NCBI GenBank assembly: GCA_019359315.1
Contig: JAHHHO010000007.1
Span: 62,001-126,000 of the forward strand
DNA: 64,000 bases
Reading direction: 5' to 3'
DNA from: Myxacorys californica WJT36-NPBG1
Lineage (GTDB): Bacteria; Cyanobacteriota; Cyanobacteriia; Leptolyngbyales; Leptolyngbyaceae
Shown here: piece by piece, positions 1 to 64,000 of the stretch
How the letters are laid out: each line of letters starts with the position of its first letter
Numbering within the stretch: position 1 is the first letter of the stretch
The notes under the pieces: model-generated
What the model saw: only the letters and a program-made list of their open reading frames with translations
Database searches by the model: none
Told to the model about the DNA's origin: nothing
Program-made: the position numbers and the translations under genes

Positions 1-1
1 T

Positions 2-232
2 ACTATTGGGGAAGCGGGTCAGAAAGTTGTCTTAGGAGATGTGCAATACGCTGACGGACAAGAATTATCGCCCGAGTTGACTGATGCCTTGCTACAGCAA
101 GCCAGCGAATTATTAGATCTGCGAAACTTTGAGCTTGAAGGCATGTCCCTTCGGCTAAAGAAATTAGATGTGCAAACCGGCAAACTCGTTCTTCAGTCAG
201 AGGCGCATATTGAGCAGTTTCCTTCATCCTAA
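2..232 (+). CDS. DUF2993 (LmeA-like) family protein, 3' end only
   Basis: This is the C-terminal part of a gene that begins before the window; the frame is open from base 2 to the TAA at 230-232. The tail (VLGDVQYADGQELSPELTD, then a LRLKKLDVQTGKLVLQSEA strand and a final EQFP) resembles the end of cyanobacterial DUF2993 proteins, which are related to the lipid-binding LmeA family. An internal GTG at 41 is not a credible start, because the coding pattern continues upstream of it. The next gene follows 35 bases later on the same strand, so the two may be co-transcribed. The family assignment rests on a 76-residue fragment and the exact function is unknown. Confidence 0.6.
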   Translation, partial: TIGEAGQKVVLGDVQYADGQELSPELTDALLQQASELLDLRNFELEGMSLRLKKLDVQTGKLVLQSEAHIEQFPSS

Positions 233-267
233 GGGTGAACGACGCATAAGCTCTTTAGGAGAAAAAA

Positions 268-798
268 ATGCCTGAGACTCCCGACATTCCCTTGTTAGTT
301 GAAAGTGATGAAGCGGAATATCTCGATAGCGGTGTACCCAGCACCGTTCATGTTGTGAAACATCCCTTGCATCCTTTAATTGTGACGTTTCCGATCGCGT
401 TTCTCACGGGAGCTTTATTTACCGATGCTGCCTATTTCTTTCTACGCGATGAATTCTGGGCAAGAGCCTCTTTCTGGTTGCTTCTAGCGGGTCTCATTGT
501 AGGTCTAGTGGCAGCAGCTACTGGCATGAGTGACTTTCTTAGAATCGGTCGGGTGCGAGAGCATAGTGCAGGCTGGGCACACATGGTAGGCAATATTGCC
601 GCATTAGCGTTAACCTCTGCGAATCTTTGGTTACGCTGGGACGATCCGATTGGTCGCGTTGTGCCAACTGGGCTTCTGATTTCACTGTTTGTAGCGACGC
701 TGATAGGAGTGACTGGCTGGTATGGTGCAGAACTCGTTTACCGTCACAAAGTTGCTGTTATTGGTAACGGCCCTAACGGCAAGCCGACGCTACGGTAG
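268..798 (+). CDS. DUF2231 family four-helix membrane protein
   Basis: This 176-residue protein has four predicted membrane segments at about residues 35-57, 65-88, 103-122 and 130-152. The first is preceded by HPLHPLIVTFPIAF, which is typical of the DUF2231 family (related to YetF/DoxX-like small membrane proteins). The start is supported by TTTAGGAG eight bases before the ATG. The biochemical role of the family is not established. A strong intrinsic terminator at 885-909 ends the transcript. Membrane topology can be read from the sequence; the family name comes from motif resemblance. Confidence 0.8.
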   Translation: MPETPDIPLLVESDEAEYLDSGVPSTVHVVKHPLHPLIVTFPIAFLTGALFTDAAYFFLRDEFWARASFWLLLAGLIVGLVAAATGMSDFLRIGRVREHSAGWAHMVGNIAALALTSANLWLRWDDPIGRVVPTGLLISLFVATLIGVTGWYGAELVYRHKVAVIGNGPNGKPTLR

Positions 799-884
799 TT
801 CTCAAAGTCATTGGCTAAAATGAGTAGGCTGTAGGCGTGGTTATCTTCATGCTTTTGACCTATTCAAGATTACTTCATATGAAA

Positions 885-909
885 GAGGCTTTAAAGCCTC
901 TTTTTTTTT
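885..909 (+). terminator. Intrinsic terminator after the DUF2231 gene
   Basis: The perfect palindrome GAGGCTTTAAAGCCTC at 885-900 is followed directly by nine T residues. It lies 86 bases past the stop of the DUF2231 gene and just before the next gene, in the + orientation. Confidence 0.85.
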
Positions 910-945
910 AGCATTTACCGTATTGATGTTTAAAGGGTAAAAATT

Positions 946-1302
946 ATGAATCAAGATGCAAAACCTGCTTATAACGAACCGGGTATTAATCAACCGATGA
1001 CGGCTGAAGAGGTTGATCCTAAACAGAAGCTTGACCAAAAACGAGAGTTGGATAAAGAAACTCTAGCGTCTAACCCTGGCGATCGCATCGATTCAAGTCA
1101 ATCGGTAGAAGAGAAGGCGAAACAGGTCGCAGTTGACGCTCCGGACATTACTGGTGACCACATCGTTGTACCGGAATATTTTGTGGTTGATGAACCGGAT
1201 GGGGAGAAGAAAGCCCTCCACCATGTCAAAGATGCAGAAGAGATTTCTGATGTGATTCGTCAAGCGCGAATTGATGAAAATGGCAATCAGATTTGGCGAT
1301 AG
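946..1302 (+). CDS. Hypothetical hydrophilic, probably disordered protein
   Basis: This 118-residue protein is very rich in charged and polar residues (D, E, K, Q, N), with no membrane segment, signal peptide or cysteine. The N-terminal half looks disordered; the C-terminal half (VVPEYFVVDEP to IRQARIDENGNQIWR) may fold. The ATG follows AAAGGG with suitable spacing. It is an independent transcription unit, flanked by terminators at 885-909 and 1316-1357. The next gene is a general-stress-type SDR, so a stress or desiccation role is possible, but only by context. I recognise no family. Confidence 0.7.
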   Translation: MNQDAKPAYNEPGINQPMTAEEVDPKQKLDQKRELDKETLASNPGDRIDSSQSVEEKAKQVAVDAPDITGDHIVVPEYFVVDEPDGEKKALHHVKDAEEISDVIRQARIDENGNQIWR

Positions 1303-1315
1303 AGCGTGATTTTAG

Positions 1316-1357
1316 GACGGGCCATATTGTAGAACATCTACGATGTGGCCCGTCTTT
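1316..1357 (+). terminator. Intrinsic terminator after the hydrophilic protein gene
   Basis: The arms GACGGGCCA and TGGCCCGTC (1316-1324 and 1346-1354) flank a loop that can pair further (GTAGA/TCTAC), followed by TTT. It sits 14 bases past the stop of the 946-1302 gene. Confidence 0.7.
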
Positions 1358-1407
1358 ATAGTCTCATTTCAAGAATAAAAAAGTTGTAGCGATACTAGGA
1401 AAAAGCA

Positions 1408-2268
1408 ATGACACAATCAGAACAACTTCAGCCAAAGCAACACCAAGACCAGCGACCTGGATTGGAATCAGAAATGGATCCAACGCCACGTAGTACAGAT
1501 TCTAAGTACGCTGGAAGCAACAAATTACTCAATAACGTTGCCCTTATTACAGGCGGCGATAGCGGAATTGGTCGCGCAGTTTCTATTTTCTTTGCCAAAG
1601 AAGGGGCAGATGTAGCGATCGTGTATCTCAACGAGCATGACGACGCTAAGGAAACCGTTCGACTCGTTGAGCAGGAAGGGCGTCAGTGTCTTGCGATCGC
1701 AGGTGATGTCGGTGACGAAGAGTTCTGTAAGCAAGCTGTTCAGAAAACCATCGATCAGTTTGGGCATCTAGATATTCTTGTGAACAACGCTGCAGAGCAG
1801 CATCCTCAGAACAACATTGAAGATATTACGGCAGAGCAGCTAGAGCGTACCTTCCGCACCAATATCTTTGGCATGTTTTTCATGACCAAAGCGGCAATGC
1901 CTCATTTGCAACCAGGTAGCAAGATCATCAACACCACGTCTGTTACTGCGTATCAAGGCAGCTCGACGCTACTGGACTATTCTTCAACAAAGGGTGCGAT
2001 CGTTGCTTTTACTCGGTCTCTCTCTCAATCCCTAGTCGAGAAGGGTATTCGTGTAAATGGAGTCGCGCCAGGTCCGATTTGGACGCCTCTGATTCCTTCA
2101 ACTTTCCCCGAAGACAAAGTGAAAAGCTTTGGTCAGCAAGTGCCTATGCAGCGGGCGGGGCAACCCGAAGAAGTAGCTCCCTCTTATGTGTTTCTTGCGT
2201 CTGATGATTCTAGCTACATGACGGGTCAAATCTTACATCCTAATGGCGGCAACGTTGTAAATGGATAA
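1408..2268 (+). CDS. General-stress-type SDR family oxidoreductase
   Basis: This 286-residue classical short-chain dehydrogenase has a hydrophilic N-terminal extension of about 40 residues (PKQHQDQRPGLESEMDP), as in the YhdF/YdaD/YhxC subgroup of Bacillus general-stress SDRs. The cofactor motif TGGDSGIG is at 48-55, NNAA at 126-129, the catalytic serine at about 178 and the YxxxK pair at Y191/K195, so the enzyme should be active with NAD(P). The substrate is unknown. An A-rich leader containing AGGAAAA precedes the ATG. The position after the hydrophilic protein gene suggests a stress-related cluster, which is inference. Confidence 0.88.
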   Translation: MTQSEQLQPKQHQDQRPGLESEMDPTPRSTDSKYAGSNKLLNNVALITGGDSGIGRAVSIFFAKEGADVAIVYLNEHDDAKETVRLVEQEGRQCLAIAGDVGDEEFCKQAVQKTIDQFGHLDILVNNAAEQHPQNNIEDITAEQLERTFRTNIFGMFFMTKAAMPHLQPGSKIINTTSVTAYQGSSTLLDYSSTKGAIVAFTRSLSQSLVEKGIRVNGVAPGPIWTPLIPSTFPEDKVKSFGQQVPMQRAGQPEEVAPSYVFLASDDSSYMTGQILHPNGGNVVNG

Positions 2269-2286
2269 CGCGATTGGGCGCAGTCG

Positions 2287-2312
2287 GTAAGGGCACCGCA
2301 ATGTGCCCTTAC
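2287..2312 (+). terminator. Possible hairpin terminator after the SDR gene
   Basis: GTAAGGGCAC and GTGCCCTTAC form a perfect 10-bp stem with a 6-base loop, 18 bases past the SDR stop. No T tract follows, so it may be a 3'-end stabiliser or a weak terminator. Confidence 0.5.
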
Positions 2313-2373
2313 TTACGTGCTTTCGTCTAGCAGTGAATGAAATCGGTATTATTGGGCGAAATACGGCTTGCGA

Positions 2374-2401
2374 CGACAGTAGAAATGGCGACAGTAGAAA
2401 T
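2374..2401. repeat. Short direct repeat (13 bp x 2)
   Basis: CGACAGTAGAAAT occurs twice, at 2374-2386 and 2389-2401, in the non-coding stretch before the next gene. It has no recognised role; a slippage product or a regulatory half-site pair is equally possible. Confidence 0.6.
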
Positions 2402-2516
2402 AAAAAGTAAAAACGCGATTTTTCAGGCAATTTAGTTAGGTTCTCAACAATTCCTTCAGGCACATTTGCTCTACTTAGCACCTCAGCGAAGCGATCGTGT
2501 CGTATGCTTAGAATAA

Positions 2517-3212
2517 TTGCTAAGTAATGTTAAGCAAATGGTTCAAGACCTGCCTTTTAATAGAAACAACTTTTTTAGTGACGACCTTCCCCTTTTACGA
2601 CGAAAGCAATCTGCCTATGAAATCGAAGATTCACCTGGACTGCGGCGCATTCATTGGCAGCTAGGCGACACTGTTATCATTTCAACCTTTTACACACGCA
2701 TTGATCAGGCGTGCTTCTTGTGGGGCATCATTTCTGCGATTATTTTCTTTACGGCTCAGTTTGCCTTGATTGACTGGAGTACTCAGGCGATTCTCTGGTC
2801 GGTGCTGACGTTAGCAGGCACGATCGTTATGGTAGAGCGATCGTACGTTTGGCGAACCGTTGAACCCATCAGTCAAGTGGTGAGTGCTTGGGCTCGGCTA
2901 ATGACGCTCGGTATCGTCATCACAGATTTAAGTATTTTCTTGGGTTGGGGACAGGTTCTCGCTTCTCTTTGTGCAATGTGGCTGGTGCTGAACGCGATCG
3001 GGTATTTCTACAGTAGCTGGAAGATGCGATCGCGCGCCTTCAGCCTGATGGGCCTAATGCACCTTGCTGGAATTGCAGTCCTTCCCTATGTCGGAGTATG
3101 GCAATTCGTTGTGACCGGCGTTCTGATTGGATTTAGTGCACTACTGCTTGCAGAACTGCAATGGGATTCTCATGACATCTGTGCCCATCTATTAGTTCAG
3201 TCATCTAACTAG
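2517..3212 (+). CDS. Hypothetical multi-pass membrane protein
   Basis: The reading frame gives 231 residues from a TTG at 2517, or 224 from the first ATG at 2538; neither has a clear ribosome-binding site, so the start is uncertain. After a soluble N-terminus of about 60 residues there are about six hydrophobic segments (for example GIISAIIFFTAQFALI, ILWSVLTLAGTIVMV, AFSLMGLMHLAGIAVL and FVVTGVLIGFSALLL). I recognise no named family; such proteins are often cyanobacteria-specific. HIP1-type GCGATCG motifs and normal codon use support it as a resident gene. Confidence 0.7.
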   Translation: MLSNVKQMVQDLPFNRNNFFSDDLPLLRRKQSAYEIEDSPGLRRIHWQLGDTVIISTFYTRIDQACFLWGIISAIIFFTAQFALIDWSTQAILWSVLTLAGTIVMVERSYVWRTVEPISQVVSAWARLMTLGIVITDLSIFLGWGQVLASLCAMWLVLNAIGYFYSSWKMRSRAFSLMGLMHLAGIAVLPYVGVWQFVVTGVLIGFSALLLAELQWDSHDICAHLLVQSSN

Positions 3213-3375
3213 CACAGTCTTAATCTTTCTTATGCTCGTTTACGAGCTAAAACGGTAAAGTAGTATACATAATGCCAATCAAATTCTGAAGCTGATCAAG
3301 CTGTAACCGTTGGCGAAGAAAACGCTAATAGTTAAGCAGAATGAGGTGACGCCAAATTTGTAGGTGAAGGTGACT

Positions 3376-3408
3376 AGGTGGCACGAAATACTGTGCCACC
3401 TTTTTTTT
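3376..3408 (+). terminator. Strong intrinsic terminator, far from the nearest gene
   Basis: AGGTGGCAC (3376-3384) and GTGCCACCT (3393-3401) form a stem followed by eight T residues. The hairpin lies about 165 bases after the membrane protein stop and only works in the + direction, since its other side has no T tract. It either ends a long 3' UTR or belongs to a small RNA between 3250 and 3408. Confidence 0.85.
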
Positions 3409-3429
3409 GCGCTCATCAGCAGGTTAGCG

Positions 3430-4416
3430 CTACTCTAGTCCGAGTTCTCGTTTAAGCAGACTCACCGACTTGCTGACTACAAAGTTCTCACAACAAATCA
3501 CTTGAGGTGGGCGAATAATATCTTCTCGTGCTGCCGACACCGTAGCCTTGACCATCGCACAACTCATCTCATCGAAACTAAAGATGGTTTGGGCACTACG
3601 AACGATCGCATTGAGCTTATATTTGTCGTTGACTTGTGCCGTCATGACTAGCAAGTCATCACCCCGCAAACTGTGAATGATCACCTCCGCAACGCCGACT
3701 GTGCCGGAACTGAGGCTGACGATACCAAGGCAGGTTCCTTTCTGCATTGCCTTGACAATTTTGATTTCTTTTTCAAAATCATAAATATCAATCGGAATCA
3801 CACGAGCCGCTCTTGGCGTTGCGATCGCTTCTGCCTGAGCAATAAAGTAGCGGCTCGTCACAACGGTGCTAGAACGAGTCTGATCAAGAACTTGACTCAG
3901 TTCTTCCATCGGCACAAGCTGCATCGGAATATTGAGCGCCCGTTCTAGTTCGCGCAGTAGCACTTCACCATTACCAATGTCGTGCATCGGCGCTGTGACT
4001 AACACTTGAGCGCTACAGCGCAATCGCCAATCAATTTCTGCTAGAAACAGTTCCCGTGCTTGACCGAGAGAACAGCCCTGCTTCAACAAATCATCAAGGC
4101 TATTTTGAATAATTTTGTGAGCTAAGGGATACTGGTCAAGTAAGGGAGATTTGATGTGAATCGCCGCATCATGTCCTTGATCTCGAACATATATTCCTGA
4201 TCCAGCATGGGCATCAACGACACCAGCATCTTCTAACTGCCGATAAACCTTACTAATGGTGTTGCGATGCAGTCCGGTTTGCATCGCGAGTTGACGGGTA
4301 CTCGGTAAGCGATGTCCAGGCGGAAACTGCCGTGAGGCGATCGCAAACAAAATCTGATTGTAAAGTTGATTGGATGCCGGGATATCGCTATCTGGCTGAA
4401 TTTGAAATTGCACCAT
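3430..4416 (-). CDS. plmA: GntR-family regulator, PlmA type
   Basis: This 328-residue protein has an N-terminal GntR winged helix (residues 12-80, with PPGHRLPSTRQLAMQTGLHR and TISKVYRQLEDAGVV) followed by a cyanobacteria-specific effector/dimer domain of about 240 residues. The N-terminus closely resembles PlmA of Anabaena and Sll1961 of Synechocystis. In those organisms the protein affects plasmid maintenance and photosystem stoichiometry, and PlmA binds the PII-PipX complex. Several cysteines sit in the C-terminal domain (TCLG, SCAM, VICCE). Length matches the family. A perfect inverted repeat 38 bases upstream could be an autoregulatory site. The orthology call is from memory of the family. 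Confidence 0.75.
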   Translation of the reverse strand: MVQFQIQPDSDIPASNQLYNQILFAIASRQFPPGHRLPSTRQLAMQTGLHRNTISKVYRQLEDAGVVDAHAGSGIYVRDQGHDAAIHIKSPLLDQYPLAHKIIQNSLDDLLKQGCSLGQARELFLAEIDWRLRCSAQVLVTAPMHDIGNGEVLLRELERALNIPMQLVPMEELSQVLDQTRSSTVVTSRYFIAQAEAIATPRAARVIPIDIYDFEKEIKIVKAMQKGTCLGIVSLSSGTVGVAEVIIHSLRGDDLLVMTAQVNDKYKLNAIVRSAQTIFSFDEMSCAMVKATVSAAREDIIRPPQVICCENFVVSKSVSLLKRELGLE

Positions 4417-4867
4417 GCCAGCGCCTCAAGACTTGCTCACCTAATTTATCAGGGAATTCCGACGTTGGAATTCGCTTAATATTCCTACCATCTTAGGTGA
4501 CAGACTGATTGTGAAGTTAAGTGTTTTCTCTGGTCTCTAACCCGCTTTACCACCTCTAGTCGGTATTTTTTCTGACTTTGGTTAAACGTATGAAATGTTC
4601 CCTACAAGTTAAGCAGGGTTAGATGTTTCGAGGGATATCACTATAAATCCAAGGTGTTTCTATACGGTGATTTACGGTTACCTTTAGCGCTAAAGTACGG
4701 AGAAGAAATTTTCAAGTTCATAGAGTTTTTTAGAAACAAAAAGTTTTGTTTACTCATCTCAGTTTACTCATCCTCAGAGTATGGCAAGCTTCTAAACTGA
4801 CGCTCGCTACTATCATGAAGCTAATCTTGCGTCAGCACCCTTTAATTTACGCTCGGTTCAAGGCACA
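4417..4867. other. Divergent intergenic region, 451 bp
   Basis: This is the region between plmA (minus) and the dienelactone hydrolase gene (plus). It must hold both promoters. Apart from the inverted repeat at 4454-4473 I see no ORF, RNA gene or further palindrome of note; several AT-rich -10-like blocks exist but none is decisive. Confidence 0.5.
4454..4473. promoter_or_regulatory. Perfect inverted repeat upstream of plmA (candidate operator)
   Basis: GAATTCC (4454-4460) and GGAATTC (4467-4473) are separated by six bases, 38 bases before the plmA start. The geometry suits a dimeric regulator such as a GntR protein. No operator of this sequence is known to me, so autoregulation is inference. 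Confidence 0.4.
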
Positions 4868-5605
4868 ATGATTGAAATTCGCTCAACTCATCCCAAAATT
4901 TCTAACGGTTCCCTGCAAATCGATGCCTATCTTGCAGAACCGACTGAGGCAGGACAGTACCCTGCGATCGTCGTGATTCAAGAAGTGTTTGGCGTCAATG
5001 CTCACATTCGAGAGGTCACGGAGCGCATCGCCAGAGAAGGGTATGTCGCGATCGCGCCTGCGATCTATCAGCGTACCGCCCCCGGATTTGAGGTCGGCTA
5101 TAGCGATGAAGAGCTAAAGCTTGGTCGCTCTCACAAAGACCAAACGACAGCAGAGCAGTTATTGAGCGATGTCCAAAGCGCAATCGCCCATCTCAGAGCC
5201 TTACCCTCGGTTCAGCAAGATGCGATCGGGGTGATCGGGTTTTGTTTTGGTGGACACGTTGCTTATCTAGCCGCCACTTTACCAGATGTGAAGGTGACAG
5301 CTTGTTTTTATGGCGCTGGCATTCCTGTGATGACGCCGGGAGGAGGAGTTCCAACAATTGCTCGGACTCCTGACATCAAAGGAACGGTTTACGGATTTTT
5401 TGGTACTCAAGATCCCCTCATTCCAGCCGAACAGATCGATCAAATCGAGGCTGCTCTGCAAGCTCACGGCATTCGTCACCGACTATTCCGGTATCCTGCG
5501 GGACACGGATTCTTTTGCGATCAGCGTGATAGCTATAGCGCGATCGCAGCAACGAATGCTTGGGAGCAGGTCAAAGAGCTGTTTGGACAACTCAAGCGAT
5601 CGTGA
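4868..5605 (+). CDS. Dienelactone hydrolase family protein
   Basis: This 245-residue alpha/beta hydrolase has the dienelactone hydrolase (carboxymethylenebutenolidase) pattern: the nucleophile cysteine C126 in GFCFGG, D182 in GTQDPLIP, H213 in AGHGFFC, and the conserved glutamate E39 in QEVFG that activates the cysteine in this family. All catalytic residues are present, so it should be active on a small lactone or ester; the physiological substrate in cyanobacteria is not known. There is no signal peptide, so it is cytoplasmic. It converges on pheT, with 29 bases between the stop codons and no clear terminator. Confidence 0.9.
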   Translation: MIEIRSTHPKISNGSLQIDAYLAEPTEAGQYPAIVVIQEVFGVNAHIREVTERIAREGYVAIAPAIYQRTAPGFEVGYSDEELKLGRSHKDQTTAEQLLSDVQSAIAHLRALPSVQQDAIGVIGFCFGGHVAYLAATLPDVKVTACFYGAGIPVMTPGGGVPTIARTPDIKGTVYGFFGTQDPLIPAEQIDQIEAALQAHGIRHRLFRYPAGHGFFCDQRDSYSAIAATNAWEQVKELFGQLKRS

Positions 5606-5634
5606 TTTAAAGACGTGCCATCAGCCCTCAATCT

Positions 5635-8076
5635 TCAGCTTCTAAGTTCGACTTGGAACTTCTCCGCCAACGCATCCCGGACTTTTTGGTGAACTGGATC
5701 AACATCCTCATCGGTCAGCGTGCGATCGATGGCTCGATACACCAATCGAAACGCTAAACTACGCTGCCCCTCTGGCACTCGGTCTCCTCGATATTGGTCA
5801 AACAACTCCACAGACTCTAACAATGTGCCGCCCGCTTTTGTGATCGTGCGTTGGAGGTCTGCAACCGCAACCTTAGTCGAAACGTAGAAGGCAATATCGC
5901 GATCAGATGCCGGATACGTGGAGTAAGGCTTAAACACTGGCACGAGGGCTTCATCCGTTTCTAGATGCCGAATCGCAATTCCCAAATCGAGTTGAAAGAG
6001 ATACACTTCATCGGGTAGACTGCGTTCTTGACGGAGTTGCGGATGGAGTTGTCCAAAGGTGCCCAAGCGATCGCCTCTAACCCAGAGCGAGGCTGTCCGT
6101 CCTGGATGCAATCGCTCATCCCGGCGATCGGGCTGATACTCGACGGGCAACCCGACTCGCTCAAACACGCCGTCAAGCAAACCTTTTGCCTCAAACCAGG
6201 TGAGGGGTTGGTCTTTGCCGCCCCGAATCCACTTGCCTTGGCTCGGATCGCCGCCCAAAATGCCTCCTAAATACTCCGATTCGGTCAGCCCTTCTTCTTC
6301 GTTCCAGAACACATGCCCAAACTCGAATCCGTTGAGTGCGCCGTTGCCTTGTTCCTGATTGTATTGGAAGGCATCGATCAAGCCGTCAATCAAATCTGTT
6401 CGCAGTGCAGAATATTCGGTAAAAAGAGGATTTGCCAGAATGATTTGACGCTCGCTACTGGGTTTGCCGAGTGAATAGTGAATTAACTCGGTCAATCCTG
6501 CTCCTCGAAACGCTTCCCGCAGATGCCGCGTCACGTACTGCTCGATCGAGAGATATCCTGCCTCCGTTTTAGTTGGCAAACTATCGTAGAAGTTGTTGTA
6601 CCCGTACAACCGCGCCACTTCTTCAATTAGATCAATTTCCCGTTCTAAATCGCGGTAGCGGTAGGGCGGAACGGTGACTGTCCAGGTTCCGGGAGCGCTG
6701 ATCTCCAATTGACAACCTAAAGCACTCAACGTCCGTTCAACATCAGTCGATTGAAGTTCGGCCAAATCGTCTTCCACTTCGACCATGCCCAAAACTTGAT
6801 TGATTCGCTCCAAGCGCAACTCAATCGATCGGGTTAAGGCCCCCCCACTCGGACGGGTATCTACCATTTCTTGGGCAACAACTTGTCCTCCCGCCAGCTC
6901 GGTGATGAGTTTCACCGCCCGACGACATGCTGTTTCGAGTTCGGCTAAATTAATGCCTCGCTCATAGCGGGCAGAGGCCTCCGTTCGTAAGCCCTGAGCG
7001 CGAGCCGAACGCCGAATCGCCGCCGAATCAAAAATGGCTGATTCCAGCATCACGTTCTGCGTTCCGTCATACACTTCGGTTTCCTCGCCGCCCATAATGC
7101 CTGCTAGCATCGTCGGCCGATCATTAGCCGTAATCAAAAGCGCTTGCTCTAGCAGTTTGCGATCGTTGCCATCCAAGGTTTTTACCACTTCTCCTGGCTG
7201 CGCAAACCGGACGCCCATCGTCAACGGTTCACTCCCGGCTACGGTGACCAAGCGATCGCGATCGAACGCATGCAGCGGCTGTCCCCATTCCAACATGATG
7301 TAGTTGGTAACATCCACCACGTTGTTAATTGAGCGAACCCCAGCAGACTGCAATCGCTGCTGTAGCCAAGCAGGAGACGGCGCAACCGTCAATCCCTCAA
7401 TGACTGTTCCAATATAGGCTGGGCAAGCTTGCGGTTCAGAAATCTTGAGTGCTAACGAGCCGCTCTTGGTCGGTTTAACAGAGGGAGCGTCAGGTAACCG
7501 TAGGGGGCTGCCAGTCAGAGCGACAATCTCCCGCGCAATGCCAACCATGCTCAGGGCATCGGCTCGATTGGCGGTAGAGGTCAGGTCGAGAATTACATCA
7601 TCAAGTCCTAGCAGCGATCGGGCGTCACTTCCAGGTTTGACTGACCCGACTGTAGACGAATCGAAAATGTGGATGCCGTCCGATTCTTTTGTTAACCCGA
7701 CCTCTGAGAGCGAACAGATCATGCCTTCAGACGGTACACCTCTCAGTTTGGCAGACTTAATTTTTAGATCTACTTTGGGCAAGTACGTTCCTAACGTCGC
7801 CACAGCAACGTAAATGTCGGCTCGGACATTTGCCGCGCCGCAAACAATTTGAGACGGAGCTTCACCGCCAATATCCACCTGACACACACTCAGACGATCG
7901 GCATTTGGGTGCTGTTGGCGGTCTAACACTTTTCCGACAACGACGCCATCTGCCCACGTGCGCCGATCTTCAATCTCTTCGACCTCAAACCCTGCCATCG
8001 TCAACATGTCGGCTAAGGCTTCCGGTGACAGGGATATATCAACAAGCTCTTGCAACCAGTTCAGAGAAATCCGCAT
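5635..8076 (-). CDS. pheT: Phenylalanine--tRNA ligase beta subunit
   Basis: This 813-residue protein is the beta chain of the alpha2-beta2 PheRS. It shows the full bacterial layout: an N-terminal [14 protein letters not shown] block, an EMAP/OB tRNA-binding domain (about 40-150, [20 protein letters not shown]), the B3/B4 editing region (about 210-390, including [10 protein letters not shown] and [19 protein letters not shown]), B5, the catalytic-like core, and a C-terminal anticodon-binding FDX-ACB domain ([17 protein letters not shown]). It charges tRNA-Phe together with PheS, which is not in this window, so pheS and pheT are unlinked here, as is usual in cyanobacteria. Confidence 0.97.
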
Positions 8077-8497
8077 TCAGCCCAATCCTAAGCGACGCCA
8101 ATCTGAATCATTCTACCTAATTCGTATTGACAATTCTTAACTGGTCATTTGGAAGATAGAAAGTAGTGAAATGAGCACTTACGATTGGCTCCGCCAAACT
8201 CCGAAGGATCGCTTCGCTAAATCATTCGTCGCTCATAAATAATTCTGGTAACTGATTAGAAACGGTGGGGGATACACTCCATTGTTTTTTTCAGCTTTCT
8301 CTCTGGGTACTCTCAATTGGGAGGCTAAGGGAGGGTCAATTTTAGGTCGTCTATCAGGACGTGAGACAAACGCCAACTTTAATGTACAGCTTCAATGTCT
8401 TGCCAAAATTCCCTGCCTCTAGCCTCACGACTTGCCCATGCCACTCAAACGGTAGGGGCACATTTGTCCACATTTCGATCGAAGCGGGTGATGCTGA
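8077..8497. other. Divergent intergenic region, 421 bp
   Basis: This is the promoter region between pheT and the Ser/Thr kinase gene. Short open frames in it do not look like protein and lack ribosome-binding sites. I see no stable hairpin with a T tract, repeat or RNA gene. Confidence 0.5.
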
Positions 8498-10114
8498 ATG
8501 AGCTACTGCTTGAATCCGGTTTGTCCTCATCCCGAAAATTTAGCCAACACAGAACTGTGTCAGGCGTGCGGCTCTAAGCTCTTGTTGCGCGATCGCTATC
8601 GAGTTCTTCAGGCGTTGGGTCAAGGAGGGTTTGGGGCGACCTTTTTATCCCGCGATGAGGTGCTGCCCGGTCAGCCCAACTGTGTGATCAAACAATTGCG
8701 TCCGACCGCCACGGCTCCGCATGTAATGCAGATGGCGCGAGAACTGTTTCAGCGAGAGGCACAGACGTTGGGCAAGATTGGCAATCACCCTCAAGTGCCA
8801 CGATTGTTAGATTATTTTGAGGCAAATCAAGAATTTTATTTGATTCAAGAATATGTCAGCGGCTCAACGCTTCAGCAAGAAATCAAGCGATCGGGTCCGC
8901 TCAGTGAAGCTAGCACCAAGCAATTCTTGAGCGAACTGCTGCCTGTGCTGCAATATATTCACAGCAATCAAGTGATTCACCGGGACATTAAACCCGCGAA
9001 CATGATTCGGCGATCGCACGACTGCAAATTGGTGCTGATTGATTTTGGAGCCGTTAAAAATCAAGTCAGTGCCGTTGCTAACAGTGTCACCGAGCAAACC
9101 GCACTGACTGCTTATGCGATCGGAACTCCAGGATTTGCACCACCTGAGCAAATGGCAATGCGTCCGGTCTACGCCAGTGATATTTATGCGTTGGGAGTAA
9201 CATGCATCTATTTGCTCACTGGCAAATCTCCAAAAGACCTCGATTACGATCCAGCAACGGGTGAACTGCTGTGGGAAAAGCATGTCCACATTAGCGACCA
9301 CTTCGCCAGCGTTCTGAAGAAAATGCTGGAAGTATCTGTGCGCCATCGCTATCAATCATCTAGTGAGATTCTTCGAGCGCTAGATTTAGAACCCTATCTC
9401 GACAGTCTAGCTGGCAGCATGAACAGCGTAGCTGCAAGGACGGACGGTGCCAAAGGCGATGCTAAAGAGCGGGGGTACGATTCTCAAGATTCTTCATCTC
9501 CTGCCGCCCGGGCGGCGATGGCGATTCGGGCACGGCAGCAACAGCGCTCCGATGCCACAAGTTTACAGCCCGGTTTGGCACGTAGTCGCGTAATTGCCGC
9601 GAAGCCAACCACGACGACGCTACGAACCAAAGGTACAATTGGACAAACCGACCTGACGGGGCAGCGATCAGTTGCATCTGAGCAAAAGCTAGATGCTCAA
9701 GGGCTGCAAAGCTATTACGCCAAAGGCAAGCGAGACTTTGCAGCACATGATCTGGCGATGCTAAAGTTGCCCAAAGCCGATTTGTCAGGCGCAGTATTCC
9801 ATCAATCTAATCTCCGCCAGATCAATCTTCAAGGTGCAAATTTGTCTAATGCCGATTTTGGGCGATCGAGTCTTAATCATGCCAATCTTCGAGACGCAAA
9901 CTTGGTACGAGCATATCTAAGCAATGCCGATCTAGAAGGGGCAGACTTGCGCGGAGCAGATTTGAGTCACGCTTATTTGCTAAATGCCAATCTTCGTGGC
10001 ACAAATTTGTGTGGGGCAAATTTGACTGGAGCGAAACTGAGTGAGGAACAACTGGCATTAGCTCGGACGAACTGGTTAACGGTTCGTCCGAGTGGAAAGC
10101 GTGGAAATTGGTAG
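8498..10114 (+). CDS. Serine/threonine protein kinase with pentapeptide repeats (SpkB-like)
   Basis: This 538-residue protein has three parts. Residues 4-24 hold a zinc-ribbon-like cysteine set (CLNPVCP and CQACG). The Hanks-type kinase domain (about 34-300) has the glycine loop GQGGFGATF, lysine K65 (VIKQL), the catalytic loop HRDIKPANM at 161-169 and DFG at 182-184, so it should be active. After a Q/S-rich linker, residues about 425-520 form pentapeptide repeats of the A(D/N)LXX type (LQGANLSNADF, LEGADLRGADL), which should fold as a right-handed beta helix. Synechocystis SpkB has the same cysteine motif and pentapeptide tail, so this may be its orthologue. It is cytoplasmic and its targets are unknown. 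Confidence 0.9.
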   Translation: MSYCLNPVCPHPENLANTELCQACGSKLLLRDRYRVLQALGQGGFGATFLSRDEVLPGQPNCVIKQLRPTATAPHVMQMARELFQREAQTLGKIGNHPQVPRLLDYFEANQEFYLIQEYVSGSTLQQEIKRSGPLSEASTKQFLSELLPVLQYIHSNQVIHRDIKPANMIRRSHDCKLVLIDFGAVKNQVSAVANSVTEQTALTAYAIGTPGFAPPEQMAMRPVYASDIYALGVTCIYLLTGKSPKDLDYDPATGELLWEKHVHISDHFASVLKKMLEVSVRHRYQSSSEILRALDLEPYLDSLAGSMNSVAARTDGAKGDAKERGYDSQDSSSPAARAAMAIRARQQQRSDATSLQPGLARSRVIAAKPTTTTLRTKGTIGQTDLTGQRSVASEQKLDAQGLQSYYAKGKRDFAAHDLAMLKLPKADLSGAVFHQSNLRQINLQGANLSNADFGRSSLNHANLRDANLVRAYLSNADLEGADLRGADLSHAYLLNANLRGTNLCGANLTGAKLSEEQLALARTNWLTVRPSGKRGNW

Positions 10115-10124
10115 TTCGTAGCGC

Positions 10125-11084
10125 TTACTGATCGCGTTTGAGTCGATCGATCTCTTGCTGTAAGGCTTCGATCTGTTGTCGGAGATGGTCGGCATCTTCA
10201 GCTTGGGCGTCTACGTTGACCGCACCTTCTGACCCAGTTCGAGTGTAATTGCCTTGACGAATGTGTTGAAAGTCAGATGAAGTAGACCACTCTTGCAGGT
10301 AGCGGACGCGCTCGACGGTGAACGGATGAGTGAGGAAGATGCCGCTCGACACGTCGTTATAGAGGAAGAATTTATAGACCTGATTGAGATTGTCTTGGTC
10401 AAGATTTTGATAGCGATCGCTCTGCTTTGCAAATTCTTCGACGCTTAATTCATGAGCATATTTATGGCTTCCGCCTGCTAAACGCATCATGCTGTGCATC
10501 ACGGGATTGAGGTCATCCATGACCAATAGCGCTGCCCGGTCGGCAGACAATTCAGCTTTGCGGAGCCATTCATAGAACGAGAGTAGCAATCCGGTGCTGA
10601 TCAAATTGCTCAGTCCAAAGGTCAGGTCAGCTAAGCCTGCGATCGCCATGTTGACCCACGTTGCCATCTGAGTCAGCGTAGTATGACCACATTTGAGGTG
10701 TCCGAGTTCGTGAGCAATCACAGATTTTAGTTCTACTTCGCTCAGTAAGTCTAATAGCGCGGTGTTTAAAACGACGCAGGGGCGCTCTTGTCCTAGAGCA
10801 TAAGCGTTGACAAGCGGCGCTTGAGACACAAAGAGAGCAGGTTCTGAGGCGATGTCGAGTGACTGCAAGCATTCGCGAAAGATTTGATAAACGCTTGAAT
10901 ATTGGCGGACGCCGACTTGAATGCTGTTTCCCGTTAAATACACTAGGCGCGGACGCTCATAGACAAACTCGATAACCTTTCGGGCGACAAGATCAAAGCC
11001 AGGGACGCTGCGGAGGGCTTGTTCGGCTTGGTAATCTAACGGGTGACGAAAGGCAGCGCTAGAAATTCCGGGATAGGAGGGCAT
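10125..11084 (-). CDS. M48 family metalloprotease
   Basis: This 319-residue protease is of the HtpX/Ste24/Oma1 type. The zinc motif HELGH is at 125-129 and the third ligand is probably E178 in RKAELSADRAAL, both characteristic of M48. Two moderately hydrophobic stretches follow the active site (MATWVNMAIAGLADLTFGL and ISTGLLLSFY), so it may be membrane-associated. The C-terminus (about 285-319) is an acidic coiled coil (ADHLRQQIEALQQEIDRLKRD). It probably degrades damaged or membrane proteins. It converges on the kinase gene with 10 bases between stops. Confidence 0.88.
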   Translation of the reverse strand: MPSYPGISSAAFRHPLDYQAEQALRSVPGFDLVARKVIEFVYERPRLVYLTGNSIQVGVRQYSSVYQIFRECLQSLDIASEPALFVSQAPLVNAYALGQERPCVVLNTALLDLLSEVELKSVIAHELGHLKCGHTTLTQMATWVNMAIAGLADLTFGLSNLISTGLLLSFYEWLRKAELSADRAALLVMDDLNPVMHSMMRLAGGSHKYAHELSVEEFAKQSDRYQNLDQDNLNQVYKFFLYNDVSSGIFLTHPFTVERVRYLQEWSTSSDFQHIRQGNYTRTGSEGAVNVDAQAEDADHLRQQIEALQQEIDRLKRDQ

Positions 11085-11376
11085 GGATGAACAATGGTAG
11101 GGCGGTGATTCTAAGGTAACAGGTCAGTTGCTTCGATTAAAGAGAGACGCTGTTGACAGTGCTTTGCAAAGAAGAATCTTCTTGGCTTGATTAAGCTGCA
11201 CGATCGTAGGTGAACTTGCGTCAGCTTAACCAAAGTAAAAAATGCTAAACCGTATAGATATCCCGACAATCATAATTGCTAGGCTAGGGAGATGCCCTTG
11301 TGATCTCTCCTCGATCCCAGTAATCTAGACCAAAGATTTGTCTATCTAGTCTCCCTAAAGTAGAGCATTTCTCAGC

Positions 11377-12372
11377 ATGGCTAATTCCTCCGATCGTCGC
11401 CCCATCCTGCTTGATTTTGAAAAGCCCTTAGCAGAGCTAGAGACTCGCATTGCCCAAATTCGGGAACTTGCCGAAGAAAACGAGGTCGATGTTTCTGATC
11501 AGATTCGTTTGCTTGAGGATCGGGCGGTGCAGCTTCGCCAGGAAATTTTTAGCAGCTTGACGCCCTTGCAACGGCTACAGGTTGCCCGCCACCCGCGCCG
11601 CCCTAGCACGCTGGACTATGTTCAGGCGATCAGTGACGACTGGATGGAGTTACACGGCGATCGCGGCGGGCGAGATGATGCGGCGATGGTGGGCGGGGTA
11701 GCGCAAATCGATGGACGCCCGGTGATGATTCTGGGGCAGCAAAAAGGACGAGATACGAAAGACAACGTGTTTCGGAACTTTGGCATGGCGTCTCCAAGTG
11801 GCTACCGCAAGGCGATGCGGCTGATGGATCACGCGAGCCGTTTTGGAATGCCAATCATCACGTTTATTGATACAGCAGGAGCCTTTCCGGGATTAGAAGG
11901 CGAGCAACAGGGACAGGGAGAAGCGATCGCATATAATCTGCGCGAAATGTTTCGCTTAGAAGTGCCGATTATCTGTACGGTGATTGGTGAAGGAGGATCG
12001 GGTGGTGCGCTGGGAATTGGGGTTGGCGATCGCCTGATGATGTTTGAACATTCGGTCTACACCGTCATCAGCCCGGAAGGATGTGCCTCTATTTTGTGGA
12101 GAGATGCCGCTAAAGCGCCGCAAGCCGCAGAAGCCCTGAAAATCACGGCCCAGGATCTGATGAGTTTGGGGATTTTAGATGAAATTTTGCCAGAACCTAT
12201 TGGCGGCGCTCATTCTGACCCGTTGACCACCGCAGAAACCTTAAAGAAAGCGATTCTAAGACATTTATCTGAGCTAGATCAGCTCACGCCTGAGCAACGG
12301 TGCGACCTCCGCTATCGAAAGTTTCGCAATTTTGGCGTCTTCGTCGAAGCTGGCATGACGCATGTAGGTTGA
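11377..12372 (+). CDS. accA: Acetyl-CoA carboxylase carboxyltransferase subunit alpha
   Basis: This 331-residue protein is the alpha half of the carboxyltransferase that moves CO2 from biotin-BCCP to acetyl-CoA in the first step of fatty acid synthesis. An N-terminal coiled-coil region ([15 protein letters not shown]) precedes the crotonase-fold core with the family blocks [33 protein letters not shown] and [16 protein letters not shown]. Length and motifs are normal. It is monocistronic here; accB, accC and accD are not nearby. The ribosome-binding site before the ATG is weak. Confidence 0.97.
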
Positions 12373-12635
12373 GTGCTGCTGAAATGAACTTCTTCGCGAT
12401 ATAATTAACAATTGTTAACAGTTTCTTATTTTTCTGCTGTCGCTACTGTTGAGGCAGCTCTTTTGGCTTATCAAGTCAGTTCAGCCCTAGAGAGGAGATT
12501 CGTTCTACTGACGTTACCGTTGTTAGATCGATGAGTTGGATTTGAGTTTCAGTTTGTAGCGCAATCCATTCACTCACAGCTTTCATCTCACTGTTTGATC
12601 GGTTCACCTCATTGTTTTTTCCGGATGAGTATTTC

Positions 12636-13361
12636 ATGACTGCTTCCAAAGGACACTACGCTCTGATCACAGGGGCAAGCAGTGGAATCGGTGAGGCGAC
12701 TGCCCTTGCCTTTGCCAAAGCAGGTATACATTTAGCATTGGTTAGCCGTTCTGCGGCTAAGTTGGAATCGGTGGCAGATGCCGCTCGTCAATTCGGTGTC
12801 GAGGTTCGCACAGATGCGATCGATTTAGCGGAGGTGGATCAGGTGCGATCGCGCATCGAAGCCATTACATCGAAGGTTGGCGCGATTGATATCCTCGTGA
12901 ACAACGCTGGCATGGGCTACACCGGAACCGTGATGGAGACGTCTTTAGCAGACTGGCAGCGCGTAATTGATCTAAACCTCACCAGCGTTTTTCAGGTCAT
13001 CCAAGGCAGTCTACCCGCCCTACGACGGCAGCAGAGCAGCACGATCATCAATGTCGCCTCTATTGCGGCCCATCAAGCGTTTCCCAACTGGGGCGCATAC
13101 AGTGTGAGTAAGTTTGGCTTGCTGGCGCTGTCTAAAACTTTGGCGGCGGAAGAACGCGCCAACGGCATTCGTGTGGTGACGGTTTCCCCTGGATCGGTCA
13201 ATACCCCGATTTGGGATACAGACACTGTGCAAGCTGACTTCGATCGCAGCCAAATGCTGACGCCTGACGTGGTGGCTCAGTCGATCCTTCATGCCGCAAC
13301 TTTGCCCACTCACGCTGTGGTAGAGGAGTTAATCCTGATGCCCAACGCAGGTACGTTTTAG
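12636..13361 (+). CDS. SDR family oxidoreductase
   Basis: Starting at the ATG at 12636 (preceded by GGATGAG) this is a 241-residue classical short-chain dehydrogenase; a longer frame from a TTG at 12612 is less likely. TGASSGIG is at 12-19, NNAG at 89-92, serine 142 and Y155/K159 complete the catalytic set, and the fold ends with LILMPNAGTF. It resembles 3-oxoacyl-ACP-reductase-like and YdfG-like oxidoreductases; the substrate cannot be told. It precedes folE by 70 bases, so the two may be co-transcribed. Confidence 0.85.
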   Translation: MTASKGHYALITGASSGIGEATALAFAKAGIHLALVSRSAAKLESVADAARQFGVEVRTDAIDLAEVDQVRSRIEAITSKVGAIDILVNNAGMGYTGTVMETSLADWQRVIDLNLTSVFQVIQGSLPALRRQQSSTIINVASIAAHQAFPNWGAYSVSKFGLLALSKTLAAEERANGIRVVTVSPGSVNTPIWDTDTVQADFDRSQMLTPDVVAQSILHAATLPTHAVVEELILMPNAGTF

Positions 13362-13431
13362 CGGGCGTCATTTTCGTGTTTGACTTTATGTTCGTGTTTT
13401 GACTTTTTGCACACATTCACTTCGATCTACT

Positions 13432-14121
13432 ATGGCAATTACTTCCCCAAATAGTTCAGATGCTTCCAGTCCTAAGAAAAATTTAGAAGCGAGACCCGAT
13501 CGCAACACTCAAAACGGGCAAGAGGTCAAAATCACACCTCCCACCGACGAGCATCTTGAGGATATGAAAGATGCCGTGCGAACCATGTTAGTTGGTGTGG
13601 GCGAAGACCCAGAACGTGAAGGTCTCCTAAAAACGCCGAAGCGTGTAGCAGAAGCAATGCGCTTTTTGACCAGTGGCTATACTCAGTCGTTGGATGACCT
13701 CGTGAATGGCGCTATTTTTGATGAGGGACATAACGAAATGGTGTTGGTGCGCGACATCACTTTCTTTAGCTTGTGCGAGCATCACATGCTGCCATTTATG
13801 GGAAAAGCTCATGTAGCCTACATTCCAAATCAGAAAGTGGTCGGGTTGAGCAAACTGGCTCGGATTGTGGAGATGTACTCCCGTCGATTGCAGGTGCAAG
13901 AGCGTTTGACGCGCCAAGTGGCAGAAGCAATTCAAGAAATTTTGGAGCCGAGGGGCGTCGCAGTGGTGATGGAGGCGACACATACGTGTATGACAATGCG
14001 GGGCGTTCAAAAGCCAGGGTCTTGGACAGTGACAAGTGCAATGGTTGGAGTGTTTCAAGACGATCAGAAGACGCGTGAGGAGTATCTCAATTTGATTCGT
14101 CACCAGCCGTCGTTCTGGTAG
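13432..14121 (+). CDS. folE: GTP cyclohydrolase I
   Basis: This is a 229-residue enzyme from the ATG at 13432. It converts GTP to dihydroneopterin triphosphate, the first step of folate and pterin synthesis (cyanobacteria also make pterin glycosides). Zinc ligands are visible as C115 and H118 in [10 protein letters not shown] and C186 in THTCMTMRG; the [24 protein letters not shown] block is the family signature. The first 40 residues are a variable polar extension. A frame extended to a TTG at 13399 is possible but lacks support. Confidence 0.95.
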
Positions 14122-14243
14122 TTGGGGCTTAAAGACTGAATGGGTGAGATAGTTGTGCGATCGCGCCTTGAATCCTGAATGGCTTCGTGAAGTCTAAAGA
14201 AGAAGATGCTAGCTACATCACATCTTGGGTTTAGGCGGGTGGT

Positions 14244-15950
14244 TTAACAAGCTCCTCTGTCTAAGACATCGCCATCTGAAAAGCGAAGGGGCAAAACTGG
14301 TTCGCGATCGCGAACCAGTTTTGCGATCGCGGCCACCAGTACTTGTGGGTCAACAGGTTTAGAAATGTGGTTTTGAAATCCAGCCGATAGCGCTTGTGCT
14401 CGATCTTCGGGTTTTGTGCTTGCGGTAAGCGCGAGCGCTGGAATATGGCGCGCTTTTTTGAAAATTGCCGAATTGGGTACGTCGCGCTGTTGTTCCTGTT
14501 CACGAATTTGGCGAATTAGGTAATAGCCATCTTCTCCAGGCATCGCGATATCGCTAACTAAGATATGTGGAGTGGTATGTTTCAGACACTTGATCGCTTC
14601 GTTCGCTGAAGCAACTGCGATCACATCGGCCCCGGCTTGTTCTAGCACTGCTTTAATAAAGTCGCGACTATCAGCAACGTCTTCAACCACTAACACCTGT
14701 ATATGATCGAGAGACATCTCTCCTCTATTCTCGGTCTTAGCCGCTAGGGTGGAGTCCAGCTCATTGCTAATTTGAGTTGTTGCTAAGGGTAAGTGAACCG
14801 TGAAAGTGGTTCCTTTGTCCTCACCCTCACTGTAAGCAAAAATTTTGCCTTGGTGAAGATTCACTAGCTGATCTACAATTGCCAATCCTAATCCTAGTCC
14901 ACCATGCGATCGCGTCGAGGAACTGTCGGCTTGACGGAAATGCTCAAAGATGTGGGGAAGAAAATCGGGAGAAATGCCAATTCCGGTATCGATCACGTGC
15001 AGGTGAGCAGAATTCTGTTCATGTGCGATCGACCACTTAACGGTAACCTGTCCGCCTTTAGAGGTGAACTTGATGGCGTTCGTGAGCAAATTCCAGATGA
15101 TTTGCCGCAGCCGTTCTGGATCAGCAGAAATCAGTTGTCCTGTCTCATCTAGTTGAGCAACTAGCTCAATCGCTTTCTCGTCAGCTAATGGGCGCACCGA
15201 TTCAATCACCGATTCAATAATCGCGATCGCGTTGATAGGCTGGAGCGACAGTCGGACTTTGCCCCGCATCAGCTTGGAAACATCTAAAATGTCTTCGATC
15301 AGTTGGGCTTGCGATTTCGCGTTACGGGCGATCGTTTCTAACGCCCGCACCGTTTTAGCCTCATCAAATTTTTTGCTCAGCAGCAATTGCGACCACCCCA
15401 GGATCGAATTCAAGGGCGTACGGAGTTCATGAGAAACGACGGCTAAGAAATCATCTTTGATCCGGTTCGCGTCTTCCGCTTGCTTGCGAGCGGCTTCTAC
15501 CCGCAGAATCTCAAGGTTTTTGGCAACAAGTTGCTGGGCTTGTTGCTGAACCTCAACATTTTTTTTGAACAAATCAACAAATACAGCCACTTTTGCGGTC
15601 AAAATCACCGGATCAATAGGTTTGAGCAAGTAATCCACTGCGCCGAGCGCATATCCCTTTGATCGAAGAGCATCCGCGTCACTGAATGCAGTGAGAAAAA
15701 TGATTGGTGTGGAGCGCGATCGCGATCGTTGCCGGATCAGCGCTGCGGTTTCAAACCCATCCATTCCAGGCATCTGCACATCTAGCAGAATGAGTGCAAA
15801 GTCTTGGTCGAGCAAACACTTTAAAGCTTGTGCCCCTGAATGAGCTTTCACCAAGTCTTGCCCCAATCCGTCGAGGGTGGCTTCTAGGGCAATCAGATTT
15901 TCAGGATGGTCGTCCACTAGAAGGACAGTTGCTTTGGGTTCAGCTTGCAT
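14244..15950 (-). CDS. Hybrid sensor kinase with receivers at both ends (REC-HK-REC)
   Basis: This is a soluble kinase of about 568 residues, counted from the ATG at 15950 (a GTG two codons upstream is an alternative). In numbering from the GTG, the N-terminal receiver covers about 8-128 with phosphorylation site D59 (LLDVQMPGMDGF), then a short coiled coil, HisKA with H176 ([18 protein letters not shown]), an HATPase with GIGIS and GLGLGLAI boxes, and a second receiver from about 420 (VLVVEDVADSR ... VSDIAMPGEDGY). There is no membrane segment or sensor domain, so its input is phosphorylation from another kinase. The 1954-residue poly-HAMP kinase directly upstream on the same strand is the obvious candidate. 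Confidence 0.9.
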   Translation of the reverse strand: MQAEPKATVLLVDDHPENLIALEATLDGLGQDLVKAHSGAQALKCLLDQDFALILLDVQMPGMDGFETAALIRQRSRSRSTPIIFLTAFSDADALRSKGYALGAVDYLLKPIDPVILTAKVAVFVDLFKKNVEVQQQAQQLVAKNLEILRVEAARKQAEDANRIKDDFLAVVSHELRTPLNSILGWSQLLLSKKFDEAKTVRALETIARNAKSQAQLIEDILDVSKLMRGKVRLSLQPINAIAIIESVIESVRPLADEKAIELVAQLDETGQLISADPERLRQIIWNLLTNAIKFTSKGGQVTVKWSIAHEQNSAHLHVIDTGIGISPDFLPHIFEHFRQADSSSTRSHGGLGLGLAIVDQLVNLHQGKIFAYSEGEDKGTTFTVHLPLATTQISNELDSTLAAKTENRGEMSLDHIQVLVVEDVADSRDFIKAVLEQAGADVIAVASANEAIKCLKHTTPHILVSDIAMPGEDGYYLIRQIREQEQQRDVPNSAIFKKARHIPALALTASTKPEDRAQALSAGFQNHISKPVDPQVLVAAIAKLVRDREPVLPLRFSDGDVLDRGAC

Positions 15951-16029
15951 ACGCACGTAGAGCTAGAGGGTTGAAGGAGCAGCTTGAGGGGCGAGTTCCC
16001 TTCCTCCTTGACGATAAGTTTATTGGGTC

Positions 16030-16052
16030 AAGGATCGCCTTTGGCGATCCTT
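16030..16052. terminator. Hairpin between the two kinase genes
   Basis: AAGGATCGCC and GGCGATCCTT form a 10-bp stem around TTT, about 100 bases after the poly-HAMP kinase stop. No clear T tract follows on the minus strand, so it may attenuate rather than stop transcription into the second kinase. Confidence 0.4.
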
Positions 16053-16060
16053 TAGACTTT

Positions 16061-16090
16061 GTTTTGAGAACCTGAGTTTTGAGAACCTGA
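16061..16090. repeat. Perfect 15-bp tandem duplication
   Basis: GTTTTGAGAACCTGA occurs twice back to back (16061-16075 and 16076-16090) in the gap between the kinase genes. It is a simple duplication with no recognised function. Confidence 0.8.
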
Positions 16091-16152
16091 TTGGAGCTTG
16101 GCAAGGCCAATTCCTTCAGAGTTGCGTTCAGGTCGATCGCATCATGCCGTTC

Positions 16153-19100
16153 TCACTTATGCAGCCACACTCGAATCAGCGAGAGCAGTTGCTCGGTATC
16201 GACTGGCTTTGTGATGTAGTCCGAAGCTCCCGATTCGAGACACTTTTCGCGATCGCCCAGCATCGCTTTCGCCGTCAGCGCAATAATCGGTAACGTCGCG
16301 AACCGGTCAATTTGGCGAATCGATTGTGTCGTTTCGTAGCCATCCATCTCTGGCATCATCACATCCATCAGCACCAGGTTGATGTCTGGATTGTCGTTTA
16401 GTCTAGCAATGCCATCGCGACCGTTTTCAGCATAGAGAACCTGAATTTGATAGCGCTCCAGCAGACTCGTGAGGGCAAAGATATTTCGCACATCGTCATC
16501 CACAATCAGCACTTTCTTGCCGAGCAAGATCGGATCGTTTTGCTGGAGGTTCTCTAGCATCTGTCGCTGGGCAGGAGGTAAATCTGCCTGAACGCGATGG
16601 AGAAACAGGGCGGTTTCGTCGAGCAAATGTTCTGGCGATCGCGCATCTTTGATGATGATGGTGTCAGAGATGCAGCGCAGTTCCGTTTCCTCTTGGGAGG
16701 TTAGCTCTCGACCGGTGTAGACGATGATGGGCAAGTAACCAAGGCTGGGTCTATGTTTAATTTGCTCGATTAGCTCAAATCCGTTCATATCGGGCAGATT
16801 CAGATCCAGAACGAGGCAGTCGAAGTGGTTGGACATAAGCATTTCTAGTGCTGCTGTGCCAGTTCCCACAGTTGTGCTATCCACATCATCGTGACCGATG
16901 AGTTCTGTAATGCTGTCACGCTGAACTTCGTCGTCTTCAACAATTAGCAGTGCCTTGACGGGGCGATCGACAAACTCTCGAATGCGGGCGAGGGCATTTA
17001 AGAGAACATCGCTGCTGATAGGTTTTTGCAGACAGGCGATCGCGCCTTGTCGCAGACAGCGTTGTAGCCCTTCTTCGACCGACATGATGTGAACTGGAAT
17101 GTGGCGGGTATTGGGATCGTGCTTGAGGCGATCTAACACCGTCCAGCCATCGAGAACGGGTAGCCGAATATCGAGCATGATCGCTGTGGGTCTGAACTGC
17201 TGCGCCATTGCCAGTCCGACATTGCCACGGGTTGCCACTAACCCTTTAAAGCCTTCTTGCCGTGCCATATCGAGCAAGATTCGGGCAAAGTTGAGGTCGT
17301 CCTCAATGATCAGCAAGGTGCGATCGCCGGGTTGCAGGATTTCGCGATCGTCCTCGATCACGATTGGTAGGGCGATGTCAAGCATAGATGCCGATTGCGT
17401 AGGGTCAGAAGGTAGGGTCGTTGTAGAAGTCGCAGCAGGCGGGACGTGTTGAGCCGTAGCTCCTGTCCCAGAGGAGAATAGCGCTTGCATTCTCTCTCTC
17501 CTATCTGCGTTTTCCACCCCAACTTCTCGACGCACTAAATACGTCTGGGGTAGATACAGCGTGAAGGTGCTTCCCCGTCCGGGTTCACTCGTGAGGCGAA
17601 TCTCACCTTTTAGTAGACGAGCAATTTCGCGACTAATCGATAAGCCTAACCCCGTTCCGCCGTAGCGACGAGACGTAGTGCCATCAGCTTGCTGGAAGGC
17701 TTCAAAAATCACATGTTGTTTGTCGGGGGCAATGCCAATTCCGGTATCCGAGACAGCAAACGCCAGCACCCCGTCAGCCTGATTCAAGGCTTCATGGTCA
17801 TAGCTCCAACCGTGAGTCACTAGACTAATATCCAGTGCCACTCGCCCTTGCTCGGTGAACTTAAACGCATTCGATAGCAAGTTCTTCAACACTTGCTGTA
17901 AGCGTTTTGAGTCGGTATAGAGCGTGCGAGGCAGAGAATCGTCTAGATGAATTTGAAAGTCGAGTTTGCGGTCTTGTGCAACTTGGCTAAAGGTGCGATC
18001 AAGGTGATGCCGTAGGTCAGCAAAGGACGTTGGCTCAATCTCGATCGACATCGTTCCCGATTCGATTTTTGCTAGATCGAGAATGTCGTTAATTAGCCCT
18101 AATAGATCATTACCTGATGTGTAAATGGTGTGGGCATACTCCACTTGCTTTAGCGTTAGATTGTTCTCGCTGTTGTCAGACAAAAGCCGCGATAGAATCA
18201 GCAAGCTGTTGAGCGGCGTCCGCAATTCGTGGGACATGTTTGCCAAAAATTCGGACTTGTATTTAGAACTGAGAGCAAGTTGTTCGGCTTTCTCCTCTAG
18301 CGATTGCCTTGCTTGCTCAATTTCTTGGTTCTTGCGTTCCACTTCGCGATTTTGTACGGCTAGTAGTTCTGCTTTCTCCTGTAGTTCTTCATTGGTTTGC
18401 TGCAATTGCTCCTGCTGATTTTTGAGCAATTCTTCTGATGCTGTTAGAGATCGCGCTTGCTGCTCTAGCCGTTGATTGGTTCCGGTGAGTTCTTTTTGCT
18501 GAGTTTGTAGTTCTTCTGCTAACGATTGCGATTGCTTCAGCAATTCTTCCGTTCGCATACTCGCGGCGATCGTATTGAGCACGATCGCAATACTTTCGGT
18601 CAGCTGGTCAAAGAAGGTCAGGTGAATTTCGCTAAAGCGGCGGAAGGAGGCAAGTTCGATCACCGCCGTCACTTGTCCCTCAAATAAAACGGGTAGAACG
18701 ACCGCATTGAGCGGCGCTGCTTCGCCTAGCCCTGAACTGATCTTGATGTAATCGTGCGGTACTTCTGTAATCAGAATCCGCTCTTTTTCTAAGGCGCATT
18801 GTCCTACGAGTCCTTCGCCCAAGGCAAACCGGTTTGCGAGATTTTTGCGCTCCCGATAGGCGTAGGTGCTGAGTAATTTCAGGTAACCAGGATGGGCGTC
18901 GCCCGTTTCCATGAGGTAAAAGACTCCGTGTTGCGCGGAAACTAGAGGAGCAAGTTCCGACAGAATCAGTTTGGAAACGGTTTCGAGATCGCGCTGACCT
19001 TGCAACATGCGCGTAAACTTCGCCAGATTCGTTTTGAGCCAATCTTGCTCAGTGTTCTTTTGGGTGGTTTCGCGCAAGTTGGCAATCATCTGGTTGATGT

Positions 19101-22017
19101 TGTCTTTGAGAATCGCGACCTCACCCTGGGTTTCAACCGAGATCGAGCGGGTTAAGTCTCCCTTCGTCACCGCCGTTGCGACTTCTGCGATCGCTCTTAC
19201 CTGAGTCGTGAGATTGGCCGCCAGTTCGTTTACGTTATCGGTTAAGTCCCGCCAGGTTCCTGATGCACCCGGAACTTTCGCTTGACCTCCCAGCTTGCCT
19301 TCAATACCCACTTCGCGCGCTACAGTCGTCACCTGATCGGCAAACGTGGCCAGGGTGTCGATCATTTCGTTAATCGTATCTGCCAACGTTTCGATCTCAC
19401 CTTTTGCATCGAGCATGAGCTTGCGCTTCAAGTCGCCATTTGCAACGGCCGTTACAACTCTAGCAATGCCTCGCACTTGGGCAGTGAGGTTACTTGCCAT
19501 CGAGTTCACGTTGTCGGTGAGGTCTTTCCAAGTTCCGGCAACGCCTGTGACTTGGGCTTGACCTCCTAATTTGCCTTCAGTTCCCACCTCGCGTGCGACC
19601 CGCGTTACTTCAGAGGCGAAGGAACTGAGTTGATCCACCATCGTATTGATGGTGTTTTTCAGATCCAAAATCTCGCCTTTGACATCCACCGTGATTTTTT
19701 TGGACAGGTTGCCGTTTGCGATCGCGGTTGCCACTTCAGCAATGTTCCTCACCTGGGCGGTAAGGTTACCTGCCATCAGGTTGACGTTATCGGTGAGGTC
19801 TTTCCAAGTTCCGCCTACCCCTCTGACATAGGCTTGTACACCGAGTTTTCCTTCGGTTCCCACCTCTCTCGCGACCCGCGTTACCTCTGAGGCAAACGAG
19901 TTCAACTGATCCACCATCGTGTTGATCGTGTTTTTCAGTTCGAGAATCTCGCCTTTAACATCCACCGTGATTTTTTTGGACAGGTCACCGTTTGCTACAG
20001 CGGTCGTCACTTCGGCAATGTTTCTCACTTGGGCAGTCAAACTACCTGCCATGAAGTTGACGCTGTCGGTGAGGTCTTTCCAGGTTCCAGCCACTCCGCG
20101 CACTTCTGCTTGTACACCGAGTTTTCCTTCAGACCCTACCTCTCGCGCCACCCGCGTTACCTCTGAAGCGAACGAGTTCAACTGATCCACCATCGTGTTG
20201 ACTGTGTTTTTCAGTTCGAGAATCTCGCCTTTAACATCGACCGTGATTTTTTTGGACAGGTCACCGTTTGCTACTGCCGTTGTCACAGCAGCAATGTTTC
20301 TCACCTGGGCGGTCAGACTACCTGCCATGAAGTTCACGCTGTCGGTGAGGTCTTTCCAGGTTCCGGCAACTCCGCGCACTTCGGCCTGTACACCCAGTTT
20401 TCCTTCAGACCCCACTTCCCGCGCCACCCGCGTTACCTCTGAGCCGAAGGAACTGAGCTGATCCACCATCGTATTGATCGTGTTTTTCAGTTCAAGAATC
20501 TCGCCTTTAACATCGACCGTGATTTTCTTCGACAAATCACCGTTTGCCACAGCCGTTGTCACTTCGGCAATGTTTCTCACTTGGGCGGTGAGGTTACCTG
20601 CCATCGAGTTCACGCTGTCGGTGAGGTCTTTCCAGGTTCCGGCAACTCCGCGCACTTCTGCTTGTACGCCGAGTTTTCCTTCGTTTCCCACTTCCCGCGC
20701 CACCCGCGTTACTTCTGAGGCAAACGAGTTCAACTGGTCCACCATGATATTGATGGTGTTCTTCAGTTCGAGAATCTCGCCTTTAACATCAACTGCAATT
20801 TTTTTAGAAAGATCGCCATTTGCTACAGCCGTCGTTACTTCAGCAATGTTTCTCACTTGATCCGTTAAGCTACCTGCCATGAAGTTCACGCTGTCGGTGA
20901 GGTCTTTCCAGGTTCCCGCAACTCCGCGCACTTCTGCCTGACCACCCAGTTTTCCTTCTGCACCCACCTCGCGCGCCACCCGCGTTACTTCTGAGGCGAA
21001 GGAGTTCAACTGATCCACCATCGTGTTGACTGTGTTTTTCAGTTCGAGAATCTCGCCTTTAACATTAACGGTGATCTTTTTGGACAGGTCACCGTTTGCT
21101 ACAGCGGTTGTCACTTCGGCAATGTTTCTCACCTGAGCGGTGAGGTTACCTGCCATCGAGTTCACGCTGTCGGTAAGGTCTTTCCAAGTTCCAGCAACGC
21201 CTTGTACATCCGCTTGTACACCGAGCTTCCCTTCGTTTCCCACCTCGCGCGCCACCCGCGTTACTTCTGAAGCGAAGGAGTTCAACTGATCCACCATCGT
21301 ATTGATCGTGTTTTTCAGTTCGAGAATCTCGCCTTTAACATCGACCGTGATTTTTTTAGAAAGATCACCGTTTGCTACAGCGGTTGTCACTTCGGCAATG
21401 TTTCTCACCTGAGCGGTGAGGTTACCTGCCATTGAGTTCACGCTGTCGGTGAGGTCTTTCCAGGTTCCAGCAACGCCTTGTACATCCGCTTGTACACCGA
21501 GTTTTCCTTCGGTTCCCACTTCCCGCGCGACCCGCGTTACCTCTGAAGCGAAAGAGTTCAACTGCTCTACCATCGTGTTCACGATTTGAGCCGTTTGTAG
21601 AAACTCACCCTGCAATGGTTTGCCTTCGATTTCAGTAGCGATCGTATGAGACAAGTCACCATTGGCAACCGCTCGAATCACCCGAGTCGTCTCTGCCATC
21701 GGTTGCACGAGGTCTGTAATTAGCGTATTGACCGATTCAACACTCGCCTTCCAAGCGCCTTTCGCACCTCCAACTGACCCCCGTTCGTAAATTTTGCCTT
21801 CTTTACCAACGACGGTGCTAATTCGCTCTAGCTCCGTTGCCATCTGTTGGTTCATCTCGATGATTTCGTTGAGGGTATCGGCAACTTTGCCTGCGACGCC
21901 AATTTGATCGGTGGGCATTCGCACAGAAAAGTTACCTTTTTTCACCTCGACGAGGGTCCTGAGAATTTGCTTGAGATCCAAGCTATCGGTATCGCTGGTA
22001 GCAGGTGCAGTTGGCAT
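16153..22017 (-). CDS. Giant soluble poly-HAMP hybrid histidine kinase with three receivers
   Basis: This 1954-residue protein has no signal peptide or membrane segment. Residues 1 to about 985 are a tandem HAMP array. It alternates about eleven GDLS-type units ([12 protein letters not shown]) with ten EGK-type units ([12 protein letters not shown]); the latter recur every 92 residues from residue 170 to 906. A GAF domain follows (about 1000-1155), then a Q/E-rich coiled coil (1160-1250), HisKA with H1263 ([13 protein letters not shown]), an HATPase (GIGIAPD, GLGLSI), and receivers with D1616, D1738 and D1885. The HAMP layout recalls fungal group III osmosensing kinases such as Nik1/DRK1, which are also soluble. 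The downstream REC-HK-REC gene is a likely relay partner. The input signal is unknown. Confidence 0.93.
19560..21560. repeat. 276-bp coding tandem repeats of the HAMP array
   Basis: Successive copies are in exact 276-bp register: TGATCCACCA begins at 19631, 19907 and 20183, and the same block recurs in the following copies. Several neighbouring copies are nearly identical over long stretches, including synonymous sites, which points to recent duplication or gene conversion. Copies near the ends of the array are more diverged. Confidence 0.9.
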
Positions 22018-22306
22018 AATGTATTTCTGACGGAAGAGCGAGCGTGAGATACATCTCGGGATACATCTATAGTGTAATGAATTACCTAGAGATTGAAGCC
22101 TGCAAGATTGTCTAGAATTTGGTCATTGCTACAATTTTATCTTCAGAACTAACTGCTACCACTAAATCTCCTGCCCTTAGATAGATTTTGAATTACGTCA
22201 CTTCAGTAGATTGAAGGTTCTTCTTAGCAGAGCTAGAATGCTCTAAATGCTTTTTTGATCAGTTTCTCGAATAGCTTGACCTAATTAACCTCTACAGGAC
22301 GTTCTC
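22018..22306. other. Divergent intergenic region, 289 bp
   Basis: This is the shared promoter region of the poly-HAMP kinase (minus) and the small gene at 22307 (plus). It is AT-rich. I see no ORF, repeat or stable terminator in it. Confidence 0.5.
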
Positions 22307-22627
22307 TTGCAAGATCAATCACCTAATAACAGCGGCAGTGAGCCAGCGATCGATCTCAGTCAGTTGGTGAAGGCTGTGGTAAAAGTCGTGCTGAAGGCAA
22401 AGCAGACACAGAATCCTGACGAGGCTCTAGTTATTCGAGATGAGTTACATCGTCTTCCAGATCAGGTAATGACCGAGGTTCTGAATCAGGTCATGCTAGA
22501 ACTGGTGCAGATTGATCCAACCTTGTGTCGCTGGTTTATTGTGGATGTCTTTCTGCGAGATGCCGATCCAGAAGGCAGGGCAGATGTAGCAGAGCGAATC
22601 AATGTGATGATGGCAGAGTTGCAATGA
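22307..22627 (+). CDS. Hypothetical small acidic helical protein
   Basis: This 106-residue protein starts at a TTG with AGGA seven bases upstream; no in-frame ATG occurs until well into the conserved-looking part. It is mostly predicted helix (LSQLVKAVVKVVLKAKQTQ, LHRLPDQVMTEVLNQVMLEL, VFLRDADPEGRADVAERI), acidic and soluble. I recognise no family. It sits between the poly-HAMP kinase and the 21-bp repeat array that begins 48 bases after its stop; whether the array is part of its 3' UTR is an open question. Confidence 0.65.
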   Translation: MQDQSPNNSGSEPAIDLSQLVKAVVKVVLKAKQTQNPDEALVIRDELHRLPDQVMTEVLNQVMLELVQIDPTLCRWFIVDVFLRDADPEGRADVAERINVMMAELQ

Positions 22628-22674
22628 TTGCCTTTTACCTGTCTCGTTGAATCTCAAAGCGTTGTCGATGATAG

Positions 22675-22905
22675 TTTGAGCATCGCGCGTGAATGTTTGA
22701 GCATCGGGCATGAATGTTTAAACTAGGTAAACGAATGTCTGAGCATCACGCGTGAATGTTGGAGGTTCAGCGCTGAATGTTTGAGCATCGTGCGTGAATG
22801 TTTAAGCTAGATGAACGAATGTCTAAGCATCACTCGTGAAGGTCTGAGCATCACGAGTGAATGTTGAAGGTTCAGCGTTGAATGTCTAACCATCACTCGT
22901 GAATG
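22675..22905. repeat. Eleven tandem 21-bp degenerate repeats
   Basis: Eleven units of exactly 21 bp run without spacers, followed by a partial twelfth. Three subtypes are visible. Type A (for example TTTGAGCATCGCGCGTGAATG) is most common; type B (TTTAAACTAGGTAAACGAATG) is unit 3 and, slightly changed, unit 7; type C (TTGGAGGTTCAGCGCTGAATG) is unit 5 and, slightly changed, unit 10. The order is A A B A C A B A A C A. Many units hold a palindromic core, such as TCACGCGTGA or TTCAGCGCTGAA. All three forward frames meet stops, so it is not a coding repeat of a long protein. Confidence 0.95.
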
Positions 22906-23053
22906 TTTGAGGTGAACTAACTCAGGCTTAGCCTTCACTGATAAAGAGTTGATCCTCTACTACCAAATCCGCCGCTATGAAATTTGCTGCCAATGCGTGA
23001 GTCTTGATCAAACCTTGTGACTCTGCCAAAACTTCAACATCGCTAAAACAACA
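22906..23053. other. Non-coding stretch after the 21-bp repeat array
   Basis: About 150 bases with no ORF or further repeat. It leads into the hairpin at 23054-23079. Confidence 0.4.
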
Positions 23054-23079
23054 TAGGGGCGTCTGTCAGAACGCCCCTA
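23054..23079 (-). terminator. Hairpin terminator of the phasin-like gene
   Basis: TAGGGGCGT and ACGCCCCTA form a 9-bp stem with an 8-base loop, 28 bases past the minus-strand stop. The minus-strand tail TGTTGTTTTA is T-rich, so it most likely ends the phasin-like transcript. Confidence 0.65.
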
Positions 23080-23107
23080 CTAGCTACTAAACCCTAAATT
23101 GCCCGAA

Positions 23108-23470
23108 TCAGTCGCGTCTGAGCCGTCGCAATTCCTCTTGCAGATCCGTAACCTGCTGACGCATCTCATCCACGCTCGTTGAAGCTGGGGTTGGTTCGTC
23201 GTCATCTAGAATTTCAATCTTACGAGGCTCTGCCGGACGGGATGGATCAGACGTTACCGTCGGCTGCTGCTGTTGCGCCTTCTGAACCATGTCATCCACA
23301 AACCGACGAGCTTCTTCTGCATTCATCTCGCCACGCTCAACCATTTCATCGGCTAATTTCTGAACCTGCGATCGCAGTTCAGTCAACTTCTCTCCTGCCT
23401 TCTCGCCCGCATAAGAGGCAACGCCAATTCCTAAATAAACCGCTTTTTGAACCAGATCTCCCAAACCCAT
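23108..23470 (-). CDS. Phasin-like small coiled-coil protein
   Basis: The ATG at 23470 (MGLGDLVQKAV) gives 120 residues and has GGAG ten bases upstream; a TTG three codons earlier is less well placed. The N-terminal half is an amphipathic helix (GEKLTELRSQVQKLADEMVERG ending in NAEEARRFVDDMVQKAQ), like cyanobacterial phasin-family or PHA-granule-associated proteins. A P/S-rich linker then leads to a C-terminal coiled coil (VDEMRQQVTDLQEELRRLRRD). No PHA synthase gene is nearby, so granule binding is not supported by context. It is cytoplasmic and the function is uncertain. Confidence 0.65.
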   Translation of the reverse strand: MGLGDLVQKAVYLGIGVASYAGEKAGEKLTELRSQVQKLADEMVERGEMNAEEARRFVDDMVQKAQQQQPTVTSDPSRPAEPRKIEILDDDEPTPASTSVDEMRQQVTDLQEELRRLRRD

Positions 23471-23597
23471 AGTTTTCAAGCTCCATGTTGAATAATTCCA
23501 AGATACGCAGAATTGATCGGGTTGCCCAGTAGAGAACGGTTGATTTGCTGTAGAGAAAACCGTCTACACCTTGGAAACAAAAGTGGTTTAAAACAAG

Positions 23598-23695
23598 GTG
23601 ACCCGGAGACTACGCCTATCGTGAGCATCCCGTATTGCTGCTACCTTCCGGTCCTGACAAAGTTTGGGCGTCGCGATCGCATAGATCCGAGTCAC
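23598..23695 (-). ncRNA. ffs: Signal recognition particle RNA (4.5S/scRNA)
   Basis: The minus strand contains GTCAGGACCGGAAGGTAGCA, the near-universal SRP domain IV loop that binds Ffh (compare GGTCAGGTCCGGAAGGAAGC in E. coli). The ends pair as a 10-bp stem: GTGACTCGGA at the 5' end (23695-23686) with TCCGGGTCAC at the 3' end (23607-23598), allowing one G-U pair. Total length is about 98 nt, normal for bacterial 4.5S RNA. A T-rich tail (TTGTTTT) follows the 3' stem. This RNA guides membrane and secreted proteins to the translocon co-translationally. Ends are inferred from pairing. Confidence 0.93.
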
Positions 23696-23700
23696 TTACT

Positions 23701-23727
23701 AAGATAACACTTTCCTGCTCAGTTCAA
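23701..23727 (-). promoter_or_regulatory. Probable promoter of ffs
   Basis: On the minus strand TTGAAC (23727-23722) and TATCTT (23706-23701) are spaced by 15 bases, and the -10 lies five bases before the proposed first nucleotide of the SRP RNA. The spacing is slightly short, so the -35 is tentative. The -35 ends within five bases of the YciI gene stop. Confidence 0.5.
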
Positions 23728-23729
23728 GC

Positions 23730-23996
23730 TCATTCAACTACAATCTTCCATTCATAAAGTTGATAATGCACGCACCCATTCCGCACGAGCGGATCTTGAG
23801 CGACGATATTTTTCGCTTCTTCCATCGACGACGCCTTAAATAGCAACATCCCGCCACCGAAACAACTCCAATATCCCGTTCGGGCTTCATGACCTTTTGT
23901 GATCAACTCTTTGACAAACGCTTTATGAGCAGGAACATACCGATCGAAGGTCGGCCTATCAACGACTCCTTCTTCGATTTTGACAAACCAAGGCAT
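23730..23996 (-). CDS. YciI family protein
   Basis: This 88-residue protein is of the YciI/YCII-related fold (a ferredoxin-like dimer). The conserved histidine H24 (VPAHKAFV) and aspartate D68 (AQDPLV) are in place; these are the putative catalytic residues of the family, which has reported hydrolase-like or dehalogenation-like activity. The substrate is unknown. It lies directly upstream of ffs, whose promoter begins at its stop codon, so the RNA probably also receives some read-through from this gene. Confidence 0.85.
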   Translation of the reverse strand: MPWFVKIEEGVVDRPTFDRYVPAHKAFVKELITKGHEARTGYWSCFGGGMLLFKASSMEEAKNIVAQDPLVRNGCVHYQLYEWKIVVE

Positions 23997-24123
23997 TACT
24001 GCATTCTTCCTTCATTATCAATCAGGATCTATTCTGTAGCTTAAACGCTAGAGATACGCCATTAGAATAAGGCTTTGACCCATCTAAGATTCAAAAATCA
24101 ATTTTTTGTTACTACGGCATTAC

Positions 24124-24684
24124 ATGAGTAAAGAAACGCTGTTTTTCGTTGCGCTTCTGCCGCCGCAATCGATTCAAGAATATGCCACAGAGATTAAGCA
24201 CTACATCGCCGAACGATACAACAGCCGTCATGCGCTTAAATCTCCTCCGCATATTACGTTGCAACCACCGTTTAAGTGGGTGCCAGAACGACTAGATGAA
24301 TTGCACCACTCGCTTTCATCATTTGCTCAGTCTCAATCTCCGATTTCCATCACGCTAGACGGATTTTCAGCCTTTCCACCACGAGTCATTTACATCCATG
24401 TCGATCGCACCCAACCTCTCCTAACCTTGCATCAAGCTTTCATTGAACATTTGGAAGTGACAATAGGGTTAGTTGATCCAAAAGAAAAGTCGCGCTCGTA
24501 TGCACCTCACATGACGGTGGCTTTCCGAGACTTAACCAAGCAAAATTTCAAACTGGCATGGAACGACTTTAAAGAAAAGTCGCTGCATTTTGAGTTCACC
24601 GCATCTCACCTAGCTCTCCTCATTCATACAGGTCAAAGGTGGGAGGTTCACAAAGAATTTCCGTTTAGCATGGTGAATAGATGA
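24124..24684 (+). CDS. 2'-5' RNA ligase / 2H phosphoesterase family protein
   Basis: This is a 186-residue protein from the ATG at 24124 (an extension to a TTG at 24106 has no support). The two HxT motifs of the 2H superfamily are present: H43 in PPHITLQPPF and H129 in APHMTVAF, about 86 residues apart. These proteins (LigT/ThpR type) open or cleave cyclic phosphodiester bonds, such as 2',3'-cyclic phosphate or 2'-5' links in RNA; the true substrate is unknown. The next gene's possible GTG and ATG starts begin within five bases of this stop, suggesting co-transcription. Confidence 0.85.
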   Translation: MSKETLFFVALLPPQSIQEYATEIKHYIAERYNSRHALKSPPHITLQPPFKWVPERLDELHHSLSSFAQSQSPISITLDGFSAFPPRVIYIHVDRTQPLLTLHQAFIEHLEVTIGLVDPKEKSRSYAPHMTVAFRDLTKQNFKLAWNDFKEKSLHFEFTASHLALLIHTGQRWEVHKEFPFSMVNR

Positions 24685-24700
24685 AGTGATGAGGCAAAGT

Positions 24701-25618
24701 ATGCAACAGTTTGCGATGGACGCAACGCGCCACCCCGACGGAACCGCAACACAGTTTTACACCTGGAATGGATATCGCTGTGCCTACGATGTGCTGAACG
24801 AAGGACAAGGCGTTCCATTAGTGTTAATCCATCCAATCGGGGTTGGGCTGTCTCGCGGCTTTTGGCAACGCTTTAACCAAGCTTGGATTGAGTCAGGACA
24901 CCGCAACCCAATTTACAATCCCGATTTACTGGGGTGTGGCGAAAGCGATATGCCGCGTGTCGCGTATCATCCGATCGATTGGGCAAAACAACTACAATTC
25001 TTTCTGCAAACGGTTGTAAAAACGCCGTGTGTCGTAGTGGCGCAAGGTGCATTGTTTCCCGTTGCCGTTGATCTAGTAACGCTGCAACCCGATTTAGTGA
25101 AAGGTTTGATCTTAAGCGGTCCGCCCGCGTGGACGTTGGTTGCGCGAAATACTTCTGATCTGCAACATCGCATCGCCTGGAACTTGTTCGATTCACCGTT
25201 GGGCAGTGCATTTTATCGGTATGCACGGCGATCGCAGTTTCTGAAACAATTCTCAGTTAGTCAACTCTTTGCTCGCGAAACTCAAGTCGATTCTAATTGG
25301 CTCAACATATTGCAGGCTGGAGCGAGCAATCTCGATAGCCGTCATGCGGTTTTCTCGTTTCTCTCTAGCTTTTGGCGGCAAGATTACACTGCTCGAGTTG
25401 CGCAAGCTCACCAGCCCACCCTGATTGTGTTAGGCAACCAAGCAACTAGCATTAGTCAAGAAGGCAAGCCTGAAAGCTTGGATCAGCGACTAGAAGAATA
25501 CTTAGAAGCATTTCCAAATGCTCAAGGCGTAAAAATTGAGGGACGAAATGTGTTGCCTTACGAATCAACTGGGGCATTTGTAACTGCAATTGCGCCGTTC
25601 ATTCAAGCCTTGCAATAA
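24701..25618 (+). CDS. Alpha/beta hydrolase fold protein, catalytic residues apparently lost
   Basis: From the ATG at 24701 (GATGAGG seven bases upstream; GTG 24686 and ATG 24689 are alternatives) this is about 305 residues. It has the hydrolase fold: the oxyanion strand LVLIHPIGVG and the PDLLGCGESD block. But the nucleophile elbow reads VVVAQGALFP, with Q115 where a serine should be, and the C-terminal histidine position reads GRNVLPYEST. Both key residues seem absent, so it may be a binding or scaffolding pseudo-enzyme. Its stop touches that of the convergent Uma2 gene, with no terminator between. Confidence 0.8.
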   Translation: MQQFAMDATRHPDGTATQFYTWNGYRCAYDVLNEGQGVPLVLIHPIGVGLSRGFWQRFNQAWIESGHRNPIYNPDLLGCGESDMPRVAYHPIDWAKQLQFFLQTVVKTPCVVVAQGALFPVAVDLVTLQPDLVKGLILSGPPAWTLVARNTSDLQHRIAWNLFDSPLGSAFYRYARRSQFLKQFSVSQLFARETQVDSNWLNILQAGASNLDSRHAVFSFLSSFWRQDYTARVAQAHQPTLIVLGNQATSISQEGKPESLDQRLEEYLEAFPNAQGVKIEGRNVLPYESTGAFVTAIAPFIQALQ

Positions 25619-26197
25619 TTACTGAAAGACCTGTTCAGGCGCGATCGCTAAATTGGAGAACAGTGGTGAAATGATCGGGCTGCTTCCTTGAAACTGACCG
25701 ACTTCAACATAAACGTCGCCCTCTAACATCAAGACCAGAACGGTTTTCTGCTCAGGATCAATAATCCAATATTCAGGAATCCCGACTCGGCAATATTGGT
25801 CGCGCTTACGCTTATAATCGCGTTCTCGGTTGCGTTGCCCTGGACTCACAACTTCTACAACTAGCTGTGGTGGCGGCATGTCAAGTTTGATCGTGAGTCG
25901 TTTTTGCGTCAGCGCTAAATGCTCTTCTCGAAGAACAACCAAATCAGGATAGCGATTTTGAGCATCACCCTTTTTTAATACGGGAACTTGAATCTCACAA
26001 TTATGAAGTCGAACCAATCGACGGTTTATGAGTTGAATTAAAACATCGCGCAGGTTTAAAGCAATCCAATCGTTTGGTTCAGATTCTGGCGGCAATTCAA
26101 CTAGCTCCCCGTCAATCAGTTCATAGCGACTGTTGTCTGCATCATCGTAAGTTAAATATTCCTCAAACGTTGAAAATCGAGGTTTGGCTTGAGTCAT
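25619..26197 (-). CDS. Uma2 family (DUF820) putative endonuclease
   Basis: This 192-residue protein belongs to the large cyanobacterial Uma2 family with a PD-(D/E)xK nuclease-like core. It shows RYELIDGELVEL, PDLVVLREE (D85), LVVEVVSPGQ (E115) and RDYKRKRDQYCRVGIPEYWI, the family signature. Cyanobacteria often carry dozens of copies; the biological role is not known, and links to mobile elements or restriction are speculative. It lies immediately 5' of nothing obviously related; rca is upstream on the same strand with a 41-base gap. Confidence 0.9.
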   Translation of the reverse strand: MTQAKPRFSTFEEYLTYDDADNSRYELIDGELVELPPESEPNDWIALNLRDVLIQLINRRLVRLHNCEIQVPVLKKGDAQNRYPDLVVLREEHLALTQKRLTIKLDMPPPQLVVEVVSPGQRNRERDYKRKRDQYCRVGIPEYWIIDPEQKTVLVLMLEGDVYVEVGQFQGSSPIISPLFSNLAIAPEQVFQ

Positions 26198-26238
26198 AAC
26201 TCATCTCCAAGTTCTAAGAATCAGCTTTGACAAGTTTC

Positions 26239-27537
26239 CTAGTGGGCTGCTTTACCCATCGGACGATGAACAATCGTTTCTACCACTCTACGCCGATCGC
26301 TAAAGTTGATGCCGACCAAACGCACGTAATTGGCTTCGTGTTCGCCAAGACACGCTTCGAGAGCCGATAATGCGCCCGCTCCATCATCTTGAAACATGCC
26401 GTAACAGTTCCACGAATTCATCCGAAATCGGCGTTCATCAACATACTCAATGCCTAGTCGTAGCCCTTGTCCTAAAATTTGATTCACCTGGCTGACAAGC
26501 TCTGGGCTTAGACGAGTACCAGAAGACTGTCCGTTATAACTCGCAGTCGGAGTACGATTGGTCGGAGGAGCCGCTGGTTTTGGTGATGAATTCGTTGGAG
26601 GTTGGGTCGGTTCAGAACGATGCGCCACCATGTTAATCTCACCTAATCCGCGATTACCGATCGTTTGATTGTATTCCTCAACCAGGCGCAATTCTTGCAG
26701 ACGCTTCTGTTCGCGTACCAATGCCTGACCGACTTCGATCAAGTGAGGCAAACTAAAATCGGGTTTACGGAATTCTGGCGGCGCTTGCTTGCTGTTGACC
26801 ACGCGCTGAGAAATTCGATTCACGCCAACTTCCTGAATTAGCTGTTGAATTTGCTCATCGTAGAGCCGCGATCGCAGTGCACCATAGAAGTCGATCGCTT
26901 GCTCAGGAAATGTATCGACCAGCTTCTCAATGTCTCTGTGAGCGACCTGATCAACCTCAAAAATGCCACTCACAATTCCAATGCGATCGGCGCGATCGGG
27001 TTCCCAATAAAACTTGTCCATTCGCCCATCTCGAACGAGTGGAGCGTACAACGTCGCTAAGTCATTTCCCGTCACGATGATTGGAATGCGCTGCGTTGGA
27101 TCGGTGTTGTAACTTCCAGGAAGCTGGACGTTGGTTGGATTGTCGGCAATGTTCATTAACGTGCCATGAATCAGTTGAGTGTTCACGGTATATTGCGTGA
27201 ATTGATCCACTCGTCCCATGCCAGCGTCAATATCGTTGATGATTAGAACCGCCATCTTGCCGCGCACCTTCACCAGTTCACCCGCTTCTATATATCGCAG
27301 TCGCACTAAACGCGCCGGATCGCCAGCATCAGGACTTTCTAACTCCCCTGCCGACATGTAAACCGCTTCTATGCCCATCTGCTCAAACACCAGGTCGCAT
27401 TGAAAAGACTTTCCCTCACCTTTGCGCCCGTGGATTCCCAAAAGGAGCGGCACTTTTACATTAGGCAAATTCAAATAATTCTTTGTGATATGAATCGACA
27501 ATTTATCTAAAAAGCGAGGAGCGATGTAATAACTCAT
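26239..27537 (-). CDS. rca: Ribulose bisphosphate carboxylase activase with SSUL domain
   Basis: From MSYYIAPRFL (ATG at 27537; a second ATG three codons upstream also fits, and neither has a ribosome-binding site) this is 432 residues. The AAA+ domain has Walker A GRKGEGKS at 37-44 and Walker B VLIINDIDAG around 97-106, with the sensor block PIIVTGND. After a P/T/N-rich linker (about 305-341), residues 342-426 form a Rubisco small-subunit-like domain like those of CcmM (SWNCYG, EANYVRLVGI). The activase removes inhibitory sugar phosphates from Rubisco; the SSUL domain is known in Nostoc-type activases to help recruit it to carboxysomal Rubisco. Confidence 0.95.
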   Translation of the reverse strand: MSYYIAPRFLDKLSIHITKNYLNLPNVKVPLLLGIHGRKGEGKSFQCDLVFEQMGIEAVYMSAGELESPDAGDPARLVRLRYIEAGELVKVRGKMAVLIINDIDAGMGRVDQFTQYTVNTQLIHGTLMNIADNPTNVQLPGSYNTDPTQRIPIIVTGNDLATLYAPLVRDGRMDKFYWEPDRADRIGIVSGIFEVDQVAHRDIEKLVDTFPEQAIDFYGALRSRLYDEQIQQLIQEVGVNRISQRVVNSKQAPPEFRKPDFSLPHLIEVGQALVREQKRLQELRLVEEYNQTIGNRGLGEINMVAHRSEPTQPPTNSSPKPAAPPTNRTPTASYNGQSSGTRLSPELVSQVNQILGQGLRLGIEYVDERRFRMNSWNCYGMFQDDGAGALSALEACLGEHEANYVRLVGINFSDRRRVVETIVHRPMGKAAH

Positions 27538-27563
27538 AGGAACCATTTAAGAAGAACAAAGCA

Positions 27564-27592
27564 AAGCAGGGTAAGCCGTCCTTACCCTGCTT
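27564..27592 (-). terminator. 12-bp perfect hairpin just upstream of rca
   Basis: AAGCAGGGTAAG and CTTACCCTGCTT pair perfectly around CCGTC. On the minus strand the tail is TTTGTTCTTCTT, moderately T-rich, and the rca ATG follows 27 bases after the hairpin. It may terminate the upstream gene, but rca transcription must then pass or start within it, so an attenuator or 5'-UTR processing element is possible. Confidence 0.65.
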
Positions 27593-27623
27593 CAACAAAG
27601 GCTAAATCTGATAATAACCAATC

Positions 27624-27959
27624 TTAGTGGACAGACTGATCAAGCTTTTTAATAGAAGGCATTGACGGAGTTGAAGAGTCACTTAGATAAATCTTAGCGT
27701 CTGCTAATTCCTGCTCTCGCAAGTACTGTACAACCGATTCGTAGGTTTCCTGGTTATATGCGATGTCATGGGGAATCCGAGTGAGATATCCCATACAATT
27801 TCCCATCAGAAAATAAACACTAACCATTGCCGCTGCCGCTGTTGCAACTAGTGTGCCAGCTAGCATCAGAGAGAATTGTCGCTGCTCAACTGCTTCTTGC
27901 ATCAGATGCAGTGACCAAGCAACAAGACCGATCGCAATAATTAGAATGGGTATCATCAT
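27624..27959 (-). CDS. Hypothetical small membrane protein upstream of rca
   Basis: This 111-residue protein has two hydrophobic helices (MMIPILIIAIGLVAWSLHLM and LAGTLVATAAAAMVSVYFLM) followed by a soluble C-terminal tail of about 55 residues. I recognise no family. It is on the same strand as rca, 86 bases upstream, separated by the hairpin at 27564-27592. A functional link with Rubisco activation is suggested only by position. Confidence 0.65.
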   Translation of the reverse strand: MMIPILIIAIGLVAWSLHLMQEAVEQRQFSLMLAGTLVATAAAAMVSVYFLMGNCMGYLTRIPHDIAYNQETYESVVQYLREQELADAKIYLSDSSTPSMPSIKKLDQSVH

Positions 27960-28090
27960 AATTTACATATCTTAACAGATAATTAGACAAATTGTCTCTG
28001 TCTAGCTATGTAAACAGCACAAGTCCCTATCATAGTACTTGCCGAAAACTGCATGAAGTGATTAAACGACTCTAGAAGTAGAGTTTTCAG

Positions 28091-28861
28091 CTAAATATCG
28101 CGAATCAAAACGTTACGCTCCGTTAAGAATGTCTTAATCTGAGAAACCGTTAGTTCACCGTAATGAAGCAGTGATGCCAACAGGGCCGCTTCAGCTTTCC
28201 CGTCCGTTAAAGCATCGTAAATATGTTCACAGGTTCCTGCGCCTCCCGACGCAATGACAGGAATTTGCACTTCTTGAGCGATCGCACGCGTCAAACTAAG
28301 GTCATATCCTGCTTTCGTTCCGTCTGCATCCATACTCGTCACGAGTAGTTCTCCAGCTCCCCGTTGTTCTACGGTTTTCGCCCACGCGATCGCATCAATT
28401 CCCGTATTCTCTCGTCCACCTCGTACATAGACATCCCAACCCGGATTAGTCGGATCTGGGCGTCGTCTCGCATCAATCGCGACCACAATACACTGATTAC
28501 CAAACCGCCGACTTGCTTGATTGATAAAATCGGGGTCACGCACTGCCGCCGAATTAATGCTCACCTTATCGGCTCCAGCCCGCAGCAATTTTTTAATCAC
28601 GTCTAAGCTGTAAACTCCACCCCCGACAGTTAGTGGAATAAAGACTTGTTCTGCCGTTTTATAAACCACATCGTAAATCACGTCGCGGTCTTCATGAGTT
28701 GCGGTGATATCTAAGAAAACTAATTCATCTGCCCCCGCCTCGTTATAAACCTGAGCAAGCTCAACTGGGTCGCCAGCATCGCGTAAATCAACAAAATTTA
28801 TGCCCTTCACAACCCGTCCTGCTTTCACATCCAGGCAAGGCAAGATTCTTTTTGCCAGCAT
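28091..28861 (-). CDS. hisF: Imidazole glycerol phosphate synthase subunit HisF
   Basis: This 256-residue TIM-barrel cyclase works with the glutaminase HisH to make imidazole glycerol phosphate and AICAR in histidine synthesis. The catalytic aspartates are in place: D11 ([16 protein letters not shown]) and D130 (VVAIDARR). Other family blocks include [15 protein letters not shown] and [12 protein letters not shown]. Length is normal. No other his gene is in the window, so the pathway is dispersed, as usual in cyanobacteria. Confidence 0.97.
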
Positions 28862-28956
28862 TGCAGTCTAACCCTTGAGAAAAGTATGAGTCAGAATCCT
28901 ACCTCTAACATTGAATGGAGTCTAGCAAGGAAATATTTCTATGCTCTATTAGATGC

Positions 28957-28993
28957 TCTATTTTTGAAATTTTTTATTTTTGAAATTTTTAAG
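28957..28993. repeat. AT-rich tandem repeat upstream of hisF
   Basis: A block of the form TATTTTTGAAATTTTTT occurs twice in succession about 100 bases before the hisF start. It could act as an UP-like A/T element for the hisF promoter, but this is not shown. Confidence 0.5.
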
Positions 28994-29003
28994 ACGGTTG
29001 AGC

Positions 29004-29624
29004 TTAATTTCGGCTTATTGGAATTCGATAGCGACGCGCTACGTAATTGAAGAACTGATAGTACGCATCAAACTGCTGGCTTGGAGCGCTTCCCCGCAAA
29101 TAGTATTGGACATTTTCGTGAGTTAGAACAAGCGTAAGAGAACTTGTTTGGGCTTCAATATTAGCTTGGAGCCTCCCTTGAATGCCTTGTTCAGTTGTGA
29201 AATTTGCAGGAGGTAGACTGCTCGAACGTTGAGAAGGAACCTGAGTCGGAGGAGCTTTAGAAGAAAAGGGTTTCGCTAGACGAACCGATGGAGTCGGTGA
29301 TGAGGCCAATTTAGGCGCTGCTGTTCCAGAATTTTTCGGGACTCGAAGAAAGCTTGCCCATCCACGAATCTCAACTTGTTGATTTTGAGGGTTTCTAAAG
29401 GCAGCACCATCTCGATTCTCTGGCAAATCAGCCGCTTGCCATCCTGCAGGGTAAGGGAACTCAAATCCATAACGAGGATTTCGATACGTTTCCCATCGGT
29501 CTGGTAAACCATCCGAGGAGCCGCAGCTAAACAGCGCGATCGCTAAACATGCTCCCCACGCTGTTCTTCTTGACATCTGTCTAACGTCGTGTTTCAGGCT
29601 CCAATTCCAATTAAATCGATTCAT
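29004..29624 (-). CDS. Putative lipoprotein of unknown function
   Basis: From MNRFNWNW (29624) this is 206 residues; an internal ATG at 29576 (MSRRTAW) is equally possible. The open frame extends further upstream but overlaps the divergent RHH gene, so that part is rejected. A hydrophobic stretch ends in ALFSC with C34 as the likely lipidated cysteine. The mature part has WETYRNPRYGFEFPYPAGW, a pattern seen in PsbP-like and related secreted folds, then a P/S-rich linker and a second domain ending FFNYVARRYRIP. It is likely anchored in a periplasm- or lumen-facing membrane. Function is unknown. Confidence 0.65.
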   Translation of the reverse strand: MNRFNWNWSLKHDVRQMSRRTAWGACLAIALFSCGSSDGLPDRWETYRNPRYGFEFPYPAGWQAADLPENRDGAAFRNPQNQQVEIRGWASFLRVPKNSGTAAPKLASSPTPSVRLAKPFSSKAPPTQVPSQRSSSLPPANFTTEQGIQGRLQANIEAQTSSLTLVLTHENVQYYLRGSAPSQQFDAYYQFFNYVARRYRIPISRN

Positions 29625-29733
29625 GTTGTAAAGAATTGTAACAATATTGCCGTCATGCTGGTTTTCTGGCTTGACAGTCCGAGATTCCCTAGATATTGTT
29701 CTTACATACCCGGGTAAAACGACTGAAAGAGAT

Positions 29734-30081
29734 ATGCAAGACAAGCAGAAAGTTACGTTGTATCTTCCACCAGAACTGCACCGCCAACTAAAAATTGGAG
29801 CGGCAGTTGCCTCCGAAGCGATGTCAACCCTTGCGGAGAAGGCGCTCATCTTCTATCTAACTCATCCCGATGTAGTGGAGCAAGTGGAAGAGGCTCATGG
29901 ACAAGCGCATCGAGTTTACAACTGTCCCGGATGCACGACCCCTGTTGTCTTGCGGGATGGTGAGTTGGCACCGCTTGGTCAGCCATCTGAAGTCTTAGTA
30001 GAGGAAAGTTTTCCTGTTGCGAAAGTTCAGGTTGGTGCGGCAAGCGAATCCTCCAATCAGGAGACGCTAGTTCCCTGTTAA
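29734..30081 (+). CDS. Ribbon-helix-helix domain protein
   Basis: From the ATG at 29734 (AAAGAGAT just upstream) this is 115 residues. The N-terminus (KVTLYLPPELHRQLKIGAAV and MSTLAEKALIFYL) looks like an Arc/CopG-type ribbon-helix-helix DNA-binding fold. The centre has a CPGC pair (YNCPGCTTPVVLRDGE), and the tail is acidic. It lies 102 bases upstream of ycf46 on the same strand, so it may be a regulator or partner of the ycf46-ycf35 group. No toxin gene of the usual size is adjacent. Confidence 0.7.
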   Translation: MQDKQKVTLYLPPELHRQLKIGAAVASEAMSTLAEKALIFYLTHPDVVEQVEEAHGQAHRVYNCPGCTTPVVLRDGELAPLGQPSEVLVEESFPVAKVQVGAASESSNQETLVPC

Positions 30082-30183
30082 GGTTGCTAACTTGGATTGA
30101 TTAAGTGATTAGCTAAAGTCTTCTACAATGTTGGATTGGGAAGCTGGTTATTTTTCTGCGCCGTTTCAGGTAGGTCAGTGGCT

Positions 30184-31692
30184 ATGCAAGAAGAGCTAAA
30201 TATTCTCGTACAGGCTCAATATCCTCTAATTTATCTAGTGACCTCCGAAGAGGAGCGGGCAGAGCAAACGATCGCCGCGATCGCACAAGCCAAGCCCCAC
30301 CGTCGAGTCTTTTTGTGGACTGTCACTCACGGCATCGTTGAGTACGGGCAGCCTCGCAATGTCACTCAGCACAATACGGTTTCTCCTGAAGCTGCGATTG
30401 AATGGGTGATGAGACAAAGAGAGCCTGGACTCTTTGTTTTCAAAGATTTGCACCCTTTCATTGACTCTCCTGCGGTGAAGCGATGGTTGCGTGACGCGAT
30501 CGCAAGCTTCAAAGGCACTCAGAAGTCGATCCTGTTGATGTCTCCGGTTCAAGAAGTTCCTATTGAGCTTGAGAAAGAGGTAGTGGTCATCGATTTTGCG
30601 ATGCCTAATATGTCAGAACTCGATCAAGTCCTGACAAGCCAACTCGATCTGACCCGCGCCCGGCGAATCACAACGGAGACTCGCGAAAAGCTTTTGAAAG
30701 CGGCACTAGGTTTAACTCGTGACGAAGCGGAGAAAGTTTATCGCAAGGCGTATGTCACTACGGGGCGCTTGACCGAAGAAGAGGTTGATATTGTTCTTTC
30801 TGAGAAGAAGCAGCTTATTCGTCGCAACGGCATCCTAGAGTTCATGGAGGAGGATGAGACGATCGAGTCGGTCGGTGGTTTGGAAGAGCTAAAGCGTTGG
30901 CTAAAGCAGCGCTCTAACGCCTTTACAGAGCGAGCACGCGAGTATGGGTTGCCTCAACCAAAAGGAATGCTGATTTTAGGGGTTCCAGGGTGCGGTAAAT
31001 CCTTGATTGCGAAAACCACTTCTCGTCTGTGGGGACTGCCATTAATTCGACTCGATATGGGTCGGGTGTACGACGGGTCGATGGTGGGTCGCTCCGAAGC
31101 GAACTTACGGAACGCTCTGAAAACTGCCGAGTCGATCTCTCCAGCTATCCTCTTTATTGATGAGATGGATAAAGCGTTTGCAGGCAGTACTGGGTCATCC
31201 GACTCAGATGGTGGAACGTCTAGCCGGATCTTCGGTTCCTTCCTCACCTGGATGCAAGAGAAAACCTCTCCTGTTTTCGTGATGGCGACCGCAAACCGAG
31301 TCGAGCGGCTTCCGGGTGAGTTTCTGCGGAAGGGACGCTTTGATGAAATCTTCTTCGTTGACTTGCCAACCGCCGAAGAGCGCAAAGAAATTTTCAATAT
31401 TCACCTCGTGAAGCGTCGTCGAGACATTACTCGCTTTGATTTAGATCAGCTAGCCAATGTATGTGACGGCTTCTCGGGGGCAGAAATTGAGCAAGCGTTA
31501 GTCGCTGCAATGTATGACGCTTTTGCTCAAGACCGCGAGTTTACCCAACTGGATATTATTGCGGCATGTCGAGCCACGATGCCGCTATCCAAGACAATGA
31601 CCGAGCAGGTAACAGCCCTACGGGACTGGGCTAGGCAGCGAGCGCGACCTGCAGCGTCCTCAGTTGCTGAGTATCAGCGACTTGAGTTCTAA
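30184..31692 (+). CDS. ycf46: Ycf46 AAA+ ATPase
   Basis: From the ATG at 30184 (MQEELNILVQ) this is 502 residues. The N-terminal region (1 to about 220) is specific to Ycf46; the AAA+ core has Walker A GVPGCGKS at 266-273, Walker B ILFIDEMD at 322-329, and the arginine-finger region FLRKGRFDEIFFVDLP. The protein is conserved in cyanobacteria and red-algal plastids; the homologous Synechocystis gene lies in a stress-responsive operon and has been linked to inorganic-carbon responses. It is cytoplasmic. Ycf35 follows 155 bases later. Confidence 0.93.
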   Translation: MQEELNILVQAQYPLIYLVTSEEERAEQTIAAIAQAKPHRRVFLWTVTHGIVEYGQPRNVTQHNTVSPEAAIEWVMRQREPGLFVFKDLHPFIDSPAVKRWLRDAIASFKGTQKSILLMSPVQEVPIELEKEVVVIDFAMPNMSELDQVLTSQLDLTRARRITTETREKLLKAALGLTRDEAEKVYRKAYVTTGRLTEEEVDIVLSEKKQLIRRNGILEFMEEDETIESVGGLEELKRWLKQRSNAFTERAREYGLPQPKGMLILGVPGCGKSLIAKTTSRLWGLPLIRLDMGRVYDGSMVGRSEANLRNALKTAESISPAILFIDEMDKAFAGSTGSSDSDGGTSSRIFGSFLTWMQEKTSPVFVMATANRVERLPGEFLRKGRFDEIFFVDLPTAEERKEIFNIHLVKRRRDITRFDLDQLANVCDGFSGAEIEQALVAAMYDAFAQDREFTQLDIIAACRATMPLSKTMTEQVTALRDWARQRARPAASSVAEYQRLEF

Positions 31693-31846
31693 AAGCTTTC
31701 TCCTGCTCCCAACAGGAGGAAAGGCTGGTTCCATGCGCCAGCAGCCAAACAAGCAATTAGGCTTCAGGTTTCCACTGAACGCTGATTGCGATTCTCAACA
31801 AGCAAAACGTTGTCGTTGTATTCAACTTTCCACGGAGGAAACCCTA

Positions 31847-32200
31847 ATGTCTCACTTTAGCACTCTACGCACCAAGATTACTGAATCCGAAATCCTCACG
31901 TCCTCTCTGCGTGATTTGGGTATTTCGACCAAGACCGACGCTGATGTTCGTGGCTACAACGGACAGCGTGTTCGCGCTGACATTGTTGCTGTCCTCGAAG
32001 GCGAATACGATTTGGGCTGGTCTCGCAACGCAGATGGTTCCTTCGACTTGATTGCTGATCTCTGGGGTGTTGCCAAGAAGCACAACCAGACTGAATTGAT
32101 CAACTCGATCAACCAGAAGTATGCTGTGAACAAGACCTTGGCTGAAGTGAAGCGCCCCGGATTGCAAAACGCTAACGTCAAGTTGGTTGTTCAAAAGTAG
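31847..32200 (+). CDS. ycf35: Ycf35 (DUF1257) protein
   Basis: This 117-residue protein begins MSHFSTLRTKITESEIL, the invariant family start, with GGAGGAA seven bases before the ATG. An upstream in-frame ATG at 31733 also has a GGAGGAAAGG, but would add 38 non-conserved residues. Ycf35 is conserved in cyanobacteria and algal plastids and its role is unknown; the pairing with ycf46 here supports a shared process. A strong terminator follows. Confidence 0.92.
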   Translation: MSHFSTLRTKITESEILTSSLRDLGISTKTDADVRGYNGQRVRADIVAVLEGEYDLGWSRNADGSFDLIADLWGVAKKHNQTELINSINQKYAVNKTLAEVKRPGLQNANVKLVVQK

Positions 32201-32223
32201 TTTCTCTGCGCGTTCCCAAGCTG

Positions 32224-32253
32224 GCGGGTTAACTTAGAGTTAGCCCGTTTTTT
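32224..32253 (+). terminator. Intrinsic terminator after ycf35
   Basis: CGGGTTAACT and AGTTAGCCCG (one G-U pair) form a stem followed by six T residues, 24 bases past the ycf35 stop. Confidence 0.88.
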
Positions 32254-32285
32254 GTGTCAAAATGGCACTGCTGTGAGGATTCGCT

Positions 32286-33152
32286 ATGGTTGACTTATTG
32301 TTAGATACTGAGATCCGCCGCATTATTCGAGCTTGCGGACAACACGCAAAGTATCTTGCAACCCAAAGGTTTGACGTTTCTGAAAAGGGTCCTGATGATT
32401 TTGTCACGAGCGTCGATCAGGCTCTTGATCGTAAACTCACCGAGCAATTCACTACCCTTTTTCCTCAAGACTACATTGTTTCAGAGGAGAATCCCACCTC
32501 AAGACCTCACTTTCAGCAGGATCAGCGCCTTTGGTGTATTGATCCGTTAGACGGAACCAAGGATTTTATTCAGGGCGATCGCAACTATTCAGTTTTAGTT
32601 GGCGTTCTAGAGAAGAATGCGGGTTCTCCGGGGTCAGCAATGCCAAGCGCTGGATGGATTTATGCTCCGGAGTATGACCTGATGTATCACAGTACGCCAG
32701 AATCAGGAATTTGGCGTACTCAAGGGGATGCTGATCCTAAGTTGCTGAACCCTGTGGCATCCTCTCGGTTCGATCGTCCTAAAGTAATGATTGGAGAAAT
32801 CGATTTTGCCAACTTTGGAAGTGCGCTTAGTCAAGCAATTCCAGAAATTGAATTTGTGCGCGCTCCGGGTAGCTTCGGATTAAAAGTCGTGAGTGCCGCC
32901 CTAGGAGAAGCAGATTTGTATGTGTATTTCAACAAGCGAGTGAAGGTTTGGGACACAGTCGCCTCCATTGCAATCGCGCAGGCCGCTGGACTGGTTTGCT
33001 GCGATTTAGAGGGGCAACCGATCAGCTATGCATCTGATCAGATTAATTTAGAAACTTTAGCTCATCATCAATCCATCGTAATTGGATGGGCATCCTATGT
33101 AGAGTTACTACTTCCTCGCTTGAGGAGTGCGATGTTATCGGCTGCTCCCTAG
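32286..33152 (+). CDS. cysQ: 3'(2'),5'-bisphosphate nucleotidase / inositol monophosphatase family
   Basis: This 288-residue protein is a lithium-sensitive-type Mg2+-dependent phosphatase. The metal-binding motifs are present: SEEN with E67/E68, IDPLDGTKDF with D86 and D89, and the C-terminal VKVWDTVA motif. The subgroup resembles CysQ, which removes phosphate from PAP formed in sulfate assimilation, but inositol monophosphatase activity is possible and the symbol is tentative. It lies 33 bases after the ycf35 terminator. Confidence 0.82.
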   Translation: MVDLLLDTEIRRIIRACGQHAKYLATQRFDVSEKGPDDFVTSVDQALDRKLTEQFTTLFPQDYIVSEENPTSRPHFQQDQRLWCIDPLDGTKDFIQGDRNYSVLVGVLEKNAGSPGSAMPSAGWIYAPEYDLMYHSTPESGIWRTQGDADPKLLNPVASSRFDRPKVMIGEIDFANFGSALSQAIPEIEFVRAPGSFGLKVVSAALGEADLYVYFNKRVKVWDTVASIAIAQAAGLVCCDLEGQPISYASDQINLETLAHHQSIVIGWASYVELLLPRLRSAMLSAAP

Positions 33153-33334
33153 TTGCCTGTGTTCTCTCCAATTTCTGAGCAGTTCGGCTGATCCGTCAAT
33201 CTCTGGACCATCAGAACGGACTCAATTTGCCATTTGGTAAATTGGTGGGCGTTTTGGCATATAGATATAGTGTCTACATAGACATGTTTGACGAGTGACC
33301 CTCTACCATACACGTCCATCTCTGAAGATCTGTC

Positions 33335-34024
33335 ATGCAGACTGAAGCTTTCAGTGAGTTATTTCCATTATTGGCAGCGGCCAATCCAGAAACGCTGGAT
33401 TGGCTACTATCCGTTGCGACTGAGCACGAGTACCCAACTGGCAGAGCCGTTTTGATGGAAGATGCCTGGGGAAATGCAGTTTATTTTGTTGTATCGGGCT
33501 GGGTAAAAGTTCGACGGCACTCTGGCACCGGGGAAGACGTTTCCACACTGGCTATTCTAGGTCGGGGTGATTTCTTTGGAGAAATGGCAATTCTAGATGA
33601 ATCGCCTCGCTCAACAGATGTGATTGCGCTCTCTGATGTACATTTACTTAGTATTTCCGCTCAACGATTCATTCAAACCCTGTTTAAAGATCCTCAACTT
33701 CATCACCGGATGCTGCAATTGATGGTGAGACGCTTGCGGCAAACTAATATCCGCTTTCAGCTTCGCAATCAACCGCCTGCTGTGAAGTTAGTCAACACCT
33801 TATCTTTGCTCGGAGAAAACTACGGCGATAAGATTGGTGAGGGAGCAGACATCTTTAATATTCCAGCCAAGGATTTAGCGGATGTTACAGATATCACCGT
33901 TGAGGAAGCGACGAAGATTCTAGAAAAGCTGAGTGACAAAGGGTGGCTCAAAGTAAATACAGAGCAACAGATTATCTCCCTAATGAATCTCAAACAGTTA
34001 AATCAACTGCGGACTAAGCGGTGA
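33335..34024 (+). CDS. Crp/Fnr family transcriptional regulator
   Basis: This 229-residue protein has an N-terminal cyclic-nucleotide-binding-type beta barrel (about 20-130: GRAVLMEDAWGNAVYFVVSGWVKV, GRGDFFGEMAILDESPRSTDV) and a C-terminal winged helix (about 150-225: NIPAKDLADVTDITVEEATKILEKL). The barrel has the GEMA and PRS residues that contact cAMP phosphate in true Crp proteins, so nucleotide binding is plausible. Targets are unknown. It may be co-transcribed with the M61 peptidase 74 bases downstream. Confidence 0.88.
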   Translation: MQTEAFSELFPLLAAANPETLDWLLSVATEHEYPTGRAVLMEDAWGNAVYFVVSGWVKVRRHSGTGEDVSTLAILGRGDFFGEMAILDESPRSTDVIALSDVHLLSISAQRFIQTLFKDPQLHHRMLQLMVRRLRQTNIRFQLRNQPPAVKLVNTLSLLGENYGDKIGEGADIFNIPAKDLADVTDITVEEATKILEKLSDKGWLKVNTEQQIISLMNLKQLNQLRTKR

Positions 34025-34098
34025 TAGAGAAATTGAAATGAGGCATGATAGGGGATAGAACTCTCTATTGTTGTTCTCTACTACTGTGGGGTAAATTT

Positions 34099-35940
34099 AT
34101 GAACCGTGAGGATTTTGAATTGACCCAATCGATTGAAGAGTTGCCTTGCGAGTCACAACCGATCGGAACATCCTCAGCCGCCTTGATTGACACCCCACTC
34201 TCACAAGATCTCGCTCTGTTTTATCAAGTCGCGATGTCTCATCCCGAGTCGCATCTGTTTGAGGTGACTTTGCGGATTCAGAATTGGCAGGCGAAGACCC
34301 TTGATTTAAAGATGCCCGTGTGGACGCCAGGGTCATACTTGGTACGGGAATATTCACGGCATTTGCAGGATTTTGAAGCGTTTTATGGTGCTGAAACGTC
34401 GCTCAATTGGCGAAAGCTGGGCAAAAATCATTGGCAGATTGAGACGCAGGGTAGGTCGGAAATTGCAGTTTGCTACCGAGTATTTGCAAATGAGTTGACG
34501 GTTCGGACAAACCATCTTGATGAAACTCATGGCTACTTCAATGGAGCAGCGCTGTTCTTCTTTGTACCAGGGTTTCAACAGGTTCCCATTCGCATCCAGA
34601 TTTTGCCGCCAGCCGATTGGGTTGTGACAACGGCTTTACCCCGTGTGGGAGTGAACACCTTTGAAGCGCAGAACTTTGATGCGTTGGTTGATAGTCCGTT
34701 TGAGATTGGACAGCACCAGATTCATCCTTTTGAGGTACTGAGTAAGCCGCACGAGTTTGCAATTTGGGGACGAGGAAATTTAGAGGTCGATCGCATCATT
34801 CGTGATACCCAAAAAATTATAGAAGTCGAAGCGGAGCTATTTGGTGGGCTGCCCTACGATCGCTATATTTTTTTCCTTCATTTAGCCTCTCAAGCCTTTG
34901 GTGGGTTAGAACATAAAGATAGCTGTTCGCTAATTTATTCTCGCCTTGGATTTCGGACAAAAGACAAGTATGAGCGATTTATGCAGCTTGTAGCTCACGA
35001 ATTCTTCCATCTGTGGAACGTGAAGCGAATTCGTCCTAAAGGATTAGAAGTGTTCGATTATGAACACGAGAATTACACACCTTCCCTATGGTTTAGCGAA
35101 GGGACGACCAGTTTCTACGATTTGCTCATTCCGCTGCGAGCAGGCATTTACGACGCAAAAACCTATTTAACGGCTCTGAGTCGAGAAATTTCTCGCTATC
35201 TGACCACTCCAGGACGGCTCGTACAACCCCTGAGTGAATCGAGCTTTGATGCTTGGATTAAGCTTTACCGTCCTGATGCAAATAGCGCCAATTCTCAAAT
35301 TTCCTACTATCTGAAAGGCGAAATGGTATCGCTGTTGCTTGATTTAGCAATTCGGATTAAGCATCAGAATCAGCGATCGCTTGACGATGTGATGCGCCAG
35401 ATGTGGGAGCAGTTTGGTAAAGCTGAAGTTGGGTTTACCAAAGAACAACTGAAACTTGTGTTGGAAGCAGTTGCAGGATTTGATCTGACAGATTTCTACG
35501 ATCGCTACATTGACGGTACAGAAGAACTGCCGTTTGATGAGTATCTTGTTGGCTTTGGCTTACGTGTTGTATCCAACAGAGAGACAGGAGTACCCGCGAT
35601 CGGTATGACACTCAGAACTGAAGGCGGGCGCGAAATCGTGAAGTTTGTCGAGACAGATTCACCCGCACAGCGAGCCGCGATCGATGCAGGCGATGAATTA
35701 GTGGCAATCGATGGGTTGCGAGTCGGGTCAGGGCAGTTAGATGAGCGTCTGAAGGACTATCAAGCGGGCGACACTATTGAAGTTACGGTGTTCCACAGCG
35801 ATGAATTAAAGACGCGATCGCTCACTCTTGCTCCGCCTCGCGCCACTCAATATCATCTTGAAGCTATAGAACACCCGTCCACCCTTCAACAACAGAACTT
35901 TGAAGGGTGGCTTGGCGTTTCTTTAGCAACAGTCCACTAA
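34099..35940 (+). CDS. M61 family metallopeptidase with PDZ domain
   Basis: From the ATG at 34099 this is 613 residues; the frame is open a further 18 codons upstream without a better start. The N-terminal beta domain (about 40-220) precedes the zinc site HEFFH at 300-304 with E334 (WFSEGTTSFYDL) as third ligand. A PDZ domain covers about 510-590 (VETDSPAQRAAIDAGDELVAIDGLRV). The M61 family includes glycyl aminopeptidase. There is no signal peptide, so it is cytoplasmic. It probably trims peptides; targets are unknown. Confidence 0.9.
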   Translation: MNREDFELTQSIEELPCESQPIGTSSAALIDTPLSQDLALFYQVAMSHPESHLFEVTLRIQNWQAKTLDLKMPVWTPGSYLVREYSRHLQDFEAFYGAETSLNWRKLGKNHWQIETQGRSEIAVCYRVFANELTVRTNHLDETHGYFNGAALFFFVPGFQQVPIRIQILPPADWVVTTALPRVGVNTFEAQNFDALVDSPFEIGQHQIHPFEVLSKPHEFAIWGRGNLEVDRIIRDTQKIIEVEAELFGGLPYDRYIFFLHLASQAFGGLEHKDSCSLIYSRLGFRTKDKYERFMQLVAHEFFHLWNVKRIRPKGLEVFDYEHENYTPSLWFSEGTTSFYDLLIPLRAGIYDAKTYLTALSREISRYLTTPGRLVQPLSESSFDAWIKLYRPDANSANSQISYYLKGEMVSLLLDLAIRIKHQNQRSLDDVMRQMWEQFGKAEVGFTKEQLKLVLEAVAGFDLTDFYDRYIDGTEELPFDEYLVGFGLRVVSNRETGVPAIGMTLRTEGGREIVKFVETDSPAQRAAIDAGDELVAIDGLRVGSGQLDERLKDYQAGDTIEVTVFHSDELKTRSLTLAPPRATQYHLEAIEHPSTLQQQNFEGWLGVSLATVH

Positions 35941-35961
35941 AAATCAATGCTTCTTTAATGA

Positions 35962-35981
35962 GACGGTTAGCTTCAACCGTC
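35962..35981. terminator. Short hairpin between convergent genes
   Basis: GACGGTT and AACCGTC pair around a 6-base loop, in the 50-base gap between the M61 peptidase and the convergent coiled-coil gene. There is no T tract; a weak bidirectional terminator is possible. Confidence 0.4.
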
Positions 35982-35990
35982 CCAAACGCC

Positions 35991-36902
35991 TTAGCGAATA
36001 TTGCTGTCTTCTATTTCAGCTTCGCTAGGCGGCAATGTTCCTAAATTGCGATCGCTAGACAGATCCTGGCTAGGGCTAGAGAATTTTTGATTAGAGCTAG
36101 GAAGTTCTGCGAGGGGACGGTCGTCCTTCGTTTCTGAATGATCGTCTTTCAGCATTTCACTTGCCTGCTTGAGCAAGTCCCGCAGCAATTGACGAACTTT
36201 CCGCTCCCGCCGTGCCAATGCCGTTCCGGCCTCGCCTAATCTGGCATCAAACTCTTCTGCTTTTTGATCGGCTTTGGCTTTTGCAACTTCTGCCTGCGGA
36301 CGAGCTTGGTCATACCAGCGTTTCGCGTCTTCTAGATGTCCTTGAGCACGATCGTAGTAAACTTCGCTGCGAGCCGCCAGATTAGCACGAAGGATTGACA
36401 TCTGTGCTTGCAACTGCGCGTATCGCTGTTTCAGCAGAGATGCTTCTTCGCTGTTGCGGATAGACTCGATCGCGTGGTCAATCTGTTCCCGCATCTCTGC
36501 CGACAAATCCTTACCCGCCTCTTTCAGCCCTGCCAGTCCTTCTTCTACGTCCTTCTCCAGTTCTCCTTCTTGCTGATCAAGCTGAGCTTGCAAGCGGTTG
36601 ACTTCCGATTCTGTCTCTGAAATCCGCTTGTGACGGGCATGGCTAATGCCCTCGATCACCCCTTCAACCGAGGCAGATACTTCTTCTTTGACATGTGAAC
36701 TATTTTCTTGAATACTCTCAATTGCCGATGAGAACGCATCTTTGACAATCGATCGCACCTCGCCCGATCCGCCCTTCACTTCCGACATCACCTGAGAGAT
36801 TGCCCCTTGAATGATGTCACGAATGCGATCGCGGCGAAGCTGTCCGACTTCTTTAACCTGCTTCAAATCGGATGAAATTTTTTCTTTGACCGAATTAGCC
36901 AT
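35991..36902 (-). CDS. Hypothetical long coiled-coil / LEA-like protein
   Basis: This 303-residue soluble protein is almost entirely helical and charged (K, E, D, R, Q and A rich; no cysteine). It runs from amphipathic helices (VKEKISSDLKQVKEVGQL, AISQVMSEVKGGSGEV) through a heptad coiled coil (VNRLQAQLDQQEGELEKDVEEG) to a disordered S/P-rich tail. The composition recalls LEA or apolipoprotein-like stress proteins, and similar cyanobacterial proteins are often misannotated as kinases. No enzymatic motif is visible. It has its own promoter region upstream. Confidence 0.7.
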   Translation of the reverse strand: MANSVKEKISSDLKQVKEVGQLRRDRIRDIIQGAISQVMSEVKGGSGEVRSIVKDAFSSAIESIQENSSHVKEEVSASVEGVIEGISHARHKRISETESEVNRLQAQLDQQEGELEKDVEEGLAGLKEAGKDLSAEMREQIDHAIESIRNSEEASLLKQRYAQLQAQMSILRANLAARSEVYYDRAQGHLEDAKRWYDQARPQAEVAKAKADQKAEEFDARLGEAGTALARRERKVRQLLRDLLKQASEMLKDDHSETKDDRPLAELPSSNQKFSSPSQDLSSDRNLGTLPPSEAEIEDSNIR

Positions 36903-37064
36903 AATTGACCTCTACCTTAGATTCTTTTTAACTTAATTAGGGATTGTCATCAAAAGAGCAATTGATACGGCTTCTCAAGATTGAAATAGAAATTTCAATT
37001 CGTTACCATCTCTATGCTTACAAAAATTATTTCTGAATAACCTCTTTCTTAAGATAGGAAGCTC

Positions 37065-37105
37065 AAAAAAAGATGGTTCCTGACTTTAGTTAAGTCAGGA
37101 ACCAT
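37065..37105 (-). terminator. Strong intrinsic terminator of the small beta-barrel gene
   Basis: A perfect 14-bp stem (ATGGTTCCTGACTT with AAGTCAGGAACCAT, 5-base loop) is followed on the minus strand by seven T residues. It lies about 80 bases past the stop of the 37184-37714 gene. A short T run on the other side may make it work in both directions. Confidence 0.9.
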
Positions 37106-37183
37106 TTTCAACTTAATCGCTGTTTAACTCAAATCACCAACGTAGAGATCAGTATGAATTGCTAATTAGAAGCGGATATTGCA

Positions 37184-37714
37184 TTAGAAGCGAATACCAG
37201 CACCTGCCTGCAAACCAACTGCACCTGCTTTGCTACCTTGGTAGGCATTAATGCCGTACTTCGCATCGCCAAAAAGCACTACGCCTTTAGTGACTTCAGA
37301 TTCTACACCTAGTTGCAGTACGGCTGCATCCTTGTTTCCAAGCGGAGATGCTTGACCATCTTTCTGCACAAATGAGTAACCTGCTCCTGCATAGACGTTC
37401 GTGTTTTTGTTAACAGGAAGATCATAAGACAGAGTAGGAATCACTGCACTATTATTGCCGTTGAAACTTACTGCACCACGAACAGAAACGGGAGCGGTAG
37501 GAACAGCAAAACGGCCTTGGATGGTACCACCGATATTTGCAGCATCATTGTCTCTGCCGCCATTGGTCACACCAGCCGAAACACCAGCACCCACGTAGCT
37601 GCCGTCGAAGCGAACGGGTTGCGCAGAAGCAGAACCTGCACCCATAACAAGAGGAGCGACAACGAGTGCAGAAACAGCAGAAAGAGTTGCGAAAGACTTA
37701 AGAGAGAGTTTCAT
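37184..37714 (-). CDS. Small secreted beta-barrel outer-membrane protein
   Basis: This 176-residue protein has a clear signal peptide (MKLSLKSFATLSAVSALVV with cleavage after SASA, near residue 32). The mature part is glycine-rich alternating strands (GSYVGAGVSAGVTNGG, VRGAVSFNG, NVYAGAGYSFVQ, VVLFGDAKYGINAY) and ends in GAGIRF, with the terminal phenylalanine used by the BAM machinery. It looks like an 8-stranded opacity/OmpW-like barrel. AGGGA lies 8 bases before the ATG. A long upstream region suggests its own regulation. Function is unknown. Confidence 0.8.
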   Translation of the reverse strand: MKLSLKSFATLSAVSALVVAPLVMGAGSASAQPVRFDGSYVGAGVSAGVTNGGRDNDAANIGGTIQGRFAVPTAPVSVRGAVSFNGNNSAVIPTLSYDLPVNKNTNVYAGAGYSFVQKDGQASPLGNKDAAVLQLGVESEVTKGVVLFGDAKYGINAYQGSKAGAVGLQAGAGIRF

Positions 37715-38366
37715 TGTTGTGTCCCTAGGAGATTAAGATTGATTGTTGTTCTCTTACTTATTAGTCGTAAGATGGGTTGGAAAAGTTCCAGAGTTTCTCA
37801 ACAAATGTTCTAGTTAATCAAGGGATTTTTGGATGAACCGAAAGAGTCTCTACTTGATATTAGAAGCCGTTGAACTAACTGGAGAGTTCTAGAGTTATCA
37901 CCGAAAAACATTTGTGACTTCTCATAACTTAGGTATATCTAATTTGCAGTTGAGTTTCTTTCGATAATGGTCTCTTCCATAAGTGTCACAGTTTATTTGT
38001 GCCAGATATTTGCTGTCTTAAATAAAACAAATAAAATCTAGGAGTTGCTGTTAGCTTAGTTCGCTAAAACAGTACTTCTAGATTTTATTTTTGATAATAA
38101 ATTTGAGTGATTTTTAAGCTGACATTGGTCTATGGATAGAGGCCTATTGTTAGGAATACACGTTAATTGCTGCTAATTCCGAAACCTATTAAAACAATTT
38201 ATTCGCCTTTTCCGCCTAAGCTTGTTCAGAAGAACGTATTATTTCTACAGAAGGATGAACTGGCTGCCTGCACGCCTGATTAGCTAGCTGATCTCTCATA
38301 TGGACTTGTCGGCCATATCATGCTGAGTAGCTCTAATGATGCCAAATGACAAAGATTTGTTCCTGA
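37715..38366. other. Long AT-rich intergenic region, 652 bp
   Basis: This region lies between the barrel gene and the REC-GGDEF gene (both minus). It contains the long hairpin at 38033-38087 and presumably the barrel gene promoter. No ORF with coding character or RNA gene is recognised; the composition is more AT-rich than the neighbours. Confidence 0.5.
38033..38087. terminator. Long imperfect hairpin with T tracts on both sides
   Basis: AAAATCTAGGAGTTGCTGTTAGC pairs with GCTAAAACAGTACTTCTAGATTTT with one mismatch and small bulges, around a 7-base loop. T-rich sequence follows on both strands (TATTTTT on plus, TATTTGTTTTATTT on minus). It is about 280 bases past the REC-GGDEF stop, so it probably ends that transcript and insulates the barrel gene. 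Confidence 0.65.
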
Positions 38367-39317
38367 CTAACTGACGCAGGCGGAGTAACGATCGCGCCCT
38401 TCATGCTTCGCCTGATACAACGCCTTGTCTGCAGCGGTAATCAATAGTCCTGGCGATGTGATTGGACTGGGAATGGTAGTAGCAATGCCTAAGCTCACTG
38501 TGACGATCGCATTGGCTGTCGAGCTAGAGTGAGCGATGGCAAGCTCTCTTACACCGATCTGAATGGCTTGTGCAACTTGAATTGCCCCTTCTTGGTCAGT
38601 GCTGGGCAGAATTACCGCAAATTCTTCTCCCCCATAACGAGCAGGTAAATCGAGCGATCGCTTCGCCGCATTCTGAATCACATTGGCTACCTGTCGTAAA
38701 CAGTTATCGCCTGCTTGGTGCCCGTAGGTGTCATTAAACCGCTTGAAGCAGTCGATGTCACACATAATCAGCGAGAGCGAGGTCTGATCGCGCAGCATCC
38801 GTTTCCATTCTTGCTGCAAATACTCATCAAACCGCCGCCGATTTGCTACTTGTGTTAAGCCATCAAACGACGCGAGGCGTTGCAATTCATGATTCGCCTG
38901 CTCTAGCTGCTGATAGAGCCTGACTTGCTGAATCAAGCGCCGAACCCGTTGGCGTAGCACTGCCCAATGAATTGGTTTTGTGATGTAATCTACAGCCCCG
39001 GCTGCAAACGCTTGATCGACAGACTCTTGATCTTCTAAGCCGGTGATCATCAGAACCGGGGTCCGTCCTCCACCGTTCATCCGCTGAATCTGCACACAGC
39101 AGGTAAATCCATCTTTTCCAGGCATGATGGCATCGAGCAATACGATATCTGGACGCATTCGGGCGTAGATTGCTAGACAAGCCTCACCATCATTCGCTTC
39201 GACCACTTGGTAGCCTTCTTGCTCCATTGCTTGCCGCAACCCAATCCGGGTAATCTTGTCATCATCAGCGACCAGAATCAGAGGAGGATTGTGATTTGAG
39301 GGAATTATCTCTGGCAT
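38367..39317 (-). CDS. Response regulator with diguanylate cyclase domain (REC-GGDEF)
   Basis: This 316-residue protein has an N-terminal receiver (about 13-130, phosphorylation site D62 in [13 protein letters not shown]114 in ITKPI), a short coiled-coil linker, and a GGDEF domain (about 150-312) with an intact active-site loop GGEEF at 229-233. RSLD at 220-223 is the product-inhibition I-site at the right spacing. It should make cyclic di-GMP when phosphorylated. The upstream hybrid kinase overlaps its start by 13 bases, so the two are translationally coupled and the kinase is the likely activator. Confidence 0.93.
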
Positions 39318-42300
39318 TGCTGAAGTTCCGTGTGTAGCGAGGCTTGAACGCGATCGTATTCAGCCTCCAGTTGGCAGATGCGGGGGACTACTGGATCTAG
39401 GTTTCCCATGCGGGCGCAGGTTTCTAACTCTTGGCACAAGTCTGCCAACCCCGTTGCTCCGACAGCAGCGCTGGTGGACTTGAGAGTATGAGCCGCTTGT
39501 TGCAACAAAAGGGCATCTCTTTGAGCGATCGCGCATTGAATTGTTTGCACGAGCTGGGGCGCATCGTGGAGATAGTTAGAAATAGTGTCGAGCAACGCTT
39601 CTGTGCCCTGATCGGCTGCCAAAACAGATCTCCCTGCTAAAGTCCGCCCATTGAGGGTGGCTTCAGCAGGCGTGAGGCTCGGAAAGCGGGGCTGACATTT
39701 ACTTAACGCACGCATCAGTGCCTCCAGACGGATTGGCTTGCTGAGATAATCGTCCATCCCGGCCTCAAGGCAGAGTTGGCGATCGCCTCGCATAGCGTTG
39801 GCAGTCATTGCAATTATTCGTGGACGTTGCTCAATCGCCCATTCTGCACAAATGGTCTGAGTTGCCTCCAGCCCATCCATCTCTGGCATCTGAACATCCA
39901 TAAGGACAGCGTCATAAGGCTGACGCCGCAGCGCATCTAATACTTCAAACCCGTTACAGGCAACATCCGCACGATACCCTAATCGTTGCAGGAGGTGCAG
40001 CGCGACTTTCTGATTGACAACATTATCTTCTGCCAATAAAACACGTAGCGATCGCGGCTCAATAGATCCGTTTGCTGAAGCAGATTGATTGGTGAGACTG
40101 GTCTTGACGTTAGACGAATCAATCGGCGATTTGGTCTTTGTTGGAGTGAAGTTTTGATCAGCAATTCGGGTAAGACCCGATTCCGCAGCGACAGCACAGA
40201 TTGTGAAGTAGAACGTTGAACCCTTAGCGTGAGTTGATCTGACTGGTTTGAAGCCCTGAGGTGGGTCGCCGCCCAGTCTACCTTCACTTTCGACCCACAT
40301 TTGTCCGCCCATGATCTCGCTCAAGCGTTTGCTGATCGCGAGTCCAAGTCCTGTTCCTCCATACTGCCGGCTGGTCGAGGAATCTCCTTGGCTAAATGAT
40401 TTGAACAAGCGCTCCATGCGGCACAGGGGAATGCCAATGCCTGTGTCGTGTACGGCAAATAGCAGATGGAAGCCCGACGTAGGGTTGAGCTTAGAGGTGA
40501 GGTTAGAACAGTATTCAGAGAACGGCGGACAAGGTATAGGTATCTCGTTTTCAGTCTTGATGCTAACCGTCAACTCGATCTGCCCCTGCTCCGTAAACTT
40601 GACCGCATTACTGAGTAAATTCACTAGAATCTGCCTCAGCCGAGTTCCATCGCCCACGATCGCAGCTGGGATGTGCGGAGAGATGTTATAGGAAATATGG
40701 ATGCCTTTTTCTGCTGCGTTGACCGTTATCAACTCAATAGACTCATGGAGGCAGGTTTGCACATCAAACGGCTGTTGCTCAACGTCTAGCTTGCCTGATT
40801 CAATTTTTGAGAAGTCTAGAATGTCATTGATGAGGGTCAGTAGAGTATCTCCGCTACTGCGAATAGTTTCTAGAAAGTCCCTCTGTTGAGGAGTAGAAGC
40901 CATCGCAAGCAGCGATTCTGTTAAACCAATTACAGCGTTCATGGGAGTGCGGATTTCATGGCTCATGGTGGCTAGAAATTCGCTTTTCGCTCGATTTGCG
41001 GCTTCTGCAGCATGTTTTGCCTGTTCTAGAGCAACATTTTGGTTGGTGAGCGTTTCGCGTTGCAAGGTTTCTTGCTTTAGGAGCCGAGCTTGAGCGAGAG
41101 CAATTCCGACTTGATCGGCAACAGCTTCTAGCAGTTCAATTTCATCTTGGCTCCAGTGGCGATCGCGATCGCACTGATGCAGACAAATGACCCCGTTTGG
41201 TTCTCCTTGGTACGACGTTCGCACCACCAGCATTGATCGGAGCGAAACCTGCTGGCAGATCGAGTGATGAGATCGCAGGAGGGGGTCAGTGTAGACATTG
41301 GGAGATGCGATCGCGCTATCTGTTCTGAGCACGGTTTCCATATGCCGATTGCCGCTGATCGGAATTTTCAATCCGGTTAAGGCGCTCCAACCCGGCTCTA
41401 AATACTCCGCGACGATCGGAATTTGAGGAAACTCAGCTTCGTTCTGCAAAGACTCAAATTCTGACAGAATCGGATCTGCAATCGATACGTAGGCATGAAT
41501 CAGGCAGCGATTGACGTTAAAGGCACGCCCAACTTGAGTCGCTGCTGTCTGAAAAATTTGTTGCGTATCTAAACTTTGCCGGATCTCTTGAGTGAGTTGT
41601 TTGAGCAGCAGCGCCCGTTGATATTGTCGTTTCAGCGCTTCTTCTGTGTGCTTGCGATCGCTAATATCGGTTTGAATACCAACGTAATGCGTGATCCGTC
41701 CTTCTGCATCGAGCACCGGAGAAATGGACAGCTCATTCCAAAAGAGAGAGCCGTCTTTGCGATAGTTCCGCAGCGTGACCGTGCAGTCTTCTCCGTCTTG
41801 AAAAGCTCGGCGCAACTGCTCTAATGCAGGTTGCTCGGTCTCTCCTCCTTGCAGAAGGCGGCTATTTTTACCCAACACCTCATCTGCCGAATAGCCTGTC
41901 ATCCGCTCAAATCCAGGATTGACATACACTATCGGGTTGTCAGCACGAGTGGAGTCAGTGATGATAATGCCGTTGCTGCTTGCCCGCATGGCCCGTTCCA
42001 AAATTCGGAGGCGAATTTCGGCTTGCTTTGTTTCGGTCACATCGCGACAGACGTTAATAAATCCTTTTTCAGTTAACGTGAGCGACATTTCCTCAAAGAA
42101 TGTGCTGCTGTCTCGGCGTTTGGCAACCGCTGCGCCACGCCACTGTCCATTTTGCTTTAGCAGTGGAATAATTTCACGCTCAATGCGGCTAATTTCTTCG
42201 GGATAGTAGAGTTCTCGCCAACTTTTGCCGACTAACTCTCCTGGACGGTAGCCAAACATGCGTAAGTGAGCGTCGTTGAGGTAGAGAAACTGCCCATGTT

Positions 42301-42523
42301 CATCTAAAATTGCAATTCCATCAAGCGCCGCTTCCACGACGATCGACTGTCGCCATAGAGCTTCCTGCATCTGTTGATCTGACAGAGATTCAGGGACCTC
42401 GATTAACAGCTTGCCCACGGCTGATTTCTGCTTAAGGCGATGCAGAAAGACGGTTAAAGCAATACTGCCTGCGATCGCAACTGCATTCGTACCTAAAGGA
42501 ATCCACTCTACGCTCACTGACAT
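39305..42523 (-). CDS. Hybrid histidine kinase: PAS, LOV-like PAS, GAF, HK, REC, HPt
   Basis: This 1072-residue kinase starts with one hydrophobic segment (about 11-27), a PAS domain (about 55-165), and a second PAS (about 175-290) closely resembling a LOV domain ([34 protein letters not shown]) but with S221 at the position of the photoactive cysteine. A GAF domain (about 305-475), HisKA with H522 ([15 protein letters not shown]), an HATPase (GIGIPL, GLGLAI), a receiver ([11 protein letters not shown]) and a C-terminal HPt domain ([14 protein letters not shown]) follow. The HPt can pass phosphate to the receiver of the overlapping REC-GGDEF gene, linking the signal to cyclic di-GMP. Confidence 0.93.
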
Positions 42524-42701
42524 TCGCTATCCTATCGTTGACCAAACCTGCGGTTGCCTTGCAGTTCCCTCTGGGAGTAATGTCCAAATCCTAGTCATCT
42601 CCGAAATGCTATCCCAGTTGATGCATTTTAGATCTCACTTAAAATAGCAGCTCCTACTGTTTATATATTCCATCGCATCAGCACAATGGTCAGGACTCTA
42701 T

Positions 42702-43661
42702 CTAATCTTTAGATTCAATTACTAAATCTGGCAGTCCTTCCAGCTTTTCGGTTGCGGCAGCTTCTTCGTTGGGCGGCGGTAAGAAGACCGTTAAGCCTGC
42801 GGGAATGCAGTAGATATCGAGGGGAGTTGTGCCGCTCATCTCGCCATCGAGAACAACTTTCTGGGGTGGATTGGTCGTGATTTTGAACCGGCGCGATCGC
42901 AGGTAGCCAATATCGTCGCGATCGGCGGGATTGCCACTCAGCGCTGATTGAAATAAATGATACGTTGCGGTGATGGCACTGGCGCGATTGGCGGGAGCAA
43001 CGATCGTTAAATCTAATAGTCCATCATCTACCACGAGCCCGGATGGGCCTTGGGCTAACACAGACGTGGGGGGAGCCGCGTTTGCAACGGTGAGAGCAGA
43101 TGCTGTGAAAGAGATAATCTTGTCATCGGTTTCGACTTCGGTTTCAAAGTGTTCTAAGTCGCGCAACTGTCGTAAGCCTGCTAGAACGTATGCCAAAATC
43201 CCAAATCGATTTTTCGCCTCCCGATTTGCTTTTGCAACGGTTTCTGCTTCAAACCCAATTCCGGCAAGCAATACCATCGGGTGTCCATTACAGGACGCAA
43301 TATCGATTTTTTGGGTGTAGTTCTTTAAGATGGTTTGACAGGCTCCCTCAATCGTGGTGGGAATTTCTAGGGCATTAGCAAATGCGTTTGCTGTACCCCG
43401 TGCGATCACGCCTAACGGAACCTCCGTCTGCATAAGCGCTTTTGCCGCCGCCGACACAGTACCATCGCCTCCAGACACAATGACCGCATCAACCCCGTGT
43501 TCGACCGCTTCTTGAGCTAGGACATCGGCTCCTACGTCTTCAGAGGTCAAACAAACGTCTAAATTGAGATCAGCCAGCAAACTCTTAATCAAGGCTAATT
43601 CTTGTTCGGAATCGCCCTGACCCGCCACAGGATTGAAAATCAGACGGACAGAACGCGACAT
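42702..43661 (-). CDS. YegS/BmrU-type diacylglycerol kinase family lipid kinase
   Basis: From the ATG at 43661 (AAGGAAT nine bases upstream; a TTG at 43691 is an alternative) this is 319 residues. The N-terminal nucleotide-binding domain has SVRLIFNPVAGQGDSEQ and VIVSGGDGTVSAAAKAL, the GGDGT motif of the family, and RGTANAFANALEIP. The C-terminal beta sandwich carries VVDDGLLDLTIVAP and ends with LDGEMSG. The lipid substrate is not predictable. It is cytoplasmic or membrane-peripheral and stands alone downstream of the signalling genes. Confidence 0.9.
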   Translation of the reverse strand: MSRSVRLIFNPVAGQGDSEQELALIKSLLADLNLDVCLTSEDVGADVLAQEAVEHGVDAVIVSGGDGTVSAAAKALMQTEVPLGVIARGTANAFANALEIPTTIEGACQTILKNYTQKIDIASCNGHPMVLLAGIGFEAETVAKANREAKNRFGILAYVLAGLRQLRDLEHFETEVETDDKIISFTASALTVANAAPPTSVLAQGPSGLVVDDGLLDLTIVAPANRASAITATYHLFQSALSGNPADRDDIGYLRSRRFKITTNPPQKVVLDGEMSGTTPLDIYCIPAGLTVFLPPPNEEAAATEKLEGLPDLVIESKD

Positions 43662-43804
43662 AGGGGCACGATTCCTTAAAATGGGTATCAAAGAAATGAT
43701 ATGCCTTAGATAACATATCTGAAGCAGCTTCTAGTTCTCACCTACGGGAGATTTGAGTGGAAGAGAAAGCGTCACAATAGAACGTATTGAAATGAGATTA
43801 AACG

Positions 43805-44062
43805 ATGCCAGATTCGTTAATGTATCAAGAAGACCACTTTGTGGTGCTAGAAACCAATCAGCCAGAGCAGATTTTGACTGCCGAGGAACTGACGCAGAAG
43901 CTGCGATCGCTCCTTGCCGCTCAACAAGATGCGTTGCCCAAAGATTTGCAGCAGTTCGCCTCTGTTGAGCAGCAAGTCGCTTACTTAATTAATACAACCT
44001 GTGAATTTGATTTGGCTCCAGGACAGTACTTGCAATGGTACGCTGTCCGTCTAGAGAAGTGA
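43805..44062 (+). CDS. crr7: CRR7 family protein (chlororespiratory reduction 7)
   Basis: This 85-residue protein begins MPDSLMYQEDHFVVLETNQPEQ and ends GQYLQWYAVRLEK, both hallmarks of the CRR7 family. In Arabidopsis CRR7 is needed for accumulation of the chloroplast NDH complex; the cyanobacterial proteins share the fold, but their role in NDH-1 is less clear. It is soluble and has no signal peptide. It stands alone, convergent with the DUF2854 gene 52 bases away. The assignment is from memory of the family's conserved ends. Confidence 0.85.
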   Translation: MPDSLMYQEDHFVVLETNQPEQILTAEELTQKLRSLLAAQQDALPKDLQQFASVEQQVAYLINTTCEFDLAPGQYLQWYAVRLEK

Positions 44063-44113
44063 GACAATTTTTTAGATTATTCTGGCAAGCTAGCGATCTC
44101 TATTGATCCCAAG

Positions 44114-44707
44114 CTATTGCTCTAAAGTCGCCACAGCCGGATCGGGAGTTGCCACAGGCGAATCGGGAGTTGCAATGATGGACACTTCCACCTCGTCTTC
44201 CTCAGGCTGTGCCAACTTCACTTTCACCCCTGGGCCAAAAAAGTTGGTCATCTTCTCCTGTCGTTGCGTCCACACTTCAAATGGCAAATAGGAGGAATCA
44301 AACAGGAGAACCAACGTATAAGCTCCATAGGTGCTTTCTTCGCGGACTGCCATCAGTTCAGGACGTTGTTTCTCGATTGGGCTGAGTCCTAAGTAGCTTA
44401 AGGCGCTATCGAAATGTGCTTTTTGCCCATACCGAAAGCGAGTTACATCATTAAGAATTTGGGTCTGAGTCTTAGTCGCTTGCGTTTCTCGCAGCGCTAG
44501 CACCTCTGGCGTCGTCTGCGTCATGAATGGAACAGGTTTTAACTCAGTAATCTTGAGCGCAATTCCACCTAAGAACAACGGAATGCCGTAGAAAAAGCCG
44601 ATCATGTTGAGCGCGGCATAATCGAGCAGATAAGCAGCGATCCCGATCACGGTGACGACACCACCGGCAGAAAGTAATAGCAGTCCGAACGGGAGTTTAC
44701 GGAACAT
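44114..44707 (-). CDS. DUF2854 family membrane protein
   Basis: From MFRKLPFGLL (ATG at 44707) this is 197 residues; the frame extends upstream but overlaps the divergent thioredoxin-like gene, so the shorter form is preferred. Two membrane helices lie near residues 7-30 and 33-51, followed by a soluble domain (about 60-170) with FRYGQKAHFDSALSYLGLSP. The C-terminus is a low-complexity V/A/T/P/D repeat (SPVATPDPAVAT). The family occurs in cyanobacteria and plastids; its function is unknown. Confidence 0.78.
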   Translation of the reverse strand: MFRKLPFGLLLLSAGGVVTVIGIAAYLLDYAALNMIGFFYGIPLFLGGIALKITELKPVPFMTQTTPEVLALRETQATKTQTQILNDVTRFRYGQKAHFDSALSYLGLSPIEKQRPELMAVREESTYGAYTLVLLFDSSYLPFEVWTQRQEKMTNFFGPGVKVKLAQPEEDEVEVSIIATPDSPVATPDPAVATLEQ

Positions 44708-44857
44708 AAGCGGTATTGGTAAGGCAAACGTAATTAGGCTTATTATCCCTGTTTCCGGACATTGTTGTGGCACGGAGCGGACAACCCTAAAAAATCTTGC
44801 TAAAACCGTTTTGAACGCTCTGTAATCCTCTACGCTGGTTAATGCAGACGTGTTGGC

Positions 44858-45178
44858 ATGACAGTTATGACTCGTGCAGTGATTAAATTTTCTTCGGAAG
44901 ATTGTGGCATTTGCCACAAAATGGCATTTTATGACCAGAAGGTTTCAGAGGAGCTGGGGCTACAGTTTATCGATGTGAAGATGCAAGATACGGCAACCTA
45001 TCGGAAATATCGAAAGGTTCTTCTAGCCCAATATCCGGATAAGGCAGAGATGGGATGGCCCACCTATATCGTATGCGACTCACCCGAAGGAGATTTCAGG
45101 ATTATTGGTGAGGTAAAAGGCGGACATCCGAAAGGAGAATTTCGGACGAAGATGCAGAACGTGTTGAATCAGGCGTAA
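44858..45178 (+). CDS. Thioredoxin-like protein
   Basis: This 106-residue protein has the active-site motif C16-G-I-C19 (SSEDCGICHKM) and the cis-proline loop GWPTYIV, so the thioredoxin fold and redox activity are likely. It lacks the usual WCGPC sequence and is therefore not a standard thioredoxin; it may act on a specific partner. It has no signal peptide. It diverges from the DUF2854 gene and ends at a strong shared terminator. Confidence 0.85.
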   Translation: MTVMTRAVIKFSSEDCGICHKMAFYDQKVSEELGLQFIDVKMQDTATYRKYRKVLLAQYPDKAEMGWPTYIVCDSPEGDFRIIGEVKGGHPKGEFRTKMQNVLNQA

Positions 45179-45191
45179 TTGGAGAAGGTTG

Positions 45192-45238
45192 AATCAAGAA
45201 CGCTCCAGAAGGTTGAACTTTCTGGAGCGTTCTTGATT
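45192..45238. terminator. Bidirectional terminator between convergent genes
   Basis: The arms AATCAAGAACGCTCCAGAAA and TTTCTGGAGCGTTCTTGATT form a stem of about 19-20 bp. It lies between the thioredoxin-like gene (+) and the small gene at 45249 (-), so it can end both. Confidence 0.85.
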
Positions 45239-45248
45239 TAGAGTGAGT

Positions 45249-45464
45249 TCAAAGAACTTTAAATGTTTTCACTTCTAAAACCGGGCCAATCATTGCGATC
45301 GTCATCACATCGTCTCGAATTTCACCATCAATTTCAACCTTGAGACCTTTTTTCTGAAGCTCACTCGGCGGCTTGTGGAGTTCATAAGATTTGCCATCCT
45401 CGGCGTCGAGTGCCCAAGTTCCGGTTCCAAAGCCTTTGTGTTGAATAACACCCGTTACAGTCAT
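45249..45464 (-). CDS. Hypothetical small beta-rich (OB-like) protein
   Basis: The 71-residue protein MTVTGVIQHKGFGTGTWALD... starts at an ATG that overlaps the stop of the upstream subtilase in an ATGA arrangement, so the two are translationally coupled. Short strands (TGVIQHKGFGTGTW, KVEIDGEIRDDVMT, GPVLEVKTFKVL) suggest an OB-like barrel. I recognise no named family. The longer frame upstream of this ATG reads through the subtilase in another frame and is rejected. A role in folding or inhibiting the protease is conceivable but unproven. Confidence 0.72.
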   Translation of the reverse strand: MTVTGVIQHKGFGTGTWALDAEDGKSYELHKPPSELQKKGLKVEIDGEIRDDVMTIAMIGPVLEVKTFKVL

Positions 45465-47296
45465 ACGATTTTGTCCTCTGGTTTCATAGCAAGACGAGCC
45501 AAGCCGAAGCAGAGCAGAGCGTTGACGATCAGGTAGATGCGAGCGATCGCGCCGCCGCCAATCCACATTAAGGTCGGATCGATCGCAGCACTGGTGGCTA
45601 GACACACTGAAACACCAATGGATGACCCGATCGCAAACCACTTCCACTGCTGATGTCCCAACAGTAGCGCAAGCAGAAGACCTGGAATCAGAACACTGGC
45701 AGAAATTGGATTGAGCGCACTACTGCCCTGCACGGCACTACCTAGCTCAGGCAGCGAACTTCCCAAAAGGCGGAAGGGATATTGAGGCACATCAAATAGG
45801 TAGAGTCCTTTCAGGAAAAAGAAACCAGAACTGCCGCTAATTAATCCGGTTGCCAGTGACCAACTCCACGTAAATGGAAAGTAGCTGCGTAAGAACCAGG
45901 CAAGAAGATAAGAGCCAAGTACCATCGCCAGTTTAGGCAGTAGGGCAACCGCTCCGCCATCAATCCAGAAGCGCGGGTTGAGGTAGCCATTGTCTCGCAA
46001 CCACCGGAAGAAATCGTTGAATGTAATTTTGCCTCTAAGTGCCAAATTAACGGCAGCAGCGGCATCAAGTTTCCCTGAGCCAAACTGGTTTAAGGTGTCG
46101 TCTTGAACTTTACGAGCCGATTCAGTTAGAACAGTTTCCACTTCGTCTGGATCTTTAACGCCAGCAGACTGTACGAGAGCCGCAACTCCTGCCACGTGAG
46201 GAGCTGCCATACTTGTGCCTTGAAACGCTGCGAAAATTGATTCTCCGGTCTGGGGGTTGAGCGTATTTTGCAGAATGCCGCCTGCTTCTCCGTTCGATGT
46301 GTCTCCTCCTGGAGCCGAAATATCTACGCCTGCACCAAAGTTGGAGTAGGGCGTTTTCTCGCCAGAAGCACCCAAGGCTGCAACGCCGATCACATGCGGA
46401 TAGCGAGCCGGATAATTAGCCGCGTTTTGACCGGAGTTTCCAGCCGCCGCAATCACAACCACTCCTTTTTTGTGAGCGTACGCGATCGCTTCTTGCATTG
46501 CACTACTTTCACCGCCGCCACCCAAGCTCATGTTAATCACAGTGGCGTTATGATCTGCCGCGAATCGAATCGCTTCGGCAATGTCAGCAACCGTTCCACC
46601 GCCGCTGGCGCTGAGGACTTTGAGCGGCATGAGAGAGGCTTCATAGGCAATTCCGGCGACGCCAATGCCATTGTTGGTTGATTGCGCGATCGTCCCTGCG
46701 ACATGGGTTCCGTGTCCGTTATCGTCTTTGGCATCCTCTTGCTCGCCTACAAAGTCATAGCCAGCGACAAACTTGGTTTCCTTGAGATCTGGCACTTGAG
46801 AAATACCCGTGTCAATCACGGCAACGGTGACGCCGCTTCCTTTCGTTTCTGCCCAGCCAGATTCAATGCTGATATTGTGGAGGTTCCACTGTTTGCTGTA
46901 GAGCGGATCGTTTGGGGCTTGTCCGCCGCTTGGCTGTGCCGATGACGCATCAACGACTCCTGATAGAGACGCTTCTGGAATGCTGTAGATGTAGTCAGGC
47001 TCGATATATTCAGTGTATTTAGAAATGTTGGAGCGTTTGAGCGCGTTAAGCAACTGACGATCGCCCTTTACGACATAGAGATGATCGGCTTCTGAAAAGC
47101 GACTATTGAGCTGAGGACGAACGTTGAACTGAGCCGCGATCGCATTGACTTGATTCTCGATCTCAGCGGTTCCCCTGTCTTCTCTAAAATCCAGCACAAT
47201 GCTGTCGTATGTGCCCTTTGCGGCGAGTCCTGAAAAGTTAGAAACCGCCCATCCCAAACCGAGCAAAAACAAGCCAATGATCAGAAACTTTCTCAT
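45461..47296 (-). CDS. S8 family serine protease with C-terminal membrane domain
   Basis: This 611-residue subtilase has an N-terminal hydrophobic segment (RKFLIIGLFLLGLGWAVS), a propeptide-like domain (about 30-110, similar to fervidolysin), and a catalytic domain with D162 (AVIDTGIS), H195 (GHGTHVAG) and S362 (GTSMAAPHVAG), so it should be active. The final 170 residues hold about five hydrophobic helices (AVALLPKLAMVLGSYLLAWF, SASVLIPGLLLALLLGH, ARIYLIVNALLCFGLARL), unusual for secreted subtilases and implying a membrane-tethered protease facing the periplasm or lumen. The small gene at 45249-45464 overlaps its end. Confidence 0.92.
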   Translation of the reverse strand: MRKFLIIGLFLLGLGWAVSNFSGLAAKGTYDSIVLDFREDRGTAEIENQVNAIAAQFNVRPQLNSRFSEADHLYVVKGDRQLLNALKRSNISKYTEYIEPDYIYSIPEASLSGVVDASSAQPSGGQAPNDPLYSKQWNLHNISIESGWAETKGSGVTVAVIDTGISQVPDLKETKFVAGYDFVGEQEDAKDDNGHGTHVAGTIAQSTNNGIGVAGIAYEASLMPLKVLSASGGGTVADIAEAIRFAADHNATVINMSLGGGGESSAMQEAIAYAHKKGVVVIAAAGNSGQNAANYPARYPHVIGVAALGASGEKTPYSNFGAGVDISAPGGDTSNGEAGGILQNTLNPQTGESIFAAFQGTSMAAPHVAGVAALVQSAGVKDPDEVETVLTESARKVQDDTLNQFGSGKLDAAAAVNLALRGKITFNDFFRWLRDNGYLNPRFWIDGGAVALLPKLAMVLGSYLLAWFLRSYFPFTWSWSLATGLISGSSGFFFLKGLYLFDVPQYPFRLLGSSLPELGSAVQGSSALNPISASVLIPGLLLALLLGHQQWKWFAIGSSIGVSVCLATSAAIDPTLMWIGGGAIARIYLIVNALLCFGLARLAMKPEDKIV

Positions 47297-47354
47297 AGCC
47301 CTCTATCAAAAGTCGGAGTTGAACTCCAAGATAACGCAGGTGCTAGAGGGATGT

Positions 47355-47458
47355 AAGGATGAGGGAGGAGGGATGAAGCAAAACTAAATGTTTCAACGCG
47401 ATACCATGATCGTATAGAGGCTTATCTTTTTCATCGCTCACCCTCATCCTTCATTCCT
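47355..47458. repeat. GGATGAGGG-type inverted motif pair
   Basis: TAAGGATGAGGGAGG at about 47355 faces CACCCTCATCCTTCA at about 47440, flanking roughly 100 bases between two divergent genes. The same motif occurs in an inverted pair at 59323-59552, so it may be a dispersed repeat family. Confidence 0.5.
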
Positions 47459-47923
47459 ATGATCCACGGTCTTCTATGGCTCCCTTTGCTTGCCGTCTTT
47501 ATTGGGCTAGCGTGGGCAGGCTGGAACGAATATCAAAAGCTAGAAACATATCGTCAGTGGGCAGATAGTTACGATCGCGCCAAGTTTGACATCTACTCAG
47601 TATTAGCTCAGAAGGGCGATCAGTTGACGTGGGGAAAGGCAACTCGTAAAGGAATCGTGCAGCCTCAAACGTTTTCGCTAAACGATGTGCAAGCGATTCG
47701 ATTGCTGGTGGATGGTCAAGCCGTGGACTTGCAAGCCCCACCAGAACGCGGGAAAGCGATCGAATTAGAGTTTGAAATGTCTAACGCGTCGGTGCGAGTG
47801 CCGTTCACGCAGATAAATTTGGCGGCGAAGTGGGGGGAAGTTTTGTTGAAAGATTGGGGGAAGCTGCAATTGGTTCCGCCAAGTTCTGAAGAATCGTCTC
47901 TGTCTGGTTCTAACGGGTCGTAA
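47459..47923 (+). CDS. Hypothetical membrane-anchored protein
   Basis: This 154-residue protein has one N-terminal membrane helix (MIHGLLWLPLLAVFIGLAWAG) followed by a soluble domain with QWADSYDRAKFDIYSVLAQKGDQ and VRVPFTQINLAAKWGEVLLKDWG and a serine-rich tail. I recognise no family; it looks cyanobacteria-specific. The ATG directly follows the inverted-repeat motif; no strong ribosome-binding site is visible. It is divergent from the subtilase gene. Confidence 0.68.
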   Translation: MIHGLLWLPLLAVFIGLAWAGWNEYQKLETYRQWADSYDRAKFDIYSVLAQKGDQLTWGKATRKGIVQPQTFSLNDVQAIRLLVDGQAVDLQAPPERGKAIELEFEMSNASVRVPFTQINLAAKWGEVLLKDWGKLQLVPPSSEESSLSGSNGS

Positions 47924-47982
47924 TGCTGCACAACAGCATCGCTCGTATCTTGGCCCACTTGTGTCTTGGCTTAGTGCAATTG

Positions 47983-48540
47983 CTATAGCCAGTGTTTTGG
48001 ATACGTCCTTTCTTCAGCTAGGTTATTAAAAACCACAGCGCATAGCACCAAGATCAGCGATCCCTCCAAGGCAGGTGCCAGCAGGAATTGCCAGTCCGGT
48101 CTTGTCATCATTACGACTAATGCAACGGCTCCTGAGGGAGGATGTAAAGTTCCGGTAAGCTGCATAATTCCGATCGCACTAGAAACAGCCATTCCCATTG
48201 CCCAGGGAGAAGAGCCGAGAAGATGCAGAATAATCAGACTCACGAGAGCTGCTAAGAGGTTGCCCCCAATGACATTACGAGGTTGAGCCAAAGGGCTTTC
48301 AGGGACACCAAAGATTAATACGCTTGTAGCACCAAAGGGAGCCATCAGCAGAGGAGAATTCGTTTTCAAAGCCAGGTAAGACGTTGCGGTAATGGCTAAG
48401 AAACTACCGAACCAACTCCAAAAAACATGCCGATGATGAGGTCGATCAACAGGACAGGTTAAAGGACAGGCTCGCCATCTTCCCAAGGTTTTGAACCAAT
48501 AGCTTTCCCATTTCAACCGAATTTTTTTATACTCGATCAT
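47983..48540 (-). CDS. HPP family membrane protein
   Basis: This 185-residue integral membrane protein has about four to five helices and the family signature TLHPPSGAVALVVMM, including the HPP tripeptide, plus PFGATSVLIFGVPESPLAQPRN. In cyanobacteria and chloroplasts some HPP proteins carry nitrite; no nitrogen-assimilation genes are next to it, so the substrate is not certain. A short weak hairpin lies just beyond its stop. It stands alone on the minus strand. Confidence 0.87.
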   Translation of the reverse strand: MIEYKKIRLKWESYWFKTLGRWRACPLTCPVDRPHHRHVFWSWFGSFLAITATSYLALKTNSPLLMAPFGATSVLIFGVPESPLAQPRNVIGGNLLAALVSLIILHLLGSSPWAMGMAVSSAIGIMQLTGTLHPPSGAVALVVMMTRPDWQFLLAPALEGSLILVLCAVVFNNLAEERTYPKHWL

Positions 48541-48780
48541 AAAATGAACCGCCCGATAACCCTGCTTCTTAAGTTGAATGAAAGGCTTTACTAAAAGTTA
48601 TACTACCATGACATTTCTTAAAAAACGCTCCAAAAAGTATTCAAATACACAGATTTTCCTTATTTCATTGCTTCGGTTTAGTGACTGAAGACGTGTTTAA
48701 ACGAGAACACACCTTGCAAGAAGTGTCCAACGGGCTGCTTATTTCTGCGTCCTGCCGTATTAAATTTACGCGTATTAAAC

Positions 48781-49752
48781 CTACTTGGTCTGACGAATTA
48801 AGTTAAAGGCGTACGATCGCACCCCACGTGGCAGCACAGAAAGCGCCATTCCTGCATACGCTTTAGCAGATGAAGCAGATCTTCCCGCCTGTACAAGTTC
48901 TCTGCCAACTTGCATTTCGCCTTTTTCGACTAATCTTAGTCCGAGCAACAATTGAGTTTCGGCTAAGCGCGATCGCCGCACTTTTTCTAATTCTTGCTGC
49001 TCAAATTGGAAGTTCTGTAAGTACGTTAATTTGTCTTTTAGATAAGGAATGGCGCGATCGATGCCTTGTTGCTCCGGGTGAACGCGGTATTCCATCAGGC
49101 GTTCGGGCAAATAGTAAGCTTGTTTATGCGCGTTTACCCCAGAGGGGAAATTGCTTCGCAACGCTAGCCGAACGAATAAATCGTTATCTTCGCAGTTTTG
49201 AATATTGGGACGCATATAACCCACATCAAGCAATGCTTGTCGCCGAAATAGCGTTGCTCCAATCTGAAAACTCTGTTTCACAAACACAACATCTAGCAAG
49301 TTAGAAACTAGACCCGCAGGTAAGTTCGTTCTGCCCCAGTTGTGAGAATTTTGTTCGGTTGCCGATGAGTCGCGCTGATTGTTTGAATCGATGATCCAAT
49401 GATCGGTTCCAACAAAATCGACGTTCGGCGAGCGATCTAGAATTTGACTCGTCTTAGACAAAAAATCGGGCGTTAGGCGATCGTCATCGTCAAATTTAAT
49501 AAAATACTTCCCGATCGCGGCCTCAAATCCAGAGCGCATGTTGTTACTTTTGCCCACATTTTGAGCATGACGCAGATATCGAATGCGAGAATCCTGATAC
49601 GTTGTCATTAATTCCGATGTGTGGTCTGTCGAGCCATCGTCACAGACGATCAGTTGCCAATCTTGCTCCGTTTGCTGGAGAACACTCTCGATCGCAAATG
49701 GCAGCAGATGGGCACGGTTAAAGGTTGGAATGCAAACGCTAATTTTGGGCAT
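48781..49752 (-). CDS. Family 2 glycosyltransferase
   Basis: This 323-residue protein starts PKISVCIPTFNRAHLLPFAIE, the usual GT-A family 2 opening. It has the nucleotide block VCDDGSTDHTSELM and the metal-binding cluster FDDDDRLTPDF (a DxD motif). The C-terminal part is helical (EQQELEKVRRSRLAETQLLLGL) with no membrane helix, so it is soluble or peripheral. It adds a sugar from an NDP donor to an unknown acceptor. It lies 9 bases after the next glycosyltransferase-like gene on the same strand, so they form an operon, probably for surface polysaccharide or protein glycosylation. Confidence 0.93.
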   Translation of the reverse strand: MPKISVCIPTFNRAHLLPFAIESVLQQTEQDWQLIVCDDGSTDHTSELMTTYQDSRIRYLRHAQNVGKSNNMRSGFEAAIGKYFIKFDDDDRLTPDFLSKTSQILDRSPNVDFVGTDHWIIDSNNQRDSSATEQNSHNWGRTNLPAGLVSNLLDVVFVKQSFQIGATLFRRQALLDVGYMRPNIQNCEDNDLFVRLALRSNFPSGVNAHKQAYYLPERLMEYRVHPEQQGIDRAIPYLKDKLTYLQNFQFEQQELEKVRRSRLAETQLLLGLRLVEKGEMQVGRELVQAGRSASSAKAYAGMALSVLPRGVRSYAFNLIRQTK

Positions 49753-49761
49753 CGGAGAATA

Positions 49762-50784
49762 TTATGCCTGAACGAGTTTTTTGAGTTTAGAAACGTTGGT
49801 GTGCAGCGATCGCATCATTTTAGTTGTTGCAGTCGGAGCAATCAGTGCCTTCGGTTTCTGCTCTGGCGACTTGAGAAAGCGATAGTGCAGAAAGACATCT
49901 TTGTGCGGAATATCCACATCTTCGCCCCCACACAACCGAGCAAAATCTCTCGAAGCGTAGCTCATATAGTGAATGCGGTGAATCGGCTTTAATCCATCTT
50001 TGTTGTAGAGAATGTTGTCTCGATTGATAAATGGATCAGCGTTAGCACAGTTGCCCGTCCGATCGGAGCCGTTAGGGCTAAGCGTAAAGTTAAACATCGT
50101 GCACTCTTGAGCCAAGGTCAGATAGTTAAACATGGCTGAACTTGACCACCACGAGCGATCGCGAATCCAGTTGAGTTCTTGATCGTCCACCAAGCGTTTT
50201 TTTAACTGCATCAGCGTTGCATCGTTAAACATGCCGCGCCGCGCTGCAAAAAAACTATCACAGTGCAATAACGGACGAATTTCTGCTTCTTGAAATCTAA
50301 TCCCGGGTTCGATCACATCGAGATTGAGTTCTGTCAGATCACGACGTTTTGCGTGTTCCCAATCGTTAAAAATCAGGTCGTAATGTTGAAGCTGACCTAC
50401 CACATCGTCGATCGGCTTCATCGCTAATGTATCCGCATCGTAGAAGATAAATTGATCAAATCCGCCATCAAACGCGGCAAATTTGCGATGCACAAATCCG
50501 CCATACCAGCCCGGACGACTTGACTTTGAGCCGGTTGCGCGGGGATGAAACTGCCAAACGCTATTAAAAAAGTTATCCCATCGCTCGATCGCCAACCAAT
50601 TATCAAACAGCGTTACGTTCTTACGAGTATTGATTTCGCGTTGTGTTTTCTCAATATTGCGATTGTAGGGAATTACACAGATAGGAATATCTGAACCAAC
50701 ATTTTGCTCAATGCTATTGAGTAAAGCGACAAATTGATCAAATACAGTATCATTAGCCAGCGTATACAGCCCAAACGAAGGCAT
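49762..50784 (-). CDS. GT-A-like protein of the Npun_R2821/R2823 type
   Basis: This 340-residue protein begins MPSFGLYTLANDTVFDQFVALLNSIE and has FIFYDADTLAMKPIDDV, a DxD-type metal motif within a glycosyltransferase GT-A-like fold, plus the conserved CDSFFAARRGMF and HRIHYMSYASRDFARLCGG blocks. It resembles a cyanobacterial family named after Npun_R2821/R2823. It is soluble; the sugar and acceptor are unknown. It forms a tight pair with the GT2 gene downstream and diverges from a GT4 gene. Confidence 0.75.
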   Translation of the reverse strand: MPSFGLYTLANDTVFDQFVALLNSIEQNVGSDIPICVIPYNRNIEKTQREINTRKNVTLFDNWLAIERWDNFFNSVWQFHPRATGSKSSRPGWYGGFVHRKFAAFDGGFDQFIFYDADTLAMKPIDDVVGQLQHYDLIFNDWEHAKRRDLTELNLDVIEPGIRFQEAEIRPLLHCDSFFAARRGMFNDATLMQLKKRLVDDQELNWIRDRSWWSSSAMFNYLTLAQECTMFNFTLSPNGSDRTGNCANADPFINRDNILYNKDGLKPIHRIHYMSYASRDFARLCGGEDVDIPHKDVFLHYRFLKSPEQKPKALIAPTATTKMMRSLHTNVSKLKKLVQA

Positions 50785-50912
50785 ATCAAATCTCCTATCA
50801 GGTTGAAATCAAGTCACGACTCAAAAAACGACAAATTATTGGGAACCCTGGATATCGTCAGTATTCCCGTGAATAACGATTCGTCTCACGGAATTCTCAA
50901 GGAAATGTCCCC

Positions 50913-52145
50913 ATGAATATTTTGATGTTGTCCTCTACCTTTCCTTACCCCCCGACTAAAGGCGGAACTCAAGTCCGAACCTTTCACCTGTTGAATTACT
51001 TACAACAGACCCACGATGTCACCGTTCTCACTCAACGAACTGACGATGTCACCGACGCCGATGTTGCCGCTCTGCGTGAGCATGTAACAGAACTAGTTGT
51101 TTTTCCGCGTCCTCAGCCCACTGCATCCTCAGGACTAGCCGGAAAAGCCGCTCGGTTTGCAACCTTCTTGCAGCAAGGAACGCCGCCTAGCGTCTTATCT
51201 AGTTATTCTGTTGAAATGCAGGCGTGGATTGACCGCGCGATGCAAGATCAGAAGTTTGATGTGATCACCTGCGAACATAGCGTCAATGAATCTTATATCC
51301 GCCCCGAATTTCGTCAGCATATTCAAACCGTCGTGAATGTGCATAGTTCTGTGTACGGCTCGTGCAAGAATCAACTGCATACTCAAACATCTGAGAATGC
51401 ATGGCGCGATCGCTTAAATCTGCCGCTCCTCAAACGGTACGAACAACGCTACTGCAAAAAATTTCTCAATATCGTTGTTACAACTGATGACGATCGCAAT
51501 CAACTCTCCCAATTCAACCCGACCGCCGCGATCGATGTGATTCCTAACGGAGTTGATTTTTCGACCTTTCCCTATCGAACGTCTGATCCGGGGGGACACC
51601 ATCTCGTGTTCATCGGCGCAATGGATAACCTCGCCAACATCGACGCCGCCCGATTTCTAAGTTTAGAAATTTTGCCTGCTGTTCAAAACCGCTATCCCGA
51701 TGCGACTTTAGCGATCGTAGGTTCCCGCCCGACCGCAGAGGTGCAAGAACTCAGTCAGCAACCCGGAATTACCGTCACCGGACGCGTGCCCTCAATGGCT
51801 GAGTATTTGCACCAAGCAACCGCCTGTGTGATTTCAATGCGAACCGGATACGGAATCAAAAATAAAACGCTAGAAGCAATGGCAGCTGGAACTCCAGTCA
51901 TTGCCAGCGATCGCGGTTTAGAAGGTCTGGCGGTAGACGGCAAGAATCCACAGCGAGCGCTCAGAGCGAATTCTGTTTCGGAGTATGTTGATGCTATTTC
52001 ACGAGTGTTTGAAGATGATGATCTGCGATCGCAGCTTTCTCAAAATGCGCGATCGCTCGTTCAGTCGGAGTACACTTGGGAACGTGCGGGTCATCGATAC
52101 TTGAGCGTCCTAGAGCAAAAAAGTCTTAGAGAAAAAACGTTTTAA
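50913..52145 (+). CDS. Family 4 glycosyltransferase
   Basis: This 410-residue GT-B enzyme starts MNILMLSSTFPYPPTKGGTQVR, with the GG donor-loop pattern of GT4 proteins, and has the C-terminal Rossmann domain with NGVDFSTFP, FIGAMDNLANIDAARF and the nucleotide-sugar motif GIKNKTLEAMAAGTPVIAS (E-x7-E type). AAGGAAATG lies about 12 bases before the ATG. Together with the divergent GT2 pair and the following membrane-anchored gene it forms a small glycosylation locus. Confidence 0.93.
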   Translation: MNILMLSSTFPYPPTKGGTQVRTFHLLNYLQQTHDVTVLTQRTDDVTDADVAALREHVTELVVFPRPQPTASSGLAGKAARFATFLQQGTPPSVLSSYSVEMQAWIDRAMQDQKFDVITCEHSVNESYIRPEFRQHIQTVVNVHSSVYGSCKNQLHTQTSENAWRDRLNLPLLKRYEQRYCKKFLNIVVTTDDDRNQLSQFNPTAAIDVIPNGVDFSTFPYRTSDPGGHHLVFIGAMDNLANIDAARFLSLEILPAVQNRYPDATLAIVGSRPTAEVQELSQQPGITVTGRVPSMAEYLHQATACVISMRTGYGIKNKTLEAMAAGTPVIASDRGLEGLAVDGKNPQRALRANSVSEYVDAISRVFEDDDLRSQLSQNARSLVQSEYTWERAGHRYLSVLEQKSLREKTF

Positions 52146-52223
52146 TTCTTCTCGCCCCATATACCATTCAAGCAGGGGTGTACTGAACCGATGCTCCGCC
52201 CATACTGTTGATCCGATTCAGTC

Positions 52224-53609
52224 ATGAGATTACGTTTTCCCAAGGTCTCTTCTATCCCTCACCTCGGCTCGTTAGGAGTGTTTCTTACGATTGCCAGTGC
52301 GGCGGGATTGGTAGCGACTAGCGCCTGGATGAGCTTTCAGTTCATCAAAGATCCGAAATCTGTGGCTTGGATGAATCACTACCTACCTGAAGGCGCGAGA
52401 ATTCCTTTGTCTGCGTGGGATGACCCAAAAACGATGGCAGAGGTTCAGGCTGACCTGAGAAAGAAAGGGTTACGGGCAGGCGATCCGATTCGAGTAGAAA
52501 GCGGCGCAAAATCTGCAAAGCGTACAGTTGATCTGCTGTTACCTGTTTTTCGCCTTGAGACAAAATGTTCGGACAACTGTGCTGATCGCCTGAGCGAACT
52601 GCGCGTCTATCGCAAAATTCTCAACCCCACTCCTCAAAAAAAGGAAGCGCTTCAATTTATCAATATTTTAGAGATCAATGAAGTCGAAGAATCGTTTGTC
52701 TTAGAGCCGTTAGCCAATGCACGAGTCATAGAGGCAAGCAGCAGCGATCGTAAGCTTCCTTACACTACTGTTGAGCGCTACGACAACACTCAAGGCATTT
52801 GGCTCGACTTGATGGGGACTCTCCGCCAAGGGGATTCTACTGTTGCCTATGGATCGGTGGTTTACTACAGCCCTGTCTCCACTACAATCAACGGCTTGAT
52901 CAGTTGGACAAGTCCCGCTGGTCAATCTCCATCTTGGCAGAAAGTCTCTAAAGGTCGAGCACCCGAACTGCTAGTCAACCGAACGGTTGCCCTAGAGCCA
53001 GACTTTCAGGTTTATCAGCTTCAAACTGGTTCTAAGTCCACCCCATTCCAACTCCGACCGATTTCATTAAATAAAGCTGCGATCGACAGTGGCGCATTTA
53101 CCGATGCGTTGCTGTTAGCCCGCAACGGGTTGTGGTCACCTGCGTTAGCCGTCATGCAATCTGTGCGAAAGCAACGCATCGACGAATGGACAGACACGGC
53201 CCAAGCTCAACTCGATTTAGTCGCTCGCCATGCCAAGGTCACCAAAACGCAAGCGGATCAGCCTTGGGCGAGCGTCAGTCAGCAGGTTCTTGCCAATCTG
53301 ATTGATGGGCGTTGGGCAAAGTCAACTCAGGTGATTCAACTGTCGGCAGCAGATCGGAACGAAGTGCTAGATCTGCTGAAATTCGATTCAGGGCGCATTC
53401 AAAAGCGGATTAACGCGGCGCTGCAAATTAATCCTGCCCGAACCGAGGTGCAGACATGGGCTGCCCTGAGAATCGCTGCCAAACAAGGAAAGACGCCCGC
53501 GATCGCGTGGCTCAAACAACAGCCTCAAGATGACTATACTACTCGTGTTCAAGGTCTCAAATTACTGAATCAACTCGATTCTGAGACAAGCCTAGACAAA
53601 CCGCTTTAA
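52224..53609 (+). CDS. Hypothetical membrane-anchored protein in glycosyltransferase locus
   Basis: This 461-residue protein has a short basic start and one membrane helix (LGVFLTIASAAGLVATSAWM, about 17-37), so the rest is likely periplasmic. A beta-rich middle part (about 80-300, with CSDNC) is followed by a helical C-terminal part (about 300-455) resembling TPR-like helices (ALLLARNGLWSPALAVMQSV, LQINPARTEVQTWAALRI). It lies 78 bases after the GT4 gene on the same strand. I recognise no named family; a role in export or assembly of the glycan is only a guess from position. Confidence 0.75.
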   Translation: MRLRFPKVSSIPHLGSLGVFLTIASAAGLVATSAWMSFQFIKDPKSVAWMNHYLPEGARIPLSAWDDPKTMAEVQADLRKKGLRAGDPIRVESGAKSAKRTVDLLLPVFRLETKCSDNCADRLSELRVYRKILNPTPQKKEALQFINILEINEVEESFVLEPLANARVIEASSSDRKLPYTTVERYDNTQGIWLDLMGTLRQGDSTVAYGSVVYYSPVSTTINGLISWTSPAGQSPSWQKVSKGRAPELLVNRTVALEPDFQVYQLQTGSKSTPFQLRPISLNKAAIDSGAFTDALLLARNGLWSPALAVMQSVRKQRIDEWTDTAQAQLDLVARHAKVTKTQADQPWASVSQQVLANLIDGRWAKSTQVIQLSAADRNEVLDLLKFDSGRIQKRINAALQINPARTEVQTWAALRIAAKQGKTPAIAWLKQQPQDDYTTRVQGLKLLNQLDSETSLDKPL

Positions 53610-53956
53610 AGAGTTCTAGCGCTCCTTTGAACGGCACTCTACTAAACTTTGAACGGATTGGCAGAGTCACTTGCACCCCTCGCCAAACGTTCTAACTGAG
53701 AATTTTGTTAATTAATCCCCCTACCCCCCATTCAAAAAGTAGGCTAATTGCCGTAGAGTTGAGCGAGGTTGAAACGTTGTAAACCTAGGCATTGCCTTGC
53801 TCGAAGCGCTCTCTCTGAGCGGTTATAGCAAAGCGGTTGTCCCTTATTTCTACTGCCCTATTTCTGTAATCAGTGGCTGACTGAACTCGCGAAGTTCTTG
53901 TATCCCAAGAACTTCTTGACAATGAGTTGCAATATCACCTAATTACAAACTTAAAA

Positions 53957-54003
53957 ATCATTCTCGCCGCCAACCATTAAACTAAAAATGAGAATGATTA
54001 TCG
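53957..54003. promoter_or_regulatory. Fur-box-like operator pair upstream of the iron uptake porin
   Basis: TGAGAATGATTATCG at 53989-54003 matches the 7-1-7 Fur consensus TGATAAT-N-ATTATCA at 12 of 14 positions. AATCATTCTC at 53956-53965 is the exact reverse complement of its GAGAATGATT core. The site is about 170 bases before the porin ATG, consistent with iron-dependent repression; binding itself is inferred. Confidence 0.65.
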
Positions 54004-54102
54004 AAACCGTGTCCTAAAGATTCTGTCTGGGTAGTTTAACTATTAGCTGGACAAAATAGCTGGACAAAAGTAGAGCGATCGCTTCGTTGTTGTAACACGT
54101 CG

Positions 54103-54144
54103 TTTCAACAACCTTTCATTTCAACAACCTTTCATTTCAACAAC
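54103..54144. repeat. 16-bp repeats in the porin leader
   Basis: TTTCAACAACCTTTCA occurs at 54103-54118 and 54119-54134, and a third partial copy TTTCAACAAC starts at 54135. GTTGTTG at 54086-54092 can pair with any of the three CAACAAC segments, so alternative leader hairpins are possible. Confidence 0.7.
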
Positions 54145-54170
54145 ATTAGGTGTGAGAGTCGGAAAATATC

Positions 54171-55931
54171 ATGTCAAATTGTTTTCGTAACATTCGTTGG
54201 GTTCACCCAATTCTTCTTGCTGTCGCAAGTCTAACCGTTGCGTCAGGCGTCGGTGCGGCTGAAGTATCTTCCTCATCCAAATCAATTGAGACGGCTCAAA
54301 CTGAGCCACTTGCACAATCAGTTTCAGATGAAACTCCATCGGTTGCAGATCTTAGTACCGACAAGTCCTCTCTCGATCAAGTCACATCAGTGTCTCAACT
54401 ATCGGATGTGCGACCGACCGATTGGGCATTTCAGGCACTGCAATCGCTCGTTGAGCGCTATGGCTGCATTGCAGGCTATCCTGACAGAACCTATCGCGGC
54501 AATCGCGCCACAACTCGCTACGAATTTGCAGCGGGGTTAAATGCCTGTCTCGATCGCGTCAACGAACTGATTGCTGCCTCTACTGCCGATCTGGTTAAAA
54601 AAGAAGATTTAGCTATCCTGCAAAGGCTGCAAGAAGAGTTTTCAGCAGAACTCGCAACCTTACGGGGTCGCGTCGATGCTGTCGAAGCTCGCACGACAAC
54701 TCTGGAGAAACAGCAGTTCTCAACCACTACTAAACTGACCGGAGAAGTGGTGATTGGAGTTGCAGGCGTTGCCACGGGTGGAGATTTCATTCGGAATGCC
54801 ATTCTAGATGCCAATGGTGACGAAGTTATAGATAATGGTTTTCCGAATGGCGTGGCGACGGGCGAAGTGAACGAGCGGGTCTCGAAGAATACGATTCTTG
54901 GTGATCGCGTTCGTCTAAATTTCGACACTAGCTTTACGGGTCGGGATTTGTTGAGGACTCGGCTACAAGCTCAGAACCTGGCAACCCTCCCTGCGAGTCT
55001 CAATGGCGAGTTGCTGACTCGCGAAGGCAACTTCCGATTTGCGTCTGAAGATGAAAATAATCAGGTCGGGGTAGATGCCCTACTCTATCAGTTTCCGTTG
55101 GGCGAAAAGACCACAGTGACGATTGAAGCGAACGCAGGCGCGATCGACGATTTCACTGATACTCTGAATCCTTACTTAGATGGCGATGGCGGCACGGGTG
55201 CGCTGACTCACTTCGGGACGCGCAACTCGATCTACTATTTGCTGACCGGTAAGGGACTGGGCCTTCGTCACCAGTTTAGTGATGCTCTAGAACTGAGTTT
55301 AGGCTATCTGGCCAATGATGAGACGGCTTCAAATCCAGCGGCCAGCAATGGTTTGTTTAACGGGCCTTACGGCGCGATCGCACAGTTGACTTTCAAACCA
55401 AATGAGCGCATTGGCTTGGGCTTGACCTACATTCACGCCTATAACAATGACTTCTCAGCGAACGGCGGCGTCGGCAGCAATAACGCGAACTTCCGCAACT
55501 TCAACGAACCTACGTCTGCCAATGCGTATGGTGCAAACGTAACCTTCCAGGTGAGTCCAAAACTGGTGCTAAACGGTGCGGTAGGTTATACCAACGCTCA
55601 ATCTCTCGGAAACGGCACGAAGGGCAACCTAGATATTTGGAACTGGTCAGTCGGCTTAGCGGTTCCAGACTTGGGCAAAAAAGGCAGCGTCGCAGGCATT
55701 ATTGTCGGCATGGAGCCGAAAGTGACGGGTGGTAGCGGTAATTTCAGAACCTTCTTCGGTCGAGATGTGGTCGATCGCAGTACGTCGCTGCACGTTGAAG
55801 GCTTCTATCAGTACCAACTGAATGACAACATTTCTATCACGCCTGGGCTGGTGTGGCTGACGGCTCCAGGACATGACGATCGTAATGATGACATCGTGAT
55901 TGGCACGATCCGCACGACATTTACGTTCTAA
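54171..55931 (+). CDS. Iron uptake porin (SLH-OprB type outer membrane porin)
   Basis: This 586-residue protein has an N-terminal signal region (HPILLAVASLTVASGVGAAE, cleavage near residue 29), an SLH domain (about 72-130: LSDVRPTDWAFQALQSLVERYGC, RATTRYEFAAGLNACL) that binds peptidoglycan-linked polymer, a coiled coil (about 140-185), and an OprB-type beta barrel to the end (TIRTTFTF, terminal phenylalanine). Related cyanobacterial porins pass inorganic solutes including ferric iron. The Fur-box-like site upstream supports iron control. A strong terminator follows. Confidence 0.92.
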   Translation: MSNCFRNIRWVHPILLAVASLTVASGVGAAEVSSSSKSIETAQTEPLAQSVSDETPSVADLSTDKSSLDQVTSVSQLSDVRPTDWAFQALQSLVERYGCIAGYPDRTYRGNRATTRYEFAAGLNACLDRVNELIAASTADLVKKEDLAILQRLQEEFSAELATLRGRVDAVEARTTTLEKQQFSTTTKLTGEVVIGVAGVATGGDFIRNAILDANGDEVIDNGFPNGVATGEVNERVSKNTILGDRVRLNFDTSFTGRDLLRTRLQAQNLATLPASLNGELLTREGNFRFASEDENNQVGVDALLYQFPLGEKTTVTIEANAGAIDDFTDTLNPYLDGDGGTGALTHFGTRNSIYYLLTGKGLGLRHQFSDALELSLGYLANDETASNPAASNGLFNGPYGAIAQLTFKPNERIGLGLTYIHAYNNDFSANGGVGSNNANFRNFNEPTSANAYGANVTFQVSPKLVLNGAVGYTNAQSLGNGTKGNLDIWNWSVGLAVPDLGKKGSVAGIIVGMEPKVTGGSGNFRTFFGRDVVDRSTSLHVEGFYQYQLNDNISITPGLVWLTAPGHDDRNDDIVIGTIRTTFTF

Positions 55932-55983
55932 TTCTGTCGCTGTGCTTAATGACGAATCGCACGTTTACCAGTGACGTTGGTAG

Positions 55984-56016
55984 TCCGCAATTCCTCGGAG
56001 CAATTGCGGATTTTTT
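55984..56016 (+). terminator. Intrinsic terminator after the porin gene
   Basis: TCCGCAATT and AATTGCGGA form a 9-bp stem followed by six T residues, about 52 bases past the porin stop. Its T tract reaches the stop codon of the convergent gene at 56015. Confidence 0.88.
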
Positions 56017-56491
56017 AATCGAGAATTTCTAAATGCAGAACATAGCTGCCAAGCTGAAGCGTTTCTGACCAAAGCTCATAATCTAGCTGCAACAGCTTTG
56101 GAAAGGGAGACTGCTCTAGCCAGAGGCTGCGAGTAAAATTGCGGAGTTGCAGCGACTGGTTTGGTTTCGCGGAGTCGTCCTGCAACCAGTATCGACTAAA
56201 GCCGTAGACGCCGCGCTGCCACAAGTGACGGTAGCTTAATTTGCCGTCCCCTTGCATCGTCATAGCAATGCGATAAGGCGAAATGTCGATCCAGATCAGC
56301 CGGGGTGTCGTTGCTATTGAGCCAGTTTTCCCGCGTGGTGTGGCTCCTTTGATGCATGGCTCGGTCAAGACCAAGTGAAACTGTTCGGCGCTCTTTTGAT
56401 AAATCGTTCCCGTTGTTTCCACTTCTGACCAGATCGGTAGATCTCTGGAGACAACGTAGAGGCGAACAGGTTTGCGGTGCTGAGTCAGCAT
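56015..56491 (-). CDS. Hypothetical conserved-looking protein
   Basis: This 158-residue soluble protein is rich in W, Y, L and R (RLYVVSRDLPIWSEVETTG, PRLIWIDISPYRIAMTMQGD, LDYELWSETLQLGSYVLHL). No signal, membrane helix or known motif is seen. Strand patterns suggest a beta-rich fold. It is divergent from aroA, 46 bases away. I recognise no family; cyanobacterial origin is likely from codon use. Confidence 0.65.
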   Translation of the reverse strand: MLTQHRKPVRLYVVSRDLPIWSEVETTGTIYQKSAEQFHLVLTEPCIKGATPRGKTGSIATTPRLIWIDISPYRIAMTMQGDGKLSYRHLWQRGVYGFSRYWLQDDSAKPNQSLQLRNFTRSLWLEQSPFPKLLQLDYELWSETLQLGSYVLHLEILD

Positions 56492-56537
56492 GAGGGGTGG
56501 TAGGATTACTTACGTTTAGTCAGTCTATCTGATCCCC

Positions 56538-57893
56538 ATGGCAAATTCGACCACGATCGCGCTCAACGTTCAAAGTTCTCAACATGAACTCACCATCGAT
56601 CGTTCTACGGAAGGGTCGCCCTTGCGGGGCCGAATTGGGATTCCGGGCGACAAGTCGATTTCCCATCGAGCGCTGATGCTGGGTGCGTTGGCAGAAGGAG
56701 AAACCATCATTCATGGCTTGCTGCTAGGCGAAGACCCCCGGAGTACGGCGAGTTGTTTTCGAGCGATGGGCGCAACGATTTCTGACCTGAATATGGCAGA
56801 AGTTCGGGTGCGCGGCATTGGATTGGGTCAGTTAGTTGAGCCAATGGATGTGCTAAATGCGGGGAACTCTGGAACAACGTTGCGCTTGATGCTAGGAATT
56901 TTGGCATCTCATCCGGATCGCTTCTTTACGGTGACAGGGGATGATTCGCTGAGATCGCGCCCCATGTCCCGTGTGGTCAAACCGCTTCAACAAATGGGTG
57001 CAGAAATTTGGGGGCGTCAGCAAAACTCGTTGGCTCCCTTGGCTATCCAAGGACGTGCCCTAAAGTCGATTCACTACCAGTCCCCGATCGCTTCTGCTCA
57101 AGTCAAATCTTGCATTCTGTTAGCAGGGCTGATGGTAGACGGACAAACCACGGTGGCAGAACCCGCCCTTTCTCGCGATCATAGTGAGCGGATGCTGCGG
57201 GCGTTTGGCGCACAGGTCAGTGTCGATCCGGAGGCCAAGAGCGTTACGGTGACAGGACGGGCAACCCTACACGGTCAGACCGTCATCGTTCCTGGAGATA
57301 TTAGTTCTGCGGCGTTTTGGCTGGTGGCAGGCGCGATCGTACCTGGCTCTGATTTAACCATCGAAAATGTCGGTGTGAATCCCACTCGTACCGGAGTTTT
57401 AGAAGCGCTTGAAGCGATGGGAGCCGACATCACATTAGAAAATCAGCGCGATGTCGCAGGTGAACCGGTCGCCGATCTGCGAGTGCGTCACAGCCAGCTT
57501 AAAGCCTGTCGAATTGCAGGCGATCTGATTCCTCGGCTAATTGACGAAATTCCAATATTGGCGGTGGCGGCGGCGTTTGCAGAAGGAACAACGGTGATTC
57601 AAGATGCAGAAGAACTGCGGGTCAAAGAAAGCGATCGCATCACGGTTATGGCCACTCAACTGGAGCGGATGGGCGCACAAATAACAGAACGTTCCGACGG
57701 ACTGGAAATCACAGGCGGATTTCCTTTAACCGGAACCGATGTTGATAGTTTTACCGATCATCGGATTGCAATGAGTTTAGCGATCGCGGCACTGAATGCA
57801 ACAGGCAAAACGACGATTCACCGTGCCGAAGCTGCTGCGATTTCTTATCCTAATTTCACAGCAACCTTACAGCAGTTAATGACTAGCGGCTGA
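56538..57893 (+). CDS. aroA: 3-phosphoshikimate 1-carboxyvinyltransferase (EPSP synthase)
   Basis: This 451-residue enzyme joins shikimate-3-phosphate and PEP in the shikimate pathway to aromatic amino acids and quinones. The binding block [18 protein letters not shown] (K39, S40, R44), [15 protein letters not shown], and the catalytic region [20 protein letters not shown] and KESDRI are all present. The first 25 residues are a variable polar extension. The spacing of the LNAGNSGTT motif suits the class II type, but herbicide sensitivity cannot be judged safely. Confidence 0.97.
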
Positions 57894-57942
57894 TTTCGTT
57901 AAGCAATACATCGCCTAACTTACTTACCCTAAGCCGAAGCCT

Positions 57943-57978
57943 CTCGGCAACGAAATGCTGGCTCATCTCGTTGCCGAG
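57943..57978. terminator. Hairpin between convergent aroA and hemA
   Basis: CTCGGCAACGA and TCGTTGCCGAG form a perfect 11-bp stem with a 14-base loop, 50 bases past the aroA stop. No T tract; it probably insulates the convergent genes. Confidence 0.55.
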
Positions 57979-58000
57979 CCAAAGTCTCAGAATGACTTTG

Positions 58001-58033
58001 AAGCGCGGGTGAGACAATCTCACACCCGCGCTT
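58001..58033. repeat. Inverted repeat overlapping the end of hemA
   Basis: AAGCGCGGGTG and CACCCGCGCTT form an 11-bp GC-rich stem that includes the last hemA codons and stop. There is no T tract on either side; it may protect the 3' end of the message. Confidence 0.6.
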
Positions 58034-59303
58034 GCTCAGATGCCAAATTAAACAATACCTCTAGCGTTTCCATCGCCCGACGACGCGCTTCGATATCTTG
58101 CTGTGCCCGCAGCTGCACCATCGGATCGTGAAGAATTTTATTCACAATCCCTTTGGTCAACGCTTCAATCACTTCGCGATGGCGATCGCCAAACTCATTG
58201 CCTAACCGAGAAAGGGCTTTTTCCAGTTCCTGAGCCCGAATCGTTTCAATCTTGTCCCGCAGGCTGCTAATCGTTGACACCGTTTCGAGCGATCGCAACC
58301 AGCCCTCAAAGGCGTCTACTTCTTCCTCTAGCAATGCTTCCGCTTCCATCGCCATCTGCCGACGGCTTTCCTGATTTTGCGCCACCACCGCTTTGAGATC
58401 ATCCACGTTAAACGCCTTGACGTGAGCCATCTCGTTGACATCGGCATCGACGTTGCGAGGAACTGCAATGTCAAACAACATCAAGGGTTGGTGCGGCTCT
58501 AAATAGGTTTCTAGCTTGGCGCGATCGAGAATCGGCTCGGTCGCAGAGGTGCTAGTAAAGACGATATCGGAATCTGCGATCGCCGCCATCATCTCCGACA
58601 ACGGACGCAGTTTGAGCCGCGCATCAGGAAACTGATTAGCGAGTTCTTGCGCCCGTTCCATCGAGCGATTCAGAACCGTAATGTTGGTCGCCCCTTTAGA
58701 AACGAGGTGCTGCACGAGCAGGCGAGACATTTTGCCTGCCCCTAAGATCGTGATGCGATGAGCGGCAAGATTGGCTTTCATCTGCGCCAGTTCCACCGCC
58801 GCAGAACTAATTGAGACTGCCCCAGTTCCAATACTCGTTTCGGTGCGAACCCGCTTTCCCGCAGAAATTCCTTGCTTAAAAAGTTGATTTAGAACGCGCC
58901 CAACGCCGCTATGCTGTTGCCCCATCTTGTGACAGTGCTTTACCTGCGCCAAAATCTGCCCTTCTCCCAGCACTAGGCTATCTAGCCCCGATGCGACTCG
59001 CATCAGATGCGTCACAGCATCTTGGTGCAGCAACGTAAACAAATACGGACGCAGCATCGACGTCGGCAACTTGCTGTGCTCTGACAAAAACTGAATCACT
59101 TCTCGAATTCCAGGCTCTGTCTCAGACGTCACTAAATAAATTTCTAATCGGTTACACGTACTGAGAACTGCCACTTCTTGAACATTGGGACAGTTACACA
59201 GGTGGGCGATCGCTTGATCATAAACAGGTTCTGGAATACTCAGCTTTTCTCGAACTTCGACCGGAGCGGTTTTGTGGCTTAAGCCAACGACAGCAATGTT
59301 CAT
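58020..59303 (-). CDS. hemA: Glutamyl-tRNA reductase
   Basis: This 427-residue enzyme reduces Glu-tRNA to glutamate-1-semialdehyde, the first committed step of heme, chlorophyll and bilin synthesis. It has the N-terminal [20 protein letters not shown] block, the catalytic cysteine C50 in [10 protein letters not shown], an NADPH-binding Rossmann motif [12 protein letters not shown], and a C-terminal dimerisation helix. The length is normal. It follows glpX on the same strand with a 250-base gap, a common cyanobacterial order. Confidence 0.97.
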
Positions 59304-59322
59304 ATTAAAAGGGCGCTCTAAA

Positions 59323-59552
59323 GTAAGGATGAGGGAGGGGGTTGCCCCGCGATTAGCGCACGCAACTCCGTAGGAACCACAAGGAGGGATGAGTGAGGGA
59401 TGAAAGGGGCGTTAACAAGATATTTCAGATCACTGTAATTTGAATTCTTGATTTGTCCCTCTTTGCATTAGTGTTACCGCAGGTTTACGTTAGCGTTGCC
59501 GCAGGCGTCCCTCCTCGCGAAGCGGGTCGAAGACCTCCCTCATCCCTTCTTT
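59323..59552. repeat. Possible small element with inverted GGATGAGGGAGG ends
   Basis: AGTAAGGATGAGGGAGG at 59323-59339 faces CCTCCCTCATCCCTTCTTTACT at about 59535-59556, as imperfect inverted ends about 230 bases apart between glpX and hemA. The interior repeats related motifs (GGAGGGATGAGTGAGGGATG) and CGTTGCCGCAGGCGTCCCTC. It may be a MITE-like or REP-like element; there is no transposase. Confidence 0.4.
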
Positions 59553-59553
59553 A

Positions 59554-60591
59554 CTAACGAAGCTGAACAACCTTGGGCTGCCCGTGCATGTGAATGGTGT
59601 CTACAAATCGAGCCGTCTGAGACTGGCTGGAAATAACGAGAGTTTGAGTTCTCGCGCCACCTTTGAAGAAGCGGACGCCGTTCATGATGTTGCCGGGAGT
59701 GATGCCCGTTCCAGCAAACAAGACGTTTTCACCGGATGCCAGTTCTTCAGCGGTGTAGATTTTATCTGGGTCTGTGATGCCCATTTCATTTAGACGAGCG
59801 ATGTTGGCTTCTTTGCTTTCGCCAATCAAGCCAGTCTGTACGATCGCTGGATCGTAGATCAGTTGCCCTTGGAAGTGTGCTCCCAAGCATCGCAACGCCG
59901 CTGCCGAAATGACGCCTTCAGGAGCCGCTCCAATGCCCATCAGTGCGTGGATGTTGGTTCCCGCAAAGCCGCAGTTGATCGCAGCCCCCACATCACCATC
60001 GCTGATCAGTTGAACCCGTGCGCCTGCCTCGCGGATCTCCTTGATCAGATCATTGTGGCGATCGCGCTTCATCACCACGACAACAAGTTCGTCGATTCCC
60101 CGATCCAAGCACTCAGCCAGAATCTTCAGATTCTCAGTGGCGGATTTGCTGATGTCTACTTTTCCTTTAGCAGCCGGAGGAGCCGCGAGTTTCTTCATGT
60201 AGAAATCGGGAGCCGCAAACAAGCCGCCCTTTTCTGAAATGGCTAACACTGCCATCGAGCCGGGTTGACCATAGGCGCAAAGGTTAGTGCCTTCGCAGGG
60301 GTCAACGGCAATGTCAATTTCCACCAGTTCATCCGGGTTACAGAATTCCTTGGCATTGGGCTGCGAGCAAATGCCAACTTCCTCACCGATGTAGAGCATG
60401 GGAGCGTCGTCCCGCTCTCCTTCTCCAATCACAATCCGACCGCGCATGTAAATTTTGTTCATGCGCTCACGCATGGCTTCCACTGCTACCCGGTCAGCCT
60501 CGTTCTTATCGCCTTTGCCCATCAGATGAGCTGACGCGATCGCTGCCTGCTCTACGACTTCGATAATTTCTAAACCAAGCGTGTTTTCCAC
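59554..60591 (-). CDS. glpX: Bifunctional fructose-1,6-/sedoheptulose-1,7-bisphosphatase (class II)
   Basis: This 345-residue enzyme is the cyanobacterial GlpX-type FBPase/SBPase, which removes the C1 phosphate of FBP and SBP in the Calvin cycle and gluconeogenesis. Family blocks include [54 protein letters not shown] and [14 protein letters not shown]. The metal-binding acidic residues (E in GEGERD, D in DPCEGT) are intact. In cyanobacteria the enzyme is AMP- and redox-regulated. Two 15-bp direct repeats lie about 110-145 bases upstream. Confidence 0.96.
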
Positions 60592-61166
60592 GAACCAAGT
60601 CCTCCAACTGCTGATTTTGCGCTGTTTTGTCTCGCGCTCTCAGTTTACAAGTAAAGTGCAAGGGGTAATCCCATGTCAATTCTTGGGTGTACTCCTTAAT
60701 AGTTCGCGATATAGGATAGATAGTTCGCAATATAGCCGTGCCACATCGCTATGCAGGTTCCCCGAGCGTTGAAACTGAATTCTTTCCATCTATCTTGAGC
60801 CTATCGCGTTTTTGAAAGAGTTGCTGGGCGTAATCACTGTCGAGTTTCTTCATTTGAATTCGGTTGGGTGACCAGAGAAAAAACGCCGGGTGACAGTTTA
60901 GAGGCGTTTGAGAAATACTCGCTTGATCAGGAAATGGCGGCATTGCTGATCTCTTCACCCAGTCGTACTACACTTGTATTGCGGAATAATGTTGTTAAAC
61001 GGAGTAATGTTATTAACAAGAGTGCAGATTAGAAAATACGGGCGAGGTCTGCCTTGAGTTAGAAGATTGATCGATCCAACAGTTCTGAAGCACCGCGATC
61101 GCAGCTATCTGTACTAGACTGAAACTGTTACAGAACGTAAAGCAATCGCATCAAAGTAATAGCATC
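60592..61166. other. Divergent intergenic region between glpX and crtD, 575 bp
   Basis: The region holds the promoters of glpX and crtD and the paired repeats at 60700-60735. A minus-strand frame at 60757-60858 (MKKLDSDYAQQLFQKRDRL...) could encode a 33-residue peptide but has no ribosome-binding site. Otherwise I see nothing. Confidence 0.45.
60700..60735. promoter_or_regulatory. Paired 15-bp direct repeats upstream of glpX
   Basis: TAGTTCGCGATATAG (60700-60714) and TAGTTCGCAATATAG (60721-60735) differ at one base and start 21 bp apart, two helical turns. This is the geometry of a dimeric or tandem regulator site; the AT-rich repeats could also include the -10 region. The regulator is unknown. 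Confidence 0.5.
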
Positions 61167-62690
61167 ATGGCGAGTGAGGGTTCTGCGGGTCGTAAGTCTG
61201 CGGGTCGTAAGGTAGTCGTTGTTGGCGCAGGAATTGGTGGATTAACGGCAGGCGCACTGCTAGCGCACCGAGGGTACAACGTCATGATGCTCGATCAAGC
61301 GATCGTACCTGGAGGATGTGCCTCTACATTTAAGCGGAAGGGATTTACCTTTGATGTAGGAGCCACCCAAGTAGCAGGATTAGAACCGGGCGGCATTCAC
61401 CATCGAATTTTTTCAGAACTAAATATCGCGCTGCCGGACGCCACGTTTTGTGATCCTGCCTGTGCCGTGTACCTGCCAGGAGAAACTCAACCCATCAACG
61501 TTTGGCGCGACCCTGAACGGTGGAAAGCAGAACGACAGCGACAATTTCCGGGCAGCGAACCCTTTTGGCAATTGCTGGCCGACCTGTTTCACCGCAGTTG
61601 GGCCTTTCAGATGCGCGATCCGGTGCTGCCGCCACGCAATATCTGGGATTTGTGGCAACTTACGAAAGCGCTACGCCCTGCTACGCTACTGACTGTGCCT
61701 CATACCTTTTCAACGGTTGGTGATGCGTTGCAGGGTTATGGCTTAAACCACGATCGCCGCCTCAAAACCTTTCTCGATTTGCAGCTTAAGCTCTATTCCC
61801 AAGTTGACGCCAACGAAACAGCACTCCTCTACGCCGCTACCGCATTAGGCGTCTCTCAGCACCCGCACGGATTGTTTCATTTGCAGGGCAGTATGCAGGT
61901 GTTGAGCGATCGCTTGGTCGAGTCGTTGGAGCGCGATGGTGGAACGCTGCTTATGCGTCATACAGTGGAGCGGATTCACACGCAAGACAATCGGCCAACG
62001 GGCGTTACCGTTCGGAATCAGAAAACTGGTGAAACCTGGCTGGAACCTGCGGATCAGGTCATAGCGAATGTCACGGTTCAGGATTTGGTCAGGTTGTTAG
62101 GTGAGAATGCACCGCAGGGCTATGGGCGACGAGTCGAGAAGCTGCCGCCCGCTTCTGGAGCCTTTGTAATTTATCTCGGTGTTGAGCGATCGGCAATTCC
62201 TGAGAATTGCCCACCGCACCTACAATTTCTGTATGACTATGACGGGCCGATTGGCGAGAATAATTCTTTATTTGTGTCCGTGAGCCATCCGGGTGATGGC
62301 CGCTCACCAGACGGACAAGCGACTATTATTGCGTCTTCATTCACCGATGTAAAAGCTTGGCAGCAAGGCGATTATGACGTGATGAAACAGCAATATGCTG
62401 AAGAAGCGATCGCACGATTAGGACAATTTTTTAAGCTCAATCAAGACACGGTGATCTATCAAGAAGCGGCGACGCCACAGACGTTTCAACGCTACACGGC
62501 TCGCGATCGAGGAATTGTTGGAGGGATTGGGCAACGAATTTCAACATTTGGCCCGTTTGGATTTGCGAACCGCACTCCTGTTGACCACCTCTGGCTTGTT
62601 GGCGACTCAACCCATCCGGGAGAGGGAACAGCGGGAGTCAGCTATTCGGCGTTAACGGTAGTACGTCAGATTGAGGCAGGCACGAAGTGA
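61167..62690 (+). CDS. crtD: Carotenoid 3',4'-desaturase CrtD-type oxidoreductase
   Basis: This 507-residue FAD enzyme has the dinucleotide-binding motif VVVGAGIGGLTAGALLAHRG (about 17-36) and the carotenoid-desaturase blocks PGGCASTFKRKGFTFDVGA and GDSTHPGEGTAGVSYSAL near the C-terminus. The sequence FDVGATQVAGLEPGGIHHRIF is close to cyanobacterial CrtD, which acts in myxoxanthophyll synthesis, and less like the isomerase CrtH. The protein is membrane-associated. No other carotenoid gene is adjacent. A short repeat (GGTCGTAAG twice) occurs in the N-terminal polar leader. Confidence 0.85.
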   Translation: MASEGSAGRKSAGRKVVVVGAGIGGLTAGALLAHRGYNVMMLDQAIVPGGCASTFKRKGFTFDVGATQVAGLEPGGIHHRIFSELNIALPDATFCDPACAVYLPGETQPINVWRDPERWKAERQRQFPGSEPFWQLLADLFHRSWAFQMRDPVLPPRNIWDLWQLTKALRPATLLTVPHTFSTVGDALQGYGLNHDRRLKTFLDLQLKLYSQVDANETALLYAATALGVSQHPHGLFHLQGSMQVLSDRLVESLERDGGTLLMRHTVERIHTQDNRPTGVTVRNQKTGETWLEPADQVIANVTVQDLVRLLGENAPQGYGRRVEKLPPASGAFVIYLGVERSAIPENCPPHLQFLYDYDGPIGENNSLFVSVSHPGDGRSPDGQATIIASSFTDVKAWQQGDYDVMKQQYAEEAIARLGQFFKLNQDTVIYQEAATPQTFQRYTARDRGIVGGIGQRISTFGPFGFANRTPVDHLWLVGDSTHPGEGTAGVSYSALTVVRQIEAGTK

Positions 62691-63833
62691 AGAAAATGCC
62701 TTAGCATTTATTTCATCGCTTCAGTCAACGTAATTTTTAGCAAACGGGTCTGTACGCAAAAGTACAAAAAAAAACAGCCTTTCACAAGGCTGCCGAAAAC
62801 GCTCCGAAGCAAGTCTTCTAATATAAAAGCAAACTTCTAAAGGAATAGATATCACTCATTCCAGTGAGATTTACGCTCAAAAGGTACTAAGGATACAATC
62901 CATCTCAATACTAGCTACTTCGCGCAGCTTGCTAAAGTAAAGTGACTGGCAAAATTGGCAGGCTGCATCTCGGCAAATACATTAATTTGCAACTTTTCTG
63001 ACTTTGCTGGAAGAGGACTTACTGACACTTACAAAGTGCTGTAAGTATTGACAGTCTTAACTTTAGGTGTATCATATTTTGCCGGAGAAGGACGTTGTAA
63101 GTGAGGATCGCATAGTTCACTTGAGTTACTTAAGTATGTTGCAATCATGAGAAGCAGTCGCAACAAGAGAAGTATAGTGTTCTGAAATTCCAAGCAATTT
63201 GCCCAAGCAATTTGATGAAGCTTTGACTGATTTGGCACGGCAGAGCTGGAAGTTTTGCTATAAAATTTTCTCTGCTTGAAGCTCTTTCCTTGCTTTTTCT
63301 TTGTAATGAGTGCGAGAAATTAGAATAATATTCTTTTGTAAGATATGGAGAACCAAGATGAGAAACTTGTTTTTTATTAAAAGGCAGAAGAATTTTAGTG
63401 TTTAATTTCTAAACGCTCGTTTCGCACTCATCACCTCTTTAACAACTGCCGCGAGTTCAGAACTAAGGCAAATATGACCCTTGCTAGATGCGATCGCTTC
63501 AACAATTTGCCAGCTTAGTTATGGGCTGAGTTAAGAGATTTCTTCAATACTTGCCGAATGATTCTCTTGAGACTTCGTTCTACAGCAGTTGCAGTTGAAA
63601 TGTTGTAGTTAAAGACTGATGTCGAATATGAGCTTAGATAAAATATTTTTCTTAAATTGCTTAATTTTATTAGCTATTAAAATTTCGAGAAGCAGAGCAA
63701 TCTATAAATTGGTAGATTTTCAGCCAATATGTTAGAGAACCTGTCATATTGGGTCTGGCTTTATCAGAACTATTTTGTTGCAACTTAAGTTAGGTGGTTT
63801 AAGTTTGTTGTTTAGCGTTGAGGAGTATTGCGA
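62691..63833. other. Gene-poor, AT-rich region of 1.1 kb
   Basis: No convincing gene is seen. A minus-strand frame at 63029-63238 begins with GTG and has no ribosome-binding site, so it is rejected. An inverted repeat ACTTACA-N6-TGTAAGT lies near 63025-63045. The most notable element is the minus-strand terminator at 62766-62792, which implies an unannotated transcript entering from the right. Confidence 0.5.
62766..62792 (-). terminator. Orphan minus-strand intrinsic terminator
   Basis: CAGCCTT and AAGGCTG form a 7-bp stem with loop TCAC; on the minus strand nine T residues follow. It faces crtD from the right. No minus-strand protein gene precedes it for over 1 kb, so it may end a small RNA. 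Confidence 0.75.
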
Positions 63834-64000
63834 ATGACCCATTCTCAGAATTTACGGCTTGCTTCGCAAAGCTCCCGAAAAACACAGCGTCTAGCTTGGC
63901 TAGAAGGAATTCGGATTTTTGCCGCTGTTGTGATATTGCTCTATCACGCTCAATTGCTCTTTACGAAATATAGTTACACGCCACAGCCTACTGGCTTAAT
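63834..64000 (+). CDS. Acyltransferase family 3 protein, 5' end only
   Basis: The gene runs off the window; 55 codons are visible. GAGGAG lies about 8 bases before the ATG. The translation MTHSQNLRLASQSSRKTQRL has a polar start, then LAWLEGIRIFAAVVILLYHAQ, which is the first membrane helix and LEGxR-H pattern of OafA-type membrane acyltransferases. These O-acylate surface polysaccharides or lipids. The histidine of YHAQ matches the catalytic-region histidine of the family. The rest is needed to be sure. Confidence 0.75.
   Translation, partial: MTHSQNLRLASQSSRKTQRLAWLEGIRIFAAVVILLYHAQLLFTKYSYTPQPTGL

Follow-up and report, generated by a model that had tools for sequence, protein, structure and literature searches.

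An orphan array of a cyanobacterial 21-bp satellite family whose home copies lie beside the gene of an uncharacterised protein

Background

Tandem repeats of constant size (20–21 or 52 nt) and variable sequence have been described in many bacteria, Cyanobacteria among them, by Subirana and Messeguer (PMC8161180). These repeats have no known function, and their describers suggested a protein that needs a constant repeat size and polymerises on the DNA, or transcribed small RNAs; an earlier survey is given in PMC6749651. Cyanobacteria also carry dispersed, intergenic tandem repeats of other unit lengths, the heptanucleotide STRR and the 37-bp LTRR repeats (the latter named in PMC2408588). Arrays of direct units beside the gene of a protein that binds them are found at the iterons of plasmid Rep proteins and at ParB/ParR-type centromere sites, and CRISPR arrays likewise stand next to a gene family. 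To see how a 21-bp array in the cyanobacterium Myxacorys californica WJT36-NPBG1 compares with these systems, we analysed a stretch of 64,000 nucleotides (GCA_019359315.1, contig JAHHHO010000007.1, positions 62,001 to 126,000), hereafter called the window. An earlier note, made from the sequence alone, had described this array as an iteron-like binding array of eleven 21-bp units with palindromic cores, on a chromosome and next to no replication gene.

Structure of the array in the window

The observation made in the earlier note was confirmed. Twelve 15-mers matching GAANGTYTRAGSWTC with up to 3 mismatches lie at 22670–22915, and every step between them is exactly 21 bp. Read in register, the units run A A B A C A B A A C A, as the note had stated, followed by a diverged twelfth unit. 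Tandem Repeats Finder (TRF) placed the array at 22674–22911 with 11.3 copies, and also detected an 84-bp higher-order period. The exact core pattern GAWSCTYARACNTTC occurs 54 times in the genome against 0 for the same pattern read backwards, which argues against chance. The window belongs to a 143,873-bp contig (C53) of a 5.97-Mb draft. The array lies between convergent genes, and the features of the locus are:

22670–22915 (+), 21-bp tandem array of 12 in-register units (11 clear, the last diverged), an orphan array of the same unit type as the array beside the gJ gene on contig C116 (see below)
22685–22865 (no strand assigned), 84-bp higher-order period within the array (TRF, 2.2 copies, 83% matches)
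22307–22627 (+), flanking gene, a 106-aa ORF of unknown function ending about 43 bp before the array, with no Pfam family at E ≤ 0.001 and not part of the gJ family
23108–23479 (–), flanking gene, a 123-aa DUF6825-like ORF (E = 0.00073, below the cut-off of that family), convergent with the former and matched in relatives without an array beside it where looked at

ARAGORN found no tRNA in the window, and the only Rfam hit at gathering score was the SRP RNA at 23597–23693. Another 21-bp tandem repeat of unrelated sequence lies at 44126–44173 (2.3 copies, 88% matches). A 1954-aa ORF at 16153–22017 (–) contains 7.7 copies of a 276-bp (92-codon) tandem repeat at 19463–21576 and hybrid histidine-kinase-like sequence; these repeats look like HAMP-type modules.

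Symmetry, coding potential and folding of the units

The palindromes pointed out in the earlier note (TCACGCGTGA, TTCAGCGCTGAA) are present in single units. However, perfect palindromic spacers are not in excess: they made up 3 of 85 distinct spacers of this genome against 4.9 expected by re-pairing, and 15 of 388 against 26.4 in named cyanobacterial loci, so that selection for palindromic spacers was not supported. In contrast, a partial dyad of the whole unit is real. The mean best dyad score was 6.49 of 10 pairs against 5.31 ± 0.29 for column-permuted units, with 0 of 500 permutations as high, and a modest signal was also obtained over 14 unit clusters (mean z 0.87, t 3.2).

The window array has stops in all six frames. 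Among the home arrays (those beside a gJ gene, see below), 19 of 45 have no open frame, and open frames are fewer than in column-permuted units; the arrays are thus not coding as a class. A heptad origin (21 = 3 x 7) received only weak support, from a comparison chosen after the fact: the lag-7 match in the unit consensus was 0.34 against 0.23 permuted, with a fraction of 0.054 as high. A paired change of unit positions 4 and 12 was also considered but was rejected by reasoning, since the two types are nearly reverse complements. With regard to RNA folding, the window array was more stable than column-permuted units (z –4.3 on the + strand and –1.6 on the other), whereas most named-species arrays folded only slightly better than permuted ones; the mean z over 52 strand tests was –1.3.

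Occurrence in the genome and in other cyanobacteria

We next searched the rest of the genome for the unit. Nine arrays of the same type were seen, in the window and on contigs C10, C13, C29, C90, C95, C116, C117 and C122. The window array is therefore neither a single special locus nor, as would have spoken for a simple minisatellite, a repeat scattered at hundreds of loci. The C29 array lies in frame in a GH38 alpha-mannosidase gene (3027–6551 (–) of locus L064), between the GH38N and middle domains. The relatives' genomes G003 and G005 have same-type inserts there read in another frame, the same-genus genome G001 has a different 21-bp repeat (KEASIHP), and six other relatives examined have a shorter linker without an array (the mannosidase loci compared include L073, L074 and L075). 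Arrays were also placed inside this gene in L099 (the same genome as G003) and in Stenomitos frigidus (L103). The relatives are cyanobacteria; the same-family genome G003 has gJ genes at the same contig coordinates as G048, the genome of the named locus from Lyngbya sp. HA4199-MV5.

Other neighbourhoods were also inspected. At the site of the C122 array, G001 is not empty but appears, as read by eye, to hold a 14-bp tandem repeat of other sequence (L280, about 1302–1500). An HTH-NACHT-type gene (Pfam) stands next to the C10 array (L062, 4906–7512), and a homologous ORF next to the C95 array (L066, 2455–4554). The gene that neighbours DUF6825 in G001 (L177) looks by eye like a CorA-type transporter, and a similar ORF lies on C10 near another array of this genome (L062, 7522–8088), so a rearrangement near arrays is possible.

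To examine the wider spread, a two-unit pattern with the 6-bp spacer left free was searched in a collection of 84,980 species genomes. It matched 92 stretches, the record titles of which are all cyanobacterial, chiefly Nostoc and relatives plus Leptolyngbyaceae-type organisms, and it matched none in viral contigs. The spacer, although left free, is often CG-centred, so the likeness is not only what the pattern asked for. Arrays at the same gene neighbourhood recur across Nostoc-type species with locus-specific units; identity to the array consensus is mostly 0.8–0.95 (lowest 0.50), and the copy number in named loci, among arrays that the pattern could find, is mostly 9–14. Arrays seemed at first to prefer convergent genes (27 convergent against 7 divergent among the 92), but after merging of orthologs the numbers were 5 against 4 and this reading was dropped. 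The strand of orphan arrays relative to codirectional genes is mixed (22:17).

A protein gene beside the arrays

The main result lies outside the window. Clustering of the genes beside the 92 arrays showed one family next to arrays in both Nostoc-type and Leptolyngbyaceae-type genomes, represented by a 163-aa protein (L067, 4302–4793) and here called gJ. One of the nine arrays starts within about 12 bp of the stop codon of such a gene. To determine how regularly the two occur together, we then started from the gene, and scored an array where lag-21 identity reached at least 0.5 over 84 bp within 700 bp. Thirty loci from 13 of 38 relatives' genomes and thirty from 11 named genomes, which had been chosen because they hold arrays, gave 57 unique loci after removal of the duplicates L236, L243 and L253. 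Five loci found through their array (L100, L120, L128, L132 and L154) were left out, although two of those genes remain because the gene search also found them (L227 and L230). Of the 57 loci, 48 have a 3' array, 3 a 5' array only, and 6 none. Of the 54 intact genes, 50 have an array; of the other four, two have one 920–940 bp downstream, one has a perfect 42-bp repeat and one meets a contig end after 387 bp. The best lag between 6 and 40 was 21 in 51 of 51 arrays. As an internal control, the 5' flank passed the threshold in 4 of the 57, and a first control of 3' flanks of other genes gave 2 of 58, one of them in a mannosidase locus. In 45 arrays measured, the median distance after the stop codon was 59 bp.

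An independent sample was taken by an even draw over the class, in which 48 of 242 genomes have a gJ match. After removal of 8 duplicates, 42 new loci were examined, of which 22 were best matches and 20 were picked by place, before their flanks were seen, to cover other families. Three genes are truncated or interrupted (L288, L333 and L334), leaving 39 intact, and 38 are testable since the 3' flank of L312 is masked. Of these, 27 have the array within 1 kb (22 at 3', 5 at 5'), with best lag 21 in 27 of 27, although six are marginal (0.50–0.52). The remaining 11 have none, one of which (L289) has only 231 bp of 3' flank. Controls at the same threshold, within 1 kb on either side, gave 0 of 41 window genes, 2 of 48 genes in relatives' loci and 21 of 165 genes in repeat-rich named loci away from called arrays. 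The link is thus strong but not universal. The protein tree has two deep clades, both with arrays, and the three near-set genes (those of the 57 loci) with a 5' array need one change on it, with weak support.

As to other neighbours of the gJ genes, the commonest cluster (12 of 57 loci) is headed by an ORF that reads like the repeat itself and the next (6 loci) by an HNH-like ORF, as named by eye rather than by a scan for ParA or ParM. In a group of Nostoc-type loci (L097, L110, L118, L119, L125, L127, L139 and L151), an ORF that reads like a DUF559/Vsr-type nuclease stands beside the array, near the gJ gene.

Co-divergence and orphan arrays

Unit similarity tracks protein identity (Mantel, 0 of 999), as judged from 53 gJ loci with arrays, those found through their array included, but only at close range. 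It was 17.9 of 21 above 90% protein identity, 13.9 at 75–90%, 12.1 at 65–75% and 10.4 at 35–55%, against 9.9 for shuffled units; below about 65% it is near background, and no sequence-recognition code is evident. In the genome of the window, all five intact gJ paralogs (on C116, C21, C120, C92 and C4) and the broken copy on C117 carry an array, and the units of the five are unrelated (8–12 of 21 matches) while the period is 21. The array of C4 lies 5' of the gene.

Array types of the three paralogs tested recur elsewhere in the genome. Orphans of the C116 type are the window array and those on C10, C13, C29, C90, C95 and C122, and orphans of the C21 type are those on C26, C114 (two), C45, C122 and C103; none has a gJ gene in the stretch fetched. 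The C120 type gave sequence matches at further places on ten contigs. Since no gJ gene lies in the window, the window array is an orphan.

The gJ protein

Most intact members are about 150–170 aa. Four representatives gave no match better than E 0.03 in Pfam, NCBIfam, PADLOC or PHROGs (none, that is, at the E ≤ 0.01 applied to Pfam, NCBIfam and PHROG), and one gave no significant match in PDB sequences. No match was found in phages or viral contigs. The plasmid collection holds one homolog, on pTs417 of Ca. Thiodictyon syntrophicum, annotated as hypothetical protein; TRF found no array beside it, and a lag-21 value of 0.52 inside the next gene is no better than other lags there. A structure model from 15 rows is predicted to be all-helical but is poor (pLDDT 61, pTM 0.41); it names no DNA-binding fold, and a fold search with it was uninformative (no match at E ≤ 0.001).

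Interpretation

The interpretation offered in the earlier note was partly supported. Unspaced 21-bp units, growth by block duplication, a partial dyad and an element that plausibly needs a protein all held. However, the perfect palindromes are incidental, the array is one of nine same-type arrays found in this genome, and what organises the family is a gene for a ~160-aa protein beside the home arrays, which could not be seen from the window as no copy lies there.

Our analysis demonstrates that in cyanobacteria the gJ genes usually have a tandem array of period 21 directly beside them, that the period stays while the unit sequence changes between subfamilies, and that array types of paralogs also occur as orphans in the same genome, the window array among them. 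The remainder is inferred, including any binding of a protein to the array. In this view the gJ protein, or a partner, would assemble on the array, probably as dimers, one per 21 bp, that is two helical turns. The spacing would be what it needs, whereas the base sequence could drift because protein and home array co-diverge and the array is homogenised by unequal exchange. Home and orphan arrays would act as multivalent binding sites, for autoregulation or for organising the nucleoid, and orphans would arise when home-array DNA is copied into permissive places such as intergenic DNA or a protein linker. We regard this explanation as about as likely as not; it rests on no binding, expression or phenotype data, and the class-sample genes without an array or with a marginal one, the Ca. 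Thiodictyon homolog, the near-background unit similarity at low protein identity, the control positives of repeat-rich Nostoc-type loci, the lack of a fixed strand of orphan arrays relative to codirectional genes and the poor structure model weigh against it. A further reading, which we consider slightly less likely than not, is a cyanobacterial gene–satellite system in which a small protein family keeps and uses its own 21-bp satellite in cis, the satellite spreads in trans as orphan arrays, and the two co-diverge while the two-turn spacing stays fixed, a bacterial parallel to fast-evolving centromere satellites and their proteins. It would supply the missing protein behind at least part of the constant-size bacterial satellites.

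The main rival, doubtful in our view but not excluded by anything found here, is a neutral minisatellite family, in which old tandem repeats without function were spread and homogenised by recombination and slippage, the gJ link reflects a repeat-prone or permissive flank inherited with the gene, and the period of 21 is set by the mechanism that makes the repeats. Arrays do lie in permissive places (intergenic DNA and the mannosidase linker), units of one array are homogenised, orthologous arrays vary in copy number, G001 has different repeats at the C122 site, as read by eye, and in the mannosidase gene, and other 21-bp repeats occur in control regions of repeat-rich genomes. This view does not, however, explain why one protein family carries the arrays so often (50 of 54 and 27 of 38) against 0–13% of other genes, nor why the best lag is always 21 when the sequence is different.

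It is unlikely that the home array is an RNA-level element, a repeated 3' UTR recognised by gJ or another RNA-binding protein, with orphans as transcribed sponges or decoys. Home arrays are mostly 3' of the gene and the window array folds more stably than column-permuted units on the + strand, but some subfamilies have the array 5' (3 of 57, 5 of 38, and C4), orphans lie on either strand relative to codirectional genes and also between convergent or divergent genes, and named-species arrays fold little better than permuted ones. An origin, incompatibility or centromere-type site of a plasmid or of the chromosome appears very unlikely: direct units with partial dyads would fit, but there are nine same-type arrays in one genome plus arrays of other unit types, no replication or partition gene was recognised beside the window array, the linked protein matches no known family, and the unit sequence is not conserved between subfamilies. 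Least likely is that the units encode a seven-residue protein repeat. Although 21 is a multiple of three, several arrays are open in some frame and one lies in frame in a mannosidase gene, the stops in the window array contradict this reading there, and the mannosidase insert is read in different frames in different genomes.

Comparison with known systems

The array differs from CRISPR, as the units abut with no spacer and the linked protein matches no known family, although in both cases a repeat array stands next to a gene family. It resembles Rep iterons and ParB/ParR-type centromere sites in having a repeated unit at a helical multiple beside the gene of a small protein that may bind it. 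However, no homology to Rep, ParB or ParR was found, no Rep gene was present among the window neighbours examined, the unit sequence diverges between subfamilies, and there are many orphan copies. Like STRR and LTRR, the arrays are tandem, dispersed, intergenic and cyanobacterial, but the period is 21 instead of 7 or 37 bp, with only the weak lag-7 signal given above, and the passages on these repeats that we consulted report no linked gene.

The closest resemblance is to the constant-size bacterial satellites (PMC8161180). The period of 20–21, the several families of different sequence but common length within one genome, the scattered occurrence and the non-coding character, with the mannosidase insert as one exception, are all shared. 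Neither our literature searches nor what we consulted of PMC6344855, PMC2408588, PMC8161180 and PMC6749651 links a gene family to 21-nt repeats, and it is to these searches that the claim of an unreported link is limited. The suggestion that some protein needs the spacing becomes directly testable with a gene family that sits beside such arrays in cyanobacteria, and, if right, this would also be a case of a short bacterial DNA satellite with home loci and scattered copies. Compared with the satellites as described, one protein family here sits beside the arrays, and unit types are shared between related genomes rather than strictly species-specific.
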